Assembly (NCBI RefSeq): GCF_000242915.1
Contig: NZ_AFRZ01000001.1
Span: 2,418,001 to 2,482,000 of the forward strand
Reading direction: 5' to 3'
DNA: 64,000 nt
From: Sulfurimonas gotlandica GD1
Lineage (GTDB): Bacteria > Campylobacterota > Campylobacteria > Campylobacterales > Sulfurimonadaceae
Part shown: piece by piece, positions 1-64,000 of the stretch
How positions within the stretch are numbered: position 1 is the first letter of the stretch
Layout: each line of letters opens with the position of its first letter
The notes under the pieces: generated by a model
What the model was told of the DNA's origin: nothing
The model's database searches: none
Seen by the model: the letters and a program-made list of their open reading frames with translations, nothing else
Program-made: the position numbers and the translations under genes

Positions 1-67
1 TAATTCTATATAGTCACCTAGTTAACGATACTTATGGCTTGTATTTATGATATATATTTGGACTATT

Positions 68-126
68 AGAGTAATTGCTCTTGACATTATTTTTTTATTG
101 GCATATAATTTTAGAGTAATTACACT
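68..126 (+). promoter_or_regulatory. Paired palindromic operators flanking the yceI promoter
   Basis: AGAGTAATTGCTCT (68-81) abuts the -35 box and AGAGTAATTACACT (113-126) lies just downstream of the -10 box. Both are near-perfect inverted repeats sharing the half AGAGTAATT, with centres 45 bases apart. The layout, one dyad on each side of the promoter core, is typical of a dimeric repressor such as a MarR- or HxlR-type regulator. The regulator itself is not visible in the window, so that identity is inference. Confidence 0.55.
81..109 (+). promoter_or_regulatory. Sigma70 promoter of the yceI operon
   Basis: TTGACA at 81-86 and TATAAT at 104-109 are both perfect consensus hexamers, separated by an optimal 17 bases. 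The promoter lies about 60 bases upstream of the YceI start codon and points into that operon. Such a complete -35 box is uncommon in Campylobacterota, whose promoters usually rely on the -10 box, so this should be a strong promoter that needs repression. No transcript data were available. Confidence 0.75.
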
Positions 127-167
127 AAATATAAAAAAGTGTAGATAAAAAATCAAAGGAAAGAAAA

Positions 168-740
168 ATGAAATTAGTTCAAAGTTTAGCACTTAGTGCA
201 GTAGTAGGTTTAAGTTTTTTAAATGCTGCAAGTTACAATGTAGATGCAAGTCATTCAGACGTAGGTTTTAAAGTAAAGCATATGATGATTAGTAATGTGA
301 AAGGAAGTTTTGAAAAGTTTGGTGGTACTTTTACTATTGATGAAAAAACAAAACAGTTTTCTGCCATAAATGGTACGGTGGAAGTTGCTAGTTTAACAAC
401 ACAAGAAACTAAGAGAGATATCCACCTTAAAAGTGGGGATTTTTTTGACGTGGCTAAATACCCACAAATGCACCTAAAATTTCTTAAACAAAATGATGAC
501 AAGGCAACTTTTGAACTTACTATAAAAGATGTTACAAAAGTAGTAACACTTGATATTGAAGAAATAAGTGGCACGATAAAAGACCCATGGGGTAATACAA
601 GACTAGCATTTGAACTTCAAGGTAAAATCAATCGTAAAGATTTTAACATCAATTTTAATCAATTACTAGAAACTGGTGGTCTAATTGTTGCAGACGAAGT
701 AAAGTTTGATATTGTTTTAGAAGGAATTCAAACTAAGTAG
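168..740 (+). CDS. YceI family periplasmic protein
   Basis: This 190-residue protein starts with a cleavable signal peptide (MKLVQSLALSAVVGLSFLNAA). The mature part shows the YceI lipocalin-like pattern: a DASHSDVGFKVKHMM start, a VKGSF turn and a final strand near FDIVLEG. YceI proteins are periplasmic beta-barrels that bind polyisoprenoid-type lipids and are often induced by stress; the substrate here is unknown. The start is supported by AAAGGAAAG upstream. It is the first gene of the unit with pirin and the CDGSH fusion, behind the strong operator-flanked promoter. Confidence 0.88.
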   Translation: MKLVQSLALSAVVGLSFLNAASYNVDASHSDVGFKVKHMMISNVKGSFEKFGGTFTIDEKTKQFSAINGTVEVASLTTQETKRDIHLKSGDFFDVAKYPQMHLKFLKQNDDKATFELTIKDVTKVVTLDIEEISGTIKDPWGNTRLAFELQGKINRKDFNINFNQLLETGGLIVADEVKFDIVLEGIQTK

Positions 741-796
741 TTAAGTATAGAAAAAATAAATATAGTATTATATATACTTATATAAAGGAGTCTGTT

Positions 797-1471
797 ATGA
801 AAGTGATACATAAAGAAGATTTACACTACGGTGGTTTTGCAGGTCTTAGAGAACATCGAGTAGTAATGGACATCCGTGTTTTTGGTCCGCATAAAAACCA
901 AGGAACTGCGGATGGTTTGGGTAATCTTCTCTATTTGGCAGATGCCAAATTTAATCCACATGGAGAGACCCATATGCATCCACATCACGAAGTGGATGTC
1001 ATCACCGTTATGCTCGATGGAAGAGTAACGCATGAAGGATCTCTCGAACATGGAAGAAGTATCAACGAAGGAGAAGTTCAAGTCCAACGAGCGGGAGGCG
1101 AAGGTTTTGAGCATAATGAGATAAATCCAGACTCAAAACAGAACCGACTCATTCAGTTGTGGTTCGCTCCTGAAGTTTTAGGTGAAAAAGCAGGGTATCA
1201 ACATTTTGCTAAAAGCGATAATAAAGTTCTCTGCGTTTACGGTGGAAAGGATGGGGATACGTTTGATAGTAAAACCGTAATGGAAATTATAAAACTGAAA
1301 AAAGGAGAAAGCTTCTCGCAAGATGGAGAGTTTCAAGCCTATGTAACGAAAGGCTCATTAAGTGTTCAAACATCTATTCTAAACGATGGCGATTTTTTCT
1401 CTGACAAAAACATTAATATAAGTGCAAATGAAGATAGCGAGTTCATTTTTATAGAGATGCTTGAGAATTAG
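797..1471 (+). CDS. Pirin family protein (bicupin)
   Basis: This 224-residue protein has the pirin N-terminal cupin with the metal-ligand histidines in MHPHHEVD (about residues 54-61) and in GFEHNEIN (about 102-109), followed by a second, weaker cupin at the C-terminus. Bacterial pirins are cytoplasmic iron-binding cupins; some are quercetin dioxygenases, others act as redox-sensing partners. AAAGGAG precedes the ATG. It lies 56 bases after yceI and just ahead of the CDGSH fusion, a neighbourhood pointing to oxidative or electrophile stress. The exact substrate cannot be told from sequence. Confidence 0.88.
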   Translation: MKVIHKEDLHYGGFAGLREHRVVMDIRVFGPHKNQGTADGLGNLLYLADAKFNPHGETHMHPHHEVDVITVMLDGRVTHEGSLEHGRSINEGEVQVQRAGGEGFEHNEINPDSKQNRLIQLWFAPEVLGEKAGYQHFAKSDNKVLCVYGGKDGDTFDSKTVMEIIKLKKGESFSQDGEFQAYVTKGSLSVQTSILNDGDFFSDKNINISANEDSEFIFIEMLEN

Positions 1472-1493
1472 AACAAATATGAAAAGGAATAAT

Positions 1494-3037
1494 ATGAGTA
1501 ATCCAATAGTTGCAGATAACAAACCAGTAAAGGTAAGTCTTTCTAGAGGACAGGAATATCATTTTTGTACATGTGGTATATCTAAAAGCCAGCCATTTTG
1601 CGATGGTTCACATGTGGGTACATCATTTACTCCTAGAGTAATTGTTTCTGATAAAGATGACGAAGCTTATTTATGTGCATGTAAACATACTGCCAATACA
1701 CCTTTTTGTGATGGTACGCATAAACAATTTAGCGCAGAAGATATTGGTAAAGAAGGACCTGGAATAAAATCAAATCCTTCTGATATGCCTAAGGCTGTAT
1801 CAACACCAGAGGAGCCTACGGTAGAGTTTATACACCAGCTTGCACGTGAAGGTTTATCAAAACTAGGACATCATGGTCAAATGGGTTCTATGGGTGTTCC
1901 ACGTCATGTATTACCACACTGGGATGATTTACAAATCATGGCAGCGCAAATAGCTACCAAGCCATTATTTGAAGATGTAACTGTAGGTACACAACTTATT
2001 ATTGGACCAGAAACTAAAAAACCGTTAGTACTAAAAATTCCATTATTTGTTTCAGATATGAGTTTTGGTGCATTATCTGAGGAAGCAAAAATAGCTTTAT
2101 CTAAAGGTGCACAGCTTGCAGGAACTGGCATCTGTTCAGGTGAAGGCGGTATGTTACCCGAAGAACAAGAAGCAAATACCCGTTACTTTTATGAATACGC
2201 TAGTGCTGGCTTTGGTTACAAGGAAGAGCTACTGCATAAAGTACAAGCCTTCCATTTTAAAGGTGGACAAGGTGCTAAAACAGGGACAGGAGGTCATCTT
2301 CCAGGTAACAAAAATATAGGTAAGATATCCGAAGTTAGAGGCATACCTGAGGGTGAGCCTGCTATATCTCCACCTACATTTAAAGACCTTACTACAGTTG
2401 AAGATTTTAAAAAGTTTGCAGATCGTGTTAGAGAAATAACGGGTGGTATTCCTATTGGTTTTAAACTCAGTGCGAACCATATCGAAGAAGATATACAGTT
2501 CGCACTTGATGCTAGTGCTGATTATATTATATTAGACGGTCGTGGTGGTGGTACGGGTGCTGCGCCTGAGATGTTTAGAAACCATATTAGTGTGCCAACC
2601 ATACCAGCACTTGCAAGAGCACGTAAGTATCTTGACAAACAGGGTGCTAGTGGTCGTGTTACTCTTATTATTACTGGTGGTTTACGTGTGCCGATTGATT
2701 TTGTTAAAGCTATGGCACTTGGTGCAGATGGTGTTGCTTTATCAAATAGTGCTATACAAGCAATAGGTTGTGTTGGAGCACGAATGTGTAATACAAATAA
2801 CTGTCCAGCAGGTATTGCTACACAAAAGAAGAGTTACGTCAAAAACTTGATATTGAAAAATCATCAAAGCAGTTACATAACTTTTTTGATGCATCAGTAG
2901 AGCTGATGCAAGTAATGGCACGTGCATGTGGTCATAATGATTTAAGTAAATTTAATAACAAAGACTTAGCAACTTGGCATCGTGAGATGGCACTACTCTC
3001 AGGTGTGTCTTACTCAGGAACTATGGATATAAAATAA
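1494..3037 (+). pseudogene. CDGSH iron-sulfur / FMN-binding glutamate-synthase-domain fusion, frameshifted near its 3' end
   Basis: The N-terminus has two complete CDGSH motifs (CTCGISKSQPFCDGSH and CACKHTANTPFCDGTH), each expected to hold a 2Fe-2S cluster. A glutamate-synthase-type FMN barrel follows (GGQGAKTGTGGHLPG, DGRGGGTGAAP) with the 3Fe-4S signature CVGARMCNTNNC. After TQK the frame is lost: the open frame ends at 2900, but the adjacent frame from about 2831 continues with ELRQKLDIEKSSKQLHNFF through to a TAA at 3035-3037, matching the expected tail. A single missing base near 2826-2832 explains this. I prefer the ATG at 1494 (AAAAGGA six bases upstream) over a TTG at 1461 that would overlap pirin. 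The electron partner is unknown, and it lacks the glutaminase domain of true GltB. Confidence 0.85.
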
Positions 3038-3047
3038 GGAGTGACTT

Positions 3048-4274
3048 ATGAAAAATTCTATTAAATTACAAAATGCTTTATGGGGTTTGTTTATCGCAGA
3101 CTCTATCTCTATGCCTGTACACTGGTACTATAAACGTGAATATATAAAAAATGAATATGGTGCTATAACTGGATATAACAAAGCCTCGCATCCACATCCT
3201 GAATCTTTTATGGTTGGAAATACTTATTTACCCGATGTAGAGATGGCTAAGAAAATGGATAGACCTTTTGATATCTTACATGAACATATCAACTTTTATA
3301 AGACTTCATATAGTGATTTAAAAATTGACCTTAAAGTACATGAAGGAGAACATAAAAATCCTATGCCTCTTCTTAATGAGAGATACCATTACCATCATGG
3401 CTTAGAAGCTGGGGACAACACTCTTGGAGCAAATTTAGTTCGAGTTTTGCTGCGCTCAATTATTAAAAATGGTGAATATCATCAAGATATATTTTTAGAT
3501 GAGTTTATAAGTTTTATGACAACACCAGGAAAAAATAAAGATGCATACTCTGAAATATATGTTCGTGATTGGTTTGAAAACTATACCAAAGGTATAGCAC
3601 CTGAGTTGTGTGCAAACTCACAGCATCACCGATGGTCTATTGGATCTCATGGAGGTGTAATTCGTCCTCTCATACTGGCTTTAACTGCTAAAAGTTCTTA
3701 CGATGGTGTTGGTATAGCAGTCGATCATCAAAACTTAACACATAGATCACAAAACATCTCTTCTGCTCTCTCTCAACTCGTGCCACTATTATTTGATTTA
3801 ATCAATGATGAAGCACCAATGGATGCACTTAATAGTACAACTAAAGATATAGCTCTTGTCAAAATACATGGTTCAGAATTATCAAAAAAATATGCTGATG
3901 CAATGGGACCAGGAAATATTCCAAAAGACGATATGTGGAAAATTCACACAGAGTTTACAAATGAGCGTTTAAGTGAAATACTACCAGATGCAACAGATGA
4001 GAATATAATAACTACACGTTTCGCAACTGCTTGTTATCCAGAACATGGAGTCCCTTTAATTATGTATTTTTTACATAAAAATAATTTTGATTTTAAAAAA
4101 TCAATTCTTGATAATGCAAACGCAGGTGGAGATAATGTTCATAGAGGTATGATTCTTGGTGCTTTAGCAGGAGCTAGTTGTGAGGAGATACCAGAAGATT
4201 TAAAAACAGGACTTAAAGAATATGAAAATATAAAGAATGAGATTGATGAATTTGTAAAAATTATTTCACAGTAA
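3048..4274 (+). CDS. ADP-ribosylglycohydrolase (DraG-like) family protein
   Basis: This 408-residue protein begins with ALWGLFIADSISMPVHWYY, the subfamily version of the N-terminal metal-binding segment of ADP-ribosylglycohydrolases. Near the C-terminus NAGGDNVHRGMILGALAGA sits where classical DraG has GGDTDT. The fold is therefore recognisable, but two usual magnesium ligands are replaced, so the substrate may differ from ADP-ribosyl-arginine. A good ribosome site (AAGGAGTG) lies just upstream, and the gene follows the CDGSH fusion by 10 bases, probably in the same transcript. Removal of an ADP-ribose-like modification from a neighbouring enzyme is speculation. Confidence 0.8.
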   Translation: MKNSIKLQNALWGLFIADSISMPVHWYYKREYIKNEYGAITGYNKASHPHPESFMVGNTYLPDVEMAKKMDRPFDILHEHINFYKTSYSDLKIDLKVHEGEHKNPMPLLNERYHYHHGLEAGDNTLGANLVRVLLRSIIKNGEYHQDIFLDEFISFMTTPGKNKDAYSEIYVRDWFENYTKGIAPELCANSQHHRWSIGSHGGVIRPLILALTAKSSYDGVGIAVDHQNLTHRSQNISSALSQLVPLLFDLINDEAPMDALNSTTKDIALVKIHGSELSKKYADAMGPGNIPKDDMWKIHTEFTNERLSEILPDATDENIITTRFATACYPEHGVPLIMYFLHKNNFDFKKSILDNANAGGDNVHRGMILGALAGASCEEIPEDLKTGLKEYENIKNEIDEFVKIISQ

Positions 4275-4303
4275 AAGGAAACATATAAAAGAATAGAATA
4301 AAG

Positions 4304-4762
4304 TTAGTAGATCTCTCTATCATTTTTTTCTAGCCACAGGTCAAAAAGTTTAGTACTGTTCTCAGCATCTATACGCTTTAAATTTAAAGCGCTGTTTTTG
4401 CCATCTAACATCTCATAAAAACGTTTGTCATCAAAGCCACCACGAGCTGCATCTTCTTCAGTCGCACTATAGTAAACAGTCTCTATTCTCGCCCAAAAGA
4501 TAGCACCTAGACACATAGGACATGGCATACAGCTAGTGTATAAAACACATCCTGAGAGATCAAACGTCTCAAGAACTTCACTAGCTTTTCTTATGGCATT
4601 TACTTCGGCATGAGCAGTAGGGTCATTGCTCTTTAGAACTTGGTTATGTGCTTGGGAGATTATCTTATCATCTTTAACTATGACAGCACCAAAAGGTCCG
4701 CCATCATTTGCAAGCATTCCCTCTGTAGCTTCATCGTAAGCTATTTTCATCCATTTATTCAT
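4304..4762 (-). CDS. Nucleoside/guanine deaminase (cytidine deaminase fold)
   Basis: This 152-residue enzyme has the zinc signature HAEVNAI (His ligand and catalytic Glu) and PCPMCLGA (two Cys ligands). The N-terminal GGPFGAVIVKDD and the C-terminal DDKRFYEML segment resemble Bacillus GuaD-type guanine deaminases more than TadA, so conversion of guanine to xanthine is the best guess. It is cytoplasmic, with no signal peptide. It ends convergently with the DraG-like gene and diverges from the hydrogenase pair over only 45 bases. A second, exported and frameshifted relative lies at 55567-56320. Confidence 0.83.
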   Translation of the reverse strand: MNKWMKIAYDEATEGMLANDGGPFGAVIVKDDKIISQAHNQVLKSNDPTAHAEVNAIRKASEVLETFDLSGCVLYTSCMPCPMCLGAIFWARIETVYYSATEEDAARGGFDDKRFYEMLDGKNSALNLKRIDAENSTKLFDLWLEKNDREIY

Positions 4763-4807
4763 AGTATGATTATATCTTATTTTATAAAATTTGAGGTAGA
4801 ATAGGTT

Positions 4808-5896
4808 ATGAGTAAAAAAACAATAAATATTCCCATTGGCTCACAGCATATATCACTTTTAGAGCCTGTACGTTTTAAATTTGAATGTGAAAATGAGAAG
4901 ATTATCGGAGTAGATTCTGATGTCGGTTTTGTTCATCGCGGTATAGAGAAAGCCTGCACAACAAAGTTCAAGTTTGATGCCGTCGGTTATGTTGTTGCAA
5001 GGGTCTGCGGACTCTGTGCTATTACTCACTCGCTATCTTATACTGCATCTATAGAAAAACTTTTAGAAGCAGAGGTTAGCCAAAAAGCAAAATATCTTAG
5101 GATACTGCTTTTAGAACTTGACCGCATTCATTCTCATATGCTTTGTCTCTCTCATACTTGTGAAAATGCTGGTTTTGAAGCTATGTTTATGAGGATAATG
5201 GGTGATAGAGAAGACATCATGGAAATTCAAGAACTCCTTACGGGAAACAGGATTCAGTTTGACTATATATCTATCGGTGGAGTCAATAGAGACCTTAGTT
5301 TAGAGATGTCGAAAAAGATATCCAAAAAGCTTAAACTGGTAGAACAAAAAGTACTCGGTTATATAGATGAGTTTACAAATAACTGGAGTCTGTCTTTGAA
5401 GTTTAAAGGCATCGGAGCGTTGAGTCTCGATGAGGCATTTAGATTTAATGCTATCGGTCCACTTGCTCGTGCATCTGGAATGAATGTAGATGTGAGAAAT
5501 GAGATAGACTATCTGCCGTTTAACGAGGTCGGTTACAAGATACAGACTCACAGCGATGGAGATATAAATGCCAGAAATGTTGTTAGGCTCAACGAGATTT
5601 TAAACTCCATAGAGATGTGTGAAAATATCTTGGCTGGACTTCCGGAGGGAGAGATATTTACAAAAGTAAAAGGCAAACCAAATGGAGAAGCGATTGTGCG
5701 TTTTGAAGCTCCAAGAGGTGAGTTGATGTACTATGTAAAAGGTAACGGTAAAGCTATGCTTGAACGTGTCCGAATCAAGACTCCTACCTTTGCATCTATA
5801 CCTGCATTTTCTCATATATTTGTAGGCGAGAACTACGCAGATGCTCCTGCGATACTGGCATCGTTTGATCCTTGTCTTTCATGTACGGCTAAGTAG
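4808..5896 (+). CDS. Group 4 [NiFe] hydrogenase large subunit (EchE-like)
   Basis: This 362-residue protein carries both nickel-binding motifs: RVCGLC (Cys67, Cys70) and, at the extreme C-terminus, DPCLSCTAK (Cys356, Cys359). The short length and homology to NuoD-type subunits place it in group 4 (Ech/Coo/Hyc). The protein stops three residues after the last cysteine, so it has no extension for a maturation protease, as known for EchE and CooH. A lysine occupies the position usually held by His or Arg. It is followed directly by a ferredoxin-like subunit, but no small subunit, NuoC-like or membrane subunit is nearby. Confidence 0.85.
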   Translation: MSKKTINIPIGSQHISLLEPVRFKFECENEKIIGVDSDVGFVHRGIEKACTTKFKFDAVGYVVARVCGLCAITHSLSYTASIEKLLEAEVSQKAKYLRILLLELDRIHSHMLCLSHTCENAGFEAMFMRIMGDREDIMEIQELLTGNRIQFDYISIGGVNRDLSLEMSKKISKKLKLVEQKVLGYIDEFTNNWSLSLKFKGIGALSLDEAFRFNAIGPLARASGMNVDVRNEIDYLPFNEVGYKIQTHSDGDINARNVVRLNEILNSIEMCENILAGLPEGEIFTKVKGKPNGEAIVRFEAPRGELMYYVKGNGKAMLERVRIKTPTFASIPAFSHIFVGENYADAPAILASFDPCLSCTAK

Positions 5897-6292
5897 ATGC
5901 TGACTTCATTTTTAAAAGCTCTTACAAATCTTTTTGCTAAGCCGCAAACTATAGACTATCCAGTTACGCTTATAGAAAAAGATAAAGATTATAGAGGTCT
6001 CATAGAGTACGGTGAAGAAGAATGCATCTACTGCCTAAAGTGTGAAAAAGCTTGCCCACCTGGAGCTATACTTTTTGTTCCAGTAGAAAATCCACCTAAA
6101 AATGAGAAAAATAAAAGCGGCTTAAAATACCACTACAACCCGCATCTATGCATCTACTGTCATGAGTGTGTAAGAGCCTGCCCAAAACCAGACGAAGCAC
6201 TTTGGCAGAGTAATAAGAAACCGCCTATTGGTATCAAAGATGATAGAGTAAATGATTCGTGGTTTGAGTTGGAGAGGTTGAAACGTGACTAG
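5897..6292 (+). CDS. 2[4Fe-4S] ferredoxin subunit of group 4 hydrogenase (EchF/NuoI-like)
   Basis: This 131-residue protein has two classical 4Fe-4S motifs, CIYCLKCEKACP and CIYCHECVRACP, separated by about 40 residues, as in EchF, HycF and NuoI. It would pass electrons between a ferredoxin or membrane module and the hydrogenase small subunit. The start codon follows the stop of the large-subunit gene with no gap, so the two are co-transcribed. Its stop overlaps the aroE stop by four bases on the other strand (a shared CTAG). The order large subunit then ferredoxin matches the end of an ech operon. Confidence 0.85.
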   Translation: MLTSFLKALTNLFAKPQTIDYPVTLIEKDKDYRGLIEYGEEECIYCLKCEKACPPGAILFVPVENPPKNEKNKSGLKYHYNPHLCIYCHECVRACPKPDEALWQSNKKPPIGIKDDRVNDSWFELERLKRD

Positions 6293-7080
6293 AGTGAAAA
6301 GCTTCTTTTCATCTGAGTTTTAATATCTTCTAGTTTTAATTTTTTATCTACAAAAAGCTCATTTGCTAAAACACCTTGACCTAGAAGCATATCTGCTCCA
6401 TCTTTGAAAGTGATATTTTTCTCTTGAGCGAGTTTTAAAAATGGAGTGAGTTTTCCGTAGATTGCATCTGCTACAAATGAAGTGTTAGCTAAAACATCAT
6501 TTATGATTTCTTTTGGTGCTGGAAGCTCTTCATCTTTAAGTCCCGCACTTGTTGTATTTATAACTAAGTCATACTTTGCAGTTTTGTAAGTATCCCAGTT
6601 AAAAGTCTCACATCCTATCTCTTTAAAGTATGCAAGTCTACCTTCACTTCTATTTAAAACAGATACTTTGATACCGTCTTGCATAAACCTAGATGCTAGT
6701 GCTTTTGCAGTTCCACCGGCTCCGAGGATAAGAACATTATTTACTTTACCGAACTCTTCTATGGCATACATAAAACCATCTGCATCTGTGTTGTAGCCAA
6801 TTAGTCTGCCGTTTTCATTTACAAGGGTATTTACTACTCCTACAGTTTTAGCAAAACCTCTAACTTCATCACAAGCTTTGTAAGCTTCTTCTTTATGAGG
6901 AACAGTTACATTTGCACCGCTAAGACCAAGAGAGAAAAAAGTCTCTTTTAGTTTTGAGCCATCTTTAAGATGAACTCTTGTGTAACAAGCTTTATAGTTT
7001 AGGTTTTTAAATACGCAGTTATGCATAAGAGGAGAACGAGAGTGTGACACAGGGTCACCAAAGATAGCGAAAAGTTTCAT
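6289..7080 (-). CDS. aroE: Shikimate dehydrogenase
   Basis: This 263-residue enzyme reduces 3-dehydroshikimate to shikimate with NADPH. The shikimate-binding SHSRSPLMHN lies at residues 13-22, the catalytic lysine in NVTVPHKEEAY, and the dinucleotide loop GAGGTAKAL near residue 122. The length is normal. It starts directly after trpE (7081) in the same direction and so is probably co-transcribed. This couples the shikimate and tryptophan branches, together with the DAHP synthase gene at 15636. Confidence 0.95.
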   Translation of the reverse strand: MKLFAIFGDPVSHSRSPLMHNCVFKNLNYKACYTRVHLKDGSKLKETFFSLGLSGANVTVPHKEEAYKACDEVRGFAKTVGVVNTLVNENGRLIGYNTDADGFMYAIEEFGKVNNVLILGAGGTAKALASRFMQDGIKVSVLNRSEGRLAYFKEIGCETFNWDTYKTAKYDLVINTTSAGLKDEELPAPKEIINDVLANTSFVADAIYGKLTPFLKLAQEKNITFKDGADMLLGQGVLANELFVDKKLKLEDIKTQMKRSFSL

Positions 7081-8484
7081 TTAGTCAAGGTCTTCTAGTG
7101 AGTGTACAAGAGCACCTAGTTTATTTGTTACTTCTAAATATTCTAACTCATTTTGGCTATCTGCAACAACACCTGCACCTGCTTGAAGTACAACTTTGTC
7201 ATCTTTAACCATAGCAGTTCTGATAGTTATGGCAGTGTCCATATTCCCATCAAAACCAAAGTAGCCTACACTCCCACTGTAAAAACCGCGTTTAATACCT
7301 TCATATTCAGCTATAAGCTCCATTGCACGTATCTTTGGTGCTCCAGTCATTGTCCCTGCTGTAAATGTTGCCATAAAGAGGTCAAACATATCTTTGTCAT
7401 CATCAAGTGTTGCAGTTACATCAGAGACAATATGCATGACATGGGAAAAGCGCTCGATGTGCATCATATCTTCAACTTTAACAGTTCCAGTCTTTGCAAC
7501 ACGGCTTACATCATTTCTACCCAAATCTATAAGCATTAAATGTTCTGCTAACTCTTTTGGATCTGCTAAAAGTTCTTCTTCTAGTTCTTTGTCTCTATGT
7601 TTGTTTTTGCCTCTTTTTCTTGTTCCGGCAATTGGACGAAGAAGAAGTTCCCCCTCGCTTAGTCTAACCATAACTTCCGGAGAACTTCCAACTATGTTAA
7701 AGTCATCATACTCCATCAAAAACATATATGGAGAAGGATTCTTAGTTCTAAGGATGCGGTAGAAACTAAAAGGGTCTACTTTGATATTTCTAGTAAAACG
7801 ATTTGTCATAAGGATCTGGAAAACGTCACCGCTTCTAATCATCTCTTTAGAATCATCAATCATTTGGAAAAATTTCTCTTTTGAGTGAGCAAAGCTTCCT
7901 TTATCATTGCCGATGTTCTTTTTCATATGAACATATTCATAAGGACTTTTTAGTTCATTTTCTATTGAGTCAAATCTATAGTTCATCTCTTTTAGTGTAC
8001 TAACTAAAGTGATTTGATGGTTTTTGTGTGAGTATACTAAGATTAGTTTTGGAAGCATTAAGTCCAAATCAGGAGTATTTAGTTCATCTTTTAAGTTGTC
8101 CATACTTGAGTTAAGTTTAGGCTCAAACACTTTAACCATATCGTAACCGATATAACCGATAAATCCGTCAACATAACCAATCTTTAGCTCTGTTGTAGCT
8201 TCTTTATATTCAGTAGTATCTATATTTTTGTAGTACTCTTTTAAAAAGGTAAAAGGATTTTCTTCTTTTTTGTGTTGTAGACCATCGGAATCTGTGTAGA
8301 TAGTCTCACCATTAATATATTGAAGTCTTTCTCTTGCCCCAATACAGATAAAGCTATAGTTTCCATCACTCTGTCCAGCACTCTCAAGAAGGTGAGAAAT
8401 CTCACCTTTGAACATACTTTTTAGTTTAGAATAAACGGCAATAGGTGCTAGTTGGTCGAGTATAAATTGTTTAGAATATATCAT
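7081..8484 (-). CDS. trpE: Anthranilate synthase component I
   Basis: This 467-residue chorismate-binding enzyme has PIAGTRKRGK, the anthranilate-synthase form of the motif (PabB has PIKGT). It also has LIDLGRNDVSRV, GTMTGAPKIRAMELI and a terminal QAGAGVVADS. It makes anthranilate from chorismate using ammonia from a TrpG subunit, which is not encoded nearby. The start overlaps the SPOR gene stop by one base, and aroE follows without a gap. It lies outside a trp operon, so regulation by leader attenuation is unlikely; I see no leader peptide. Confidence 0.92.
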   Translation of the reverse strand: MIYSKQFILDQLAPIAVYSKLKSMFKGEISHLLESAGQSDGNYSFICIGARERLQYINGETIYTDSDGLQHKKEENPFTFLKEYYKNIDTTEYKEATTELKIGYVDGFIGYIGYDMVKVFEPKLNSSMDNLKDELNTPDLDLMLPKLILVYSHKNHQITLVSTLKEMNYRFDSIENELKSPYEYVHMKKNIGNDKGSFAHSKEKFFQMIDDSKEMIRSGDVFQILMTNRFTRNIKVDPFSFYRILRTKNPSPYMFLMEYDDFNIVGSSPEVMVRLSEGELLLRPIAGTRKRGKNKHRDKELEEELLADPKELAEHLMLIDLGRNDVSRVAKTGTVKVEDMMHIERFSHVMHIVSDVTATLDDDKDMFDLFMATFTAGTMTGAPKIRAMELIAEYEGIKRGFYSGSVGYFGFDGNMDTAITIRTAMVKDDKVVLQAGAGVVADSQNELEYLEVTNKLGALVHSLEDLD

Positions 8485-9149
8485 TATTGTTTAATTAAGA
8501 AAGCACCAGCTTCTATATTACTTCTAATCGTTCTTAAAGCAGCTCTTGCTTCTTTTTCATTGTAAAAAGGTCCTACAAGCACTTTATTTAGTATTTTAGA
8601 ATCATTAGTTACTTTGTGAAACTTATATCTATAACCTTGGCTTAGAATAGAATCTAAGAATTTTTTATTTGGTGCATATTTTGAAAAAGAACCAACTTGA
8701 ACAAAGTATGCTTGAGCATTGGCTTCTTCAGCTTTTGGAGTCTCTTTTTTAACTTCAGCTACTTTTTTAGTCTCTGCTTTAGGAGTTGTTTTTACTATTT
8801 TGTTTACTTCTTTAGGTTTAGTAGCTGTTTTACTATCTTGAGATTCTTGTTTTAATCTCTGAGCTATTTCATCCAAGTTATCATTATTTTTAGAGTTCTC
8901 TTCAATTACTTTAACCTCTTCAAATAGTGGCTCATCTTTTGGCTCAGGGATTGATGCAACTTCTTCTTGAGGAAGAGGAATCGGTTGTGGTAAGTTATCT
9001 TTAGCATCTGGAGTCAGAGTACTCATTAACATCACAACAATGATTAAAATTACTCCAAGTGTTGCTACTGCTAAAACAATTTTTTTGTTTCCACCAGTAG
9101 AACCACCTCTATTTAAAATAATATCGTTTAATTCATTTTTCTCATTCAT
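8484..9149 (-). CDS. SPOR domain-containing inner-membrane protein
   Basis: This 221-residue protein has a short cytoplasmic tail, one transmembrane helix (about residues 24-45, KIVLAVATLGVILIIVV), and a long Lys/Glu/Pro-rich periplasmic linker. A C-terminal SPOR domain follows (about 147-221, starting AYFVQVGSF and ending AGAFLIKQ). SPOR domains bind denuded septal peptidoglycan, so a division-related role like that of FtsN is likely but unproven. The position between the DUF1882 gene and trpE/aroE agrees with the gene order I recall for Campylobacter. Confidence 0.9.
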   Translation of the reverse strand: MNEKNELNDIILNRGGSTGGNKKIVLAVATLGVILIIVVMLMSTLTPDAKDNLPQPIPLPQEEVASIPEPKDEPLFEEVKVIEENSKNNDNLDEIAQRLKQESQDSKTATKPKEVNKIVKTTPKAETKKVAEVKKETPKAEEANAQAYFVQVGSFSKYAPNKKFLDSILSQGYRYKFHKVTNDSKILNKVLVGPFYNEKEARAALRTIRSNIEAGAFLIKQ

Positions 9150-9229
9150 AAATTTCCCTTTTTAAAGTTTTGTAGCACTTATAATACCAAAATTTTGTAA
9201 TTACTTGTATATGTTCTCTAAAAGAAAGC

Positions 9230-9772
9230 TTACATATGTTTAGACCAAGAAGCTCCGCGCTCTTTGGCATAAACTTCGTAAGGCAATGTTAAAATATTAT
9301 ACTCATCAGGCATATCGGCATTTGGGAACATTCTCCACTGCTTAGGTTGTTTAGCAGCGAGTTTCATAGAAATCATCTTGCCAAGTTGGATAGCTTCTTG
9401 TAGAGTTGTGTGACCTTTATGAATATATACATGAAGGTGACCCTCTGTTTTTGTCTGATAGGCAGTAAAGTTGATATAACCTTCTTCACGAAGAAGAAGT
9501 TGAGCTTTGTGATAAAATCTCTCAGGATCTCTACCATTATAGTCGATTACAATATTTTCAACTTTAGAACGGCTGTTAACGATAGAGTGTGCAACAGTTA
9601 TTTCACCTTTAATATGTTGGTTGATAATTGACTGCGTAAGCGGAGCATTTACTTTTTCAAATTTGTTGTAAAAAGTACGGCCTTTAAATGTAAGTTTCTC
9701 AACTACTGTATCTCTTTTTATCCAGTAGTGGTCACTCACCATTTTAATAAGTTTTAAGTCCATTGCAGTCAT
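9230..9772 (-). CDS. DUF1882 family protein
   Basis: This 180-residue soluble protein without a signal peptide matches the Campylobacterota-specific DUF1882 family found next to glyA. It is rich in aromatic and basic residues and has the patches HVYIHKGHT and [11 protein letters not shown]. No catalytic motif is evident. The gene is eight bases downstream of glyA in the same direction and is presumably co-transcribed with lysS/glyA. Function is unknown; conservation of its position is the main clue. Confidence 0.8.
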
Positions 9773-9780
9773 TATTTACC

Positions 9781-11028
9781 TTAATAAGTTGATTGATTAT
9801 AAATTACAAAGTTTTGAGCTAATGCTTTTAACTCTTTTTTTATACTTGCTTGAAGTTCAGTGTTGTTGATATCATCAAGAACATCAGCCATTTTGTTAGC
9901 GATAAACTCAAACTCTTTTTCTTTCATACCACGAGAAGTAAGTGCAGGAGAACCAACACGAATACCTGAAGTAACAAATGGACTTCTTGTCTCACCTGGA
10001 ACAGTGTTCTTGTTGATAGTTATACCAGCATTTCCAAGAGCAGCATCTGCATCTTTACCTGAGATATCAGTACCTACAAAAGATACTAGGATTAGGTGGT
10101 TATCTGTTCCACCTGATACTACATCATATCCACGCTTCATCATTACTTCACCAAGAACTTTAGCATTGGCTTTTACTTGTTTAGCATACTCTTTCCACTC
10201 TGGAGAAAGATTATATTTGAAACCAACAGCTTTAGCAGCGATAACATGAACAAGCGGTCCACCTTGAAGTGCAGGGAAGATTGCTGAGTTCATTTTCTTA
10301 GCGATATCTTCATCATTAGTCATAATCATACCACCACGAGGACCAGCAAGAGTCTTATGAGTTGTAGTAGTTACAACATGAGCATGAGGGAATGGGCTAG
10401 GGTGCTCACAAGCTGCAACTAAACCAGCTATGTGTGCAATATCAGCAAATAAAATTGCTCCAACAGCATCCGCAATTTCACGGAATTTTTTGAAGTCTAT
10501 TTCACGAGCGTATGCAGAAGCACCACAAACAATGATTTTAGGCTTAGTAATTTGAGCAATGTCCATTACTCTATCATAGTTAATACGACCATCAAGCTCA
10601 ACACCATAAGTAAATGAGTGATAGTTTTGACCAGAAAAACTTGGCTTTGAACCGTGAGTCAGGTGACCACCATGACTTAAATCCATACCTAGAAGTTTGT
10701 CACCGGCTTTTAAAAGACCGGCATAAACAGCAGCATTTGCTTGAGACCCTGAGTGAGGTTGTACATTTGCATAATTACATCCAAAAAGTTCACATGCTCT
10801 GTCAATTGCTAATTGCTCAACGCCATCAGCATATTCACAACCACCATAATAACGTTTCGCAGGGTAACCCTCAGCATATTTATTAGTAAAAACTGAACCC
10901 ATAGCTTCCATAACAGCAGGAAGTGTAAAGTTCTCAGATGCAATCATCTCTAAGTGGTCAGTTTGACGCTCTAACTCTTTTTCGCATAACTCAAATATTT
11001 CGCTGTCGTATTCTTTTAAAAAACTCAT
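9781..11028 (-). CDS. glyA: Serine hydroxymethyltransferase
   Basis: The protein is about 415 residues. It interconverts serine and glycine while loading tetrahydrofolate with a one-carbon unit. The PLP lysine lies in [16 protein letters not shown], and the substrate region has [14 protein letters not shown] place the start at the ATG at 11026-11028 ([12 protein letters not shown]), preceded by AAGGAA, rather than 13 codons upstream, where the residues do not fit the family. A type VI secretion remnant separates it from lysS, its usual upstream neighbour. Confidence 0.95.
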
Positions 11029-11222
11029 GATATAAAATTCCTTGTTAAAATTGTGAGGATTATACAAAAACTATGATAATAAAAGACTGAATGATACTAT
11101 GATTCAATAAAAGCACAGTAATAAAAAATTGAATAGGAATATCATATACTGTGGTTTGAACGTGTCTTAGTCGAATTAGAAGATAATAGAATTATTGCAT
11201 GTTACTATTATATATATTATAG

Positions 11223-11630
11223 GTGGTAGTTTATGTATCATGTGAAGTTTATTTTTATTTTTTAATTATGATTTTTTTAATAGGCTGTGGAAGTAATCCA
11301 AAAGCAACCGACTCTGCTACTTCAAGTAGCTATGATGACTCTTCACCAAAAGGTATCTCTATAAGCTATGACAGTAGTAAAAAATTAAACGAATATGATA
11401 ATCAGCCACACGTTATACCTTTAGTAGTTTATCAACTTAACAATATAAACAGTTTTGAAGGTCTTAAGAAAGACAAAGCCGGAATAATAAAGCTTTTATC
11501 GGCGAGCAAGTTTGATGAAAGTGTTATGAGCGTAAATAAGTATTTTATCTCACCAAATGAGACTAAAGAGCTGCTATTGGAACGTGCAGACTACATGGGT
11601 TGGTTTGTGACTATGATGACAAAGTGGTAG
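11223..11630 (+). pseudogene. TssJ-like type VI secretion lipoprotein, 3'-truncated remnant
   Basis: About 135 residues with a lipobox (FLIGCGSN) followed by a Ser/Asp-rich spacer and the TssJ pattern: IPLVVYQLNNINSFEGL, then an SPNETKELLLERADYMG segment. TssJ is the outer-membrane lipoprotein of the T6SS membrane complex. The TssJ C-terminus is absent: at about 11596-11606 the sequence changes into the end of TssH in another frame. The only in-frame start is a GTG at 11223. An ATG at 11233 (MYHVKFIFIF) would give a better signal peptide but is one base out of frame at a T run near 11262, suggesting a second lesion. No other tss gene is present. Confidence 0.72.
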
Positions 11631-11818
11631 ACCAGATTGTCTCTCGTTGTACAGAAGTGCAAAGTGGCGCTCGTAATATTGAACATATAATCAACACAAA
11701 AGTACTACCGACATTATCAAGAGAAATTTTATCAAACATGGGTGAGAAAGGAATGCCGTCTTCTGTATATATTGGTGCTAATGAAGAGGGTGTTTTTACA
11801 ATTACTTTTAAAGCATAA
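11600..11818 (+). pseudogene. C-terminal fragment of TssH/ClpV AAA+ ATPase
   Basis: This open frame begins mid-domain with YDDKVVDQIVSRCTEVQSGARNIEHIIN and continues to a normal-looking end (GVFTITFKA). This is the small C-terminal subdomain of ClpV/TssH, the ATPase that disassembles T6SS sheaths. Roughly 800 N-terminal residues are missing. It overlaps the end of the TssJ remnant in a different frame, so the simplest history is one internal deletion that joined tssJ to the end of tssH and removed everything between. No functional product is expected. Confidence 0.75.
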
Positions 11819-11819
11819 A

Positions 11820-11858
11820 AGAAGAATAAAGAGAGGTAAGACCTCTTTTTATTCTTCT
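11820..11858. terminator. Bidirectional intrinsic terminator at the lysS 3' end
   Basis: An 18-base-pair stem (11820-11837 with 11841-11858, one G-U pair) closes on the loop AAG. Its arms carry A-rich and T-rich runs, so it can terminate transcripts from both sides. On the minus strand the stem includes the lysS stop codon (11849-11851) and the last lysS codons. Confidence 0.8.
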
Positions 11859-13366
11859 ACTTCTACAGTCTTTTCTTCGTTGTGTATAGGTTTCATTGCC
11901 GGGAATAATAAAACATCTCTGATTGAGTGCTCGTTAGTCAGTAGCATAACAAGTCTATCAATACCAATTCCCTGACCAGCTGTAGGAGCCATTCCATAAC
12001 TTAGTGCATCTATGAAGTCTTCATCCATCTCATGTGCTTCATCGTCACCTGCATCTTTAGCATCTACTTGACCTTTAAATCTTTCATATTGGTCAACAGG
12101 GTCATTTAGCTCACTAAATGCATTTGCTATCTCACGACCTGCAATAAAAAGCTCAAATCTCTCTGTAATAGCCGGATTTAAGTCACTTCTTCTTGCCAGT
12201 GGTGAAATCTCAACCGGATACTCTGTGATGAAAGTAGGGTCTATTAGTTTTTCTTCAACAAACTCGTCAAAAAGTTCACCTTGAAGTTGTCCTAAATTTT
12301 GACCTGGCTTTACAGTTATATCTTTAGATTTTAAAAATTCTACAATCTTTTCTTTGTCATTTACAACTTCTTCAGGAACACCACCAATGGTAGTTAGTGA
12401 TTCTATAAGTGCTATCTCTGTAAAGTTATTAAAGTTAACTTCCATGTCACCATAAGGAAGCAGAGTCGGCAAGTTTAAATGATCAAAAAGGTATTCAAAA
12501 TACTCTTTTGTTATTCTTATTAAATCTTTGTATGTTTTGTAAGCCCAGTAAAATTCAATAGATGTAAACTCAGGATTATGAGTTGCATCCATACCTTCAT
12601 TTCTGAAGTTTCTATTTATTTCAAATACTGCTTCAAATCCACCAACAATTAATCTTTTTAGGTAAAGCTCTGGTGCAATTCTTAAAAATCTATCAATGCC
12701 GAGTGCATTGTGATGAGTTACAAACGGCTTAGCATTCGCTCCACCGGCGATTGGATGCATCATTGGAGTTTCAACTTCTAAAAAGCCTTTGTCTTCAAAG
12801 AAACGTCTTGTTAAAGATATAACTTTTGAACGGGTTTTAAATGTTTTACGAACATCAGCATTCATGATGAGATCTAAATATCTCTTTCTATATCTAATCT
12901 CTTTATCTGTCACACCGTGAAATTTTTCTGGCAAAGGAGAGATTGCTTTTGTTAAAAGTTTAAAATCATCTGCATGAAGTGATAGTTCACCTTGTCCTGT
13001 TACAAAAGGGTATCCTCCAACTTCAATAATATCACCAACTTCAATTAATTTTTTAAAAATATCATTATAGAAGCCTTCAGGAAGGTTGTCTCTTGCTAAA
13101 TAAATCTGAAGAGTTCCACTTTCATCTTCTATTTGTAGAAAACTTGCCTTACCCATAATTCTAAGAAGTTTAATACGACCACTAACAATGTAGTGGCGCT
13201 TTTCATCTCTTTTGTCTTCTTTATGTTCAATATCTGAGTTTACATTTAAATATTTTTCAATAGTTGTATTTCTTTTAGACACATTTGAATATGGATTAAA
13301 GCCAGCTTCTTTTAGAGTCTGTGCTTTTTCTATTCTTTGTTGTATAAACTTATTTTCAAAAGCCAA
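11849..13366 (-). CDS. lysS: Lysyl-tRNA synthetase, class II
   Basis: This 505-residue enzyme has an N-terminal OB-fold anticodon domain (about residues 55-150, with [16 protein letters not shown]) and a class II catalytic core. Motif 2 is [18 protein letters not shown] and motif 3 is [11 protein letters not shown]. The C-terminal acidic tail is short. It charges tRNA-Lys. It follows fur by about 100 bases, with a hairpin between them, and was probably once continuous with glyA. Its 3' end is part of the terminator stem at 11820-11858. Confidence 0.96.
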
Positions 13367-13393
13367 TATTTTTCCTTGTTATTTATTTATAAC

Positions 13394-13418
13394 ATAAAAT
13401 GAGCAAAGCTCATTTTAT
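13394..13418. terminator. Hairpin between fur and lysS
   Basis: A perfect 11-base-pair stem (13394-13404 with 13408-13418) encloses the loop AAA; its outer half is A/T-rich. Two more dyads precede it on the fur transcript: GCTTC/GAAGC at 13450-13464 and an imperfect one around 13422-13447. Together they probably terminate or attenuate fur read-through into lysS. Confidence 0.6.
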
Positions 13419-13467
13419 TGCGCTTAGACCGCTCTGGTCACTAAAGCTAGCTTCTTGACGAAGCAGA

Positions 13468-13944
13468 TTATTTTTGTTGACATGTTTCGCATATACCATA
13501 GATTTGCATAGAGTGGTCTAGCATCTTAAAACCAAGTTCATCTGCAATATGGTGTTGTCTAGTTTCAATCTGTTCGTCTACAAATTCAGTAATATTTCCA
13601 CACTCTGTGCAGATAAGATGATCGTGATGGTTCTTCGCACCAAGTTCATACTTTTTACCTTGTGCACCAAAAGATAGTGAAGTTACCATGTTGGAATCTT
13701 CTAGCAGAGATAGTGTTCTGTACACTGTTGCTATACCAGTTTTTAAGTCGGGAAATTTTTCTTGTATAAGATGATGTAAAGATTCTGGAGTTAGATGTTC
13801 ATCAGAGTTGTAAAGAGTTTCTAAAATCACTTCTCTTTGAATAGTGAATTTTAGAGAATTCTTTTTTAGAAGTGATTTAAAGTCATTTAAAAGTTGTTCA
13901 TACTCAATTGTTCTATCATTAAAATCAGTTGTTACAGTTGGCAT
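13468..13944 (-). CDS. fur: Ferric uptake regulator
   Basis: This 158-residue regulator has the winged-helix DNA-binding domain (about residues 20-90, with LTPESLHHLIQEKFPDLKTGIATVYRTL), the metal site HHDHLICTEC and a second CxxC pair near the end (CETC). The two CxxC pairs fit a structural zinc site as in Campylobacter and Helicobacter Fur. It represses iron-uptake genes when Fe2+ is bound. It lies two bases after cvpA and upstream of lysS, the same order I recall from Campylobacter. Confidence 0.94.
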   Translation of the reverse strand: MPTVTTDFNDRTIEYEQLLNDFKSLLKKNSLKFTIQREVILETLYNSDEHLTPESLHHLIQEKFPDLKTGIATVYRTLSLLEDSNMVTSLSFGAQGKKYELGAKNHHDHLICTECGNITEFVDEQIETRQHHIADELGFKMLDHSMQIYGICETCQQK

Positions 13945-13946
13945 AA

Positions 13947-14567
13947 TTATTTTTTCTCCTGTATCTTGGATTCTATTTCTTTTTTCGTTTTTTCTACTAC
14001 TTCTTGTGTAGAAGTTTTTACGCTTTTTGTTACTTCATTAGTAACTTTGTCTATAGTGCTGTTGATGTCATCACTTATTTCAACAGGATCAAGCTTCATA
14101 ATGAAAGCACCGGTACTGACTAGTGCAGGAAATAAAAAGCTGTTGGCCATAGGGCCATCTATGCTAGATTTTATAGCTTTTATATTATAAGCTGCGTGAG
14201 CGATTACGGCTGCAATAAGAAAGAACTTACTAGCACCAAATACAAATCCCAGTATTCTGTCAAAGATTCCTAAGCCACTTAGTAAACTAAGCTTTTTAAA
14301 TATGTAACCAACCCCAATCATAAAAAACCAGAAGATTGCCAGTGTTACTAAAAAACCGGCAAAACTAATGGCAGCACTGTTTTCAAATTTAAAAATCATA
14401 TCACTTAAAGCTTGACCAACTGCATCTCCAATGCGGGACGCTACAAATATACCACCAATGATTCCGACAAGTCCGAAAACTTCTTTGAAGAATCCATTAA
14501 GTATTCCTTTTAGACCCAGCATTAAAATAATTACTGAGGCTACTAAGTCAAAATAGTTAAATTCCAT
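13947..14567 (-). CDS. cvpA: CvpA family membrane protein
   Basis: This 206-residue protein has four predicted transmembrane helices in the first 130 residues (YFDLVASVIILMLGLKGILNG at the start), with the conserved glycine-rich loop GIIGGIFVASRIGDAVG. A charged Lys/Glu/Thr-rich C-terminal tail follows. CvpA proteins are inner-membrane proteins needed for colicin V export and envelope homeostasis; the biochemical activity is unknown. It sits between a diguanylate cyclase gene and fur with two-base gaps, indicating one transcript. Confidence 0.85.
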   Translation of the reverse strand: MEFNYFDLVASVIILMLGLKGILNGFFKEVFGLVGIIGGIFVASRIGDAVGQALSDMIFKFENSAAISFAGFLVTLAIFWFFMIGVGYIFKKLSLLSGLGIFDRILGFVFGASKFFLIAAVIAHAAYNIKAIKSSIDGPMANSFLFPALVSTGAFIMKLDPVEISDDINSTIDKVTNEVTKSVKTSTQEVVEKTKKEIESKIQEKK

Positions 14568-14569
14568 GA

Positions 14570-15484
14570 TTACTTCATTTCCGCATACATTTGATTTTTA
14601 CCGCTGTTTTTAGCTTTGTACAGTGCCTTATCTGCTCTGGCAACAAGAGAGTCAGGCGTGTCTCCTTCGGCGTATCTAGTTGTACCTATACTCATAGTTA
14701 CTCTAAGCCCTTCACCTTTATAGATAAGCTTATTTCCTCTAACAAGATCAAGAAGTCTGTTTGTAATTTTTTTACAATGTTCATCATCAATACGGTTTAA
14801 GATGATAATAAACTCTTCACCGCCATATCTAAATACTTTGTCTCCGTCTCTTAGTGTTTTCTTTAGAATATTTGCTATGAAGATTAAAACTTTATCTCCA
14901 GCAACATGCCCATATCTGTCATTGATATTTTTAAAGTCATCTATGTCTAAAATAAGCATATGAAACTCATAGTGTAGTTTATCGTTGGAACAAACATTTT
15001 TAAGATAAGTCGAGAGAGCGCGTCTGTTGAATACTTTTGTAAGTGAGTCTAAGTTTGATTTTTCTTCTAGAGTTTTTACTTGAGTCGTTAGCTGTGTAAT
15101 AATCTCATTTGCTTTTTTGACTTCATCACTCATGTGATTTTGTATTTCGTTAAATTTAGTAGTAAGTGAAGGTAAGTCTATATGCTGCGCATGACATTCC
15201 ATCAGTGTTTTTTCCTGCATTCTAGCAAGTTTTTCTATGTTTTGATTTGTATTAGCATATGAAGATAAACTTTTTTTAGCTATGTCTTTGTAGGCATTGT
15301 GAAACATAGTTTCTGCAAAACCGGCACTAGTCATATCTTCTTCACTAAGATTCATAATAAGTTGTGCAGATTCAGTAAGGTAGCTAGCAACTTGCTCTTT
15401 TGTTGCCTCTTCTTCCTCATCTATAATGGATAGTAGCTCTTTACACATTTTATTAGCGAGAGATATTAGTTGATCTTTTTGCAT
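14570..15484 (-). CDS. Diguanylate cyclase (GGDEF)
   Basis: This 304-residue protein has a helical N-terminal region without clear membrane segments, a coiled-coil linker (about residues 110-145) and a GGDEF domain from about 145. The active site is GGEEF, within VFRYGGEEFIIIL, and RDGD five residues upstream forms the RxxD inhibitory site. It should make c-di-GMP from GTP with product feedback. The N-terminus probably senses or oligomerises. It is first in the minus-strand run toward cvpA and fur. Confidence 0.9.
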   Translation of the reverse strand: MQKDQLISLANKMCKELLSIIDEEEEATKEQVASYLTESAQLIMNLSEEDMTSAGFAETMFHNAYKDIAKKSLSSYANTNQNIEKLARMQEKTLMECHAQHIDLPSLTTKFNEIQNHMSDEVKKANEIITQLTTQVKTLEEKSNLDSLTKVFNRRALSTYLKNVCSNDKLHYEFHMLILDIDDFKNINDRYGHVAGDKVLIFIANILKKTLRDGDKVFRYGGEEFIIILNRIDDEHCKKITNRLLDLVRGNKLIYKGEGLRVTMSIGTTRYAEGDTPDSLVARADKALYKAKNSGKNQMYAEMK

Positions 15485-15635
15485 ATTGATATCCTAGTAA
15501 AATATTTTGGTATTATACTAAGATAAGCATAAAAAAAGCTTTTGTTCTATTTAAATAATATTATAAATAGCTAATCAGAGCTATTTTAGGTGATTTAATG
15601 TAAAATTACAAAAATTATAAATTTAAGGTTTTATT

Positions 15636-16985
15636 ATGAGTATTTGGAGCCCATCAAGTTGGAGAGAAAAGCCGGTTTTACAGCAACCTACTTATCCAAA
15701 CAAAGATGAATTAAATAAAGTTCTATCAGAATTGAAAAATTATCCACCACTTGTATTTGCAGGTGAAGCTCGTTCATTAAAGAGTCAGTTGGCAAATGTT
15801 GCAAATGGGAATGCTTTTTTACTTCAGGGTGGAGATTGTGCAGAAAGTTTTAGTGAGTTTCATGCTTCAAATATTCGTGATACATTTAAAGCTTTATTAC
15901 AAATGGCTGTTGTTATGACTTATGCCGGTGGCGTACCAGTTGTTAAAGTAGGTCGTCTTGGCGGTCAATTTGCAAAACCTCGTTCAGCAGATACTGAAAC
16001 AATAGGCGATGTAACTCTAGACTCATATCGTGGAGATATAATAAACGGTGTTGACTTTACTTCAGAAGCTCGTGTACCAGATCCTCAGCGAATGATAAAA
16101 GCTTATAACCAATCTGCTGCTACTCTAAACTTACTTCGTGCATTTGCATCTGGTGGTTTAGCAGATTTACATCAAGTTCATAAATGGACGTTGGATTTTG
16201 CACACCAAAGTGAAATCAGTAAAAAGTTTGAAAAACTAGCAGAAGATATTGATACTTCACTTAAATTTATGGAAGCTTGTGGTGTTACATCTAAAACATA
16301 CAGAACTTTAAGAGAGACAGATTTTTACACATCGCATGAGGCACTTCTACTGCCGTACGAAGAAGCTTTTACAAGAAAAGATTCCCTTACTGGTGATTGG
16401 TATGATACTTCTGCTCACATGTTATGGATCGGTGATAGAACTCGTCAACTTGATGGTGCTCATGTTGAATTTTTAAAAGGTGTTAAAAATCCTATTGGAG
16501 TTAAAGCTGGACCATCAATGGATCCGGACGATTTAGTTAGATTGGCTAAAACATTAAATCCAGAAAATGAAGCTGGTCGCTTAAATATTATTGTTAGAAT
16601 GGGTGCAAATAAGGTTGGTGATGGTATGCCTAAACTTATTCGTGCAATAGAAAGAGAAGGGATGAAAGTTGTTTGGAGTTGTGATCCAATGCATGGTAAT
16701 ACTATAAAATCATCAAATAACTATAAAACTCGTCCTGTAGATTCTATTTTAACAGAGATGAAACAGTTCTTTCAAGTTCACAAAGCTGAAGGAACATTTG
16801 CAGGTGGAGTACACTTAGAGATGACTGGTAAAAATGTAACTGAGTGTATCGGTGGTTCATTTACTGTAACAGAAGAAGATTTAAGTTCTCGTTACCATAC
16901 TCACTGTGATCCAAGACTAAATGCGGACCAAGCTTTAGAGTTGGCATTTTTAATTGCAGATACTTTAAAATTAGCAAACAAATAG
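15636..16985 (+). CDS. 3-deoxy-7-phosphoheptulonate synthase, class II
   Basis: This 449-residue enzyme is of the plant/mycobacterial type (class II). Characteristic segments are [36 protein letters not shown] and [18 protein letters not shown]. It condenses phosphoenolpyruvate and erythrose 4-phosphate, the first step of aromatic synthesis, feeding aroE and trpE encoded earlier in the window. It has its own upstream region with a small dyad (AAATAGC/GCTATTT, 15565-15586). It converges on the next gene with only four bases between stops. Confidence 0.95.
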
Positions 16986-16989
16986 AGTT

Positions 16990-17934
16990 TTAGAAGAATT
17001 CTATTTCATCCTCTAAATTATCATCAGATGGCATAAGTGTCATCTGCAGTTGAGAGATGCTACTTAAAAGAGTTTTATCTAAGTAGTGAACATCTTGGGC
17101 ATCTTTCGTTATAAAAATAGACATCCTCCAACTTCTAAGATCATTAATAATCGCTTTTAAATAGGTTTGAATATAACCTTGCATCTCATCATTCATCTGA
17201 GAACGCTCAGATTTAGAAAGTAAGTCACTTAAAATCGTTAATGTATAAGATAACTCTTCAAAATCATACATACGGTTTAGTATCTTTGCATATCTTGCAA
17301 ATAGTTTTGAAGAGTCTTGTATTGCCTTTTGAGTTATAAATTTTTTAGCATCTAAAGTGTTAAGAGTGTTATATTCTAACTCATCTAGTTCTTCAATAAA
17401 TTCATTCTCTACATCAATCTCTGATAAATATTCAATCGCTGAAGAAGAGTTTTTATTTACTTTTAGATTTGTTGGCATCTCTACTTTGTTTGAAGAGTTT
17501 GGTCTGTTTATATATTGATCGTGATAGTATAGTGCTATATATTCGTCAATAACACCCTCAAAGTTAAAGTCCATAAGTTCTGAGATCTGACTTATCAGCT
17601 CATTATCAAGTTTAGTATTATCATTAGCAAAGCATAAAAGCGCATTTTTTAAGTGTACACAAATTATGAATACATCTGAGAGAGGAATATTTTTTTTCTT
17701 AAATAGCATTAGCATTACGCCGATAACTGGGCATTCACCTAGTTTATTTTTAGATTCCACAACACCTATTGCATAGTCAAAAACTTTTGAAGCAAAGTTT
17801 TCTCTGTAAAAATATATATCGAAATCATTTTTCTTGAGGGCATTTTGTACAGCTTTATAGCCAATCCAGGCATCCAAAATAATCTCTTTATTATCTTTAA
17901 TTAAGTTGATATTTTTTAAAATCTTTTCAAACAT
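16990..17934 (-). CDS. Uncharacterised signalling-associated protein with EIEFF C-terminal domain
   Basis: This 314-residue soluble protein has no signal peptide. The N-terminal half is helical and resembles sensor or globin-like helical domains only loosely, so I assign no family. The C-terminal domain (about residues 205-314) matches, by eye, the end of the response regulator at 37394-38455: an SSKLFARYAKIL helix, an ELS segment, an IFxxxDxxHYLD-type patch and a terminal acidic tail ending EIEFF. A role in a signalling complex is inference from that resemblance. Confidence 0.6.
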   Translation of the reverse strand: MFEKILKNINLIKDNKEIILDAWIGYKAVQNALKKNDFDIYFYRENFASKVFDYAIGVVESKNKLGECPVIGVMLMLFKKKNIPLSDVFIICVHLKNALLCFANDNTKLDNELISQISELMDFNFEGVIDEYIALYYHDQYINRPNSSNKVEMPTNLKVNKNSSSAIEYLSEIDVENEFIEELDELEYNTLNTLDAKKFITQKAIQDSSKLFARYAKILNRMYDFEELSYTLTILSDLLSKSERSQMNDEMQGYIQTYLKAIINDLRSWRMSIFITKDAQDVHYLDKTLLSSISQLQMTLMPSDDNLEDEIEFF

Positions 17935-18013
17935 ACAAAAGTCCTTTTATGGGATAGATGTATATTATCATATATTTAAAAGGAGATTATGATTTAATCA
18001 CAAAAAATGTCAA

Positions 18014-19957
18014 TTATGAATTGATCTCTTCATTTTTTTCTTCGATTGTGAGTAGTTCTTCTATTTTTTGCTCATAGAGAAGTTCTAGCTCTCCAAGCTC
18101 AGATGCAAGTTTGGATATACCTATTCCTTCATAACATTTTGGATCAGCCAAACACTTGTTTTTTTCTTTCATCTGTAGTTCAAGTTCTTCTATTTCTTTA
18201 GGAAGTTTCTCTAGTGCAATTTTCTCTTTAAAGGTAAGTTTTAGAGTTTTTAGCTTTTCTCTTACTTCTTTTTCTTCTTCTTTTACACTTGTTGCAGAAG
18301 CTTCCATCTCATCAAGTTCTTTTAACTCTTTTTCAAGTTCCAAGTACTCAGAGTACTGTTGATAAGATTCTTCTATATGTTTATCAGCCTTAAATATAAA
18401 AAGTTTTTTAGCAATCTTATCTACAAAGTATCTATCGTGGCTAACTATGATTACAGCACCTGGAAAATTAGTTAGTTGTTCTTCTAAAATGTTTATAGTA
18501 GGAATATCTAAATCATTTGTAGGCTCATCTAAAATCAGTATGTCAACATCTTTAGTAAAGAGCAGGGCAAGCGCAATACGGTTTTTTTCTCCACCGCTGA
18601 GAACACCAATCTTTTTCTCTAAGAATTCTCTTGGAAAAAGAAAGTTTTTTAGATATCCATATACATGCATATCTTTTCCACGAACACTAACACGGTCACC
18701 CCCATGAGGACAAAAAGTCTCCATAAGGTTTCTATCATCATCTAGCATCTCTCTGTGCTGATCAAAATAGCCTATTTTAAAGTCACCCTGTTTTATCTTT
18801 CCGCTTGTTGGTTTTAGACGTCCTAGAAGAGCTCTTAAAAGTGTTGATTTACCACTGCCGTTTGGTCCAACTATCGCTATAACATCTTTTTGAAGTATAC
18901 GAGTTGTAAAGTTTTTTAGAAGCTCTTTATTTCCAAGTGTAAGAGATAAATCTTCTACTTCAAAAAGCATCTTTTGTTTGTTGATACTTTTATCTCGATT
19001 AAAATGTTTGGCTTCACGTTGAAGTTCAACTGACATCATTCTTATTTTTGCAGGATTATTCTTCGCATCTTCACGAATAGACATTAGTCGCTCTTTACGA
19101 CCTTCATTTCTTTTAAGTCTAGCACGAACACCTCTTGCATACCAAGCATTTTCTCTCTTTAATATATCAAGAAGATTATCATGCTGTTTTTGAAGTGTTC
19201 TTATGTACTCTGCTTTTTGTGTAAGATAATCACTGTATCCACCGCTGTATTCTCGCAAGGCACAATCATCAACTTCTATACTCTTGGTAGCGATTCTATC
19301 TATAAAGTATCTATCATGAGAGATGAAAACAAGTGTAAATTTTTCTTTTAAGATAAGCTCTTCTAAAAACTCAACCATATATACATCAAGATGATTTGTA
19401 GGCTCGTCAAGAAGCAAAATGTCTGGTTTTTGAAGAAGTAGAGATGCAAGGGCGACACGACGTTGTTCACCTCCGCTAAGTAGGACTATTGGTTTGTCTT
19501 CATACTGTTTTAAGTCAAAATGCTGAATGATTCGCTCTATCTTGTCATCGAGATTCCAAGCATTGTGATGTTCTATGTAGCGAGATAAGTTTTCATGTTC
19601 ATCTATGAGTTTTTTATTTTCAAAATCATCTGCTAAAAGCAGTGATAATTCATTGTAACGTTCTTTTGCAATATTTAGTTCTAAAAGGCCATCTTCAACA
19701 GCTTCTCTAACCGTCTGACCCTCTTTAAAGTTTGGTCTCTGGTCTAGCATCTTGATTTCTAAATCATTACGTGTAATTCTCTGACCGGCATCTTGGTCTA
19801 GTGTGCCATTTACTATTTTCATAAGAGTAGATTTACCGCTACCGTTTTTACCGATGATGACGATGCGCTCGCCTTCATCTACATGAAAATTTACTTCGGT
19901 TAAAATTTTTTGTGCTGAGTAGTGTTTTGAAATATTTTGCAGGTCTATTAATGCCAT
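18014..19957 (-). CDS. ABC-F family ATP-binding protein (Uup-like)
   Basis: This 647-residue protein has two ATPase modules in one chain. The Walker A motifs are GKNGSGKSTL (about residue 36) and GPNGSGKSTL (about 366); the signatures are LSGGEQRRVALA and LSGGEKNRIALA; the Walker B strands read LLLDEP and LILDEP. A long coiled-coil C-terminal tail (about 545-647) is typical of Uup. There are no membrane helices, so it is not a transporter. ABC-F proteins act on the ribosome or on DNA intermediates. It stands alone between two divergently arranged units. Confidence 0.9.
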   Translation of the reverse strand: MALIDLQNISKHYSAQKILTEVNFHVDEGERIVIIGKNGSGKSTLMKIVNGTLDQDAGQRITRNDLEIKMLDQRPNFKEGQTVREAVEDGLLELNIAKERYNELSLLLADDFENKKLIDEHENLSRYIEHHNAWNLDDKIERIIQHFDLKQYEDKPIVLLSGGEQRRVALASLLLQKPDILLLDEPTNHLDVYMVEFLEELILKEKFTLVFISHDRYFIDRIATKSIEVDDCALREYSGGYSDYLTQKAEYIRTLQKQHDNLLDILKRENAWYARGVRARLKRNEGRKERLMSIREDAKNNPAKIRMMSVELQREAKHFNRDKSINKQKMLFEVEDLSLTLGNKELLKNFTTRILQKDVIAIVGPNGSGKSTLLRALLGRLKPTSGKIKQGDFKIGYFDQHREMLDDDRNLMETFCPHGGDRVSVRGKDMHVYGYLKNFLFPREFLEKKIGVLSGGEKNRIALALLFTKDVDILILDEPTNDLDIPTINILEEQLTNFPGAVIIVSHDRYFVDKIAKKLFIFKADKHIEESYQQYSEYLELEKELKELDEMEASATSVKEEEKEVREKLKTLKLTFKEKIALEKLPKEIEELELQMKEKNKCLADPKCYEGIGISKLASELGELELLYEQKIEELLTIEEKNEEINS

Positions 19958-20049
19958 GAGGTTGTGAAAACTCCCTTTATATAGTGCTTAGTTATTTTTT
20001 TGACATTGTATCATCTTTACAAGCCTTAGTTGTTTTACTAAGACATTTT

Positions 20050-20089
20050 ACATATGATAATATTTTATATATGCAATAAAATTATATGT
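20050..20089 (+). promoter_or_regulatory. AT-rich dyad upstream of the oxidoreductase fusion
   Basis: ACATAT at 20050-20055 pairs with ATATGT at 20084-20089, and the inner arms (ATAATATTTTAT and ATAAAATTAT) pair with a small bulge. It is the clearest structure in the roughly 200-base gap before the 848-residue gene. It could be an operator or simply AT-rich promoter DNA. Confidence 0.3.
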
Positions 20090-20159
20090 GAAAAAACAGT
20101 TTTTAATAAGTTTAAAGTAGTAGTATAAGTAATACTTTTATTTCATCAAGGATATACCT

Positions 20160-22706
20160 ATGACGAGAAAAGAACTAAAACTCTTTAACGGAAAAGATGG
20201 TGCCAAAGCATATATTGCTTATAAAGGTAACGTTTACGATGTTACTGATAGTAATATGTGGAGTAACGGGGAGCATGAGGGAATGCATAATGCAGGGGTA
20301 GACTTAACTCCAATGATGGCAAATGCACCGCATGCAAGCGAAGTCTTTAGAAATTTCCCAGTAGTATCTACACTTGAAAATGAACCACATTTAGAAAAAC
20401 AGAATTCACAAGATATAGACAAAGAAAAATTAAGAATTTGGTATAAAAAATATCATCCACATCCAATGGTCGCACACTTCCCTATAGTACTGCATCTCTT
20501 CGCGTCTGTGTTGGACTTACTCTTTTTTGCATCTCCAAAAGAGAGTTATGCAATTGTTATTTATTATACATTTTTTGTAGCCACTATTACAGGATTTTTA
20601 GCGATGATACCTGGCTTTTTAAGTTGGTGGATAAATTACGGTCTCTCAAAATCCAAACCTTTTGTTATAAAAATAGTTGTCTCAATTTTCACACTTATGC
20701 TTGGTGTAGTTGCTATTTATATCTATATAAATGATCCAAATGTTGTTTATGAGAGCTCTTTTCTTGGAGTTACTTACCACTTTATCATACTGGTTACAGG
20801 AGTAAATGTAATTATCCTCGGATACTACGGAGGTAAGATTACCTGGGGTGATAGTTTTATGAGTGAAGAAGAAAAAGTCCAAGAGAGTCCTGAAGTTCTA
20901 GAAATAAAAGAAGAACCAGTTTTAGGAAAACTAACTCTTGCTAAAAGTTATGAAGCACCTTTTATCTCAGACTCAAATCAATCAGCAGTTTCATTAAGCC
21001 AAAATAATAAAAAACAAAAGACTAATGAAAAAGCTACAAGTGTTGCTATTCTTATCGGTGGAGCGGCAGGAACAGGAATAGATACTTTAGAAAAAATTCT
21101 TAGTGATACTTTAAAGGATAGTGGTTATTATATTTTTACAAATAAAGAGTTTATGTCAAGAGTACGTGGTGGAAGTAATACTATTCTTATCCGTATCTCA
21201 GATGCACCGATAGAAGCGCCATGCTGGGAAGTTGATCTCTTTATAGCAATAGATGAACTCGCTCTCAATCATGCGAAGCAGAGATGCACAGAAAACACAC
21301 TTATTCTCGTAGATGAAAACTTCTCTAACAAAGAAGAAGGCCTCTGCTCAATCTCTATGAATGAGACAGCTAAAAAACTTGGTAATGCACGCTGTAGTAA
21401 TACATTTGCTGCAGGTATTTTATTTGGAGTATTTGGCATAGAAGTTGAGCCTTTAGTGAAAAATGTAGCTGAACATTTTAAAGATGATAGCATAAATGAA
21501 GAGGCTGTAAAACTTGGTTTTGAAGCAGCTAAAAGTATAGACAGTTCTAGACTTCCAAGCTTTCCAAAAGCAGATAAAAGTAGAGTTGAGAGCCTGCATC
21601 TGATGGATGGAACAACAGCATCTGGTTTTGGCTTTTTAGCAGGTGGTTGTAATTTTGTGGCATCTTATCCTATGTCTCCATCAACTGGAGTTCTCAACTT
21701 TATGGCATCTATGTCTAAAGAGTTTGAAATAGCACTGGAGCAGAGTGAAGATGAGATAGCATCTCTGCATATGGTTCTTGGTGCTTGGTATGCTGGAGCA
21801 CGTGCACTGACGACTACATCAGGCGGTGGTTTTGCGCTGATGGGAGAGGCATTGAGTCTCTCAGGTATGAGTGAGGTTCCTGCTGTTATATACTTAGCAC
21901 AAAGACCTGGTCCTGCAACTGGGATGCCAACACGAAGCGAGCAGGGTGATTTGAACATGGCACTTCACTCAGGTCATGGACCGTTTCCTAGAATAATCTT
22001 GGCACCTGGTTCATTGAGGGAGTGTGTAGATTATGGTTATCTTGCTTTTGAGCTTGCAGACAGATATCAATCTCCTGTTATATATTTAAGTGATCAATAT
22101 TTAGCAGACTCAATGGCGATGATAGATGATGTTGATTTTTCGGCTTACGAGCAACGACGTTACATTACTCATACAGATTCTGAGTATGAAAGATATGTAG
22201 AGACTCCAAATGGAGTAAGTCCTAGAGGTGTTCCAGCATTTGGTGAAGGTCTTGTATGTTCAGAAGGACATGAACACGATGAGAGAAGTCAGATAACGGA
22301 AGACTACAACAAGCGGGTTGTGATGGCAAATAAGCGAGCCAGAAAAGAAGAAGCTCTAATCTTAGAAGCCATTGCACCTGAGTATATCGGTGATGGTGAT
22401 ATAGCAGTAGTGGGTTGGGGTTCAACCAGTGGAGCGATAGCGGAGGCAGTAAAACTGCTTGATAATTCACGTTTAGTTCAAGTCCATTTCACATGGGTTC
22501 ATCCGCTAAATCCAGAGCACCTAGAAGCCCTTAAAAAGTACAAACACATTATAGTTGTGGAGAATAATGCTGATGGAGCATTTGCCGACAGACTTAAAAT
22601 ACAAGGTGTTAAGATTGATAAAATAATTTTACAGTTTAATGGATTTGCATTTTTTGCAGACCAGTTAAGAGAGATAATTTTAAAAGAACTCAAGGAGCTA
22701 TTATGA
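20160..22706 (+). CDS. Fusion: cytochrome b5-like domain + DUF2231 membrane domain + 2-oxoacid:acceptor oxidoreductase gamma/alpha subunit
   Basis: A single 848-residue frame. Residues 1-75 match bacterial cytochrome-b5-like heme-binding domains ([35 protein letters not shown]). Residues about 98-225 form four transmembrane helices with the DUF2231 start [17 protein letters not shown] charged linker (230-292) leads to the oxidoreductase gamma domain ([16 protein letters not shown]). From about 480 comes the alpha domain ([45 protein letters not shown]). There is no internal start at the joint. The next gene is the TPP-binding beta subunit. This would tether a pyruvate- or 2-oxoglutarate-type ferredoxin oxidoreductase to the membrane next to a heme. 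The substrate is not decided by sequence. Confidence 0.88.
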
Positions 22707-23548
22707 GCCATGTATTTGATCGTAAAGATGTAGATGTAGCTTGGTGTCCTGGGTGTGGTAACTTTGGCATCTTGAAACTTATTAAAGAAGTTCTTGAAGA
22801 GTTAGGCTCTGATCATCGCAGCAGTGTTATAGTCTCAGGTATCGGACAAGCTGCAAAAACTCCTTACTACATAGATGTAAACATGTATGGAGTTCTTCAC
22901 GGTAGAGCGCTTCCTGTTGCCACCGCTATAAAGGTTGCAAATCCTGAGTTAAATGTTATAGCAGAGGGTGGTGATGGTGATATGTATGGCGAAGGAGGAA
23001 ATCATTTTCTTCATACTATCAGACGTAATGTTGACATAGTCCACATAGTTCATAACAACATGGTTTACGGACTAACAAAAGGTCAAGCTTCTCCTACGAG
23101 TCAAAAGGGCTTTAAAACAAAAGTGCAGGTCGATGGAGTAGGTAATGAACCATTTAATCCTTTGAGTGTTGCCTTGGCTCTAAATGCAGGCTTTGTATCA
23201 CGTGTAAATATTGGAAACTCCGCTCATGCAAAAGAAGTGATAAAAGCTGCTTTTATGCATAAGGGTTATGCACTTGTAGATATCTTTCAGCCATGTGTTA
23301 CTTTTAATAAGACAAACACATATAAGTGGTTTAAAGAAAATACCTACCTGCTAGATGCAACTCATGACCGGAGTGATATGGCATCTGCTATGAGTAAAGC
23401 TTTTGAAGCGATGCCGATGCCTCTTGGCGTCTTATATAAAAATGAAAGTGTGACGTTTGAGCAACGCATCCGAAAAGGTGAGACTACTCCGCTATATGCA
23501 TCTAAGCATGATCTTGGGGAGATTCAGAAGAAGTTTGAGAGTTTTTAA
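22703..23548 (+). CDS. 2-oxoacid:acceptor oxidoreductase beta subunit
   Basis: This 281-residue TPP-binding subunit has CPGCGNFG near the N-terminus, the TPP/Mg motif [12 protein letters not shown] and the [15 protein letters not shown] segment. With the preceding alpha subunit it forms a two-subunit enzyme that oxidises or, in the reductive TCA cycle, makes 2-oxoacids using ferredoxin. Cysteines for the usual 4Fe-4S cluster are partly visible (Cys in WCPGCG and a later PCVTF). There is no separate delta (ferredoxin) subunit. The ATG overlaps the alpha stop by four bases, indicating translational coupling. Confidence 0.93.
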
Positions 23549-23831
23549 ACTTCTTGTCATGGAACTTGTACCATTTACAGCGTTTTTTATTTTTGATTGA
23601 GTATATGTTGTATGTAAATTTCCTGCTACATTCTTGACACTCAAATGTGGCACGGTTTTTAAACTTGTTGTAATGTACAAATAAAAAGTTTCCTACCTGA
23701 TCGCCTTTTTTATAGACTATTTTTTCATTTTTTGCGTAGGCTTTTTCGGTTAGAAGAGCATCTTCACGCTGTTTTACCAGCCAAGTAGGTTCTGCATCTT
23801 CTTCAAACTCATATTCCATTTTATTTTTCAT
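23502..23831 (-). CDS. Small basic protein with CxxC motif, coupled to the SprT-like gene
   Basis: This 109-residue protein has an acidic start ([13 protein letters not shown]) and a lysine-rich second half containing [10 protein letters not shown] and a later [15 protein letters not shown]. This could be a partial zinc ribbon like the one that follows the protease domain in SprT proteins; I do not recognise a family. It starts two bases after the SprT-like stop. Its last 47 bases overlap the oxidoreductase beta gene on the other strand. The overlap leaves some doubt about the true 3' end. Confidence 0.55.
23528..23555. terminator. Hairpin inside the convergent gene overlap
   Basis: AAGAAGTTT (23528-23536) and AAACTTCTT (23547-23555) form a perfect nine-base-pair stem spanning the stop codon of the oxidoreductase beta subunit. 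It also lies in the 3' coding end of the opposing gene. A T run lies in the loop, so termination efficiency is uncertain. Confidence 0.45.
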
Positions 23832-23833
23832 TA

Positions 23834-24325
23834 TTAAAAGGGTAGTTTACCCATCACAACATCTTGGCTGTTTACATACTGCTCACAGTTTACTCCGCCT
23901 AGTTTTTCGCAGGCTTCTTGCCACTCTTTAGAGTGCCCGTCTTTCTCTCTATCTCTCATACCAAGCTTAAAAATAAGAGCGTGAGCATATTCATGAGCTA
24001 TAACACTATCGACCATATAGTCCATACTTTCTTGCATCACTTTCTTGTTCAGATATATCTTTATCTCGCCATTTTTATAAGCAGTGATTCCATATAATCT
24101 TCCCTTGAACTTATCTGTAACGATGATGGGAACTCTGAAAGAAAAGCCGTAGTTACTCTGCATAAGTTGAAGTACTTCTTGCTCTTTATCTACTATGCGT
24201 TTTTTATAGCTCTCTGGTATATCATTAGTTGAAAACATATAGTTATCGTAGTAGTTTTTAGATAGCACTAAAATAGCGATAATAATAACAGCTAAAAAGA
24301 ATAGTTCTAGTTTTTTTGTAAACAT
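23834..24325 (-). CDS. SprT-like metallopeptidase with N-terminal membrane anchor
   Basis: This 163-residue protein has one N-terminal transmembrane helix (about residues 8-25) and a SprT-type zinc site, VIAHEYAHALIFKLG (HExxH). The downstream part, DGHSKEWQEACEKLGG, supplies the third histidine. It is shorter than typical SprT, and a membrane-anchored form is unusual; an extracytoplasmic protease is likely. The gene sits between a DksA-like regulator and a small CxxC protein, closely spaced, so the three are probably one operon. Confidence 0.72.
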   Translation of the reverse strand: MFTKKLELFFLAVIIIAILVLSKNYYDNYMFSTNDIPESYKKRIVDKEQEVLQLMQSNYGFSFRVPIIVTDKFKGRLYGITAYKNGEIKIYLNKKVMQESMDYMVDSVIAHEYAHALIFKLGMRDREKDGHSKEWQEACEKLGGVNCEQYVNSQDVVMGKLPF

Positions 24326-24328
24326 GTT

Positions 24329-24673
24329 TTAGCGGTTCAGTTGGGAGATGCAAGCAACACAGTGAGTTGATTCAGGCAGTAGCATTAGACGACCAAAGAT
24401 AATCTCTTCTTCACACTCTGCACAGATGCCATAACCATCTTTACCGATTTTTTGAATTGCGTATTTGAGTTTGTTTACCCTTATTTGGGCTTCATGAAGT
24501 GCGTGCTCGTTTACCTGTTGTTCTTGCATCATCTCTTGACGAGTAAGTCTTCCAAGTGAGCAGTCAGGTGCAATAGGTTTTATCTTATCTTGAAGTTCAT
24601 CTATCTCTTTTTGCATAGCATCAAGATCTTGTATGATTTTTTCTTTGATCTTTTGTCGTTGTTCTTTTGTCAT
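24329..24673 (-). CDS. DksA/TraR family C4 zinc finger protein
   Basis: This 114-residue protein has a long helical hairpin (residues 1-80) and a C-terminal four-cysteine zinc finger (CAECEEEIIFGRLMLLP followed by CVAC), as in DksA/TraR proteins. It may bind the secondary channel of RNA polymerase and modulate the stringent response. It is shorter than E. coli DksA, and I do not see the conserved acidic tip residues clearly, so the DksA function itself is inferred. It leads the three-gene group with the SprT-like protease. Confidence 0.85.
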   Translation of the reverse strand: MTKEQRQKIKEKIIQDLDAMQKEIDELQDKIKPIAPDCSLGRLTRQEMMQEQQVNEHALHEAQIRVNKLKYAIQKIGKDGYGICAECEEEIIFGRLMLLPESTHCVACISQLNR

Positions 24674-24752
24674 GTTGAGAGTATATCAAAAAAAGAAAAT
24701 ATCCGATACCTTGGACAAGAAGGTACCGGAACAGGAGAAAAATATTGCTTAC

Positions 24753-24780
24753 CCAATACCACCATAAGTTGATATTGGGA
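24753..24780 (-). terminator. Intrinsic terminator of the porin gene
   Basis: Read on the minus strand, a ten-base-pair stem (CCCAATATCA with TGGTATTGGG, one G-U pair) encloses an eight-base loop. An AT-rich stretch ending in a T run (CAATATTTTT) follows. It lies 15 bases after the porin stop. Confidence 0.7.
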
Positions 24781-24794
24781 TGAAAAATAAAGAG

Positions 24795-26150
24795 TTAGAA
24801 ATCGTATGAAGCTACAGCACGAAAGTGATTCATTTTTTTCTCTGCTGTTGCACTGCTATCGTACTCACTAGTTCTGATTGCATTAAATACTTTTAGCATC
24901 CATGCTTTAGTCGGTTTGTAAGCTAGGATAATATCAGCTTCAGTTGCATCGTTGTTAGCAACCAAGTTTGAAGGTGAGTAAGCAGTTGTTTTAGACTTAC
25001 CGTAGTTAGCATAACTTGCCATGATTTTTAGACCTTTCATGATTGTGTAGTGTCCACCGACTTTATAAGCACTAACATCTTGTCTGTAAGCATTACGAGA
25101 GAAAAGTGAACTTGTATAAGCAGGATCCGCACCCCATGCATTTAAAAAACCGCTTTTTATAAATGTATTTCCATCGTTGTCATTGTCATTTGACTTATTG
25201 TAAGCAGCATAAACTGACCATTTTTTGTTACCTATTTTTGCTTTAGCACCCATCAGGTTATAGTTGAGTTTTCCAGCAAGTTTATCACCAACTTCACTCT
25301 GCTTCAGGTACTGAGCACTAAGTGCAAGGTTTGTTCCCTTAACTACAGGAAACTTGTAGTCAATATCAGCATAGATCATATTTGCAATATCCCATGCATA
25401 GTAGTCCCATAGAGATACAGTTAGACCTTCAACACCGTTATATGTTGCTCCAACTACTGTCATACCCGCTGTGTTTTTAGCAACTCCTGCACCTTCTGCA
25501 AGACTATGGAACTCAGCTTGCACTATACCTGTAGCACTCTGTGTCTCCATTGGTCTTGAAACACCAGCAGTCTTAGTCTTTTCACCGATTAAACTCCAGT
25601 CAGTAGCTGCTCTAGAACCGTAAGACATTCTTGTAATATGACCAAGGTTAAATGAAAAACCAGGAACTTTTTCAGTTCCTAACATGTATGCATCATAGAA
25701 GTTTGGCATTAGAGACCATTTAATCTTTGTAAGTGGTGTACTCAATATTTGACGTCCACCTTTAAAGTTAAGCATGTCATGTTTGTACTCTACATAAGCT
25801 TGACCAAGTTCTGATTTATCTTGTCCTTGTGTAGCTGTAAACATTCCCAGCGCATTTTGCTTACCTGCATCCCATTTAGTTAGACCAGTATCACCATTGA
25901 TGTAAAAAGCAGCTCCAAATTTAAGACCGTCCAGAACTTCCGGAGTCACATATTTTAATGTACCTAAGTAACCACTACCGTCATTTGGTGTCCAAGCATT
26001 ATCTTTATCGCTAATAATGTGCATTACTTTTAGTTGACCTGAAACAACACCTCCACCTAATAGTGCTGTTTCTTTTACTTCTGGAGTATCTGCCGCTTGA
26101 AGAACCATAGTTCCTGCAAGTACTGCTATTGATATAGCTATTTTTTTCAT
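24795..26150 (-). CDS. OprD-like outer-membrane porin
   Basis: This 451-residue protein has a signal peptide (MKKIAISIAVLAGTMVLQAA) and many alternating aromatic/polar beta strands, ending in an aromatic residue (VASYDF), the mark of outer-membrane barrels. It resembles the OprD/major outer membrane porins of Campylobacterota. The substrate is unknown, though a negatively charged electron donor or acceptor is plausible because a pentaheme cytochrome gene lies directly upstream. Three near-direct GTTA repeats (26203-26234) occur 53-84 bases upstream of the start. A good terminator follows. Confidence 0.85.
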   Translation of the reverse strand: MKKIAISIAVLAGTMVLQAADTPEVKETALLGGGVVSGQLKVMHIISDKDNAWTPNDGSGYLGTLKYVTPEVLDGLKFGAAFYINGDTGLTKWDAGKQNALGMFTATQGQDKSELGQAYVEYKHDMLNFKGGRQILSTPLTKIKWSLMPNFYDAYMLGTEKVPGFSFNLGHITRMSYGSRAATDWSLIGEKTKTAGVSRPMETQSATGIVQAEFHSLAEGAGVAKNTAGMTVVGATYNGVEGLTVSLWDYYAWDIANMIYADIDYKFPVVKGTNLALSAQYLKQSEVGDKLAGKLNYNLMGAKAKIGNKKWSVYAAYNKSNDNDNDGNTFIKSGFLNAWGADPAYTSSLFSRNAYRQDVSAYKVGGHYTIMKGLKIMASYANYGKSKTTAYSPSNLVANNDATEADIILAYKPTKAWMLKVFNAIRTSEYDSSATAEKKMNHFRAVASYDF

Positions 26151-26202
26151 TTATTCTTCCCTTATTTTTTGTAACATAATTGTGGCAAACTAATGTCAAC
26201 TA

Positions 26203-26234
26203 TATGTTATTGTATTGTTAACGTATTGTTAATG
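26203..26234 (-). promoter_or_regulatory. Tandem repeats upstream of the porin (probable response-regulator site)
   Basis: TATTGTTAACG (26213-26223) and TATTGTTAATG (26224-26234) are adjacent 11-base direct repeats. A weaker copy (TATGTTATTG, 26203-26212) precedes them. Head-to-tail 11-base spacing is the classic site of an OmpR-type dimer. The response regulator at 28650-29342 is the natural candidate. Confidence 0.6.
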
Positions 26235-26239
26235 AACTC

Positions 26240-27349
26240 TTATTTAACGATGTATGTCTCTTTTTTAAGTACATAAAACTTTTTAGCCACTTCATCTTTG
26301 TCAAGTCCAAACTTCTTAAGTGCTTTTGGCTTAACTAGAAAGTAACCAAGTGTTACATGCACTTTGTCACCTTTTAGCAGTTCTTTTTTATAAGTAACTA
26401 CACGTTTTTCATTTGCTTTAATCATAGTATCTTTTATGACTGTATTTGCAACCCACGGAGGTGTAGGTTTTCCATCTTTTCCAATAACTCGTACAAACAC
26501 TTCAGGCTCGAATTTATCAATCTTACCATTTCTCTCCACACTAACGCGCAGTTGAGACATACGCAGCGGATGCAGAAGTAGGGCATGAGAGCTTTTGTTG
26601 TTAACTGCAACTTCAAAGCTACCAATATTATTTAGAAACTCTAGTTCTATATATTTTGATAACATGTCTTGGTTAGTATGAGCCCCTGGAAAACCATGAA
26701 AACTGTGTTCTTTAGTATCTCTGACATTTGATGCTGAACCACTTACTTTTGGCATGTGGCACGATACACAGTTAGCTCTATCCATCTCATTGCTTATATT
26801 TGTTGAACAAACATTTAGGTTTGCTTTGTTCTTCTTATGAGAGTGACAACCTATGCATACGTTTCCATTTTGAAAATTTTCATTCTCTGATGATGAAGTG
26901 TGAAACTCACTTTTAAGTGCATTTTTCATAGTTCCAAAATAGTGTTTCTCTTTTTTAGAGACAACATTTGTGTTTGACATATCACCATGTTCGATAGACT
27001 CTATACGATGGCAGTATGCACAAGAGATACCTTCAGTATGAGTAGAATCTGTCGCATCCGGAACACCTTTTGTTCCTTTGCCAAGCATGTCTTTTAGATT
27101 ACTTGCAGTCGGTGTATGACACTTAGCACATTTATATTTTCCTTGTTTTGTGTTCATAGGATGCTTGTCCCATACGGCTTTATGGATTGGGTCCTTAAAG
27201 ATTGTAGAGTTTTGGTGCATAGTGCTCTCATACTCTTGACTAATCACAGGGTGACAACTTTTACACTCACTGTTTGGAGCAAACTTTGAATTTGCAGTTA
27301 ATAGAGTGTTAAACAATAAAAATATCGTTAGCAGATATTTAATTTTCAT
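26240..27349 (-). CDS. Periplasmic pentaheme c-type cytochrome
   Basis: After choosing the ATG at 27347-27349 (AAAGGA upstream), the protein is 369 residues with a signal peptide (MKIKYLLTIFLLFNTLLTA). It has five heme sites: CKSCH, CAKCH, CAYCH, CIGCH and CVSCH. The C-terminal 120 residues lack hemes and look like a beta-rich domain. It resembles multiheme cytochromes of the c554/hydroxylamine-oxidoreductase-related group, but the fold and substrate are not certain. It lies between the porin and the two-component genes, all in one direction, suggesting a respiratory or electron-donor function controlled by that system. Confidence 0.85.
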   Translation of the reverse strand: MKIKYLLTIFLLFNTLLTANSKFAPNSECKSCHPVISQEYESTMHQNSTIFKDPIHKAVWDKHPMNTKQGKYKCAKCHTPTASNLKDMLGKGTKGVPDATDSTHTEGISCAYCHRIESIEHGDMSNTNVVSKKEKHYFGTMKNALKSEFHTSSSENENFQNGNVCIGCHSHKKNKANLNVCSTNISNEMDRANCVSCHMPKVSGSASNVRDTKEHSFHGFPGAHTNQDMLSKYIELEFLNNIGSFEVAVNNKSSHALLLHPLRMSQLRVSVERNGKIDKFEPEVFVRVIGKDGKPTPPWVANTVIKDTMIKANEKRVVTYKKELLKGDKVHVTLGYFLVKPKALKKFGLDKDEVAKKFYVLKKETYIVK

Positions 27350-27422
27350 ATGTATCCTTTTTGTTAAATCTAAATTGAAACACAAACTATAAGAAAAATG
27401 TATGAATTAGATATTAATAAAA

Positions 27423-27443
27423 TGTTAACTGCCTGTTAATGGC
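27423..27443 (-). promoter_or_regulatory. Tandem GTTAA repeats upstream of the pentaheme cytochrome
   Basis: TGTTAACTGCC (27423-27433) and TGTTAATGGC (27434-27443) lie head to tail with an 11-base period. They end at the kinase stop codon, about 75-95 bases upstream of the cytochrome start. The core matches the repeats before the porin. Confidence 0.58.
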
Positions 27444-28657
27444 TATATCTCAATTGTAAAACAGTTATAACCATTTTCATACTTGTATGAAAGGGTATAG
27501 TTATGCTTTCTTAGTATGGCATCTACAATGTATAGCCCTAAACCAAAACTCTCAGAAGCCTTCATTTCACCTTTTGTAAATGGTTGTACATAGTAATCAA
27601 GTTCTTCGTCCATTTTATCACCACGTGAGCAGAAATGTATTCCATGTTCTTCACACTCTATGTAAAAATCATTATCTTGCGAGTACTTAAGACCATTGTC
27701 AATCAAGTTTTTAAACACAATTGTAAATAGCTCAAAATTTATCTCTAGTCTTCTTTTTGAAAAATTATTTTTAATCGAGTCCGGCTCTAAAAACAACATA
27801 TCTGTAGCTTGTCCTATCACATCTGTAAGCGGGTAAAGTTTCTTCTGAAGTTTTTGATCTGTTGCTGTAATCTTTTCAATATGTACAAACTCTTTTAGTA
27901 GAAGTTCAAGTCTTGTAAACACATTGTTTAAAACATTTTTTGATTTAGAATCTTCTATGAATTCAAGAGCTAGCTTTCCGCTTGTAATAGGTGTTTTACA
28001 CTCATGAGTAATGTTTCTTAAAAAAATTATTCTTGCTTGAAGAATCTCTCTAATCTTTTTGGCTGATTTATTAAACTCGTTTGATACTTCTGCAATCTCA
28101 TCACTACGAGTTGATGAAAAATCTATATCTACCTCTCCCTCTCCAAAACGGCGAATCTGCAGCTGTAGATGCTTTAATGGATAGAGACTAATAGCTATAG
28201 ATAAAAGAAGAAGTAACATAATTGCAATAAAAGCAGCATATAACCACCAAACATAGTCAACATTTATTGAACGAGTGTTTTCATCTTTAAGAAGCATTGT
28301 TCCTACTTCAGGCGGAACTATCACATATCTAAAAGAGTCTCTCTCATAAAGATGAAAATCACCCTTTGCGCAAGATACAGTGTCAAATTTTTTTAGATTT
28401 TGAATACTCTTATATAGCTTTTTATCCTCAACTACAGAGATATTGTCTTTTTTCAAGGCTACAAGCAGTTCATCGTATGTACTTTCTCCAATCTTCCATC
28501 TCATAACAGACATAGCAACATGATGATAGTGAACACGAAGTTTTTCTCTCTCATTCGTAAACTCATGTTTGTGCATCACTTTAAACAGAGCAGTTGTCGC
28601 AACTATGGCTAAAAAGAAAGATAGTACGATTCTTAGCAGTATAGAGTGTTTATTCAT
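27443..28657 (-). CDS. ArsS-like sensor histidine kinase
   Basis: This 404-residue inner-membrane kinase has two transmembrane helices (about residues 8-26 and 135-160) around a 110-residue periplasmic sensor, then HAMP, and a histidine-kinase core with H box NITHECKTPITS, N box NLIDNGLKYS and G box GLGLYIVDAI. It resembles the ArsS family of Campylobacterota. It overlaps the response-regulator gene by eight bases. Likely signals are pH, acetate or redox, by analogy with the family; the sensor domain here is not diagnostic. Confidence 0.88.
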   Translation of the reverse strand: MNKHSILLRIVLSFFLAIVATTALFKVMHKHEFTNEREKLRVHYHHVAMSVMRWKIGESTYDELLVALKKDNISVVEDKKLYKSIQNLKKFDTVSCAKGDFHLYERDSFRYVIVPPEVGTMLLKDENTRSINVDYVWWLYAAFIAIMLLLLLSIAISLYPLKHLQLQIRRFGEGEVDIDFSSTRSDEIAEVSNEFNKSAKKIREILQARIIFLRNITHECKTPITSGKLALEFIEDSKSKNVLNNVFTRLELLLKEFVHIEKITATDQKLQKKLYPLTDVIGQATDMLFLEPDSIKNNFSKRRLEINFELFTIVFKNLIDNGLKYSQDNDFYIECEEHGIHFCSRGDKMDEELDYYVQPFTKGEMKASESFGLGLYIVDAILRKHNYTLSYKYENGYNCFTIEI

Positions 28658-29342
28658 TTTGCATCATCCTATAACCAATACCTCTTACAGATTCAAAATA
28701 TTTTGGATCTCTTGGGTTGTCATTTAGTTTAGTACGAAGCCTGCTGATGATTACATCAATGCTTCTATCGCCACTGCTCCAATTCATGCCTTCAACACTG
28801 TCTAAAATCTGCTCGCGTGAAAATACTATTCCTCTGTTTAGTAAAAATAGTTTGAGTACTCCAAATTCTGCTACAGTTAAATCTAATGGCTTATCTTTAA
28901 AGCATATCTTCATAGTTGTTTTGTCGCATTTAAATTCATGGTCTTCAAAAGTTTCATTTGTATTTATGCTGTTATTTGAACGTCTTAGTTGAACTTGTAT
29001 TCTTGCTATGAGTTCACGGGTGTCAAATGGTTTTGGAAGGTAATCATCAGCACCTTTTTCCAGTCCAAGTACTTTATCACTTACGTTATCGCGTGCTGAC
29101 ATGATTATAATTGGAATAGCATGCTTTTTTCTTATTAGCTCACACAACATTAGTCCGTCCATTTTAGGCAAAGATAGGTCTAGCAGTATGATTTTGTAAG
29201 ATTTTTCTTCGAGTCTGTTTAATACTTTTAGTGGATCATTTAAAATATCTACAGTGTAATCACTATGGATTAAATAGCTGGCAAGCAGATCTGATAGGTC
29301 TAAATCATCTTCTACTATTAGTATGTCTGTTTTTTCTCTCAT
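28650..29342 (-). CDS. OmpR-family response regulator (ArsR-like partner)
   Basis: This 230-residue regulator has a receiver domain (phospho-acceptor Asp in IILLDLSLPKMDG, conserved Lys in LPKPFD) and a C-terminal winged helix (SREQILDSVEG, RSIDVIISRLRTKL). Phosphorylation by the adjacent kinase should drive tandem DNA binding. The direct repeats before this gene (29361-29390), the cytochrome and the porin are candidate targets, including autoregulation. Confidence 0.92.
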   Translation of the reverse strand: MREKTDILIVEDDLDLSDLLASYLIHSDYTVDILNDPLKVLNRLEEKSYKIILLDLSLPKMDGLMLCELIRKKHAIPIIIMSARDNVSDKVLGLEKGADDYLPKPFDTRELIARIQVQLRRSNNSINTNETFEDHEFKCDKTTMKICFKDKPLDLTVAEFGVLKLFLLNRGIVFSREQILDSVEGMNWSSGDRSIDVIISRLRTKLNDNPRDPKYFESVRGIGYRMMQNE

Positions 29343-29360
29343 TGTAAAATCTTATTATTG

Positions 29361-29390
29361 GTTTATGAAATAAGATGTTAACGAAATAAG
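29361..29390 (-). promoter_or_regulatory. Direct repeat upstream of the two-component operon
   Basis: GTTTATGAAATAAG (29361-29374) and GTTAACGAAATAAG (29377-29390) differ at two positions, with a 16-base period. They lie 19-48 bases upstream of the response-regulator start, consistent with autoregulation. Confidence 0.5.
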
Positions 29391-29460
29391 TTTTTTTTAT
29401 AGTTTAATATTGGATGTTTCTAATTGTTTATCACAAAGTTATTACAAAAGTAAACATTTT

Positions 29461-29775
29461 TTACTCTTTTATATTCTCAAAGCACAACTCTTTAGCAGTA
29501 AACCAGTCAGCAATGCCTTGATCATTGTATTGATATTCTCTCTGTTTTGGAGGAATTACGCTATTTCTCATTTTAGAGCGGATTATACCCATGATAATAA
29601 AACTAAGAAGCAGTGTCGCAATAGCTATAAAGTAGTCAAATATGTACCAAACTACTAGAGCAATTATATATATAGAAAACTGTAGGAATATTTTTATTAA
29701 AAAAGATATGAGTTTGCATCTCTTGGAATGAAGCTTTGGTGTTGGTTCCATCATCTCTATAAAATCGTTTTCCAT
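29461..29775 (-). CDS. Small two-helix membrane protein
   Basis: This 104-residue protein starts at the ATG at 29773-29775 (GAGGTG upstream); an earlier in-frame start at 29814 is less likely. Two or three hydrophobic segments span about residues 24-72 (LIKIFLQFSIYIIALVVWYIF and IATLLLSFIIMGII). A soluble tail containing NDQGIADWF follows. I recognise no family. It faces htpG and is separated from the two-component genes by about 120 bases. Confidence 0.6.
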   Translation of the reverse strand: MENDFIEMMEPTPKLHSKRCKLISFLIKIFLQFSIYIIALVVWYIFDYFIAIATLLLSFIIMGIIRSKMRNSVIPPKQREYQYNDQGIADWFTAKELCFENIKE

Positions 29776-29874
29776 ATATACACCTCTATTTATTTGTTTA
29801 AAAATTATATCCAAAATATATTAATTGGAAGTTGACTAAAGTTATATGAGTGAGAGAGGCTAAACTAAGTTGAT

Positions 29875-29893
29875 GTTAATTGCAACTATTAAC
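29875..29893 (+). promoter_or_regulatory. Inverted repeat upstream of htpG
   Basis: GTTAAT and ATTAAC flank TGCAACT, 47 bases before the htpG start. An overlapping dyad AGTTG/CAACT is centred nearby. It may be an operator of the heat-shock chaperone; it is neither a CIRCE nor a recognisable HspR site. Confidence 0.3.
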
Positions 29894-29939
29894 TTTTTTT
29901 TGATAAACTACGAGAAATTTTTACACAAGGATATTTAAG

Positions 29940-31832
29940 ATGGCAAAACATCAGTTTCAAACAGAAGCAAATCAAATATTAAACTTAATGATTCACTCAC
30001 TATATTCAAACAAAGAGATTTTCATCCGTGAGTTAGTGTCAAACGCTTCAGATGCATTAGATAAACTAAATATGTTAGTTCTTACTGATGATAAATATAA
30101 AGAAGTTACTTTCTCTCCTCGTATAGATATAGTTGCTAATAAAGAGGCTAAAACATTAACTATTAAAGATTCTGGTATTGGTATGAATGAAGAGGACTTA
30201 ATGAGTCATCTTGGTACTATAGCAAAGTCTGGTACAAAAGCATTTTTAGAAAATCTTACAGGAGACCAGAAAAAAGATTCTAATTTAATTGGTCAATTTG
30301 GTGTTGGTTTTTACGCTTGTTTTATGGTAGCTCACAAAGTTGAAGTAACAACAAAAAAAGCTGGCGAAGAGCAGGCATTTTTGTGGACAAGTACTGGTGA
30401 TGGTGAATTTGATGTAGAAAATACTACTCAAGATGGGCATGGTACTACAATCGTAATGCATCTTAATGATGAAGAAGCAGAGTTTTTAGAAGCACATAGA
30501 ATAGAAACAATTATTAAAAAATACTCTAATCATATTCCATTCCCGATTTTTATGGATAAAGATAAATTTATTCCTGCTGTAAAAGATGATGATGGAAAAG
30601 AAACGGAACCTTCAAGAACTGAGATAGAAAATGTACAGATTAACCGTGCAAATGCACTTTGGACTATTTCAAAATCTGAAATTACAGATGAAGAATATAA
30701 AGATTTCTATAGTTCAATAGCTCATTCATCAGAAGAGCCCTTAGCTTGGATGCACAACAAAGCAGAGGGTGCAATAGAGTACACAACACTTTTTTATATT
30801 CCAAATAAGGCTCCAATGGATATGTTTAGAGTTGATTACCAGACTGGTATTAAACTTTATATTAACCGTGTATTTATTACAGATGATGAAAAAGAGTTAA
30901 TGCCTACTTATCTAAGGTTTTTACGTGGTGTAATTGACTCTAAAGATTTACCACTTAATGTATCTCGAGAGATATTACAATCAAATGCAGTTATGAATAA
31001 AATCAAAAATGCTTCTGTTAAAAAAGTACTTTCAGAATTATCTAAAATAGCTAAAAATGATTCTGAAAAATATGACAAATTCTTTGCTGAATTTGGAAAT
31101 GTTTTAAAAGAAGGTCTTTACAGTGATTTCGGAAATCGTGAAAAAATCTTAGAGCTTATGAAATTTAATACTATTAACTCTACTGAGACGGTAATGATTG
31201 AAGAGTTCGTTAAAAATGTAGATGAAGAGAAAAAAGAAATCTATTATATAACTGGTAAGACTTCACTTTCAATGCTAAAAAGCTCTCCTGCATTAGAGAG
31301 ATTTAAAGCTAAAGGTATTGATGTTTTAGTTTTAAATGAAGAAGTTGATACTATTATCTTCCCAATGGTAACTGAATACAAAGAGTATAAACTTGTGCAC
31401 GTTGGGGATGCTAAATTCGAAGAGAGTGAAGAAGAGAAAAAAGCTGAAGAAGAAGTAGCTAAGTCTTATGAAGGTCTTGCAAAAGAGTTTAAAGATGCAC
31501 TTGGTGATAGAGTTAAATCTGTTGAAACTACTTCAGACCTAGTTGATTCACCTGTAAAACTAAAAGAAGATAAAGAAGACCCAGCTTATATGATGGCTCA
31601 AATGATGAAGCAAATGGGACAAGACTCAGGCGCACCAGCACCGGCTCCAATCTTCCAGATTAATCCTAAACATGAACTTATCATGAAACTAAAAGATTCT
31701 GCTGATCAAAATCTCATTAATGATGCTGCTCATGTATTATTTGACCAGGCAAAACTATTTGATGGTATAGAACTTGATGATACAGCAGACTTCATTTCAA
31801 GGCTAAATAGAATTATTACTAAAGCATTATAA
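29940..31832 (+). CDS. htpG: Chaperone HtpG (Hsp90)
   Basis: This 630-residue cytoplasmic Hsp90 has the GHKL ATPase domain at the N-terminus (ELVSNASDALDKLN, DSGIGM, GQFGVGFYACFMV), a middle client-binding domain with the catalytic arginine region LPLNVSREILQ, and a C-terminal dimerisation domain. The length is normal. AAGGATATTTAAG precedes the ATG. It is a single-gene unit with a terminator hairpin at 31841-31869. Confidence 0.97.
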   Translation: MAKHQFQTEANQILNLMIHSLYSNKEIFIRELVSNASDALDKLNMLVLTDDKYKEVTFSPRIDIVANKEAKTLTIKDSGIGMNEEDLMSHLGTIAKSGTKAFLENLTGDQKKDSNLIGQFGVGFYACFMVAHKVEVTTKKAGEEQAFLWTSTGDGEFDVENTTQDGHGTTIVMHLNDEEAEFLEAHRIETIIKKYSNHIPFPIFMDKDKFIPAVKDDDGKETEPSRTEIENVQINRANALWTISKSEITDEEYKDFYSSIAHSSEEPLAWMHNKAEGAIEYTTLFYIPNKAPMDMFRVDYQTGIKLYINRVFITDDEKELMPTYLRFLRGVIDSKDLPLNVSREILQSNAVMNKIKNASVKKVLSELSKIAKNDSEKYDKFFAEFGNVLKEGLYSDFGNREKILELMKFNTINSTETVMIEEFVKNVDEEKKEIYYITGKTSLSMLKSSPALERFKAKGIDVLVLNEEVDTIIFPMVTEYKEYKLVHVGDAKFEESEEEKKAEEEVAKSYEGLAKEFKDALGDRVKSVETTSDLVDSPVKLKEDKEDPAYMMAQMMKQMGQDSGAPAPAPIFQINPKHELIMKLKDSADQNLINDAAHVLFDQAKLFDGIELDDTADFISRLNRIITKAL

Positions 31833-31840
31833 TTTTTTTT

Positions 31841-31869
31841 TATATGAGTGCATAAGTAGCACTCATATA
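31841..31869 (+). terminator. Terminator of htpG
   Basis: TATATGAGTGC (31841-31851) and GCACTCATATA (31859-31869) form an eleven-base-pair stem with a seven-base loop, nine bases after the htpG stop. The T run lies before the stem rather than after it, so it may work best for transcripts from the right. Confidence 0.55.
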
Positions 31870-31932
31870 CTTATTTCATATTTATAGGATAGTTTAATAT
31901 ATAAGATTACAAAAACATGATACTTTACTTCT

Positions 31933-32439
31933 ATGAGCATGAATATGACTTTAGAAAGAAGACAACAGGATAAAGATATTCTAATCTTTATTGATAATAC
32001 TCTAAAAGAGAGTAATTTGTTTCTTCAACATAATTTAAACAACTTACAAATACAAGACTATGTCTATAGTCCTGATGAAGCTATAGAAGAGTTAGGTTTG
32101 GACTCTGAGCTAATAAATCAGTTGGTAGAAGACTATGTCAGTCAAATATTAAAATCTAAAGTACTATTTTTAAAACACCTCAATGAATTACAATATTCAG
32201 TAGATAATTCCAAAGAACTTGACTACACTCCACTAAGAGAACTAGCACATAAAAATTTAGGTGTTGCAAAAAATCTTCGTATAGAAGATGGTATAAAAAT
32301 TTTAGATGAGCTTATGAAAAAAGATGATTTAGCTTACTTGATTTTGTGTGTGGAAGGCTTGGCCGCTTGTGCGGTTAGGTTAAGACCTAAATGTGCATAT
32401 CAGACAATAAAGTTAATTGACCTAAAAAGTTCTTTATAA
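31933..32439 (+). CDS. HPt-like phosphotransfer domain protein
   Basis: This 168-residue soluble helical protein has LRELAHKNLGVAKNLRIED near residue 98, matching the phosphotransfer motif (AHxxKGxAxN) with His as the likely phospho-acceptor. The N-terminal 65 residues are charged. No kinase is adjacent, so it may serve the phosphorelay cluster at 37394-47798 about 5 kb away; that link is inference. The ribosome site at the ATG is weak, and the following residues MNM offer alternative starts. Confidence 0.55.
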   Translation: MSMNMTLERRQQDKDILIFIDNTLKESNLFLQHNLNNLQIQDYVYSPDEAIEELGLDSELINQLVEDYVSQILKSKVLFLKHLNELQYSVDNSKELDYTPLRELAHKNLGVAKNLRIEDGIKILDELMKKDDLAYLILCVEGLAACAVRLRPKCAYQTIKLIDLKSSL

Positions 32440-32444
32440 AAAAA

Positions 32445-32615
32445 CTATCTTTGACTAGCTGAATGAGATACTTTTTCTAGTACACCTTTTGGTATTTTTT
32501 TATATACATGACCTTTTTTATCCAATGGAAGAGCAAAAGCAAGTACAATGAATACAAATGAAAATACTACACCACCTAGCAAACTAAGGATGAGTTTAAG
32601 TTGAAAATCATTCAT
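32445..32615 (-). CDS. 56-residue single-helix membrane protein
   Basis: This short frame runs from ATG (32613-32615) to TAG (32445-32447). Residues 6-30 form one strongly hydrophobic helix (LKLILSLLGGVVFSFVFIVL and on), followed by a basic tail with DKKGHVYKKIPKG. The composition is clearly coding-like. It resembles small inner-membrane accessory subunits, but I cannot name it. It ends five bases from the HPt-like gene stop and begins next to the divergent nuclease-like gene. Confidence 0.5.
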   Translation of the reverse strand: MNDFQLKLILSLLGGVVFSFVFIVLAFALPLDKKGHVYKKIPKGVLEKVSHSASQR

Positions 32616-32674
32616 GTATGGGCGTACCTTATAATTTATTCAGAGGTTTCAATTATAACATGTTAAAATTATAT

Positions 32675-33187
32675 ATGCTAAGAAAAATAAATATTTTCAT
32701 TTTTTATATATTATTGAGCTTATCGCTAGATGCAAAAGAACCTGTTTTGGCTATTTTGAATAATACTGTTTCAAATGAGGTTCAAACGTTTTCAATTGGA
32801 AGTTATACCTTTGAGTGCAGGCCTTACGGTATTTTAAGTCTTGAAAAACTTTATGAAACAGCTAAACAAGGGTCAATATGCCAAAATTCAATTGATGAAT
32901 TTTACAAGAAAAATCCGAAGTTAAAATATTATGCTGATGGACTTTTAGAGCATAAGCAACAGTACCATGTTGAGATTAAAGATTCAGAGTGTATTTTATA
33001 TGCAAAGGGTCAAATGACTCTTTCAGAACTTCTTCTTGTCGAGGGTTTAGCTATTAAAAAGCCTATGTTTAAAGATGAAGAGTTTGAGAGCTATTATACA
33101 TTAGCACAGAGAAAAGCTAAGATAGATAGAAAAGGTTTATGGGGTGAAAATATTTTTAATAGCTGTATAGAAGAGATGTATAAATAG
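32675..33187 (+). CDS. Exported SNase-like (thermonuclease-type) protein
   Basis: About 170 residues from the ATG at 32675, with an N-terminal signal sequence (MLRKINIFIFYILLSLSLDA). An in-frame ATG at 32618 would only add an implausible leader. The C-terminal half has the SNase pattern LLVEGLAI followed by YTLAQRKAKIDRKGLWG. The N-terminal half is divergent, and the catalytic Arg/Asp set is not evident, so nuclease activity is uncertain. Two further cysteines suggest an extracytoplasmic protein. Confidence 0.6.
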   Translation: MLRKINIFIFYILLSLSLDAKEPVLAILNNTVSNEVQTFSIGSYTFECRPYGILSLEKLYETAKQGSICQNSIDEFYKKNPKLKYYADGLLEHKQQYHVEIKDSECILYAKGQMTLSELLLVEGLAIKKPMFKDEEFESYYTLAQRKAKIDRKGLWGENIFNSCIEEMYK

Positions 33188-33188
33188 T

Positions 33189-33485
33189 TTATTGTTTATT
33201 GTTAGTCATATAGATCCAAAATTCTTTGTGCGAATAGCCTTTATTTAGGAAGTAGAGTTGAAGTATTGTTACTCTATATAGAGTAATAAGCATTTTTGCA
33301 AAAGGCACAAAAAGGCTAAGACTTACTAAAAGAGACTGCTCTTTGTCTCCCTTTGATTCTATCATCTCTTGCATACCTATATTTTTACTAAGGTAGACTC
33401 CAAAAAGTATTGAAAACAAAAAGTTTAATGAAAGTCCAAAAATTATATATGCTACAAAGTCTTGTTCATGCATTCCAGCTATCAT
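33189..33485 (-). CDS. Small membrane protein
   Basis: This 98-residue protein has two hydrophobic stretches (FVAYIIFGLSLNFLFSILFGVY and LLVSLSLFVPFAKMLITLY) joined by a charged loop (MIESKGDKE). No family is recognised. It is convergent with the nuclease-like gene (one base apart) and follows the DUF3817 gene in the same direction. Confidence 0.55.
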   Translation of the reverse strand: MIAGMHEQDFVAYIIFGLSLNFLFSILFGVYLSKNIGMQEMIESKGDKEQSLLVSLSLFVPFAKMLITLYRVTILQLYFLNKGYSHKEFWIYMTNNKQ

Positions 33486-33541
33486 AGTTACCCTTATTAG
33501 TAGATCTTTTATATTCTGTATTTTATCAAAACTATTCTTTT

Positions 33542-33832
33542 TTATTCATAAGCTTTTATTTTACTTTTTGTAAAAAAAGTTCCAAAAGGAATAAGTGAAG
33601 CTACAAAAAAGATAATATTTTCACTAAATGACCACTTACTATCTCTCCACGCTACAACTAATAATAGACAAAAAAGTATAAATAGAACACCATGAATCAT
33701 GCCTGCAATTTTAACTGCCATTGGATAGCCAAATGCATATTTCATAGGCATTGCAATGAAAAGTAGTAGAAGATATGAATAGCCTTCTATAGAGTTTATT
33801 TGACCGAATTTTTTTACACTGTTATTTAGCAT
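33542..33832 (-). CDS. DUF3817 family membrane protein
   Basis: This 96-residue protein has three transmembrane helices. The motifs INSIEGYSYLLLLFIAMPMKY at the N-terminus and KIAGMIHGVLFILF in the middle are typical of DUF3817 (YdzA-like) proteins. Function is unknown. It lies upstream of the other small membrane protein and divergent from the oad operon. Confidence 0.75.
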   Translation of the reverse strand: MLNNSVKKFGQINSIEGYSYLLLLFIAMPMKYAFGYPMAVKIAGMIHGVLFILFCLLLVVAWRDSKWSFSENIIFFVASLIPFGTFFTKSKIKAYE

Positions 33833-33978
33833 TTTAAATCTTTTATTTGAAATTTATGCCGAAGTATATAATCAAAAAGTAACAATTGCACAACTTTAAA
33901 AAATTACAAAAGAATAGAAAAGTTCGTTTAAACATCTTTACACTATACTCTTAGCAAAATTGTAAAAAAGGTAAATTT

Positions 33979-34206
33979 ATGGATACTAACCTCGTAATGG
34001 AGGGCTTTAAGTTTATGGCTCTAGGAATGGGAACAGTTTTTCTTTTTCTTATAATATTGATAGTGATGATGAATGTTATGTCAGCTGTCTTACATAAGTT
34101 TTTCCCTGAACCACAGGCAAGTTTAGAGCCCTCGGTGGACACAAAAAATAATAAAAAGATTATTGCAGCAATTTCGGCGGCAATCTCTCATCATAGACAA
34201 GGTTAA
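33979..34206 (+). CDS. oadG: Oxaloacetate decarboxylase gamma subunit
   Basis: This 75-residue protein has one N-terminal transmembrane helix (about residues 12-34, FMALGMGTVFLFLIILIVMM) and a cytoplasmic tail ending in ISHHRQG. The short His-rich tail resembles the zinc-binding C-terminus of OadG, which ties the alpha subunit to the membrane beta subunit. It is the first gene of oadGAB, eight bases before oadA. Confidence 0.88.
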   Translation: MDTNLVMEGFKFMALGMGTVFLFLIILIVMMNVMSAVLHKFFPEPQASLEPSVDTKNNKKIIAAISAAISHHRQG

Positions 34207-34214
34207 GGATATTA

Positions 34215-36011
34215 ATGGCTAAAAAATATATAGATGTAATGGATACAACCTTTAGAGATGGTTTCCAGTCAGTTTTTGGTGGTCGTGTACTAATGGATGA
34301 TTTTTTTCCAGCGGTAGAAGCAGCTAAAATAGCAGGAATAAATCACTTTGAATTTGGTGGTGGAGCAAGATTTCAATCTCTGTATTTCTACCTAAGAGAA
34401 GACGCATTTGAAATGATGGATAAATTCCGTAAAATCGTTGGACCAGATGCAAACCTTCAAACTCTAGCTCGCGGTGTTAACACAGTAATGTTAGACACAG
34501 GTTCAAAAGAGTTAATTGATCTTCATGCTAAAATGTTTAAAAAGCATGGTACTACTACAATTAGAAACTTTGATGCACTTAATGATGTTGAAAACTTAAA
34601 GTATTCAGGCGAGAGAATTGCTCATCATGGACTTAAGCATGAAGTAGTTGTAACAATGATGGATTTACCTCCAGGATGTCATGGGGCACACACAACTGAA
34701 TTTTATGAAAAAACACTTCGTGAGATTTTAGATAGTGGTATCCCTTATCACAGTATCTGTTTTAAAGATGCTTCTGGTACTTCAAATCCTCAAAAGGTTT
34801 TTGATACTATTAAAATGGCTCGTCGTCTTGTTCCTGAAGGAACACATCTTCGTCTTCATACTCATGAGACTGCCGGTGTATCTGTTTCTGCTTATATGGC
34901 AGCTTTAGAGGCTGGTGTTGATGGTATTGATATGGCTGCTGCACCTGTAAGTGGTGGAACAAGTCAACCTGATATCTTAACTATGCTTCATGCAACTAAG
35001 GGAATGGATTATGACCTTGGTGGATTAGAGATTAGTAAAATATTAACTTATGAAAAAGAGCTTCAATATTGTTTGTCAGATTATTTTATGCCTCCAGAAG
35101 CAACAATGGTTTCTCCAATTATTCCATTCTCGCCAATGCCAGGTGGTGCACTAACTGCAAATACTCAGATGATGCGTGATAATGACATCTTAGATAAATT
35201 TCCAGAAGTTATTGCTGCAATGACAGAAGTAGTTGAAAAAGGTGGTTATGGTACATCAGTAACACCTGTTTCTCAGTTCTACTTCCAACAAGCACTTAAT
35301 AATGTTATGCAAGGTCCTTGGCAAGCAATAGCTCCTGGTTATGGAAAAATGGTTCTTGGTTATTTCGGTAAAACTCCGGTTGCTCCAGATCCAGAAGTTG
35401 TAAGAATTGCTTCAGAAAAATTAGGCTTAGAGCCAACTACTGAAAAAGTTCTTGATTTAACTGATGCAGATGAGAGTAAATCTTTAGCAACTTGGATTAA
35501 AAGACTTAAAGAAGAAGATATCGAGATAACTGAAGAAAATATTTTTATTGCAGCAGCTTGTCAAGATAAAGGTATCGAGTTCTTAAAAGGCAAGGGTGAG
35601 TTAAACGTTCGTAAAATATCTCAAATGAAAAAAGATTGTGAAGGAAGTTCAAATATGGGTAGTGGAAATTATACAGTAGTAGTAGATGGCCAAAAGTTTA
35701 GTGTTCAAGTTGCAGAAGGTGATGCAAATATTCAAGTTACAGCAGTAGATGGAGAGAGTGTAGCACCTGTAAAAGCTCCACCAGCAGCTTCTGGTAATGA
35801 AGTTTCAATTAAAGCTCTTTTACCAGGTAGTGTTTGGAAAATCGTTGCTAATCCAGGTCAAAGTGTAAGCGAAGGTGATGTAATTTTGATTTTAGAGTCT
35901 ATGAAAATGGAAATTGATGTTATTGCTCCTCGTGGCGGTGTAATTAAATCTATCAATGTTGCAACAAACGACAAGGTAGTAGAAGGTCAAGTCGTAGCAG
36001 TATTAGGATAA
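34215..36011 (+). CDS. oadA: Oxaloacetate decarboxylase alpha subunit / PycB-like biotin carboxyltransferase
   Basis: This 598-residue protein has an N-terminal HMGL-like TIM barrel ([35 protein letters not shown]), the conserved PYC/OADA region ([16 protein letters not shown]) and a C-terminal biotinyl domain with [10 protein letters not shown], where Lys carries biotin. It transfers CO2 from oxaloacetate to biotin. An Ala/Pro linker joins the domains. The genes oadG and oadB on either side favour a sodium-pumping decarboxylase over pyruvate carboxylase, though in Campylobacterota the two activities are hard to separate by sequence. Confidence 0.92.
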
Positions 36012-36015
36012 GTAT

Positions 36016-37338
36016 ATGAAATTTTTTGTTATAAAACTATTGGCACTCTTACTATTTACTTTTGGTGCTCTTCATGCAAGTGCTCCTGCTCAGGCAGAAG
36101 GTGCATCAACTCTAAAAGAAGAAACTTATAAGTCTAGACCTTTTTCAGAGATGATTACTGGTTTCTTACAATCAACTGGTATAAATGCTTTAATGAATCC
36201 AAATCCAAATGAGCTAAACTCACATGGTCACGCAATGAGTGATTTCCATAAAACTTGGGGTAGAGTTGTCATGATATTGATAACTTTTTTACTCTTTTGG
36301 TTAGCTATAAGAAAGGGATTTGAGCCTTTGTTACTATTGCCAATAGCATTTGGTGGATTATTAGCAAATATCCCAGTAGCTGGAATAGCTGGCGATGATG
36401 GATTTTTAGGTATTATCTACCATATGGGTTTATCAAACCAATTGTTCCCTGTCCTTATATTTATGGGTGTTGGAGCAATGACTGACTTTGGTCCGCTTCT
36501 CTCTAATCCTAAGACAGCACTTCTTGGTGGAGCGGCACAGTTTGGTATTTTTGGTACATTGGTTGGTGCAGTTGCACTTTCTCAATATACTGAATTATTT
36601 AACTTTACTATTCAGCAAGCGTCTGCTATTTCGATTATCGGTGGGGCAGATGGTCCGACATCAATATTCATAGCTACCGCCTTAGCACCTGAACTTTTAG
36701 GGGCGATTGCAGTTGCGTCATATTCTTACATGGCTATGGTACCAATTATTCAACCTCCGATTATGAGAGCATTGACAACTGATGCTGAGAGAAGAATCAA
36801 GATGACTACTCTACGTCATGTATCTCGTTTAGAAAAATTAGTTTTTCCTATTTTGGTTCTAGTTCTTGCTATTTTAGTTTTACCGGAGTCTACACCACTA
36901 ATCGGTGCATTTATGTTTGGTAACTTCTTAAAAGAATCAGGTGTTGTTGAAAGATTAAATGATACTTTACAAAATGCAATGATTAATATCGTTACTATTT
37001 TCTTAGGTCTTGCTGTTGGTTCAAAACTGGCTGCAGATCAGTTTTTAGTACCTGATACTTTAGCTATTTTGGCTCTTGGTATTATTGCATTTTCAATGGG
37101 TACAGCTGCTGGTGTAATCATGGCTAAGATAATGAATCTTTTCCCAGGACATAAGATTAACCCATTAATAGGCTCAGCAGGTGTTTCTGCTGTTCCAATG
37201 GCAGCTCGTGTATCAAATAAAGTTGGTATGGAGTATGACCGTAACAACATGCTTCTAATGCATGCAATGGGTCCAAATGTTGCAGGTGTTATTGGTTCAG
37301 CTGTTGCAGCTGGTGTACTTATCTCACTATTTCAGTAA
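36016..37338 (+). CDS. oadB: Sodium-pumping oxaloacetate decarboxylase beta subunit
   Basis: This 440-residue membrane protein has about ten helices. The core motifs are [37 protein letters not shown] and the end segment [23 protein letters not shown]. The beta subunit decarboxylates carboxybiotin and exports sodium. A signal-like N-terminal extension of about 60 residues ([21 protein letters not shown]) precedes the usual start of the family. It completes oadGAB and is followed by a clean terminator. Confidence 0.93.
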
Positions 37339-37356
37339 CTAAATACATAGTTATTA

Positions 37357-37381
37357 CTATTCATCCTTTTTGGATGAATAG
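37357..37381. terminator. Bidirectional terminator between oadB and the signalling cluster
   Basis: CTATTCATCC (37357-37366) and GGATGAATAG (37372-37381) form a perfect ten-base-pair stem with loop TTTTT. It lies between two convergent genes and is followed by an AT-rich stretch on each side. Confidence 0.75.
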
Positions 37382-37393
37382 ATATTTTCTATA

Positions 37394-38455
37394 CTAAAAA
37401 AACTCAATCTCTCCAGACTCTAATTCATCCTCTACAAATGAAGCAATAATCTGACGTATACTAAGCGTTGTTGGATCATGAATATGATGAGAGTTTTTCA
37501 TAGCAATACTCTCTACACTAAATCTCTCTACATATCGATGCATATCTGAACTAACAGCATCAAATAGTCTAAAAACACTGTCACTGTCATTTGTAAGAAT
37601 ATCCATAAACTCATCTGTGTGCTCGCTAAGAGCTTTAGAAAGTTCATCCATGCTGGCAGCTAATGAGTCTAAATACGGTGAGTACCTAAGTAAAAGTGAA
37701 GATGTTTTAGAAAATATATTTGATATTTCTAAAATATCATCTTTGTTTGAATGCATAAGTGCTAAAGAAATATATTCTGATATCTCATTAAAATACTCAA
37801 GTAAATCATCAGCATCATCTTTTAAAAACACTACGTTTTCATCTCCTTCATCCTCGTCTTTTTCAAAATACTCTGGCATGATTTCATCAGCTTGTACTTC
37901 TTCATCATTTGAAGTTGCCATTTGTAATAATTTTTCAACTTGAGCGTGTTTTGTATCAATTGTGTTATTTTTAGATTTTATCTCTTTTAATTGTTTTTCT
38001 AACTCTTCATTTTTTTCATTTAACTCATTAACTAATTCGATATTTTGTATTTGTGTATATGCGTCTCTGCTTATTGGGTATAGAGTATTTATAACTTCTT
38101 TTTGAATGATTGGTTTTAGTATGAAGCTATTTATTCCTGCTTTTATCAGATCAATCAATATATCTGACTCATTATGTGCGGATATAGCAACTATCTTTTG
38201 TTCTGTGTTTATCTCTTTAATCTTAGATATCATCTCTATACCATTCATTTTTGGCATATTTATATCTGTAATCACCATATCGTACTGCTTTTTATTATAT
38301 AAAGCCAATCCCTCTTCTCCATCACAAGCTGCATCAATCTCTTTAAAAAAAGGCTCAAACAGAAAAACTGTACTCTCTCTTAGTTGATTATCATCCTCAA
38401 CGTATAAAACATTTAGATGCTTTGTATACTGTCTTAAATCTTTTGCATTGTACAT
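37394..38455 (-). CDS. Response regulator with coiled coil and EIEFF C-terminal domain
   Basis: This 353-residue protein has a receiver (residues about 10-125; VEDDNQLRES, phospho-Asp in MVITDINMPKMNG, Lys in FILKPI), a coiled coil (about 138-180) and an acidic linker. Its C-terminal helical domain (about 215-353) is shared with the protein at 16990-17934, down to the last residues EIEFF. It is not a DNA-binding output. It is the last gene of the cluster, one base after the preceding stop, so it probably receives phosphate from the neighbouring kinases. Confidence 0.82.
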   Translation of the reverse strand: MYNAKDLRQYTKHLNVLYVEDDNQLRESTVFLFEPFFKEIDAACDGEEGLALYNKKQYDMVITDINMPKMNGIEMISKIKEINTEQKIVAISAHNESDILIDLIKAGINSFILKPIIQKEVINTLYPISRDAYTQIQNIELVNELNEKNEELEKQLKEIKSKNNTIDTKHAQVEKLLQMATSNDEEVQADEIMPEYFEKDEDEGDENVVFLKDDADDLLEYFNEISEYISLALMHSNKDDILEISNIFSKTSSLLLRYSPYLDSLAASMDELSKALSEHTDEFMDILTNDSDSVFRLFDAVSSDMHRYVERFSVESIAMKNSHHIHDPTTLSIRQIIASFVEDELESGEIEFF

Positions 38456-38456
38456 A

Positions 38457-39692
38457 TTAATCCTTTTCTTTTGATTTTGGAATGCTTATAATAAATTCTG
38501 CCCCATTAGAAACTTCCGAGTTTTTAACACTTAAACTACCATTTACATGATGTTCTATAATCGTTTTTGCCATGTGAAGTCCAAGACCGGTTCCATTTTT
38601 TTCACTTTTTGTTGAAAAGTATGGTAAAAATATGTTATCAATTATATTTTCAGGAATACCACCTGCATTATCAGCAATACTTACGACAATATTATCAGCA
38701 TCTTGTGTTATATAAATAGATATTTTCGCATCAGTAATATTTTTTTCCAATAGGGCATCTACAGCATTGTTGATTATACTTATGAAGACTTGTTTCAACT
38801 CACCTTCAAATGTATAAACTTCTCTGTTATCAACATCTGCACACTTATAATCAACTTCTATATTGTTTCCATTAGGATTTAGTATTCTAAGTACACTGTC
38901 CATCGCATCGCAAATATCAATAGTAGTTTTCTTGTTGTCAGGACGATAAAAGTTTCTAAAGTCATTTATTGTTTTTGAAAGAAATATAGCAGTGTCTTCT
39001 ATCTTCTCAAATGCTTTATTAAAATCAGCAGTAATAGCTTCTACTGGGTTTTCTTCTTCCTCATAGATGCCAAGATCAAGCCTTGTTTTTAGTCCGGACA
39101 ATGTAGTTGTTATGGAAGACAAAGGTTGTCTCCATTGATGCGATATCATAGATATCATCTCACCTGTTTGAGCAAGTTTTGACTGTTGAATCAGCATCTG
39201 CTCCTGATCTTGTTTCTCTTTTGTTATTTTTACTATATCTTTGTTTAGTTCATTTGCCTGTTCTAGAAGTAATTTTGCCTGTAGAATGATTGAAATTTGT
39301 TCCATACTTACATGCATGAAGCTATTTATAGTGAAAGGTTTTACAATAAAACCAGAAATATTTAAAGAGAGCAAATCCATAAGTTTTTCAGACTCATTAC
39401 TAGCAGAGATTACAATAAATTTTTGTTTTGGATTTATCTCTTTTACTTTTTTTATTAATTCTATACCATGCATACCTGGCATATTCAAATCTGTATATAT
39501 GATGTCGTATTTATTCTGTTTGAACATCTCAAGTGCTTCTGCTCCACTGTTTGCAATATCTACAGACTCAAAAAAACGTTGCGCTATCTCTTTGTAGTAT
39601 TTTGTGAGTTCAACTTCATCATCTACCATTAGTATGGAGATATTCAAACACATCTGCTTAAACTGTTTTATATCTTCTAAGTTAATATTCAT
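38457..39692 (-). CDS. Receiver-histidine kinase protein
   Basis: This 411-residue soluble protein has an N-terminal receiver (VDDEVELTKYYKEI, phospho-Asp in IIYTDLNMPGMHG), a coiled coil and a histidine-kinase core. Its H box is MISMISHQWRQPLSSI, its N box IINNAVDALLE and its G box GTGLGLHMAKTIIEHH. Cytoplasmic receiver-first kinases act as relay nodes rather than sensors. The HQWRQP H box is shared with two other kinases in this cluster, indicating a common origin. Confidence 0.9.
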   Translation of the reverse strand: MNINLEDIKQFKQMCLNISILMVDDEVELTKYYKEIAQRFFESVDIANSGAEALEMFKQNKYDIIYTDLNMPGMHGIELIKKVKEINPKQKFIVISASNESEKLMDLLSLNISGFIVKPFTINSFMHVSMEQISIILQAKLLLEQANELNKDIVKITKEKQDQEQMLIQQSKLAQTGEMISMISHQWRQPLSSITTTLSGLKTRLDLGIYEEEENPVEAITADFNKAFEKIEDTAIFLSKTINDFRNFYRPDNKKTTIDICDAMDSVLRILNPNGNNIEVDYKCADVDNREVYTFEGELKQVFISIINNAVDALLEKNITDAKISIYITQDADNIVVSIADNAGGIPENIIDNIFLPYFSTKSEKNGTGLGLHMAKTIIEHHVNGSLSVKNSEVSNGAEFIISIPKSKEKD

Positions 39693-39700
39693 AAAGCATC

Positions 39701-41419
39701 CTATAGTAGCTTTGTTGATGGAATGGAGAAGTGAAATCCTTGATACTCATCTATTCCTAACTCTTTTAGTGCAAGAAAAATCTCTTGTGTACTAACAAAC
39801 TCTGCAATTACTTTTATATCTAACTTGTGTGAAAATTCACAAATTGCTTTTATCAAAGTATATGTACGATTATCTTCGAGTATGTTCTTTGTTAAAGAAC
39901 CGTCTATTTTAATAAAATCAGGATCTAGTTTTAAAATATGTTCAAAGTTTGAATATCCGGAACCAAAGTCATCTATTGCTATTCTTACACCTTTATCTCT
40001 AAACTCCTTTAGCACATTCATAACTAATTCATAGTCACTTACTGTCTCGCTCTCTAATATTTCTAGTATTAGTCTATTTTCTACCCCGTATTTTTTTATT
40101 TGTGCATGGAGAAATTCAACTCTTAGCGAGTCTGATAAGTCTTCAAAAGATAGGTTTATTGAAAAATCAATATCTTTATCTTGCATAAATGAAAAGGTTT
40201 TTTGGACCATTATTCTTGTTAATTTATTATACTGTCTTGTATTTACTGCTGCATCTAGAAAAAAGAAAGGTGATATTAGTTTTTCTTCTCCGTCTTTACA
40301 CTGTTTTAGACGCATTAGACTTTCATATTTGACTACATTTTGAGACATGTCTACTATGCCTTGAAATACAGGTAAAATAGAATCATTCTTAAGAGCAGAC
40401 TTTATCTCTTTTTTCCAGTATAGATCATTGATAAGTCTTTTGGAAGTATCCATCTCTTCAGTATATAAAGCGATTGATAAGTTATCTTTTTTTGCATGTT
40501 TTAGTGCCATGTCTGCTTTTATAAATGGGCGTTCTTCATTTACACTAGCTCCTATAGTTACTTCAATTTCTATATCTTCTTCTATCTCTTCAAGATAAAT
40601 TTTTATACTCTCAAAATGCTTTAATAGTTTTTCCTTTTCTGCCTCGAAATTATTTTTAATAGAAGATTTTTTGTTTTTTTGAAGTACAAAACCATCTCCA
40701 TAAACTCTATAAAGCATGTAATTATTTTCTTTATTGAAATCTTGCAAGTTCTGAGCAAATTTTTTCAAAATTACATTTCCGGACTTTAACCCATAGATAT
40801 CGTTGAATTTTTGAAAGCCATTAATATCTATTAAATATATTGTCTCATTAGAACTTGAACCAATGTTTTTCATCATATAAGTATGATTTCCAAGATTAGT
40901 AAGATTGTCATGATAGAGTCTATGCTCTAGTTCTAGTGTTCTCTCTTTTACTTTACTTTCTAGATTTACATTGGACAACTCAAGTTCTCTTTGATAGCTT
41001 TGTATCTCTTTTTGAAGGTGAATTTTCTCAACAGATTTTAAAAGTGTATTAGTAAATTGACTGATCTCTAATGGTTTTAAAAGATAGCCATCTATTCCTA
41101 TTTGTATGCTAGATATAAAGTAATTTTCTTCGTTATGAGCTGAAAGAATAAGTATCGGTATTGATTTATTTATACTTTTTATCTCTTTTGCCATTTCAAG
41201 ACCATTCATCTTTGGCATATTTATATCTGTTATTATCATATCAAAGTTATTTTCTTTGAACTTTGCCAAACCATCTTTACCATCTACTGCGACTATAATA
41301 GATTTAAAAAAACGTTTTAGCATCTCCATAGTAAATTGTCTTGCATCTTCATTATCTTCTACATAGAGAATATTTAATTTATTACATAAAAGTACACATT
41401 CTTGAATTCTATTGTGCAT
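39701..41419 (-). CDS. Receiver-degenerate GGDEF-EAL protein (c-di-GMP phosphodiesterase)
   Basis: This 572-residue protein has a receiver (LYVEDNEDARQFTMEM, phospho-Asp in MIITDINMPKMNG), a coiled coil and a GGDEF domain whose active site reads YGDGF instead of GGDEF, so it is unlikely to make c-di-GMP. A C-terminal EAL domain follows, with ESLMRLK, IDDFGSGYSN and a final VIAEFVS, which keep the metal ligands. It probably hydrolyses c-di-GMP under phosphorylation control. It overlaps the upstream kinase gene by eleven bases. Confidence 0.9.
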   Translation of the reverse strand: MHNRIQECVLLCNKLNILYVEDNEDARQFTMEMLKRFFKSIIVAVDGKDGLAKFKENNFDMIITDINMPKMNGLEMAKEIKSINKSIPILILSAHNEENYFISSIQIGIDGYLLKPLEISQFTNTLLKSVEKIHLQKEIQSYQRELELSNVNLESKVKERTLELEHRLYHDNLTNLGNHTYMMKNIGSSSNETIYLIDINGFQKFNDIYGLKSGNVILKKFAQNLQDFNKENNYMLYRVYGDGFVLQKNKKSSIKNNFEAEKEKLLKHFESIKIYLEEIEEDIEIEVTIGASVNEERPFIKADMALKHAKKDNLSIALYTEEMDTSKRLINDLYWKKEIKSALKNDSILPVFQGIVDMSQNVVKYESLMRLKQCKDGEEKLISPFFFLDAAVNTRQYNKLTRIMVQKTFSFMQDKDIDFSINLSFEDLSDSLRVEFLHAQIKKYGVENRLILEILESETVSDYELVMNVLKEFRDKGVRIAIDDFGSGYSNFEHILKLDPDFIKIDGSLTKNILEDNRTYTLIKAICEFSHKLDIKVIAEFVSTQEIFLALKELGIDEYQGFHFSIPSTKLL

Positions 41420-43328
41420 TTATAATCTCCTTTGTATTTATTGGCAGAGCAATTGTAAACCTTGCCCCATCTTCACTATTCTCTACTTTTAAACTGCCTT
41501 TACAGTGATCTTCTATAATTGTTTTCGACATATAAAGTCCAAGTCCTGTGCCATCTTTAGCTATTTTAGTACTAAAGTAAGGTTCAAATATATTTTTTAT
41601 AATATCATCCGGTACACCACCTGCATTATCTTCTACAACTAAATATACATACTCTTCGTCCTTGTACCCACTAATACAAATAAAAGCATCATTAATCTCT
41701 TTATCCTGAAGAATATCTTCTGCATTTTTTAGTATGTTAAGCAGTACTTGTCTAACTTCGTTTATATATGTCTCAACTGTAATATCTTCGTTAAATATTA
41801 ATTTTATATTAATATTTTTTGTTTTAAGAGTTGGCCCTATGATATCTATACTGCTATTTATGAGCTCTTTTATCTCGATTTTTTTTATAATTTTTTCTTC
41901 TTTGAAAAACCCCCTAAAATCATCAATAGTTGAAGATAGATGCTGAGAAAGTTCATTAATAGACTCTAGTCTCTCTTGAAAAAAATCTGCCTTATATTGG
42001 TCCATCATAATATCTAGTGTTAATGTACCTGAAATCGCAGAGATAGATGCTAAAGGCTGACGCCATTGATGAGCTATCATACTTATCATTTCACCCATCT
42101 GAGCTAGGCGAGATTGTTGTAGCATGTGTGATGATTGTTCTTCATTTTTTTTGACTTCTTCTCGCACACGTTGTTCCAAAGATAAGTTAAGAGATTCTAA
42201 ATCACTCTCAAGCTTTTTCATAGCGGTAATATCATGCAAAAGAACATGTAAAACTTCTTTACCCTTTATTGGAATTTGTGTACGTATAACATCAACAATT
42301 ACAGATGTTGAATCAGATTTTAGATGTTCCCATTCATAGTGCATAATACTCTCATTTATGATTTTCTTCATGATGTCTGATGATAATGAGCCGTCAGGTT
42401 GACGTTCTGGAGAAAAATCACAAGGTTTTTTATTTAATATTGCTTCTTTATTTTCCAGTTTTAAGAGTTTTAAAACGGCTTCGTTACAGTCTATATATTT
42501 ATTATCTTCCATTATTACAGTAGCATTTGAAGATTGGTAAAAAAGTTTTTCATATACCTCTTTTTGTTCGGCTACTAAGTCCATGTTTTCTTTATATGTT
42601 AGTGTTATATATAGACGGCTATAAAATTCTCCCTTACTAAAAGGTTTATGAAGGTAGTCATTCGCTCCATGCTTCATACAGTCTACTATTGTTGATTGAG
42701 CATCAACGGATGATATTACAATCATTGGAATATCTTTGAGTTTATGGTTATTTCTTACGCTTTTAATTAATTCAAGACCATTCATATTTGGCATCTCATA
42801 ATCTGTTATGACTAGATTGATATCAGGGTTTTTATTTAGAATATTTAGTGCTATTTTTCCATCTTCAGCTTCTAAAACATGGAACTTATGTCTTCGTAGT
42901 AAGTTTGATATCATTAAACGAAAAAGTGCAGAGTCATCAACTACTAGTATAGTTTCATATTGATTGATTTCTAGTCTCTTTAGCAGTTTTACAGTATCTT
43001 CTGCATTTGATATTGAAAATTTATCAATATAATCTACAACATCCTCTTTGACAAGATTTTCTCTAATTTTAGGATTTTCTTCACCACTTAGCAAAATTAC
43101 AGGGATGCCTTTTTTAACTACATATTTGACTGTAACTTCTGGCTTGTCATCACTGTCTAAAGATATTAAAGCCAGATCTACAGCTGTATCTTTGTTGAGA
43201 AGATCTTTAAGCTCTGTAAATGAACCCACACTAAGAACTTCATAACCAAGTGGAGTTATTAAGTTTTTGTAAAAGAGTTGAATTGTTTTACTCTCTTCAA
43301 ATATTACGGCGAGCTTTTTTTTAGTCAT
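41409..43328 (-). CDS. Hybrid kinase: degenerate receiver + receiver + PAS + histidine kinase
   Basis: About 639 residues from the ATG at 43326-43328 (GGAGAAATAGT upstream). A degenerate receiver lacking the acidic pocket (about residues 1-120) precedes a real receiver (VVDDSALFRLMISNLL, LVITDYEMPNMNG), a PAS domain (about 260-370), and a kinase core with MISMIAHQWRQPLASI and GTGLGLYMSKTIIEDH. No membrane segment is seen. The kinase region is almost the same as that of the adjacent gene 43740-45125, so they are recent duplicates. Function: a relay or sensor of a cytoplasmic signal. Confidence 0.88.
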   Translation of the reverse strand: MTKKKLAVIFEESKTIQLFYKNLITPLGYEVLSVGSFTELKDLLNKDTAVDLALISLDSDDKPEVTVKYVVKKGIPVILLSGEENPKIRENLVKEDVVDYIDKFSISNAEDTVKLLKRLEINQYETILVVDDSALFRLMISNLLRRHKFHVLEAEDGKIALNILNKNPDINLVITDYEMPNMNGLELIKSVRNNHKLKDIPMIVISSVDAQSTIVDCMKHGANDYLHKPFSKGEFYSRLYITLTYKENMDLVAEQKEVYEKLFYQSSNATVIMEDNKYIDCNEAVLKLLKLENKEAILNKKPCDFSPERQPDGSLSSDIMKKIINESIMHYEWEHLKSDSTSVIVDVIRTQIPIKGKEVLHVLLHDITAMKKLESDLESLNLSLEQRVREEVKKNEEQSSHMLQQSRLAQMGEMISMIAHQWRQPLASISAISGTLTLDIMMDQYKADFFQERLESINELSQHLSSTIDDFRGFFKEEKIIKKIEIKELINSSIDIIGPTLKTKNINIKLIFNEDITVETYINEVRQVLLNILKNAEDILQDKEINDAFICISGYKDEEYVYLVVEDNAGGVPDDIIKNIFEPYFSTKIAKDGTGLGLYMSKTIIEDHCKGSLKVENSEDGARFTIALPINTKEIINAQ

Positions 43329-43329
43329 A

Positions 43330-43743
43330 CTATTTCTCCATATCTTGTTGATTTGCAAAACTATTTAATAATTCTATTAGTCTTGAAAGATTAAGTGGCT
43401 TTTCTAAGTAGTCTGTAACGCCGGCATGATTTGCAGAGTCTTTAAAACTACTTTCGTTATGTGCAGATAGCAATATAATTGGAACATCTTGATTTATATC
43501 TCTGATTTTTTTACTCATTTCTATACCATCCATTTTAGGCATATTTATATCTGACATTATTAATGAAATATCTTTTACTTTAAAAATTTCCAATGCTTCT
43601 AATCCATTTTCACAAACAGCTATATTTTTAAAAAAGCGACTTAATAATTCCATAGTAAATTGTCTTGCTTCTTCATTATCTTCTACGTAAAGTAGCTCAA
43701 TACTATTGCAATATACTATGATTTCTTTCATAGAGGCGTTCAT
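43330..43743 (-). CDS. Single-domain response regulator
   Basis: This 137-residue receiver-only protein has VEDNEEARQFTMELLSRFF, phospho-Asp in LIMSDINMPKMDG and the lysine in DYLEKPLN. It is close to the receiver of the EAL protein at 39701-41419, with the segment EDNE(E/D)ARQFTME shared. It starts four bases inside the end of the interrupted kinase gene. A CheY-like shuttle in a phosphorelay is the likely role. Confidence 0.9.
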   Translation of the reverse strand: MNASMKEIIVYCNSIELLYVEDNEEARQFTMELLSRFFKNIAVCENGLEALEIFKVKDISLIMSDINMPKMDGIEMSKKIRDINQDVPIILLSAHNESSFKDSANHAGVTDYLEKPLNLSRLIELLNSFANQQDMEK

Positions 43744-45125
43744 GTTTCTTCTCCATTAAAATATATTGGTAGCACAATTGTAAATAGAGCACCGTTGCTT
43801 GTGTTCTCTACTAAAAGTTTCCCTCTACAATGCTCTTGTATAATTATTTTTGACATATAAAGGCCAAGTCCTGTTCCATCTTTTTCTTTTTTTGTACTAA
43901 AGTATGGATCAAAAACTTGCTCCGTTATATCTTTAGGTATACCACCTGCATTATCTTCTATACTGATATATATTTCAGTATCTGTTTTATGAACATTTAT
44001 CCAGATCTTTGGCTCTTTTATTTTTTTATCTAATAATATATCTTCAGAGTTTTTCATTAGATTTAGAAGAACCTGTTTTATCTCATTTGTATAACTTTTT
44101 ATCTGAGGTTGATCTTCACAGTTAACTATAAGGTTGATGTTTTTGTTTTTTAAAGTTTGACCAATAATTGATATCGATTCATTGATTATTGACTTAACTT
44201 CAGAGACTTCTTCTTTTTTATCATTTTTGAAAAAAGTACGAAAATCATCTATAGTTACTGATAGATGCTGTGTTAACTCACTAATAGCTTCTAGTCTCTC
44301 TTTAAAAAACTTATTATTAAAGTTGTCCAGCATAAGGTCAAGTGTTAGTGTCCCAGATATTGCAGATATAGATGCCAATGGTTGACGCCACTGATGAGCT
44401 ATCATACTAATCATCTCTCCCATTTGTGCAAGACGAGATTGTTGAAGCATGTAAGAGGTTTGCTCTTGATTCTTTTTTATTTCAAGAGAGATTCGTTCTT
44501 CAAGATTTTCATTACTCTTTTTGAGAGCTATTGTTTTTGTTCTAATCTCTTTTTCTGCTGGCAAAAATATATAAAAAGCTTCAATAAGTAATACAAAAAG
44601 TAAAAGTATGATTAGAATTGTTTCTATGTTAACAATATTTTGTATTTTTTGTTCGCTCTCTTTTTGAAGTAAAAGTACAAAAGTGTCAATCTCGGTTACT
44701 AATATATTGTGCATTTTCTCAAAAACTTCATTAGTTAGTACGTGCTTTTTTTTATCTTCTATATTGGATGTCTCTTCAAAAGTATCTAAAAATTATTTTA
44801 TATATGAAATATACTCTTTTTTATTTTGTTGTGCAAAATAATATCCTTTGTTCTTTAGAGTAAGTTCGATTTCCTCGAACTCAATTATTGTCTCTTCTAA
44901 GGCTTTTTTATAGTTTTGTGTATAGTTATGCGAGAGATTGTTTACATAATTAAGCATTTTGACCACTAGCATACGTTCTTTGCCGCTTATATTAATGCAT
45001 CGTGCATATTTGCCTTGGTCTTTTACGAGAAAAAGTGTGCTTGAATAAACAAGTATTGCAAATACTGCTATTAAAATAAGTGCAAAAATATATTTTGCTC
45101 TAAAACTTATTTTGTATAAATTCAA
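43740..45125 (-). pseudogene. PilJ/NIT-type sensor histidine kinase interrupted by an in-frame stop codon
   Basis: Reading from 45125, the frame encodes one transmembrane helix and a type IV pili/NarX-type sensor start (INISGKERMLVVKML). It meets TAA at 44793-44795, then continues in the same frame without further stops through a second helix (ILIILLLFVLLIEAFYIFLP) into a kinase core (MISMIAHQWRQPLASI, GTGLGLYMSKIIIQEH) ending at 43740. About 461 residues in all. A restart at ATG 44714 could still give a cytoplasmic kinase of 324 residues. A nonsense mutation or a base error are the simplest causes. Confidence 0.8.
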
Positions 45126-45148
45126 TGCACTTTCCTTTTTTAAAATTA

Positions 45149-46660
45149 TTATTGTGTAATATTGAGTTTTTTAAATTCTCGTATTAACTCCATCTGACGG
45201 TTTGCAATATATTCTCCAATTAGCTTTTTATCTTTTGCACATACTTCAAATAGAATAACGAGATAATAACTACGCTTATTTTCATCTATGCGGTAAACGG
45301 TAGCCTCTGTACTTAGTGAAGTTTGCCTGTTGTTTATTTTAAAATTTATTGATAGATTTACCTTTTCATCTATCGCCATTCCTGCCGGTAATGCCTTAAT
45401 CTCAACTTTCGCAGAAACTTCTGATATATCTATGATAGTTGTCTCTGTTGTAAATTTTATCTCTTTGTAGAAAAGAGAACAGCTTTGTTTTTCACCTGGC
45501 TCTAATCTGATAAATTTTCTATCTGTAGCTGTTCTTTGTGAGAATTGCATATCTTTTATTGTGATAGTCTGATTGTCGTTATCTATATTATATATAGACT
45601 TACATACGACACTTTGAGGGAATATTTCTGAAGAGATGGTTGTAAACTTTGTTAGCTGCAAGATTTTAAGCTGTGAATTAACAGTTTTTAAAACTATCTC
45701 ATCATCTGTAATCTTTACAAGTACGGCAGGATTGACAATTGTCAGACCCTTATAAAAGTTATGTATTTTTACTTCTGCAGAGTTGTTTCTTACAATTTGC
45801 ATAAAAGTTATAACAGCCATTTTATCTTGAGCCATATTATCGTTATTTGTAGATTCACTATCAAACAGAGCCATGAGGTTTAACTCAGTTACATCATCTA
45901 AAGAGAGAATATAGTGTCCCTTTTTCTCAGGCACATCTCTTGATTTTAGAATCAGGTGTCTCTTTATACCTTCATGGTTTTCTATTTTTGTATGAAATAG
46001 TGTCCCAGAATTTTTAATTGCTTGCTCATACCAAGTTCCTGAGTCTGAACTATAAAGAAATTCTTTATGTTCAAGTAGTAACTTTTCCATATCAAACTTT
46101 TCATTAAACTCATCCAGTGTATCTACTCCAAAAAATTCCAAAAATCGCTGATTTGGCAGTATAAAGTTTCCTTCAAACATCATTACTACGATATTGTTCT
46201 GATAGTTGAAAATGTTTTGTAGCTGGTTTAAAAATAGACGACGGTTTTCTTCTTTATGAATTGATAAAACAGTATCGTAAATGGCATCTATTAGTTCAGG
46301 TATTTTTGTTGGCTTGTTTAGGTATCGAAAGACTTCAAGATTTATAGCTGCATGAAGATGCTCTTTCTCATCATGAGCAGATAAAATTAGAGTTTTGCAT
46401 TCTGGTTCTATTGCTTGTATTTTTTTTATCATTTTAAAGCCGTTCATTTTTGGCATATTAATATCTGTTATAATAATTTTAGGTTCATGCTCTAGAAATT
46501 TTTTATACCCCTCTTCACCGTCATTTGCAATGATAACATTGTCATTTACTCTCTCAAGTAGTTTTTTCATATTGTTACAAAGACCGATGTTGTCTTCTAC
46601 ATATAATAGAGGAATGTCTGTAGAAAGTTTTTTAATTGTCCGTATCTTGTCACTAACCAC
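45149..46660 (-). CDS. Receiver-PAS-like-PilZ response regulator
   Basis: This 503-residue protein has a receiver (VEDNIGLCNNMKKLLE, phospho-Asp in IIITDINMPKMNG), a PAS-like middle region (about 150-260, IVVMMFEGNFILPNQRFLEFF) and a C-terminal PilZ-type domain (about 385-503). RKFIR fits the RxxxR c-di-GMP site, while the second motif reads DISEVSA with Ser in place of the usual Gly. Binding of c-di-GMP is therefore plausible but weaker than standard. The start is GTG (GGGGACTTGA upstream). Confidence 0.82.
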   Translation of the reverse strand: MVSDKIRTIKKLSTDIPLLYVEDNIGLCNNMKKLLERVNDNVIIANDGEEGYKKFLEHEPKIIITDINMPKMNGFKMIKKIQAIEPECKTLILSAHDEKEHLHAAINLEVFRYLNKPTKIPELIDAIYDTVLSIHKEENRRLFLNQLQNIFNYQNNIVVMMFEGNFILPNQRFLEFFGVDTLDEFNEKFDMEKLLLEHKEFLYSSDSGTWYEQAIKNSGTLFHTKIENHEGIKRHLILKSRDVPEKKGHYILSLDDVTELNLMALFDSESTNNDNMAQDKMAVITFMQIVRNNSAEVKIHNFYKGLTIVNPAVLVKITDDEIVLKTVNSQLKILQLTKFTTISSEIFPQSVVCKSIYNIDNDNQTITIKDMQFSQRTATDRKFIRLEPGEKQSCSLFYKEIKFTTETTIIDISEVSAKVEIKALPAGMAIDEKVNLSINFKINNRQTSLSTEATVYRIDENKRSYYLVILFEVCAKDKKLIGEYIANRQMELIREFKKLNITQ

Positions 46661-46853
46661 TCAAGTCCCCTTTATAACGTGCTTTAATAGAATAAAATAC
46701 ATTATACATATATTAAAATTACTTATTACTTAAGGGAAATGTTTAATCACTAAAAGGTGATAATCTATTAGAATGCTAGATAGAGATGAGATGAAATTCA
46801 TTGTAGATGAAGCTCTAGCTATCTTAAAAGAAAGAAGCTAGCGATAGAATTGT

Positions 46854-47792
46854 TTAGCTACCCATAGCCCCTACAATAAGTGGTATTATATTATGGCTTT
46901 TTGTTTTATCAATAAATCCATTTGCGCCAAGTGTTTCAGCTTCTCTTTTATTATTAGTTCCGGTCATAGAACTGTTGACAATTATAGGAATATTCTTTGT
47001 TAATTGGTTGTTTCTAAGAGTTTGAATCACTGTAAATCCTGACATCTCAGGCATCTCAATATCAGTAATAATAGCTGGTATAATTGAAGGATCTGGCATT
47101 GCCAAGATATAATCTACCAGTTTTTTTCCATTGTCAAATAGTTTCATTTGAAGATTTGCATGTTTGAAAATCTGTATCAGGTGTCTTTGTGCTGTTTTAG
47201 AATCTTCTGCAATTAGTACTTCACCGTTTGCAAGTTTAGAAGGAATAGATAAGTCTTTCATATTTTCAGGTGATTCATTTACATTAACCATAGCTTGAGG
47301 AATGACATCTGATAAAAGTTTTTCATAGTCTAAAATAAGACATAAACTTCCATCTTCAAGTCTTGTATCGTTCATAACAACACCATCATCTTTTAGTCTA
47401 TAGCTGTCAGGTGCATGCATCTCGTTCCAGTTTTTCTTGATAACTCTATATGCTGACATTATTCTAAGACCTATAATAATTCCATTGAAATCACAAATAA
47501 GTATATTAGATTTGAGTATTTCTGCTTTAGTCAAATGTGTGCCTAACCATGCAGGAAGGTTTAATATAGGAATTTGAAGTCCACGAAGAATAATAGTTCC
47601 CTCAAGTAGCTTGTGTGCTGATGGAATTTGAGTAAGAAAATGATTTTTAGACTCAACAACCTCTCTTGTTTTAAAAACATTGATCGCATAAAATGCAGAA
47701 TCTTCTTTGTTACTGATTCTAAAAACTAAAAGTTGAAGTTCATTGTTTTTTGCTAAATTTGTAGTGGAATCTACCTTGCTTAAAACTGACAT
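46854..47792 (-). CDS. cheV: CheV-type chemotaxis coupling protein
   Basis: About 312 residues: an N-terminal CheW-like domain (YAINVFKTREVVE, LPAWLG, a conserved RIMSAYRVI) and a C-terminal receiver (IAEDSKTAQRHL, phospho-Asp in IITDIEMPEMSG, Lys in FIDKTK). CheV links chemoreceptors to CheA and adapts by phosphorylation. I start at the ATG at 47790-47792 with GGGGG five bases upstream, rather than at a GTG two codons earlier. It is the first gene in the direction of the cluster and ties it to motility. Confidence 0.92.
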   Translation of the reverse strand: MSVLSKVDSTTNLAKNNELQLLVFRISNKEDSAFYAINVFKTREVVESKNHFLTQIPSAHKLLEGTIILRGLQIPILNLPAWLGTHLTKAEILKSNILICDFNGIIIGLRIMSAYRVIKKNWNEMHAPDSYRLKDDGVVMNDTRLEDGSLCLILDYEKLLSDVIPQAMVNVNESPENMKDLSIPSKLANGEVLIAEDSKTAQRHLIQIFKHANLQMKLFDNGKKLVDYILAMPDPSIIPAIITDIEMPEMSGFTVIQTLRNNQLTKNIPIIVNSSMTGTNNKREAETLGANGFIDKTKSHNIIPLIVGAMGS

Positions 47793-47906
47793 AAGCACCC
47801 CCTGATTAAAACTTCTTAAATAGTACCAAAAATAAAATGAATATATGCTTGAATGTTAATAATGAAATGGTAAAATATCTATAATTTTAATATAAGGTAT
47901 TAATAA

Positions 47907-48704
47907 GTGAAAATTTTAACAATTCTAATTTTAACGTTTACTCTGTCGTTTGCTAAGGTTTATTATTCAAAAGTTGAGCCATATGAGCTTAGAGATATCT
48001 CTTCTAATGTCTCTGGATTAGTTGTGTCAATAGATGAAAATATGATTGGTAAAAAGTTGACTTCAAAAGCTTATATTCGCATAGACTCTGAACTGGATGC
48101 TAAGGAATTAGTTTTTATAAAAGAGAAGTTAGAATACTTAAGAGAAATAGTAAAAGTAAATCATGATGTCTTAGTAAATATAGAAAAATCTTTAGTTAGA
48201 AAAAGAGAAAACTATAAACGCATAGAGGATTTAAAATTTAAATCATCTGTTGAAAAAGATAAAGAATATTATGATTTAGTATCTAGTGAAAACCTATATC
48301 TAAGTACACAAAAAGAGATACAAAACTTAAAAGTTCAGATTACGGACTTAAAACTAAGAGAAGCACATCTTCAAAGAAGTATTGAAGATAAATATTTAAG
48401 TGACAAAGATTTTGTACTTTATGAGATATCAGTTAAAGTAGGGCAGGTTGTTGGCATCTCAACACCACTTGCAAAAGTAGCTGATATTTCAAAAGCAATA
48501 CTTACTATATATCTTGATGAGCCAGATGTAGCAGATGCAAAAAGCAAAGTTATATATATCAATGGTAATAAAACATCATATAAGATTTCACGTGCATTAA
48601 ACATAGCAGATTCTAAAAACATTTCTAAATATATGGCTCAAATAATTATTGACTCTCCAGAGCTGTTTTCTAAGCTTGTAACTATTGAGTTAAAAGATAA
48701 ATAG
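47907..48704 (+). CDS. Periplasmic membrane-fusion (HlyD-like) protein
   Basis: This 265-residue protein has a signal peptide (MKILTILILTFTLSFA), a barrel/lipoyl-like start (ISSNVSGLVVSIDENMIGKKL), a long coiled coil (about 60-150) and a second lipoyl half (VKVGQVVGISTPLAKVADI). It is short for an RND adaptor and has no inner-membrane pump next to it. The TolC-like gene at 52282 is the only nearby exporter part. It starts the plus-strand run that continues without a gap into the molybdopterin gene. Confidence 0.72.
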   Translation: MKILTILILTFTLSFAKVYYSKVEPYELRDISSNVSGLVVSIDENMIGKKLTSKAYIRIDSELDAKELVFIKEKLEYLREIVKVNHDVLVNIEKSLVRKRENYKRIEDLKFKSSVEKDKEYYDLVSSENLYLSTQKEIQNLKVQITDLKLREAHLQRSIEDKYLSDKDFVLYEISVKVGQVVGISTPLAKVADISKAILTIYLDEPDVADAKSKVIYINGNKTSYKISRALNIADSKNISKYMAQIIIDSPELFSKLVTIELKDK

Positions 48705-50444
48705 ATGCTAGGCAATACAACAGCTTGTCCATTAGACTGTTATGATGCTTGTGGCATCACATATGATAATGGCAAATTGAAAGCTCTAAAAATTGGGCAT
48801 ACAAATGGTTTTTTATGCCCACATATGAATCATTATGAAAAGTATGAAACAATTAAAACACCTAGATATAAAGGTAAAGAGATCACGATGGAAGGTGCAT
48901 TGATTCATTTGGCTCAGATGCTACGTGAATCTAAACCAAGTGAGATTTTGCACTATAGAAGTAGTGGAAATTTTGCACTGATGCAAGAAGTTAGTGACCA
49001 CTTTTTTGCTTCTTATGGTGCTACTTTGACTGATGGAACTCTTTGTGATGGAGCCGGAGAAGCTGGAATAACAGAGGGAAGAGGCTCAAACAAAAACATG
49101 CCTCTCTCAGAGATAGCAAAGTCTGATGTAGTTATATTTTGGGGGAGAAATCCACATACAACTTCTTCTCATATTCTTCCTCTTATAAAAAATAAAAAAA
49201 TTATAGTTATAGATCCCATAAAAACAAAAATAGCTAAAATAGCGGATTTACATCTGCAGATAAAACCTCGCGGTGATCTTTATCTTGCGATGTTGCTTAG
49301 TAGATTTTTACACATTAATCATGGTTGTGACATAGAGTTTTTAGACAAACATGCAACTGAGTATGAAGAGTTTTATGAACTTACTCAAACTATACGCATC
49401 AAAGCAACTTTAGATGAGATAGATATAACTCTAGGTCAAATTGGTGAGTTACTGGAGCTTGTAAAGGGTAAAAAAGTAGCTATTGTTTGCGGTGTTGGTA
49501 TACAAAAGTACAGAGATGGGGCAGATATAATAAGAGCTATAGATGCCTTTGGAGTTATGCTTGGACTTTTTGGTAAAGAAGGTTGTGGAATCTCTTATCT
49601 TGGTTCTTCAAGAGAGCATATTTCTTCGCCTTTTAAAACAAAAGCAAAAAGAGTATCTAAGGTAAATACAGAGTTTTCAAACTTTCAAACCGTATTTTTT
49701 CAAGGTGCAAATCCACTCTCTCAGATGCCAGATACTTCAAGAGTAAAAGAGTCTATAAAAGAGACTGCAAATGTGGTTTACTTTGGTCTTTATGAAAATG
49801 AGACAAGTGAAGTCGCAAGCTTAGTTATACCGGCTAAGAGTTTTTTATATAAAAATGATGTCAGAACATCATACTCACACAATGCCATGATGTTTATGAA
49901 TAAGGTTGCAGAGACAGAAATAGGCATAAGTGAGTATGATTTAAGTGCTTACCTTTGCAACTATTTTAATGTTAATATAGAGAGTGAAGAGTTTTATTTA
50001 AAGCATTTTAAAAATTTTTCCATTGAAAAAATGGATGGTGTATATCATGTGAAAGATAGAGAAGAAATTCCGTATCAAAATGGTTTTGACACAGAAGACG
50101 GGGAGTTTCTATTTTTAGATGAATATGAGAATAATTTAGAAAAAAATGAGATGTTGAACCTCATAACTATGAAAAGTGATACAAGTCTTAACTCTCAGTT
50201 TAACCGTCAAGAAAATGTATACCTTAACAGTTCACTGGGTTTTATAGATGATGAAATAGTTAAAATATCTTCTACCAATGGAAGCGTAGAGCTAAAAGTA
50301 AAACTGAATGATGATTTAAGAGATGATTGTGTTCTTATATTTAGTGGAACAAAAGGTGTTAATGACTTAACATCTTCTAAGCACTCTTATGAAGGTAAGA
50401 GTGCGATTTATCAAGAAAACAGGGTGGAAGTATTTAAAGTTTAG
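48705..50444 (+). CDS. Molybdopterin-dependent oxidoreductase
   Basis: This 579-residue protein starts with the 4Fe-4S segment CPLDCYDACG and a fourth cysteine in GFLCPH, followed by molybdopterin-binding regions (GDGAGEAGITEGRG-type loop, FWGRNPHTTSSH, QGANPLSQMPD). It belongs to the formate dehydrogenase/DMSO reductase superfamily but lacks a TAT signal and has no electron-transfer subunit beside it, so a cytoplasmic enzyme of unknown substrate is likely. It is shorter than formate dehydrogenase (700 or more residues). It follows the adaptor gene directly. Confidence 0.83.
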   Translation: MLGNTTACPLDCYDACGITYDNGKLKALKIGHTNGFLCPHMNHYEKYETIKTPRYKGKEITMEGALIHLAQMLRESKPSEILHYRSSGNFALMQEVSDHFFASYGATLTDGTLCDGAGEAGITEGRGSNKNMPLSEIAKSDVVIFWGRNPHTTSSHILPLIKNKKIIVIDPIKTKIAKIADLHLQIKPRGDLYLAMLLSRFLHINHGCDIEFLDKHATEYEEFYELTQTIRIKATLDEIDITLGQIGELLELVKGKKVAIVCGVGIQKYRDGADIIRAIDAFGVMLGLFGKEGCGISYLGSSREHISSPFKTKAKRVSKVNTEFSNFQTVFFQGANPLSQMPDTSRVKESIKETANVVYFGLYENETSEVASLVIPAKSFLYKNDVRTSYSHNAMMFMNKVAETEIGISEYDLSAYLCNYFNVNIESEEFYLKHFKNFSIEKMDGVYHVKDREEIPYQNGFDTEDGEFLFLDEYENNLEKNEMLNLITMKSDTSLNSQFNRQENVYLNSSLGFIDDEIVKISSTNGSVELKVKLNDDLRDDCVLIFSGTKGVNDLTSSKHSYEGKSAIYQENRVEVFKV

Positions 50445-51026
50445 TTACTCTCCATTTTCACGTGAATAACTAAAACTTGTTTCACCATCAGCTTGTTTTT
50501 CCACTACTGTAGAAGCTTCTTTTTTAACTTCAGGTTTAACACCTGTTTCTTTTGCCTGTTGTATCTCTTTGTAAACTGTTATTTTCTCTTGAGTTACTGG
50601 CTGAGTCTCTTGAGCTACTTCTTTAACTACAACCGCTTCTTTTACTTTAGGCTCTTCTTGTTTTTCTATCTGTTTTATCTCAAAACCAGCAGAAGTGTTT
50701 TCTATAACTTCTAAGTAATATTTTTGTGTGCCTTTGGCATCTATTGTTATGCGCTGAATCTGTTTATCATCTCTTATTATTGATATTACAGAACTTGAAG
50801 GTTCAAGGTTAAACTTCAACTTTTTGTTATGTATCAGTGTTATATAGTCAAATCTGCCATCTATACTTAGTTTGTATGTATGTTTATCATTTGTAGAGAG
50901 TAGTACTTCTACCGAAGGACCTTTGTAAAACATACTATCTTCTTCAAATCCTATTTGCATATTTGAGCATGCTGTAAATATTAGAGATGTTAGAAGTATT
51001 GTTAGTTTGATCGCCAGTGATTTCAA
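50445..51026 (-). CDS. Lipoprotein with Lys/Glu/Val-rich tail
   Basis: This 193-residue protein has a lipoprotein signal (LLTSLIFTAC, lipidated Cys at about residue 20), a beta-rich middle region and a C-terminal stretch of repeated KE/VV/PE residues (about 118-175) that is probably extended. No family is recognised. It ends one base from the molybdopterin gene stop (convergent) and diverges from argD. Confidence 0.6.
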   Translation of the reverse strand: MKSLAIKLTILLTSLIFTACSNMQIGFEEDSMFYKGPSVEVLLSTNDKHTYKLSIDGRFDYITLIHNKKLKFNLEPSSSVISIIRDDKQIQRITIDAKGTQKYYLEVIENTSAGFEIKQIEKQEEPKVKEAVVVKEVAQETQPVTQEKITVYKEIQQAKETGVKPEVKKEASTVVEKQADGETSFSYSRENGE

Positions 51027-51140
51027 GAAAAGCCTTTTTATTTGTTTACGCCATAGTATAAGATTATATATTAAAAATTGATTATATAAGATTGTTAATC
51101 ATTTATACTATAATACATAAATAATTTTAGAGGTAAAAAA

Positions 51141-52325
51141 ATGAATAATATAAAAGAATTAGATAAAAAATATGTTTTACCTACATACGCTAGAGCAGAT
51201 GTAGAATTTGTTAGTGGTAATAATGCGAGATTAGTTGATGCTAATGGCAAAGAGTATATAGATTTTACTTCTGGTATCGCGGTTTGTAGTGTAGGTCACG
51301 CCAATAAAAGAGTAAACGACGCTATATGTAAGCAGATATCAAATATTACTCATATTTCTAATCTTTATTATACTGCTCCTCAAGCTCGTGCAGCTCAGAA
51401 GATTGTTGAAGCCAGCGGATATGATATGAAGTGTTTCTTTGGAAACAGCGGTGCTGAAGCGAATGAGGGAGCTATTAAGATAGCAAGAAAGTTTGGTGAG
51501 AAAGATGGTGAAGTAAAAAGATATAAAATAATCACACTTGAACACTCTTTTCACGGTAGAACAATTACAACTGTAAAAGCTACTGGACAAGCTTCTATGC
51601 ACAACTACTTTGGTCCATTTCCAGATGGTTTTGTGTATGCTGATAATATTGCACAGATAGAGAGCTTAATTGATGATCATACTTGTGCAGTAATGGTTGA
51701 ACTTGTTCAAGGTGAGGGCGGAGTTCAGCCGCTTGATAAAAAAGCTGTTCAAGATTTAGCAAAACTTTTAAAATCAAAAAATATTTTACTTATGATTGAT
51801 GAAGTTCAAACAGGGGTTTATAGAACTGGAAAGTTTTTAGCTTCAAATCTTTATGAAATTGAACCGGATGTAGTAACTTTGGCTAAAGGTCTTGGCGGTG
51901 GTGTTCCTATTGGTGTTGTTATGACAAAGCTTAAAGAAGTTTTTTCTCCAGGTGATCATGGTTCTACATTTGGCGGAAACTACTTAAGTGCTACTGCTGC
52001 CTGTGAAGTGATTGACATCTTAAGTGAGCTGGATGTAAGTGGTGAGCTGACAGAAAGTATAGAGTATTTTGATAGCGAAGTAGAGAATTTTTATGAAGCT
52101 CATAAAGGTATCTTTACATCCAAAGTAGGCATCGGAATGATGTGTGGACTACGTGTTAAAGATGCAGATACTTTGGCTAAAGTTATATCAAATGCTAGAG
52201 ATGAAGGCGTTATGGTCTTAAAAGCAGGTAAAAACACTCTTAGACTTTTACCTGCACTAACAATTACAAAAGAGGAAATAGATGAAGGTTTTAACTCTCT
52301 TAATCGCGCTGTCGCTTCTTTGTAG
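51141..52325 (+). CDS. argD: Acetylornithine aminotransferase
   Basis: This 394-residue class III aminotransferase has the PLP lysine in TLAKGLGGGVPIG, the cofactor region NSGAEANEGAIKIAR and LMIDEVQTGVYRTGKF. It makes N-acetylornithine in arginine synthesis (it may also act on succinyl-diaminopimelate). The last 44 bases overlap the TolC-like gene in another frame. An AT-rich gap of about 115 bases lies upstream, with a possible TATAAT at 51109-51114 but no clear -35. Confidence 0.94.
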   Translation: MNNIKELDKKYVLPTYARADVEFVSGNNARLVDANGKEYIDFTSGIAVCSVGHANKRVNDAICKQISNITHISNLYYTAPQARAAQKIVEASGYDMKCFFGNSGAEANEGAIKIARKFGEKDGEVKRYKIITLEHSFHGRTITTVKATGQASMHNYFGPFPDGFVYADNIAQIESLIDDHTCAVMVELVQGEGGVQPLDKKAVQDLAKLLKSKNILLMIDEVQTGVYRTGKFLASNLYEIEPDVVTLAKGLGGGVPIGVVMTKLKEVFSPGDHGSTFGGNYLSATAACEVIDILSELDVSGELTESIEYFDSEVENFYEAHKGIFTSKVGIGMMCGLRVKDADTLAKVISNARDEGVMVLKAGKNTLRLLPALTITKEEIDEGFNSLNRAVASL

Positions 52326-53493
52326 CACAGCTTTCGCGGCAGATGAAAAAGATCAGCCGCTAGATGCATATATCTCTAAAAACAAAAAAGATCAGTTCAA
52401 GTATGACTATGACAAAGTAGAAGCTGACAGTTCTAAACTTCGTGACTCATGGATAGCACCGTTAAACCTTCAGTACAGCTACTCAAAAAGTAATCCTTAT
52501 ACTGACGAGCAGACTTCAGAAAATGCTGCTGTGAAAATGGACCAGCCAATTTTTCAAAGTGGTGGAATCTACTACGGAATTAAGTTTGCAGAAGCTTCAA
52601 GAGTCTATGCAAACTACTCTGTAGAAGTTGCAAAAAGAAAACTGGTTAAAGATGCTATCTCACTCTTGATGCAGATAAAGCAGATGGACTTAAAGATAGA
52701 GCGTCAAAAGCTTCAGATACAAAACTCTGAGATAAGTCTAGAGCAGAAAAAAGAGCAGTACTTAAGTGGTCAACTTGACTCTGGCTTTTTAGACAATGCT
52801 GTTATTGAGAGAAACTTCGTTATACAGAACTTGTACGACATAGAGACGAACAAAGAGAGACTTATCTCAAAGTTTAACTCTATTAGTGACTTGTCTTATG
52901 CAGATGGGAAAATACCACACTTAGATATGCTCAATGAAGAGCAGTTTTTAAAGTACAACATCGTGTTAAATATGTCTGAAAGTGATATAGAAAAAACTAA
53001 GTACAACAAAAATGTTACTACTGCTAAGTACCTTCCTCGTGTTAGCATCACAAGTGGTTATAACTGGAGTAAAAGTGACAGTGCATTTCAGTTTGGATCA
53101 AAAGAGAAAAATTATTATGACTATGGTGTAAAGGCTTCTGTTCCACTTGATATTAATACTTTTAGAGACATAGAATCTTCAAGAATAGACTATCTGAAAT
53201 CAAAACTTGTTATTGAAGATAGAAAAAGAGAGCTCCGTGCGCTGTTTGAACAGGTTATGCAAAATATCAATAATTTTGAGAAAAAGAGATTGCTTAGTAT
53301 AGAAAACAGAGAACTATATGAAAAACTGCTTTCTGAGACAAAAGATATGTTTAGTGCAGGATATAAAACAAGTTATGATGTGGATCTGTTAGAGAACTCA
53401 GTTTCCATACAGATAATCGATCAGTCGATTTTTGAGATAGATAAACAACTAGAACTATTAACACTATATGAAATGTACAAACATGAAATTTAG
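52282..53493 (+). CDS. TolC family outer-membrane efflux protein
   Basis: This 403-residue protein has a signal peptide (MKVLTLLIALSLLCSTAFAA) encoded inside the end of argD, so the start codon lies 44 bases before the argD stop. Long helical hairpins and beta segments (SKSDSAFQFGSKEKNYYDYG, VKASVPLDINTFRDIE) fit the TolC fold with internal duplication. It forms an outer-membrane/periplasmic channel. The adaptor at 47907 is a possible partner, but no pump is present. It overlaps the next gene by eleven bases. Confidence 0.8.
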   Translation: MKVLTLLIALSLLCSTAFAADEKDQPLDAYISKNKKDQFKYDYDKVEADSSKLRDSWIAPLNLQYSYSKSNPYTDEQTSENAAVKMDQPIFQSGGIYYGIKFAEASRVYANYSVEVAKRKLVKDAISLLMQIKQMDLKIERQKLQIQNSEISLEQKKEQYLSGQLDSGFLDNAVIERNFVIQNLYDIETNKERLISKFNSISDLSYADGKIPHLDMLNEEQFLKYNIVLNMSESDIEKTKYNKNVTTAKYLPRVSITSGYNWSKSDSAFQFGSKEKNYYDYGVKASVPLDINTFRDIESSRIDYLKSKLVIEDRKRELRALFEQVMQNINNFEKKRLLSIENRELYEKLLSETKDMFSAGYKTSYDVDLLENSVSIQIIDQSIFEIDKQLELLTLYEMYKHEI

Positions 53494-54478
53494 CGAGTAT
53501 ATGGGTGAGTGGCTTTATGGAAATGACGGCTACTACGCAACTTATAAAAACATAGGAAAAGAAGGTGACTTCTACACCGCTGTAAGTACAAGTAAGTTCT
53601 TTGGCGGAAGTGTAGCAAGACACATCATCTCTTTATTAGATGAAGGCTTTTTAGAAAAAGATGGAGTCATCTGTGAGATAGGTGCTCACCACGGTTACTT
53701 TTTAGCTGACGTAATCGAGTTTATATACACTCTGAGACCAAAACTACTTACTACCTTGAAGTTTGTCATCATAGAGAGATTTGATGACCTTCAGGAGCAG
53801 CAGAGAAACTATTTTGAAGAATCATTTGGAGACGCTGTAAGTCTAACTCACTACAAGTCTCTAAGTGAGCTAAAGTGCAAAAATGCGTTTTTCATTGCAA
53901 ATGAGATATTTGATGCATTTCCATGTGAGCTTTACTATAAAGGTAAAACAGGAAGAGTAGATGGTCATAACGTTGAGTTTGATGTAGATAATGACTGGGT
54001 AGATGCTAAAGCCAAGAAGTACAACAAAGACAGAGGCGAAATAGCCATAGGTTATGAAGAGTTCGCAAAAGAGATGGCCAAGTCTTGTGAGAAGTTTGAG
54101 TTTATGAGTTTTGACTATGGTGAGATGGTAGCTCGTCCTGACTTTTCCATAAGAGTCTATGCAAAACACAAAGTCATACCGTTTTTTGAAGAAGATATAA
54201 ACCGCAAAGAGCTTTTTGGAAAGTCTGACATAACCTATGATGTTACCTTTGAGCATGTAAAAGATGCTTTTGAAGAAGCAGGGGTTGAATTTATAGGATT
54301 AAAGGCTCAAATGGTTGCGCTTGTTGATATGGGAATATTAAATCTTTTAGAGATGCTCAAAGAGAATGTAGATGACAAAATCTACGAACAAGAACTTCAA
54401 AAAGCGAAGATGCTGATTATGCCAAACTTTCTTGGTGAGAGATTTAAGATGATACGGTTTAGAAAGAACAAAAAGTAA
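53483..54478 (+). CDS. SAM-dependent methyltransferase, MidA/NDUFAF7 family
   Basis: About 331 residues from the ATG at 53483 (MKFSEYMGEWLYGNDGYY). It has the family start GDFYTAVSTSKFFGG, the SAM-binding EIGAHHGYFLADV and a conserved NEIFDAFPCE. The mitochondrial homologue methylates an arginine of complex I subunit NDUFS2 (NuoD). A bacterial role in complex I assembly is therefore a reasonable guess, but unproven. The start overlaps the TolC-like end by eleven bases, so these are co-transcribed with argD. Confidence 0.85.
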   Translation: MKFSEYMGEWLYGNDGYYATYKNIGKEGDFYTAVSTSKFFGGSVARHIISLLDEGFLEKDGVICEIGAHHGYFLADVIEFIYTLRPKLLTTLKFVIIERFDDLQEQQRNYFEESFGDAVSLTHYKSLSELKCKNAFFIANEIFDAFPCELYYKGKTGRVDGHNVEFDVDNDWVDAKAKKYNKDRGEIAIGYEEFAKEMAKSCEKFEFMSFDYGEMVARPDFSIRVYAKHKVIPFFEEDINRKELFGKSDITYDVTFEHVKDAFEEAGVEFIGLKAQMVALVDMGILNLLEMLKENVDDKIYEQELQKAKMLIMPNFLGERFKMIRFRKNKK

Positions 54479-54518
54479 AACTACTCCCAAAAATAAATAT
54501 CTGTTCACTCGTTTAATA

Positions 54519-54719
54519 GTGAATGAATCTCCATTTTTGCTACAAGTCCTTACTCTCCTGAGTGGGAATGAACACTATGTAAATGTAGATACTGGATGCT
54601 ATATGCATACATACGGCTATAGTCAGTTAAGTGCTTACTGCGTAGAAAACGGTGAGATTATAAGTGTGCAAAGAGTTTTGGATGGATACAAAAAAGTTGT
54701 AAAAAAAGAAACTTATTAA
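54519..54719 (+). pseudogene. Probable C-terminal fragment of a metallophosphoesterase-like protein
   Basis: This 66-codon frame starts at GTG without a ribosome site. The part YVNVDTGCYMHTYGYSQLSA followed by YCVENGEIISVQ resembles the end of calcineurin-like phosphoesterases (typically NIDTG...LTAL...TGEIISV). No N-terminal metal motifs lie upstream. It is likely a leftover of a deleted gene between the methyltransferase and the YkgJ-like gene. The similarity is short, so the family is tentative. Confidence 0.35.
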
Positions 54720-54737
54720 CTTTAAAGAAGCTTTCTC

Positions 54738-55355
54738 TTATTTTGAACTCATTTTCATAACAAGATCATTATACTTCATTAGCAAACTAGATGTATAAAA
54801 AGATATTGCTAATCCTTTAACATAATCTAAGGCGTTTAAACAAAACTCATATTCTTCAGTAGTGAAAGATGGATTTTCTGTGTTTTTAAAACGACTGTTG
54901 AATAGTTTATGTGCAATAAATAAATTAGACCGTAAGCTATCTCCATTACTGTAGTTTAGAGTAGGCATATTTAAGATTAGCCAGTTTGCTTGTTTCTTTG
55001 AAACATCTACTATCTCTTTGCCTTCTATTAAAGAAGTCTCACCACTGATAACTTGTTTTACTAACTTACAGTTGTAACTTGTACACTTGTGTGGACGGTC
55101 ATGATAAACAGAACAAGAGCCTTCTTGAAAAAATGAGCATGGAAAATTCATTTCTATTTTATTATTTGTTGATGAGACATTAGCTTCAGGAAGTCTCTTA
55201 TATGCATTACGTGAAATTGTAACATGAGAAAATATAGCACCAGTACAACAGAGTCCACAAGCCATACATAACTCTCCACTTGCTATTGCTGAATTCATCG
55301 TTAAGGTAGATTTTTCTTGTGATTTATGTATAGGAAATTCGCATTCTGATTTCAA
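54738..55355 (-). CDS. YkgJ family cysteine cluster protein
   Basis: This 205-residue protein carries a cysteine cluster: CMACGLCC near residue 32, then CSFFQEGSCSVYHDRPHKC with a following YNC. YkgJ-type proteins are thought to bind zinc or an iron-sulfur cluster; the function is unknown. The rest is helical with no signal peptide. It stands alone next to the accessory patch. Confidence 0.78.
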   Translation of the reverse strand: MKSECEFPIHKSQEKSTLTMNSAIASGELCMACGLCCTGAIFSHVTISRNAYKRLPEANVSSTNNKIEMNFPCSFFQEGSCSVYHDRPHKCTSYNCKLVKQVISGETSLIEGKEIVDVSKKQANWLILNMPTLNYSNGDSLRSNLFIAHKLFNSRFKNTENPSFTTEEYEFCLNALDYVKGLAISFYTSSLLMKYNDLVMKMSSK

Positions 55356-55474
55356 ATTAGACTGCCTTTGTGTGCATTTATTTACTAAAGTTTAACTGCT
55401 TAATATTATAATATCATTAAAACTTGAGATATATTTATAAATCTGCTTTGTATTTATGAAAGAAGTTGTACATT

Positions 55475-55541
55475 GTCAAAATTACACCCCAGGGGTTGAA
55501 TCTCCACTTTTTAACTAGTTCCTATCGAAGACGATAGGAAC
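55475..55541. repeat. GC-richer scar with a strong hairpin, possible insertion-sequence end
   Basis: GTTCCTATCG (55518-55527) and CGATAGGAAC (55532-55541) form a perfect ten-base-pair stem with loop AAGA, and ACCCC/GGGGT lie around 55486-55497. TGTCAAAATTACACC at 55475 looks like a transposon-type terminal sequence. It marks the downstream end of the GC-richer deaminase gene. I see no transposase and no matching inverted repeat at the other end, so this is a tentative scar or terminator. Confidence 0.35.
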
Positions 55542-55566
55542 GAAAAAATGAGGACGAGCGTTGGCT

Positions 55567-56320
55567 CTAGTATTTCGCTCCCTTGCCATCCTTGTAGACT
55601 ACCTCGTTATACAGCTCCCACCATGCGCGTGCAAGCCCAGATTCGGCTTGGCAACCAGGCCATTGTCTCTTTTCTATAGGTAGCTCTAATAATGCACGTA
55701 TTGGCTCATCTTTGAAGCCTCCATACGCCATAGCATCTGCATAATCAGCAGAGTAGACAATGAGCTTGATGTTTGCCCAAGCCATTGTTGAGTAGCACAT
55801 TGGACAATGTGCGCCAGATGTGTATAAAGTTGCACCTGACAGCTCATTTAGGCCGTAGCCATTATCCATGTGTAGCCTGACGTATGGCGTTCATCTCTCC
55901 GTGACGTGACGGGTCACCCTCTTTGAGTACAGTGTTCCATCCTTCCCCAAGGATTTTTCCATCTTTATAAATCACTGCACCGAAGAAGCCTCCATCAGGT
56001 GCATGGCCTTTGAGTGCTTGCATTGGATTGTGAGCACCTAGTTTAATTGCGCGTCTTATGTGTTTTCTGTGCGTTTTAGTCTCTTTGCTTGAAGAACCTA
56101 CAGAACACTGAACGTTGTCATTTGATCCTGCACCTTCAACTACAGCAAATTTTTTAGGTGGTGTATTTGGAGCCTCATTTACCCATTTTTGTGTTTGGGC
56201 AGGGGTATAACCATAGAAGGTACTTGGTTGCTTAGAGTCTGGCGTAGATGCAATAGCCATTACGGAAAACATATAGAACATAGCGATTGATAAGATTAAT
56301 AATCTTTTTTGAACTTTCAT
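55567..56320 (-). pseudogene. Exported deaminase (cytidine/guanine deaminase fold), frameshifted
   Basis: From 56320 the frame encodes a signal peptide (LLILSIAMFYMFSVMAIAS), a spacer and a deaminase start (GGFFGAVIYKDGKILGEGWN) with the zinc motif HGEMNAIR, then ends at a TAA after ATHG (55862). The adjacent frame from ATG 55869 continues with SGATLYTSGAHCPMCYSTMAW, containing the Cys ligands, to 55567. Removing one base near 55866-55872 would join them as a protein of about 250 residues. HCPMC in place of PCxxC and the export signal are unusual. The higher GC content than its neighbours suggests transfer. Confidence 0.7.
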
Positions 56321-56403
56321 ATTGTTAGCTTGTAGTAGTCTACACTGATTTCCTTAAGAATCTATTATAATGTTTGGAAGATAAATGGAGAGATTAGAAA
56401 GGC

Positions 56404-57486
56404 TTAAAGCCCTCCTATCATTTTTATAAGCTCTTCGGGTCTATTAGAATTTTTAATAGCGTTCTCTTTTGTGATAGTTCTTTTTTGAAGTAGTTCTATC
56501 AGCTCTTGAGTCTGAGTGGTCATGTTCGTTTCTTTTTGATTTAGCTGCATTTGAGAGTAAATCTGGTGAACTTTGTCTTCACGTATCTGATTCTGAACAG
56601 CTGGATTAGTTATGAGTATTTCCAGAGCTGCAACTTTGCCACCACCTACTCTAGGAATAAGTGTTTGAGATATTACAGCAACAAGTGAAGAAGCCAGTTG
56701 CGCTCTTACTTGTGCTTGCTCTTGTCCATCAAAAACATCAATGATACGGTTAATAGTTCCAGGTGCAGAGTTTGTGTGCAGAGTTCCAAAAACCAAGTGA
56801 CCAGTCTCAGCTGCTGTTAAAGCTGCACCAATAGTCTCAGCATCTCTCATTTCACCGATTAGTATAATATCTGGATCTTGTCTTAGTGCAAATTTTAATG
56901 CAGCAGCAAATGAAGCAGTATCGTTTCCTACATCTCTTTGAGAAAATAGTGACTTGATGTTTTTATGAACGAACTCAACTGGATCTTCGACAGTGATTAT
57001 ATGTCTTCTTTCTGTCAGGTTTATTTCATGAAGCATAGATGCGAGAGTAGTTGATTTACCACTACCTGTAGGACCTGTTACTAGAATTAGACCTTTTTCT
57101 TTTTTTACAAGTTCTTTAAAAATTGGAGGATTTCCATACTCATCAAGAGTTGGAATATCTATAGGTATCATACGAAAAGCACAGGCTATCCCACCGATAG
57201 TTCTGTAGTAGTTGGCACGAAAACGTCCAACTTCTTTTAACTCAAAAGAAAAGTCAAGTTCATTAGCATCTTCAAATACTTTCTTTTGCTTGTCTTCTAT
57301 GAGCGAGTAAGCCATCTCTTCAATATCTTTGGCATTTAAAACAGCCAAATTAAGTGGACGAAGTTCTTTATCTATTCTAATCTGTGGTTCACTACCAACA
57401 ACAAGGTGTAAATCACTTGAACCGTAGGCTAAAACACTCTTGAGCAGTTTTTTTATATCAACTACTTTTTTGACTTCTTCACTCAT
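56404..57486 (-). CDS. pilT: Type IV pilus retraction ATPase PilT
   Basis: This 360-residue hexameric ATPase has Walker A GPTGSGKSTT, Walker B region PDIILIGEMRD, the His box GHLVFGTLHTNSAP and a NQIRE C-terminal motif. It retracts pili in twitching motility and DNA uptake. It is 17 bases downstream of gatC in the same direction. No other pil gene is within the window, although the PilJ-type sensor kinase at 43740-45125 would fit the same system. Confidence 0.93.
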   Translation of the reverse strand: MSEEVKKVVDIKKLLKSVLAYGSSDLHLVVGSEPQIRIDKELRPLNLAVLNAKDIEEMAYSLIEDKQKKVFEDANELDFSFELKEVGRFRANYYRTIGGIACAFRMIPIDIPTLDEYGNPPIFKELVKKEKGLILVTGPTGSGKSTTLASMLHEINLTERRHIITVEDPVEFVHKNIKSLFSQRDVGNDTASFAAALKFALRQDPDIILIGEMRDAETIGAALTAAETGHLVFGTLHTNSAPGTINRIIDVFDGQEQAQVRAQLASSLVAVISQTLIPRVGGGKVAALEILITNPAVQNQIREDKVHQIYSQMQLNQKETNMTTQTQELIELLQKRTITKENAIKNSNRPEELIKMIGGL

Positions 57487-57502
57487 AATAAGACTCCCTA
57501 GA

Positions 57503-57793
57503 TTACTCGATTATTTTTGGAACTATAAAGAAATGGTCACCACTTAGAGGTGCATTTTTTAGTATATTGTCATTAACGCTAGCATCACAAAATGGTGTGT
57601 CTTCTCTAGTAAATGTACCATTGTCACTCATAGCAAAGTTATCATCGACACCATCAGTATTAAGGGAACTTAAATTATCGACAAAACTTACTATTTCAGA
57701 CAATTGTCCTATAATTTCTTCTCTTTTATCTTCTGAGACTTTTAAAAAAGATAGTTTTTCTAATTTAGTTAGTAATACGTCATCTACTTGCAT
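57503..57793 (-). CDS. gatC: Aspartyl/glutamyl-tRNA amidotransferase subunit C
   Basis: This 96-residue protein begins with a predicted helix and has the typical segments LEKLSFLKVSEDKREEIIGQ and VSFVDNLSSLNTDGVD. GatC stabilises GatA in the GatCAB complex that converts mischarged Glu- or Asp-tRNA. It is followed by pilT, probably in the same transcript, and diverges from the YfgM-like gene. gatA and gatB are not in the window. Confidence 0.88.
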   Translation of the reverse strand: MQVDDVLLTKLEKLSFLKVSEDKREEIIGQLSEIVSFVDNLSSLNTDGVDDNFAMSDNGTFTREDTPFCDASVNDNILKNAPLSGDHFFIVPKIIE

Positions 57794-57920
57794 ATGTATC
57801 CTAGTTTTATAATTTTATATGATTGTAACAAAAAAAATCTATGTGTTTGATGAAACTTTAACAAACTATGCGATATTATTTTAAACTTTTTGAAAAAATA
57901 TAGTTAAGTAAGGAATATTT

Positions 57921-58517
57921 TTGAGTATTAAAAATAATATCGAAATGGTAAGAGAAGAGTTGAATTCTGAAGAGAAGTTTTTTGAAAAAGCTGTTATTAC
58001 AGAGAAGTTTATAAAAAAGTATAAAAACTTAATGATTGGAGCAGTTGTTGTTTTAGTTGTTTTAGTTGGGGCAAATGTAGCTTATAGTATAAATAAACAG
58101 AGTCAAATTACAGCAGCAAATGTTGCTCTTTTAACTCTAAGTGAAGATGCTACAAACTCTGAAGCACTTTTAACATTAAAGAGTATCTCTCCTGAGCTGT
58201 ACGATGTATGGGTTTACTCTAATGCAGTTGCTAAAAAAGACATGATTACTATGAAAGAGCTTACAAATTCTTCAGCAATAATGGTAGGTGATTTAGCAAA
58301 GTATGAACTGGCACAAGATACAAAAAATGCAGCTTCACTAGACGCTTATGCTTCAAAGCAAGATGCTGTATATAGAGATTTAGCTTTAGTTCAAAGTGCT
58401 ATTATACTTATGAGTAATTCACAAATCCAAAAAGCTCATGAGAAACTATCTCAAATATCTCCTCAGTCTTCACTAAACAAGATTGCTAATGCACTTCTTC
58501 ACTACGGAGTAAAGTAG
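57921..58517 (+). CDS. YfgM-like membrane-anchored helical-repeat protein
   Basis: This 198-residue protein has a short cytoplasmic start, one transmembrane helix (about residues 36-57, NLMIGAVVVLVVLVGANVAYS) and a helical periplasmic domain with TPR-like repeats. The start is TTG (AAGGAA upstream). A YfgM-BamB gene pair exists in E. coli, and the next gene here is BamB-like, so a YfgM-type role near the outer-membrane protein export path is likely. The sequence alone would be too weak for the assignment. Confidence 0.65.
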   Translation: MSIKNNIEMVREELNSEEKFFEKAVITEKFIKKYKNLMIGAVVVLVVLVGANVAYSINKQSQITAANVALLTLSEDATNSEALLTLKSISPELYDVWVYSNAVAKKDMITMKELTNSSAIMVGDLAKYELAQDTKNAASLDAYASKQDAVYRDLALVQSAIILMSNSQIQKAHEKLSQISPQSSLNKIANALLHYGVK

Positions 58518-58521
58518 AATT

Positions 58522-59520
58522 TTGAAGAAGTTTGTTCCGCTATTTGCTATCGTATTAATTCTTGTTTTTACAGGATGTAGTTCTAAAGAAGTTTTCAAAC
58601 CAAAACTTGTAAAAGATGATTGGGCATATCATGGAACAAATGAAGAAAAAATCGTTGATGTATCTTCAGATGTAGCTATGTTTGAGAGTAGAAAAGTGCT
58701 CTTAAAAGATAAAGCTATAGAAACTACAATTGAGGAATCATATAGACTCATTGGTAGTAGTGATGGTTGGGTTATAAGTTCTACTATTGACGGGCAGTTA
58801 ATTATCGACTTCATTGAAGATAAGTCTATGAAAAAGAAATTTAATCTTAAAAAGACTATTGCAGGTGCAAGTGTAAAAGATGATATTTTAGCTGTATTAT
58901 TTGCAGATAACGAGATGGCACTTTATTCTATATCTGGTGAGAGTCTTTTAGTTAAAGTTCAAGGCAGTGCTCCTGTAGTTGTTGATTCTAGAATAGTAAA
59001 TCCGTATTTTATGAATGATTTAGTTCTCTTTTTAACTCTTGATGGAAAAGTTGTTATTCTCAACTCAAAGCTAAAAAAGAAATTAAGAACTACTATAGTC
59101 TCTTCAGAAGATAATTTTAATAACATTATTTACTTCAATGTTATTGACAATAAACTAATTGCTGCAACGGGAACTAAACTTCTGTCTATGGCTGAAAAAG
59201 AGGTTAGAGTTAGTTATGAAATTCGAAATATAGCTTATTCTGGCAAAGATATCTTTATTACAACAAAGCAGGGTGAAGTTATCTCTTTAACTCCTGATCT
59301 TCAAGTTAATGCAAAGGTAAAGTTTCCATTTGCTCACTTCTTAGGACTAATAGTTCATAATGATAAAATATATGCTTTAGAACAAGAGGGTTATTTAATA
59401 GAAATTTCCAAAAACCTCCTCGAGTATAGTATATATGAAGTAGACATAGAAGATGGTTTCATTTTTGTAGCTGACAAGAAGTTCTACATAGATGATGAGT
59501 ATATCTCACTTGAGCAATGA
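58522..59520 (+). CDS. BamB-like beta-propeller lipoprotein
   Basis: This 332-residue protein has a lipoprotein signal (LILVFTGCSSKE; TTG start) followed by repeated strands of the PQQ/WD-type propeller (SSDGWVISSTIDGQLI, NDLVLFLTLDGKVVIL, DIFITTKQGEVISLT), consistent with a propeller like BamB. BamB helps the BAM complex insert outer-membrane proteins. It follows the YfgM-like gene by four bases and overlaps the Xer gene by 29 bases. Confidence 0.7.
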   Translation: MKKFVPLFAIVLILVFTGCSSKEVFKPKLVKDDWAYHGTNEEKIVDVSSDVAMFESRKVLLKDKAIETTIEESYRLIGSSDGWVISSTIDGQLIIDFIEDKSMKKKFNLKKTIAGASVKDDILAVLFADNEMALYSISGESLLVKVQGSAPVVVDSRIVNPYFMNDLVLFLTLDGKVVILNSKLKKKLRTTIVSSEDNFNNIIYFNVIDNKLIAATGTKLLSMAEKEVRVSYEIRNIAYSGKDIFITTKQGEVISLTPDLQVNAKVKFPFAHFLGLIVHNDKIYALEQEGYLIEISKNLLEYSIYEVDIEDGFIFVADKKFYIDDEYISLEQ

Positions 59521-60325
59521 GCTAGAAGCTTTTATAGAATATATAAGTGTAACAAGAGCACTTAGTAAAAAAAGTGTCGAAGCTTACAAAGGTGACTTAT
59601 CTTCTATAGAAGATGAGTTGCAAATTCCTCTTATCAATCTCGAATCAAACAGCGTTCTTTCTTTTTTATCTAAGTATAAAAACAAAAGAACACTAAACAG
59701 AAAACTCTCTGCTATCAACGCTTTTTTTGATTTTTGCTATAAGAGTCATTTCAGCGCGGAAAAAACAAAATATAAATTTGCCAAAATCCCAAAACTACTT
59801 CCGAAATTTTTATCATATAAAGAGATACAGAATTCTCTTTTACTTATAGATAGAAACTCATGGCTAGGTCTTCGTGATTATGCTTTGATAATATTTTTGT
59901 TTGCGTCTGGAGCACGTATAAGTGAGTGTCTTGCTCTTAGACGAGAAGACATAGAAGATGGATGGCTTCATATAAGACATGCTAAGGGAGAAAAAGAACG
60001 TATAGTTCCAGTGGCAAAAGTAGCACTGGATGCTATTAGTACATATCTAAATGAAAAACCAAAAGAGAATGAATATGTTTGGTGTAACTATAAAGGTGAC
60101 GCGCTAAGCCGCATATCTGCTTACAAAATTACGCAGAAGTATCTCAATGTATCTCCGCATGTACTTCGCCACTCTTATGCAACATCACTCATCAGTGGTG
60201 GAGCAGACTTACGCGTTGTTCAGGAACTACTTGGACATGCTTCACTTTTGACAACGCAAATATATACACATATACAAAAGCAGGATTTAAAAGAGACGGT
60301 TGAAGTTTGTCACCCATTGGCATAA
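59492..60325 (+). CDS. Xer-type tyrosine recombinase (XerD/XerH-like)
   Basis: This 277-residue enzyme has an N-terminal SAM-like core-binding domain (about residues 1-95) and a catalytic domain with Arg in GARISECL, Lys in HAKGEKER, HVLRH, LGHAS and the Tyr in TQIYTHI. Campylobacterota use a single Xer (XerH) for dimer resolution at difH; I see no dif-like site here. The start ATG overlaps the preceding lipoprotein gene by 29 bases, so it is probably expressed from that operon. Confidence 0.88.
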   Translation: MMSISHLSNELEAFIEYISVTRALSKKSVEAYKGDLSSIEDELQIPLINLESNSVLSFLSKYKNKRTLNRKLSAINAFFDFCYKSHFSAEKTKYKFAKIPKLLPKFLSYKEIQNSLLLIDRNSWLGLRDYALIIFLFASGARISECLALRREDIEDGWLHIRHAKGEKERIVPVAKVALDAISTYLNEKPKENEYVWCNYKGDALSRISAYKITQKYLNVSPHVLRHSYATSLISGGADLRVVQELLGHASLLTTQIYTHIQKQDLKETVEVCHPLA

Positions 60326-60417
60326 ACTATTATAATTTTTTACTAATTTAAAAAAAAAGCATATTCTATATTCTATTTGAATATAATTGAGATGCTTTAT
60401 GTGAAGGACCTTTATAA

Positions 60418-60894
60418 TTGAACAATACTATTAAAAATTCTATTCTGTCAGTGCCATTTCTAAAGTCACTTTTTTTCATTCAAAATGAGTGGCATCAGCA
60501 CGGTGTTTTTCTTCATACACTTCGAGTTACATACTACACAATCAAAGCTAAAGATTTTACACTTATTCCTGCCGCTCTTCTGCATGATATAGGTAAGCCG
60601 TTTTCTGCTTTTAAAAAAGACGAAAATGATATAAAATATGGAGAGTATAGTTTTACTGACCATGAAGAAGTAAGTTATCAAATCATAAAAAACTGGCCCT
60701 TTATGAGTGAGTACACAAAAAATATAGTCAGATATCACTACCTAATACGCGATATAAAAAAGAGTAAAAAAGAAAACTATAAAAGATATGAAGTCAAAAA
60801 AGCTATCTGGGAATCTCTAAGTGATGAGATGCATGAAGAGTTGGAAAGGTTTTTGCTTTATGATGATTTAGGTAAGGGAAAAAAGAGAAGATAG
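60418..60894 (+). CDS. HD-domain phosphohydrolase
   Basis: This 158-residue protein has LLHDIGKPF (HD motif) preceded by a His (GVFLHTLRV) and followed by DHEEVSYQI and a late Asp, the layout of HD metal-dependent phosphohydrolases. It starts at TTG with AAGGA upstream. The size is small, like the HD part of tRNA nucleotidyltransferase-related or stand-alone proteins. The substrate is unknown. Confidence 0.75.
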   Translation: MNNTIKNSILSVPFLKSLFFIQNEWHQHGVFLHTLRVTYYTIKAKDFTLIPAALLHDIGKPFSAFKKDENDIKYGEYSFTDHEEVSYQIIKNWPFMSEYTKNIVRYHYLIRDIKKSKKENYKRYEVKKAIWESLSDEMHEELERFLLYDDLGKGKKRR

Positions 60895-61102
60895 AAGCTT
60901 CTTAGCATCTAACACTATCGTAACAATTTTTTTGTAAAATAAAGTAATAAATATTATGAACTTTGATTTCTCATATAAATATATGTATTTTATCTATTTG
61001 TGTAATAAGACAATATAGTTTTTTTTCTATATTATCCTTTGTTTTTCAATTTATTAAAGTTTTTTCTATGATTAATCAAATATTATGTGGAGTTTTATAT
61101 AT

Positions 61103-61609
61103 ATGATAAAAAAGTTTATACCTTTTTTGGTTATACTTGGTTTAGTTGCCCTTATTGTAACTATTTTCCTTTCAGTGGCATCTCAAAAACAGATGATAGT
61201 TATCAAAGAGGGTAACGCCTATAAAGAGCCATTTGAGATGATTGTTAACAAATATCAAGATAGTGACTGTGGAATGGTTATTGATAATATGAACTATATT
61301 TCACAAGTAATCTCACCAACTGGAAAGACTTGGTTTTTTCACGATCATGGTGGTTTTGTTAAATGGCTTGAAGATAAAGAGTTTAGAGATGAAGCTGTTA
61401 TCTGGGTTATGAGTAGAGATACAAAAAAATGGATTGATGGCAGAAGTGCATACTATTCACTAAGAGATAAAACACCTATGGGTTATGGATTTGGTGCCTA
61501 TGAGAAAAAAGCTTCTGCGCATGTAGATTTTGATACAATGCGACTACGAATGTTAAGAGGAGAAACTCTTAATAATCCACATATAAGAAAACAACTTTTA
61601 GGACAGTAG
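61103..61609 (+). CDS. NosL-like membrane-anchored protein
   Basis: About 168 residues from ATG 61103 (TGGAG upstream), with one N-terminal transmembrane helix (FIPFLVILGLVALIVTIFL). The rest resembles NosL: DCGMVIDNM at the start, a FFHDHGGFVKWL middle (NosL has FDDIGCM) and TPMGYGFGAYEKK near the end. NosL is a copper chaperone for N2O reductase, but here it lies beside a SafE-like membrane protein and not in a nos cluster. Use in copper delivery to another oxidase or reductase is inference. Confidence 0.7.
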   Translation: MIKKFIPFLVILGLVALIVTIFLSVASQKQMIVIKEGNAYKEPFEMIVNKYQDSDCGMVIDNMNYISQVISPTGKTWFFHDHGGFVKWLEDKEFRDEAVIWVMSRDTKKWIDGRSAYYSLRDKTPMGYGFGAYEKKASAHVDFDTMRLRMLRGETLNNPHIRKQLLGQ

Positions 61610-62319
61610 TGGAAACAGTAAATATATTAACAATTATAAGCATTGCTTTTTTAGGTTCTTTTGGTCACTGTATAGGTATGTGTGGTGGAATAGTTCTAGC
61701 ATACTCTACTATAAAAATAGAACCACAAAGTTCTAAAGTCTCACAGAGTGTTGCGCATCTTCTTTACTCATCAGGCAGAGTTCTTACTTATTCCATACTT
61801 GGTGCTATGTTTGGTGCTTTAGGTGGAGTTGTCACATTTTCAAATAATGCAAATGGAGCTCTTCTTATCTTTGCTGGTATTGCGATGGCTTTAGCGGGCC
61901 TTTCACTTATGGGTAAGATAAAGTTTCTTACTCTCATAGAACATTCATTTTCTTCCTCATCACTATATAAAAATGCTTTTAAAAAAGTTTTAAACTCAAA
62001 ATCAAATCTTAGTTTTTTTGTTCTTGGCATGTTAAATGGTCTACTCCCTTGTGGTTTTGTATATTTCTTCGCAATAACTGCTGCTAGTACTGCTGATCCC
62101 CTTTATGGAGCTTTAGTCATGGCTATATTTGGAGTTAGTACTATTCCGGCAATGTTTGGACTTGGATTTTTAGCATCTCTTACATCTGCAACAAGTTTTA
62201 GAAACATGATGATGAGTCTTGCATCTATAGCAGTTGTTCTTTATGGAGCATACACAATTTACAATGGATACGACTATATAGCAAATCCTAAAAAATCACT
62301 TACAGAGTGTCACAACTAA
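61609..62319 (+). CDS. SafE/DsbD_2-type membrane protein with GHCxGMCGG motif
   Basis: This 236-residue protein has about six transmembrane helices and an N-terminal GHCIGMCGGIV, the motif shared by sulfite-exporter-like proteins and copper/cytochrome-oxidase maturation proteins. A conserved NGLLPCGFVY lies in the second half. It starts at GTG overlapping the previous stop (TAGTG), so it is translated together with the NosL-like protein. Metal transport across the inner membrane is the usual suggestion for such pairs. Confidence 0.78.
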   Translation: METVNILTIISIAFLGSFGHCIGMCGGIVLAYSTIKIEPQSSKVSQSVAHLLYSSGRVLTYSILGAMFGALGGVVTFSNNANGALLIFAGIAMALAGLSLMGKIKFLTLIEHSFSSSSLYKNAFKKVLNSKSNLSFFVLGMLNGLLPCGFVYFFAITAASTADPLYGALVMAIFGVSTIPAMFGLGFLASLTSATSFRNMMMSLASIAVVLYGAYTIYNGYDYIANPKKSLTECHN

Positions 62320-62337
62320 TATTTACAAATATTTTAC

Positions 62338-62368
62338 ATTTAGATATTAAGTTTTTTTATATCTAAAT
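62338..62368. terminator. Hairpin after the SafE-like gene
   Basis: ATTTAGATAT (62338-62347) and ATATCTAAAT (62359-62368) form a ten-base-pair stem. The loop contains seven T, 20 bases after the gene's stop. It separates the metal-handling pair from the PAS-GGDEF gene. Confidence 0.55.
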
Positions 62369-62397
62369 AAGTGTAGTATTAAGTACAGGAGTGCTCT

Positions 62398-63942
62398 ATG
62401 GATGGTAATTTTAATAAAAAATTCTTAAAAATACTAGTTACTATAATTACTCCTATTCTCGTAATTATGTTAGTTTTTAGTCTTTATCTTTATGATAGAC
62501 TTAAGGATGAGAAGAAGGCATTTCTTTTTGAGAAATCTGCTGTTATATCTAGTATGATTTCTAATGTTGCTAGCTTTGACAGAGAGTATTCAAAAGAAAA
62601 AGAATTTGCGTATCTCCCCTCAACTGCAACAATTTCTCAAGTCCAAAATACATTTCAATCTCTTGATGAAAAAGAACTTCAACTAGAATATTTGTTAGGA
62701 ATGATATATGATGATCATATAGATTTTATAGCTTATTCTGGTCTAAAACCACCTCCAGTAAAATTGAAAGACTCTTATTTAGTCATTCCAATGCGAAAAG
62801 CACTATCAGGGAAGAGTGGAGTAAGTGTAGAACTGAATTATAAAAATGAAAAGGTTTTTGCTTCCTACCACCCAATAGCAAATACTAAATGGGGACTTGT
62901 TGTTGAACAGCCTTATAGTCGCCACATAAAACCTCTTTATCAAACCGCTATGATGAGTTCATTCGCAGTAATTTTACTTATAATAATTTTATATTTCATT
63001 TTAAAAAGATACGATGCAAAACATCAGAAACATATTCAATATAGCGAGCATAGGTTTCAACAACTGGTAGAGAGTAGTGATGACTTCATTTGGGAAGTAA
63101 ATGCACATGGAGTATATAAATATGCCAGTAAACAAGTTGAGAATATTTTGGGATATACAAGCCAGGAAGTAGTTGGAAAAACACCTTTTGATTTTATGAC
63201 TACTGAAGAAGCAAAAAAAGTTGCTGTAAAGTTTATGAAACTTATAGAACAAGAAGAAAGAATAGTTAACTTGGAAAATATAAATATACATAAAGACGGG
63301 CATGAAGTATATCTTCTAACCAGCGGTACACCTTTTTTTGATGAGAGAGGAAAAATATTGGGATATAGAGGGATAGATAGAGATATTACCCCCTTAAAAC
63401 AAAAGCAAAAAGAGATTGAACATTTAGCCTTTTATGACACTCTGACAGGTCTCGCAAACCGTCAAAATATAAACGATAGAATTTCTCAGGAGATAAATTA
63501 TACAAGAAGAAATAACTTTGAATCAGCACTGCTTTTTCTTGATTTAGATGATTTTAAAGTAATAAATGACACACATGGTCATGACCATGGCGATGAAGTT
63601 TTAAAGACTGTATCTCATAGAATACTAAAATCTATACGAAGTTTTGATATTGCAGGAAGAATAGGTGGAGATGAGTTTGTTATATTAGTTAGAGGTGTGC
63701 AGGAAAACAATGAAAACAGTTTAGATCATTTAGAAAGTCTACTTAAAAGAGTTCTACAAGAGATAAATGAGCCCATCGTTGTTAACAGTTTTTCTCACCA
63801 TGTTGGGGTAAGTATTGGTGTTGCAATTCTCCCAAGGGATGGTGATAATTTAGAAGAGATTCTTAAGTGTGCAGACAATGCCATGTATGAGGCAAAACAT
63901 CTTGGAAAGAATCGTGTGGTATTTCATAAAAAAGTGATATAA
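62398..63942 (+). CDS. Membrane PAS-GGDEF diguanylate cyclase
   Basis: This 514-residue protein has a helix near the N-terminus (about residues 12-32), a periplasmic Cache-like sensor (about 35-180), a second helix (SSFAVILLIIILYFIL), a PAS domain (about 216-335) and a GGDEF domain with active GGDEF and RSFD five residues upstream (RxxD inhibitory site). It should synthesise c-di-GMP in response to a periplasmic signal. It has a well-spaced start (AGGAGTG upstream). Confidence 0.93.
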   Translation: MDGNFNKKFLKILVTIITPILVIMLVFSLYLYDRLKDEKKAFLFEKSAVISSMISNVASFDREYSKEKEFAYLPSTATISQVQNTFQSLDEKELQLEYLLGMIYDDHIDFIAYSGLKPPPVKLKDSYLVIPMRKALSGKSGVSVELNYKNEKVFASYHPIANTKWGLVVEQPYSRHIKPLYQTAMMSSFAVILLIIILYFILKRYDAKHQKHIQYSEHRFQQLVESSDDFIWEVNAHGVYKYASKQVENILGYTSQEVVGKTPFDFMTTEEAKKVAVKFMKLIEQEERIVNLENINIHKDGHEVYLLTSGTPFFDERGKILGYRGIDRDITPLKQKQKEIEHLAFYDTLTGLANRQNINDRISQEINYTRRNNFESALLFLDLDDFKVINDTHGHDHGDEVLKTVSHRILKSIRSFDIAGRIGGDEFVILVRGVQENNENSLDHLESLLKRVLQEINEPIVVNSFSHHVGVSIGVAILPRDGDNLEEILKCADNAMYEAKHLGKNRVVFHKKVI

Positions 63943-63963
63943 TAACTTTAAAAAAGGCTTGGT

Positions 63964-64000
63964 ATGAAAAGCTCGATTGTCGATAGTATAAAGTCGCTTC
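63964..64000 (+). CDS. Start of a coding region, cut by the window edge
   Basis: ATG at 63964 with AAAAAGG upstream opens a frame without stops to the end of the window (MKSSIVDSIKSL). It lies 21 bases after the cyclase stop. Too little remains to name it. Confidence 0.45.
   Translation, partial: MKSSIVDSIKSL

Follow-up and report, generated by a model that had tools for sequence, protein, structure and literature searches.

The window analysed here is a stretch of 64,000 nucleotides from the genome of Sulfurimonas gotlandica GD1, which consists of one contig of 2.95 Mb. An open reading frame at 20160-22706 (+) encodes 848 amino acids and joins, in one frame, a cytochrome-b5-like domain, a DUF2231 membrane part, a linker and the gamma and alpha parts of a 2-oxoacid:ferredoxin oxidoreductase (OFOR). 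It is followed by a frame for a 281-residue beta subunit (22703-23548, +), and the two overlap in the four bases ATGA (22703-22706), as the initial annotation had stated. The nearest named relative of the 848-residue protein comes from a Sulfurimonas MAG. The locus comprises the following features:

20160..20378, plus strand: cytochrome-b5-like domain, residues 1-73 (Pfam Cyt-b5; 51-55% identity to 6nzx/6vz6; conservation)
20379..20441, plus strand: variable hinge, residues 74-94 (26% mean pairwise identity, 17 fused relatives)
20442..20852, plus strand: DUF2231 part with four transmembrane (TM) helices, residues 95-231 (Pfam, AlphaFold model, hydropathy, conservation)
20845..20861, plus strand: Shine-Dalgarno-like GGGGTGAT, 6 nt, ATG of codon 234 (sequence; compared with L008-L012)
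20853..21035, plus strand: disordered linker, residues 232-292 (length and identity in relatives; model confidence)
21036..21569, plus strand: gamma (POR) domain of OFOR, residues 293-470 (Pfam POR; TIGR03710)
21570..22706, plus strand: alpha part of OFOR (POR_N and C-terminal domain), residues 471-848 and stop (POR_N; TIGR03710; homology to 5b46, 5b48, 6n2n)
22703..23548, plus strand: beta (TPP-binding) subunit with ATGA overlap (TIGR02177; alignment to 5b46_B, 6n2n_B, 8ys5_C)

Anaerobic and CO2-fixing metabolism depends centrally on OFORs, which are usually treated as soluble, ferredoxin-linked enzymes. The fusion suggests that here the membrane receives or conducts the electrons, so that soluble ferredoxin is not their only destination. 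With the N-terminal part as query, Pfam Cyt-b5 (PF00173) matched residues 2-66 with 30.2 bits (gathering cut-off 23.7); DUF2231 (PF09990) matched residues 101-231 with 41.6 bits (cut-off 26.4). Further downstream, POR covers residues 303-454 (E 6.5e-26) and POR_N residues 493-723 (E 1.1e-49). The alpha chain scores 563.7 bits against TIGR03710 (residues 295-838; curated cut-off 482.75), and the beta subunit 340.8 bits against TIGR02177 (curated cut-off 261.9). These domains, together with independent genomes carrying the same fused frame, bear out the three-part fusion in one 848-residue frame that had been proposed from the window.

Since the parts form two overlapping genes in Sulfuricurvum and genome G254, the fused frame could in principle stem from an assembly error, either a lost stop or a frameshift that merged neighbouring genes. 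The probability of such an artefact is negligible: a search for the same architecture elsewhere found the fused frame in at least 18 other genomes from two Campylobacterota families, in several cases on a single contig; their linkers differ in length, and they have a full-length identity to the window protein of 46-75%. The initial annotation had named a stop between residues 230 and 292, or relatives with the two parts as separate non-adjacent genes, as evidence that would speak against the fusion; no such stop is present, and the split parts adjoin in every case seen. Compared with the relative L008, dN/dS is 0.13 for the N-terminal part, 0.13 for the enzyme part and 0.58 for the linker, which indicates that the N-terminal and enzyme parts are under equal purifying selection.

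A contig scan and whole-genome protein searches found the system in two families of the class only. Among 397 genomes of the class, the enzyme occurs in 23: 15 have the fused form, five encode the N-terminal part as a separate adjacent gene (G254, G363, G334, G386, G413), and three have the enzyme without it (G016, G281, G021). Thus, both parts are present in 20 genomes, the enzyme only in 3, the N-terminal part only in 0 and neither in 374 (Fisher p 7e-31, a value that ignores kinship, as related genomes are not independent). The frame is intact in GH10, Loclat, a Sulfuricurvum MAG (L009 = G443), RIFOXYB12/G230, G193, G392, G146, G331, G221, G314, G384, G396, G385, G416, G419, G216, G532 and G540, where GH10, Loclat, the Sulfuricurvum MAG, G532 and G540 lie beyond the 397-genome sample. 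One of the 15 fused cases (G321/L010) has an in-frame TGA (L010:6976-6978) at an otherwise invariant Trp codon; this interrupts an otherwise intact frame and could reflect a MAG error, decay or recoding. Sulfuricurvum (g21) mostly has three separate genes, with overlaps of the ATGA type in G363 and G334. An apparent KorA-KorB fusion in G416 was rejected, since its 1185-aa frame is merely longer at the upstream end, with beta encoded by a gene of its own. The N-terminal part is also not a common stand-alone protein of the phylum: no such case occurred in the 397 genomes, and the sole one seen is L013/G015. Among plasmids, 5 records matched the cytochrome-b5 domain only, and none covers DUF2231.

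The cytochrome-b5 domain is 51-55% identical over ~72 residues (Z 14) to the solved archaeal domains 6nzx (Hadesarchaea) and 6vz6 (Methanococcoides burtonii), in which His39, His43 and His58 are conserved as in the window protein. 6NZX is listed as a b-type cytochrome in a review (PMC7096707). Unlike the window domain, both were solved as isolated domains with no known joining to an OFOR. All eight histidines highlighted by the initial annotation proved conserved, being invariant in 24/24 sequences with 46-72% identity to the window protein (His39, 43, 58, 99, 101, 106, 112 and 207); the third cytochrome-b5 histidine is, however, residue 58 and not 57. Since a Bacillota relative keeps His39 and His58 and lacks His43, the former two are the likely axial ligands. 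A heme in the cytochrome-b5 domain is a well-supported prediction. The domain is followed by the hinge, which drops to 26% mean pairwise identity versus 62-63% on both flanks.

The predicted membrane anchor held up, as hydropathy and the AlphaFold model both give four TM helices (H102-124, H128-160, H166-191, H201-229). The model of this block has a pLDDT of mostly 93-98, which is lower at the TM2-TM3 turn. Counted as Lys plus Arg, the mean loop charge on one side is 5.8 ahead of helix 1, 1.25 in the loop joining helices 2 and 3, and 1.6 past helix 4; the loops on the opposite side average 0.67 and 0.25. The even number of helices and this charge pattern would place the cytochrome-b5 domain and the enzyme in the cytoplasm, and we infer that both ends of the chain are cytoplasmic, as the enzyme requires. 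In this topology, His99-112 lie nearer the cytoplasmic face and His207 nearer the outer one; at opposite faces, these residues form no obvious single bis-His heme site. As to a b561-like membrane b-type cytochrome, with bis-His sites inside the four-helix bundle, invariant histidines are present in helices 1 and 4, but at differing depths. When DUF2231 was compared by fold in search of a specific heme-protein relative, the matches were non-diagnostic, with heme-linked membrane proteins scoring no better than generic four-helix bundles. The earlier proposal that electrons run via a membrane heme is supported in part: a heme in the cytochrome-b5 domain is well backed, and one within DUF2231 is only a guess. 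The four helices and the HP...HF motif in the first helix are as in the DUF2231 family in general. The same genome encodes DUF2231 in two further, separate proteins (L076, L077) whose gene contexts differ. Both carry HP...HF motifs, and the neighbourhood of the one in L077 includes a small c-type cytochrome and a frame resembling a flavocytochrome-type sulfide dehydrogenase.

Starting from Trp229, the linker spans 34-73 residues in the relatives at 13% identity, and its pLDDT is mostly 23-35. Being disordered and hypervariable, it would act as a flexible tether that lets the cytochrome reach the beta cluster. A soluble catalytic part would thus be held at the membrane, in line with the earlier view of a membrane-tethered enzyme. 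A short YE(A/V)PF-like motif occurs in the window (20970-21030) and in the otherwise unconserved linkers of L008, L009, L015 and L017-L020; it is a possible docking peptide.

The frame had been described as having no internal start. This does not hold for the window, as an in-frame ATG is present at codon 234 (20859-20861), with GGGGTGAT six bases upstream (20845-20852). It sits where the stand-alone N-terminal part ends in L013, and the split form has its own separate KorA starts. Both observations would fit a codon-234 start in the window genome, from which a soluble gamma-alpha chain would be made, either in addition to the full-length protein or in its place. However, all 5/5 fused relatives inspected (L008, L009, L010, L011, L012) lack a start codon at that position, so that a conserved internal start was rejected, and the split form dispenses with most of the linker preceding KorA. 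We thus regard internal initiation as quite unlikely.

The enzyme itself resembles the archaeal-type two-subunit StOFOR1/2 of Sulfolobus tokodaii (5b46/5b48) and the bacterial two-chain enzyme 6n2n in its fused gamma-alpha chain and separate beta, the TPP motif, the CXXC motif and the lack of an intramolecular ferredoxin domain. Unlike the window enzyme, these are soluble proteins with four cysteines at the cluster, and they lack both a cytochrome and a membrane part. The beta subunit keeps Cys15, Cys18 and Cys198, which are invariant, but in 25/25 sequences Gln49 replaces Cys46 of the SGIGC motif (5b46_B numbering). Four Cys ligands for the sole [4Fe-4S] cluster were hence not found, three Cys and Gln49 occupying these sites. 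Cysteine stands at the equivalent position in the solved homologues, in OorB of the same genome (SGIGCSGR) and in two plasmid homologues. The predicted three-Cys cluster is perhaps one of raised potential or a three-iron form. Glutamine is also found at this site in a plasmid-borne OFOR beta of Peptoclostridium acidaminophilum (L078:4968-5560, with the frame broken further downstream), which has no N-terminal part, and so Gln49 is not specific to a membrane route.

The window genome also encodes OorA and PorA homologues, so the fused enzyme is an additional OFOR. The four-subunit OorDABC/PorCDAB of Campylobacterota belong to the same superfamily and are present in this genome as well; they differ in being soluble, multi-subunit and devoid of a cytochrome part, and the genome's own OorB keeps the cluster cysteine. 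Among the matches listed, all NCBIfam equivalogs that would fix the substrate stayed below their cut-offs (e.g. PRK11869, 410 vs 438 bits).

The neighbourhood was compared by identifying adjacent genes by eye and by similarity between loci. Ten genomes from several genera and two families (L009, G193, G392, G146, G331, G221, G314, G384, G254 and the anchor-less G016) have a superoxide dismutase gene immediately upstream in the same orientation, with gaps of mostly 14-64 bp. Such a gene is nearby in two more genomes, and none is directly upstream in the window. In four Sulfuricurvum genomes, ppsA (PEP synthase) is directly upstream. The respective genes are:

L009:101-781, operon strand: Fe/Mn superoxide dismutase, directly upstream
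L014:4063-4743, operon strand: the same
L068:7971-8651, operon strand: the same
L070:8087-8767, operon strand: the same
L017:4130-4795, operon strand: the same
L069:8133-8798, operon strand: the same
L060:8066-8743, operon strand: the same
L062:8170-8850, operon strand: the same
L061:2779-5211: PEP synthase, directly upstream of the unfused cytochrome-korA-korB operon

The adjacency of ppsA mildly favours pyruvate as substrate, and pyruvate is accordingly somewhat favoured over 2-oxoglutarate. The window also holds, at 26240-27385 (-), a multi-CxxCH cytochrome-c-like protein, whose neighbours are a two-component system and a gene of porin-like type.

In a tree built from the KorA portion, the three-gene form of Sulfuricurvum stands apart and the fused form accounts for nearly all of the remaining clade, a topology to be read with caution because of long branches. 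G254, with separate genes, falls within the fused clade, as do G016 and G281, which lack the N-terminal part. Judged from sequence comparison, the anchor was lost at least four times (G016, G281, G021, G427), twice by in-frame deletion. G281 (L063:5212-6975) keeps the first 16 and G021 (L007, minus strand) the first 18 cytochrome-b5 residues; both remnants are joined in frame to the linker or KorA and retain their start signals, which marks them as two clean deletions with different breakpoints. Direct repeats were considered as the cause, but the 7-8-base matches in some relatives are not convincing. G427 has no separate gene for the N-terminal part between ppsA and korA. Conversely, L013/G015 has the N-terminal part alone at the position equivalent to the window, where it is likewise flanked by ABC-F and DAHP-synthase genes, with all histidines kept and no enzyme at the locus. 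Together, the losses and the lone N-terminal part of L013 show that the parts are separable, yet they stay together in most genomes. As the enzyme is kept after loss of the anchor, the membrane route would not be obligatory, and the core can use another acceptor.

The repeated loss of the N-terminal part from a retained enzyme, the dismutase gene directly upstream in ten genomes and the lack of a clear heme pair in DUF2231 would also fit a role without quinone conduction. The N-terminal part might anchor the enzyme at the membrane, near oxygen-consuming oxidases or a partner, or it might sense or absorb oxygen or redox changes and so shield an oxygen-sensitive enzyme, with ferredoxin or flavodoxin still as the acceptor. 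We consider this doubtful, as eight histidines are invariant over 46-72% identity, those within the helices included, which exceeds the needs of an anchor. In addition, among solved structures the domain is closest to cytochromes b5, and Gln49 speaks against an unchanged ferredoxin-type cluster.

The best explanation, to which we assign a probability of about 45%, is a tethered OFOR that passes electrons from 2-oxoacids via cytochrome b5 to menaquinone, with heme, quinone and substrate putative. If correct, the alpha-beta core would oxidize a 2-oxoacid with CoA on TPP, and the electrons would exit by way of the only iron-sulfur cluster in the beta subunit, which has three Cys and Gln49. From there, the cytochrome-b5 heme, mobile on the linker, would accept them and hand them through the DUF2231 part to menaquinone. 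Such a system would connect 2-oxoacid dehydrogenation to the respiratory chain, which may benefit microaerobic sulfur oxidizers, in which ferredoxin-linked enzymes would be oxygen-sensitive. More tentatively, the protein may be a 2-oxoacid:quinone oxidoreductase in a stricter sense, in which an altered-cluster OFOR bypasses ferredoxin through a heme relay in cytochrome b5 and DUF2231 to menaquinone, and lineages that cleanly delete the membrane module would switch to a soluble enzyme.

The direction of electron flow can be judged from standard potentials, which lie at about -80 mV for menaquinone and about -500 mV for the acetyl-CoA/pyruvate and other 2-oxoacid couples, making oxidation strongly downhill. 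We therefore infer the oxidative direction, in which electrons would run from beta through the heme to the membrane, with menaquinone as acceptor. For comparison, the cluster potential of StOFOR1 is -545 mV (PMC5020499). The opposite flow, CO2 fixation by quinol-driven reductive carboxylation through the membrane heme, had been offered as one function. The hosts are close to autotrophs that one study describes as users of the reductive TCA cycle (PMC12403661), and the ppsA adjacency in Sulfuricurvum fits a supply of pyruvate for PEP synthesis. Such a reaction would, however, have to lift electrons from about -80 to about -500 mV. The gap of ~0.4 V per electron is larger than the pay-off of a single charge movement across the membrane, and the operon encodes no ion-pumping subunit. 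Quinol-driven CO2 fixation is thus thermodynamically unlikely, and we give it a very slim chance; the oxidative reading, in which electrons leave 2-oxoacids, remains.

One study (PMC12403661) describes a two-subunit Oor from Campylobacteria of mangroves, Thiomicrolovo among them. In some strains this is probably the gene described here, so that the gene as such has been seen before. In its accessible text, that study treats the two-subunit Oor as ordinary, mentions no cytochrome or membrane part and does not use the word 'fusion'. Our search of accessible article texts found none on the cytochrome/membrane fusion or the Gln substitution, and nothing on DUF2231 together with cytochrome b5. Papers that pair 2-oxoacid ferredoxin oxidoreductase with cytochrome b5 are, by title and abstract, apparently unrelated.

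If the oxidative reading is true, this conserved cytochrome-wired OFOR with one replaced cluster ligand would couple the oxidation of 2-oxoacids directly to the quinone pool. DUF2231, a family of unknown function, would likewise gain a testable role. The naturally split, fused and anchor-less orthologues offer a ready comparison set, and cultured strains exist for the genera of some hosts.
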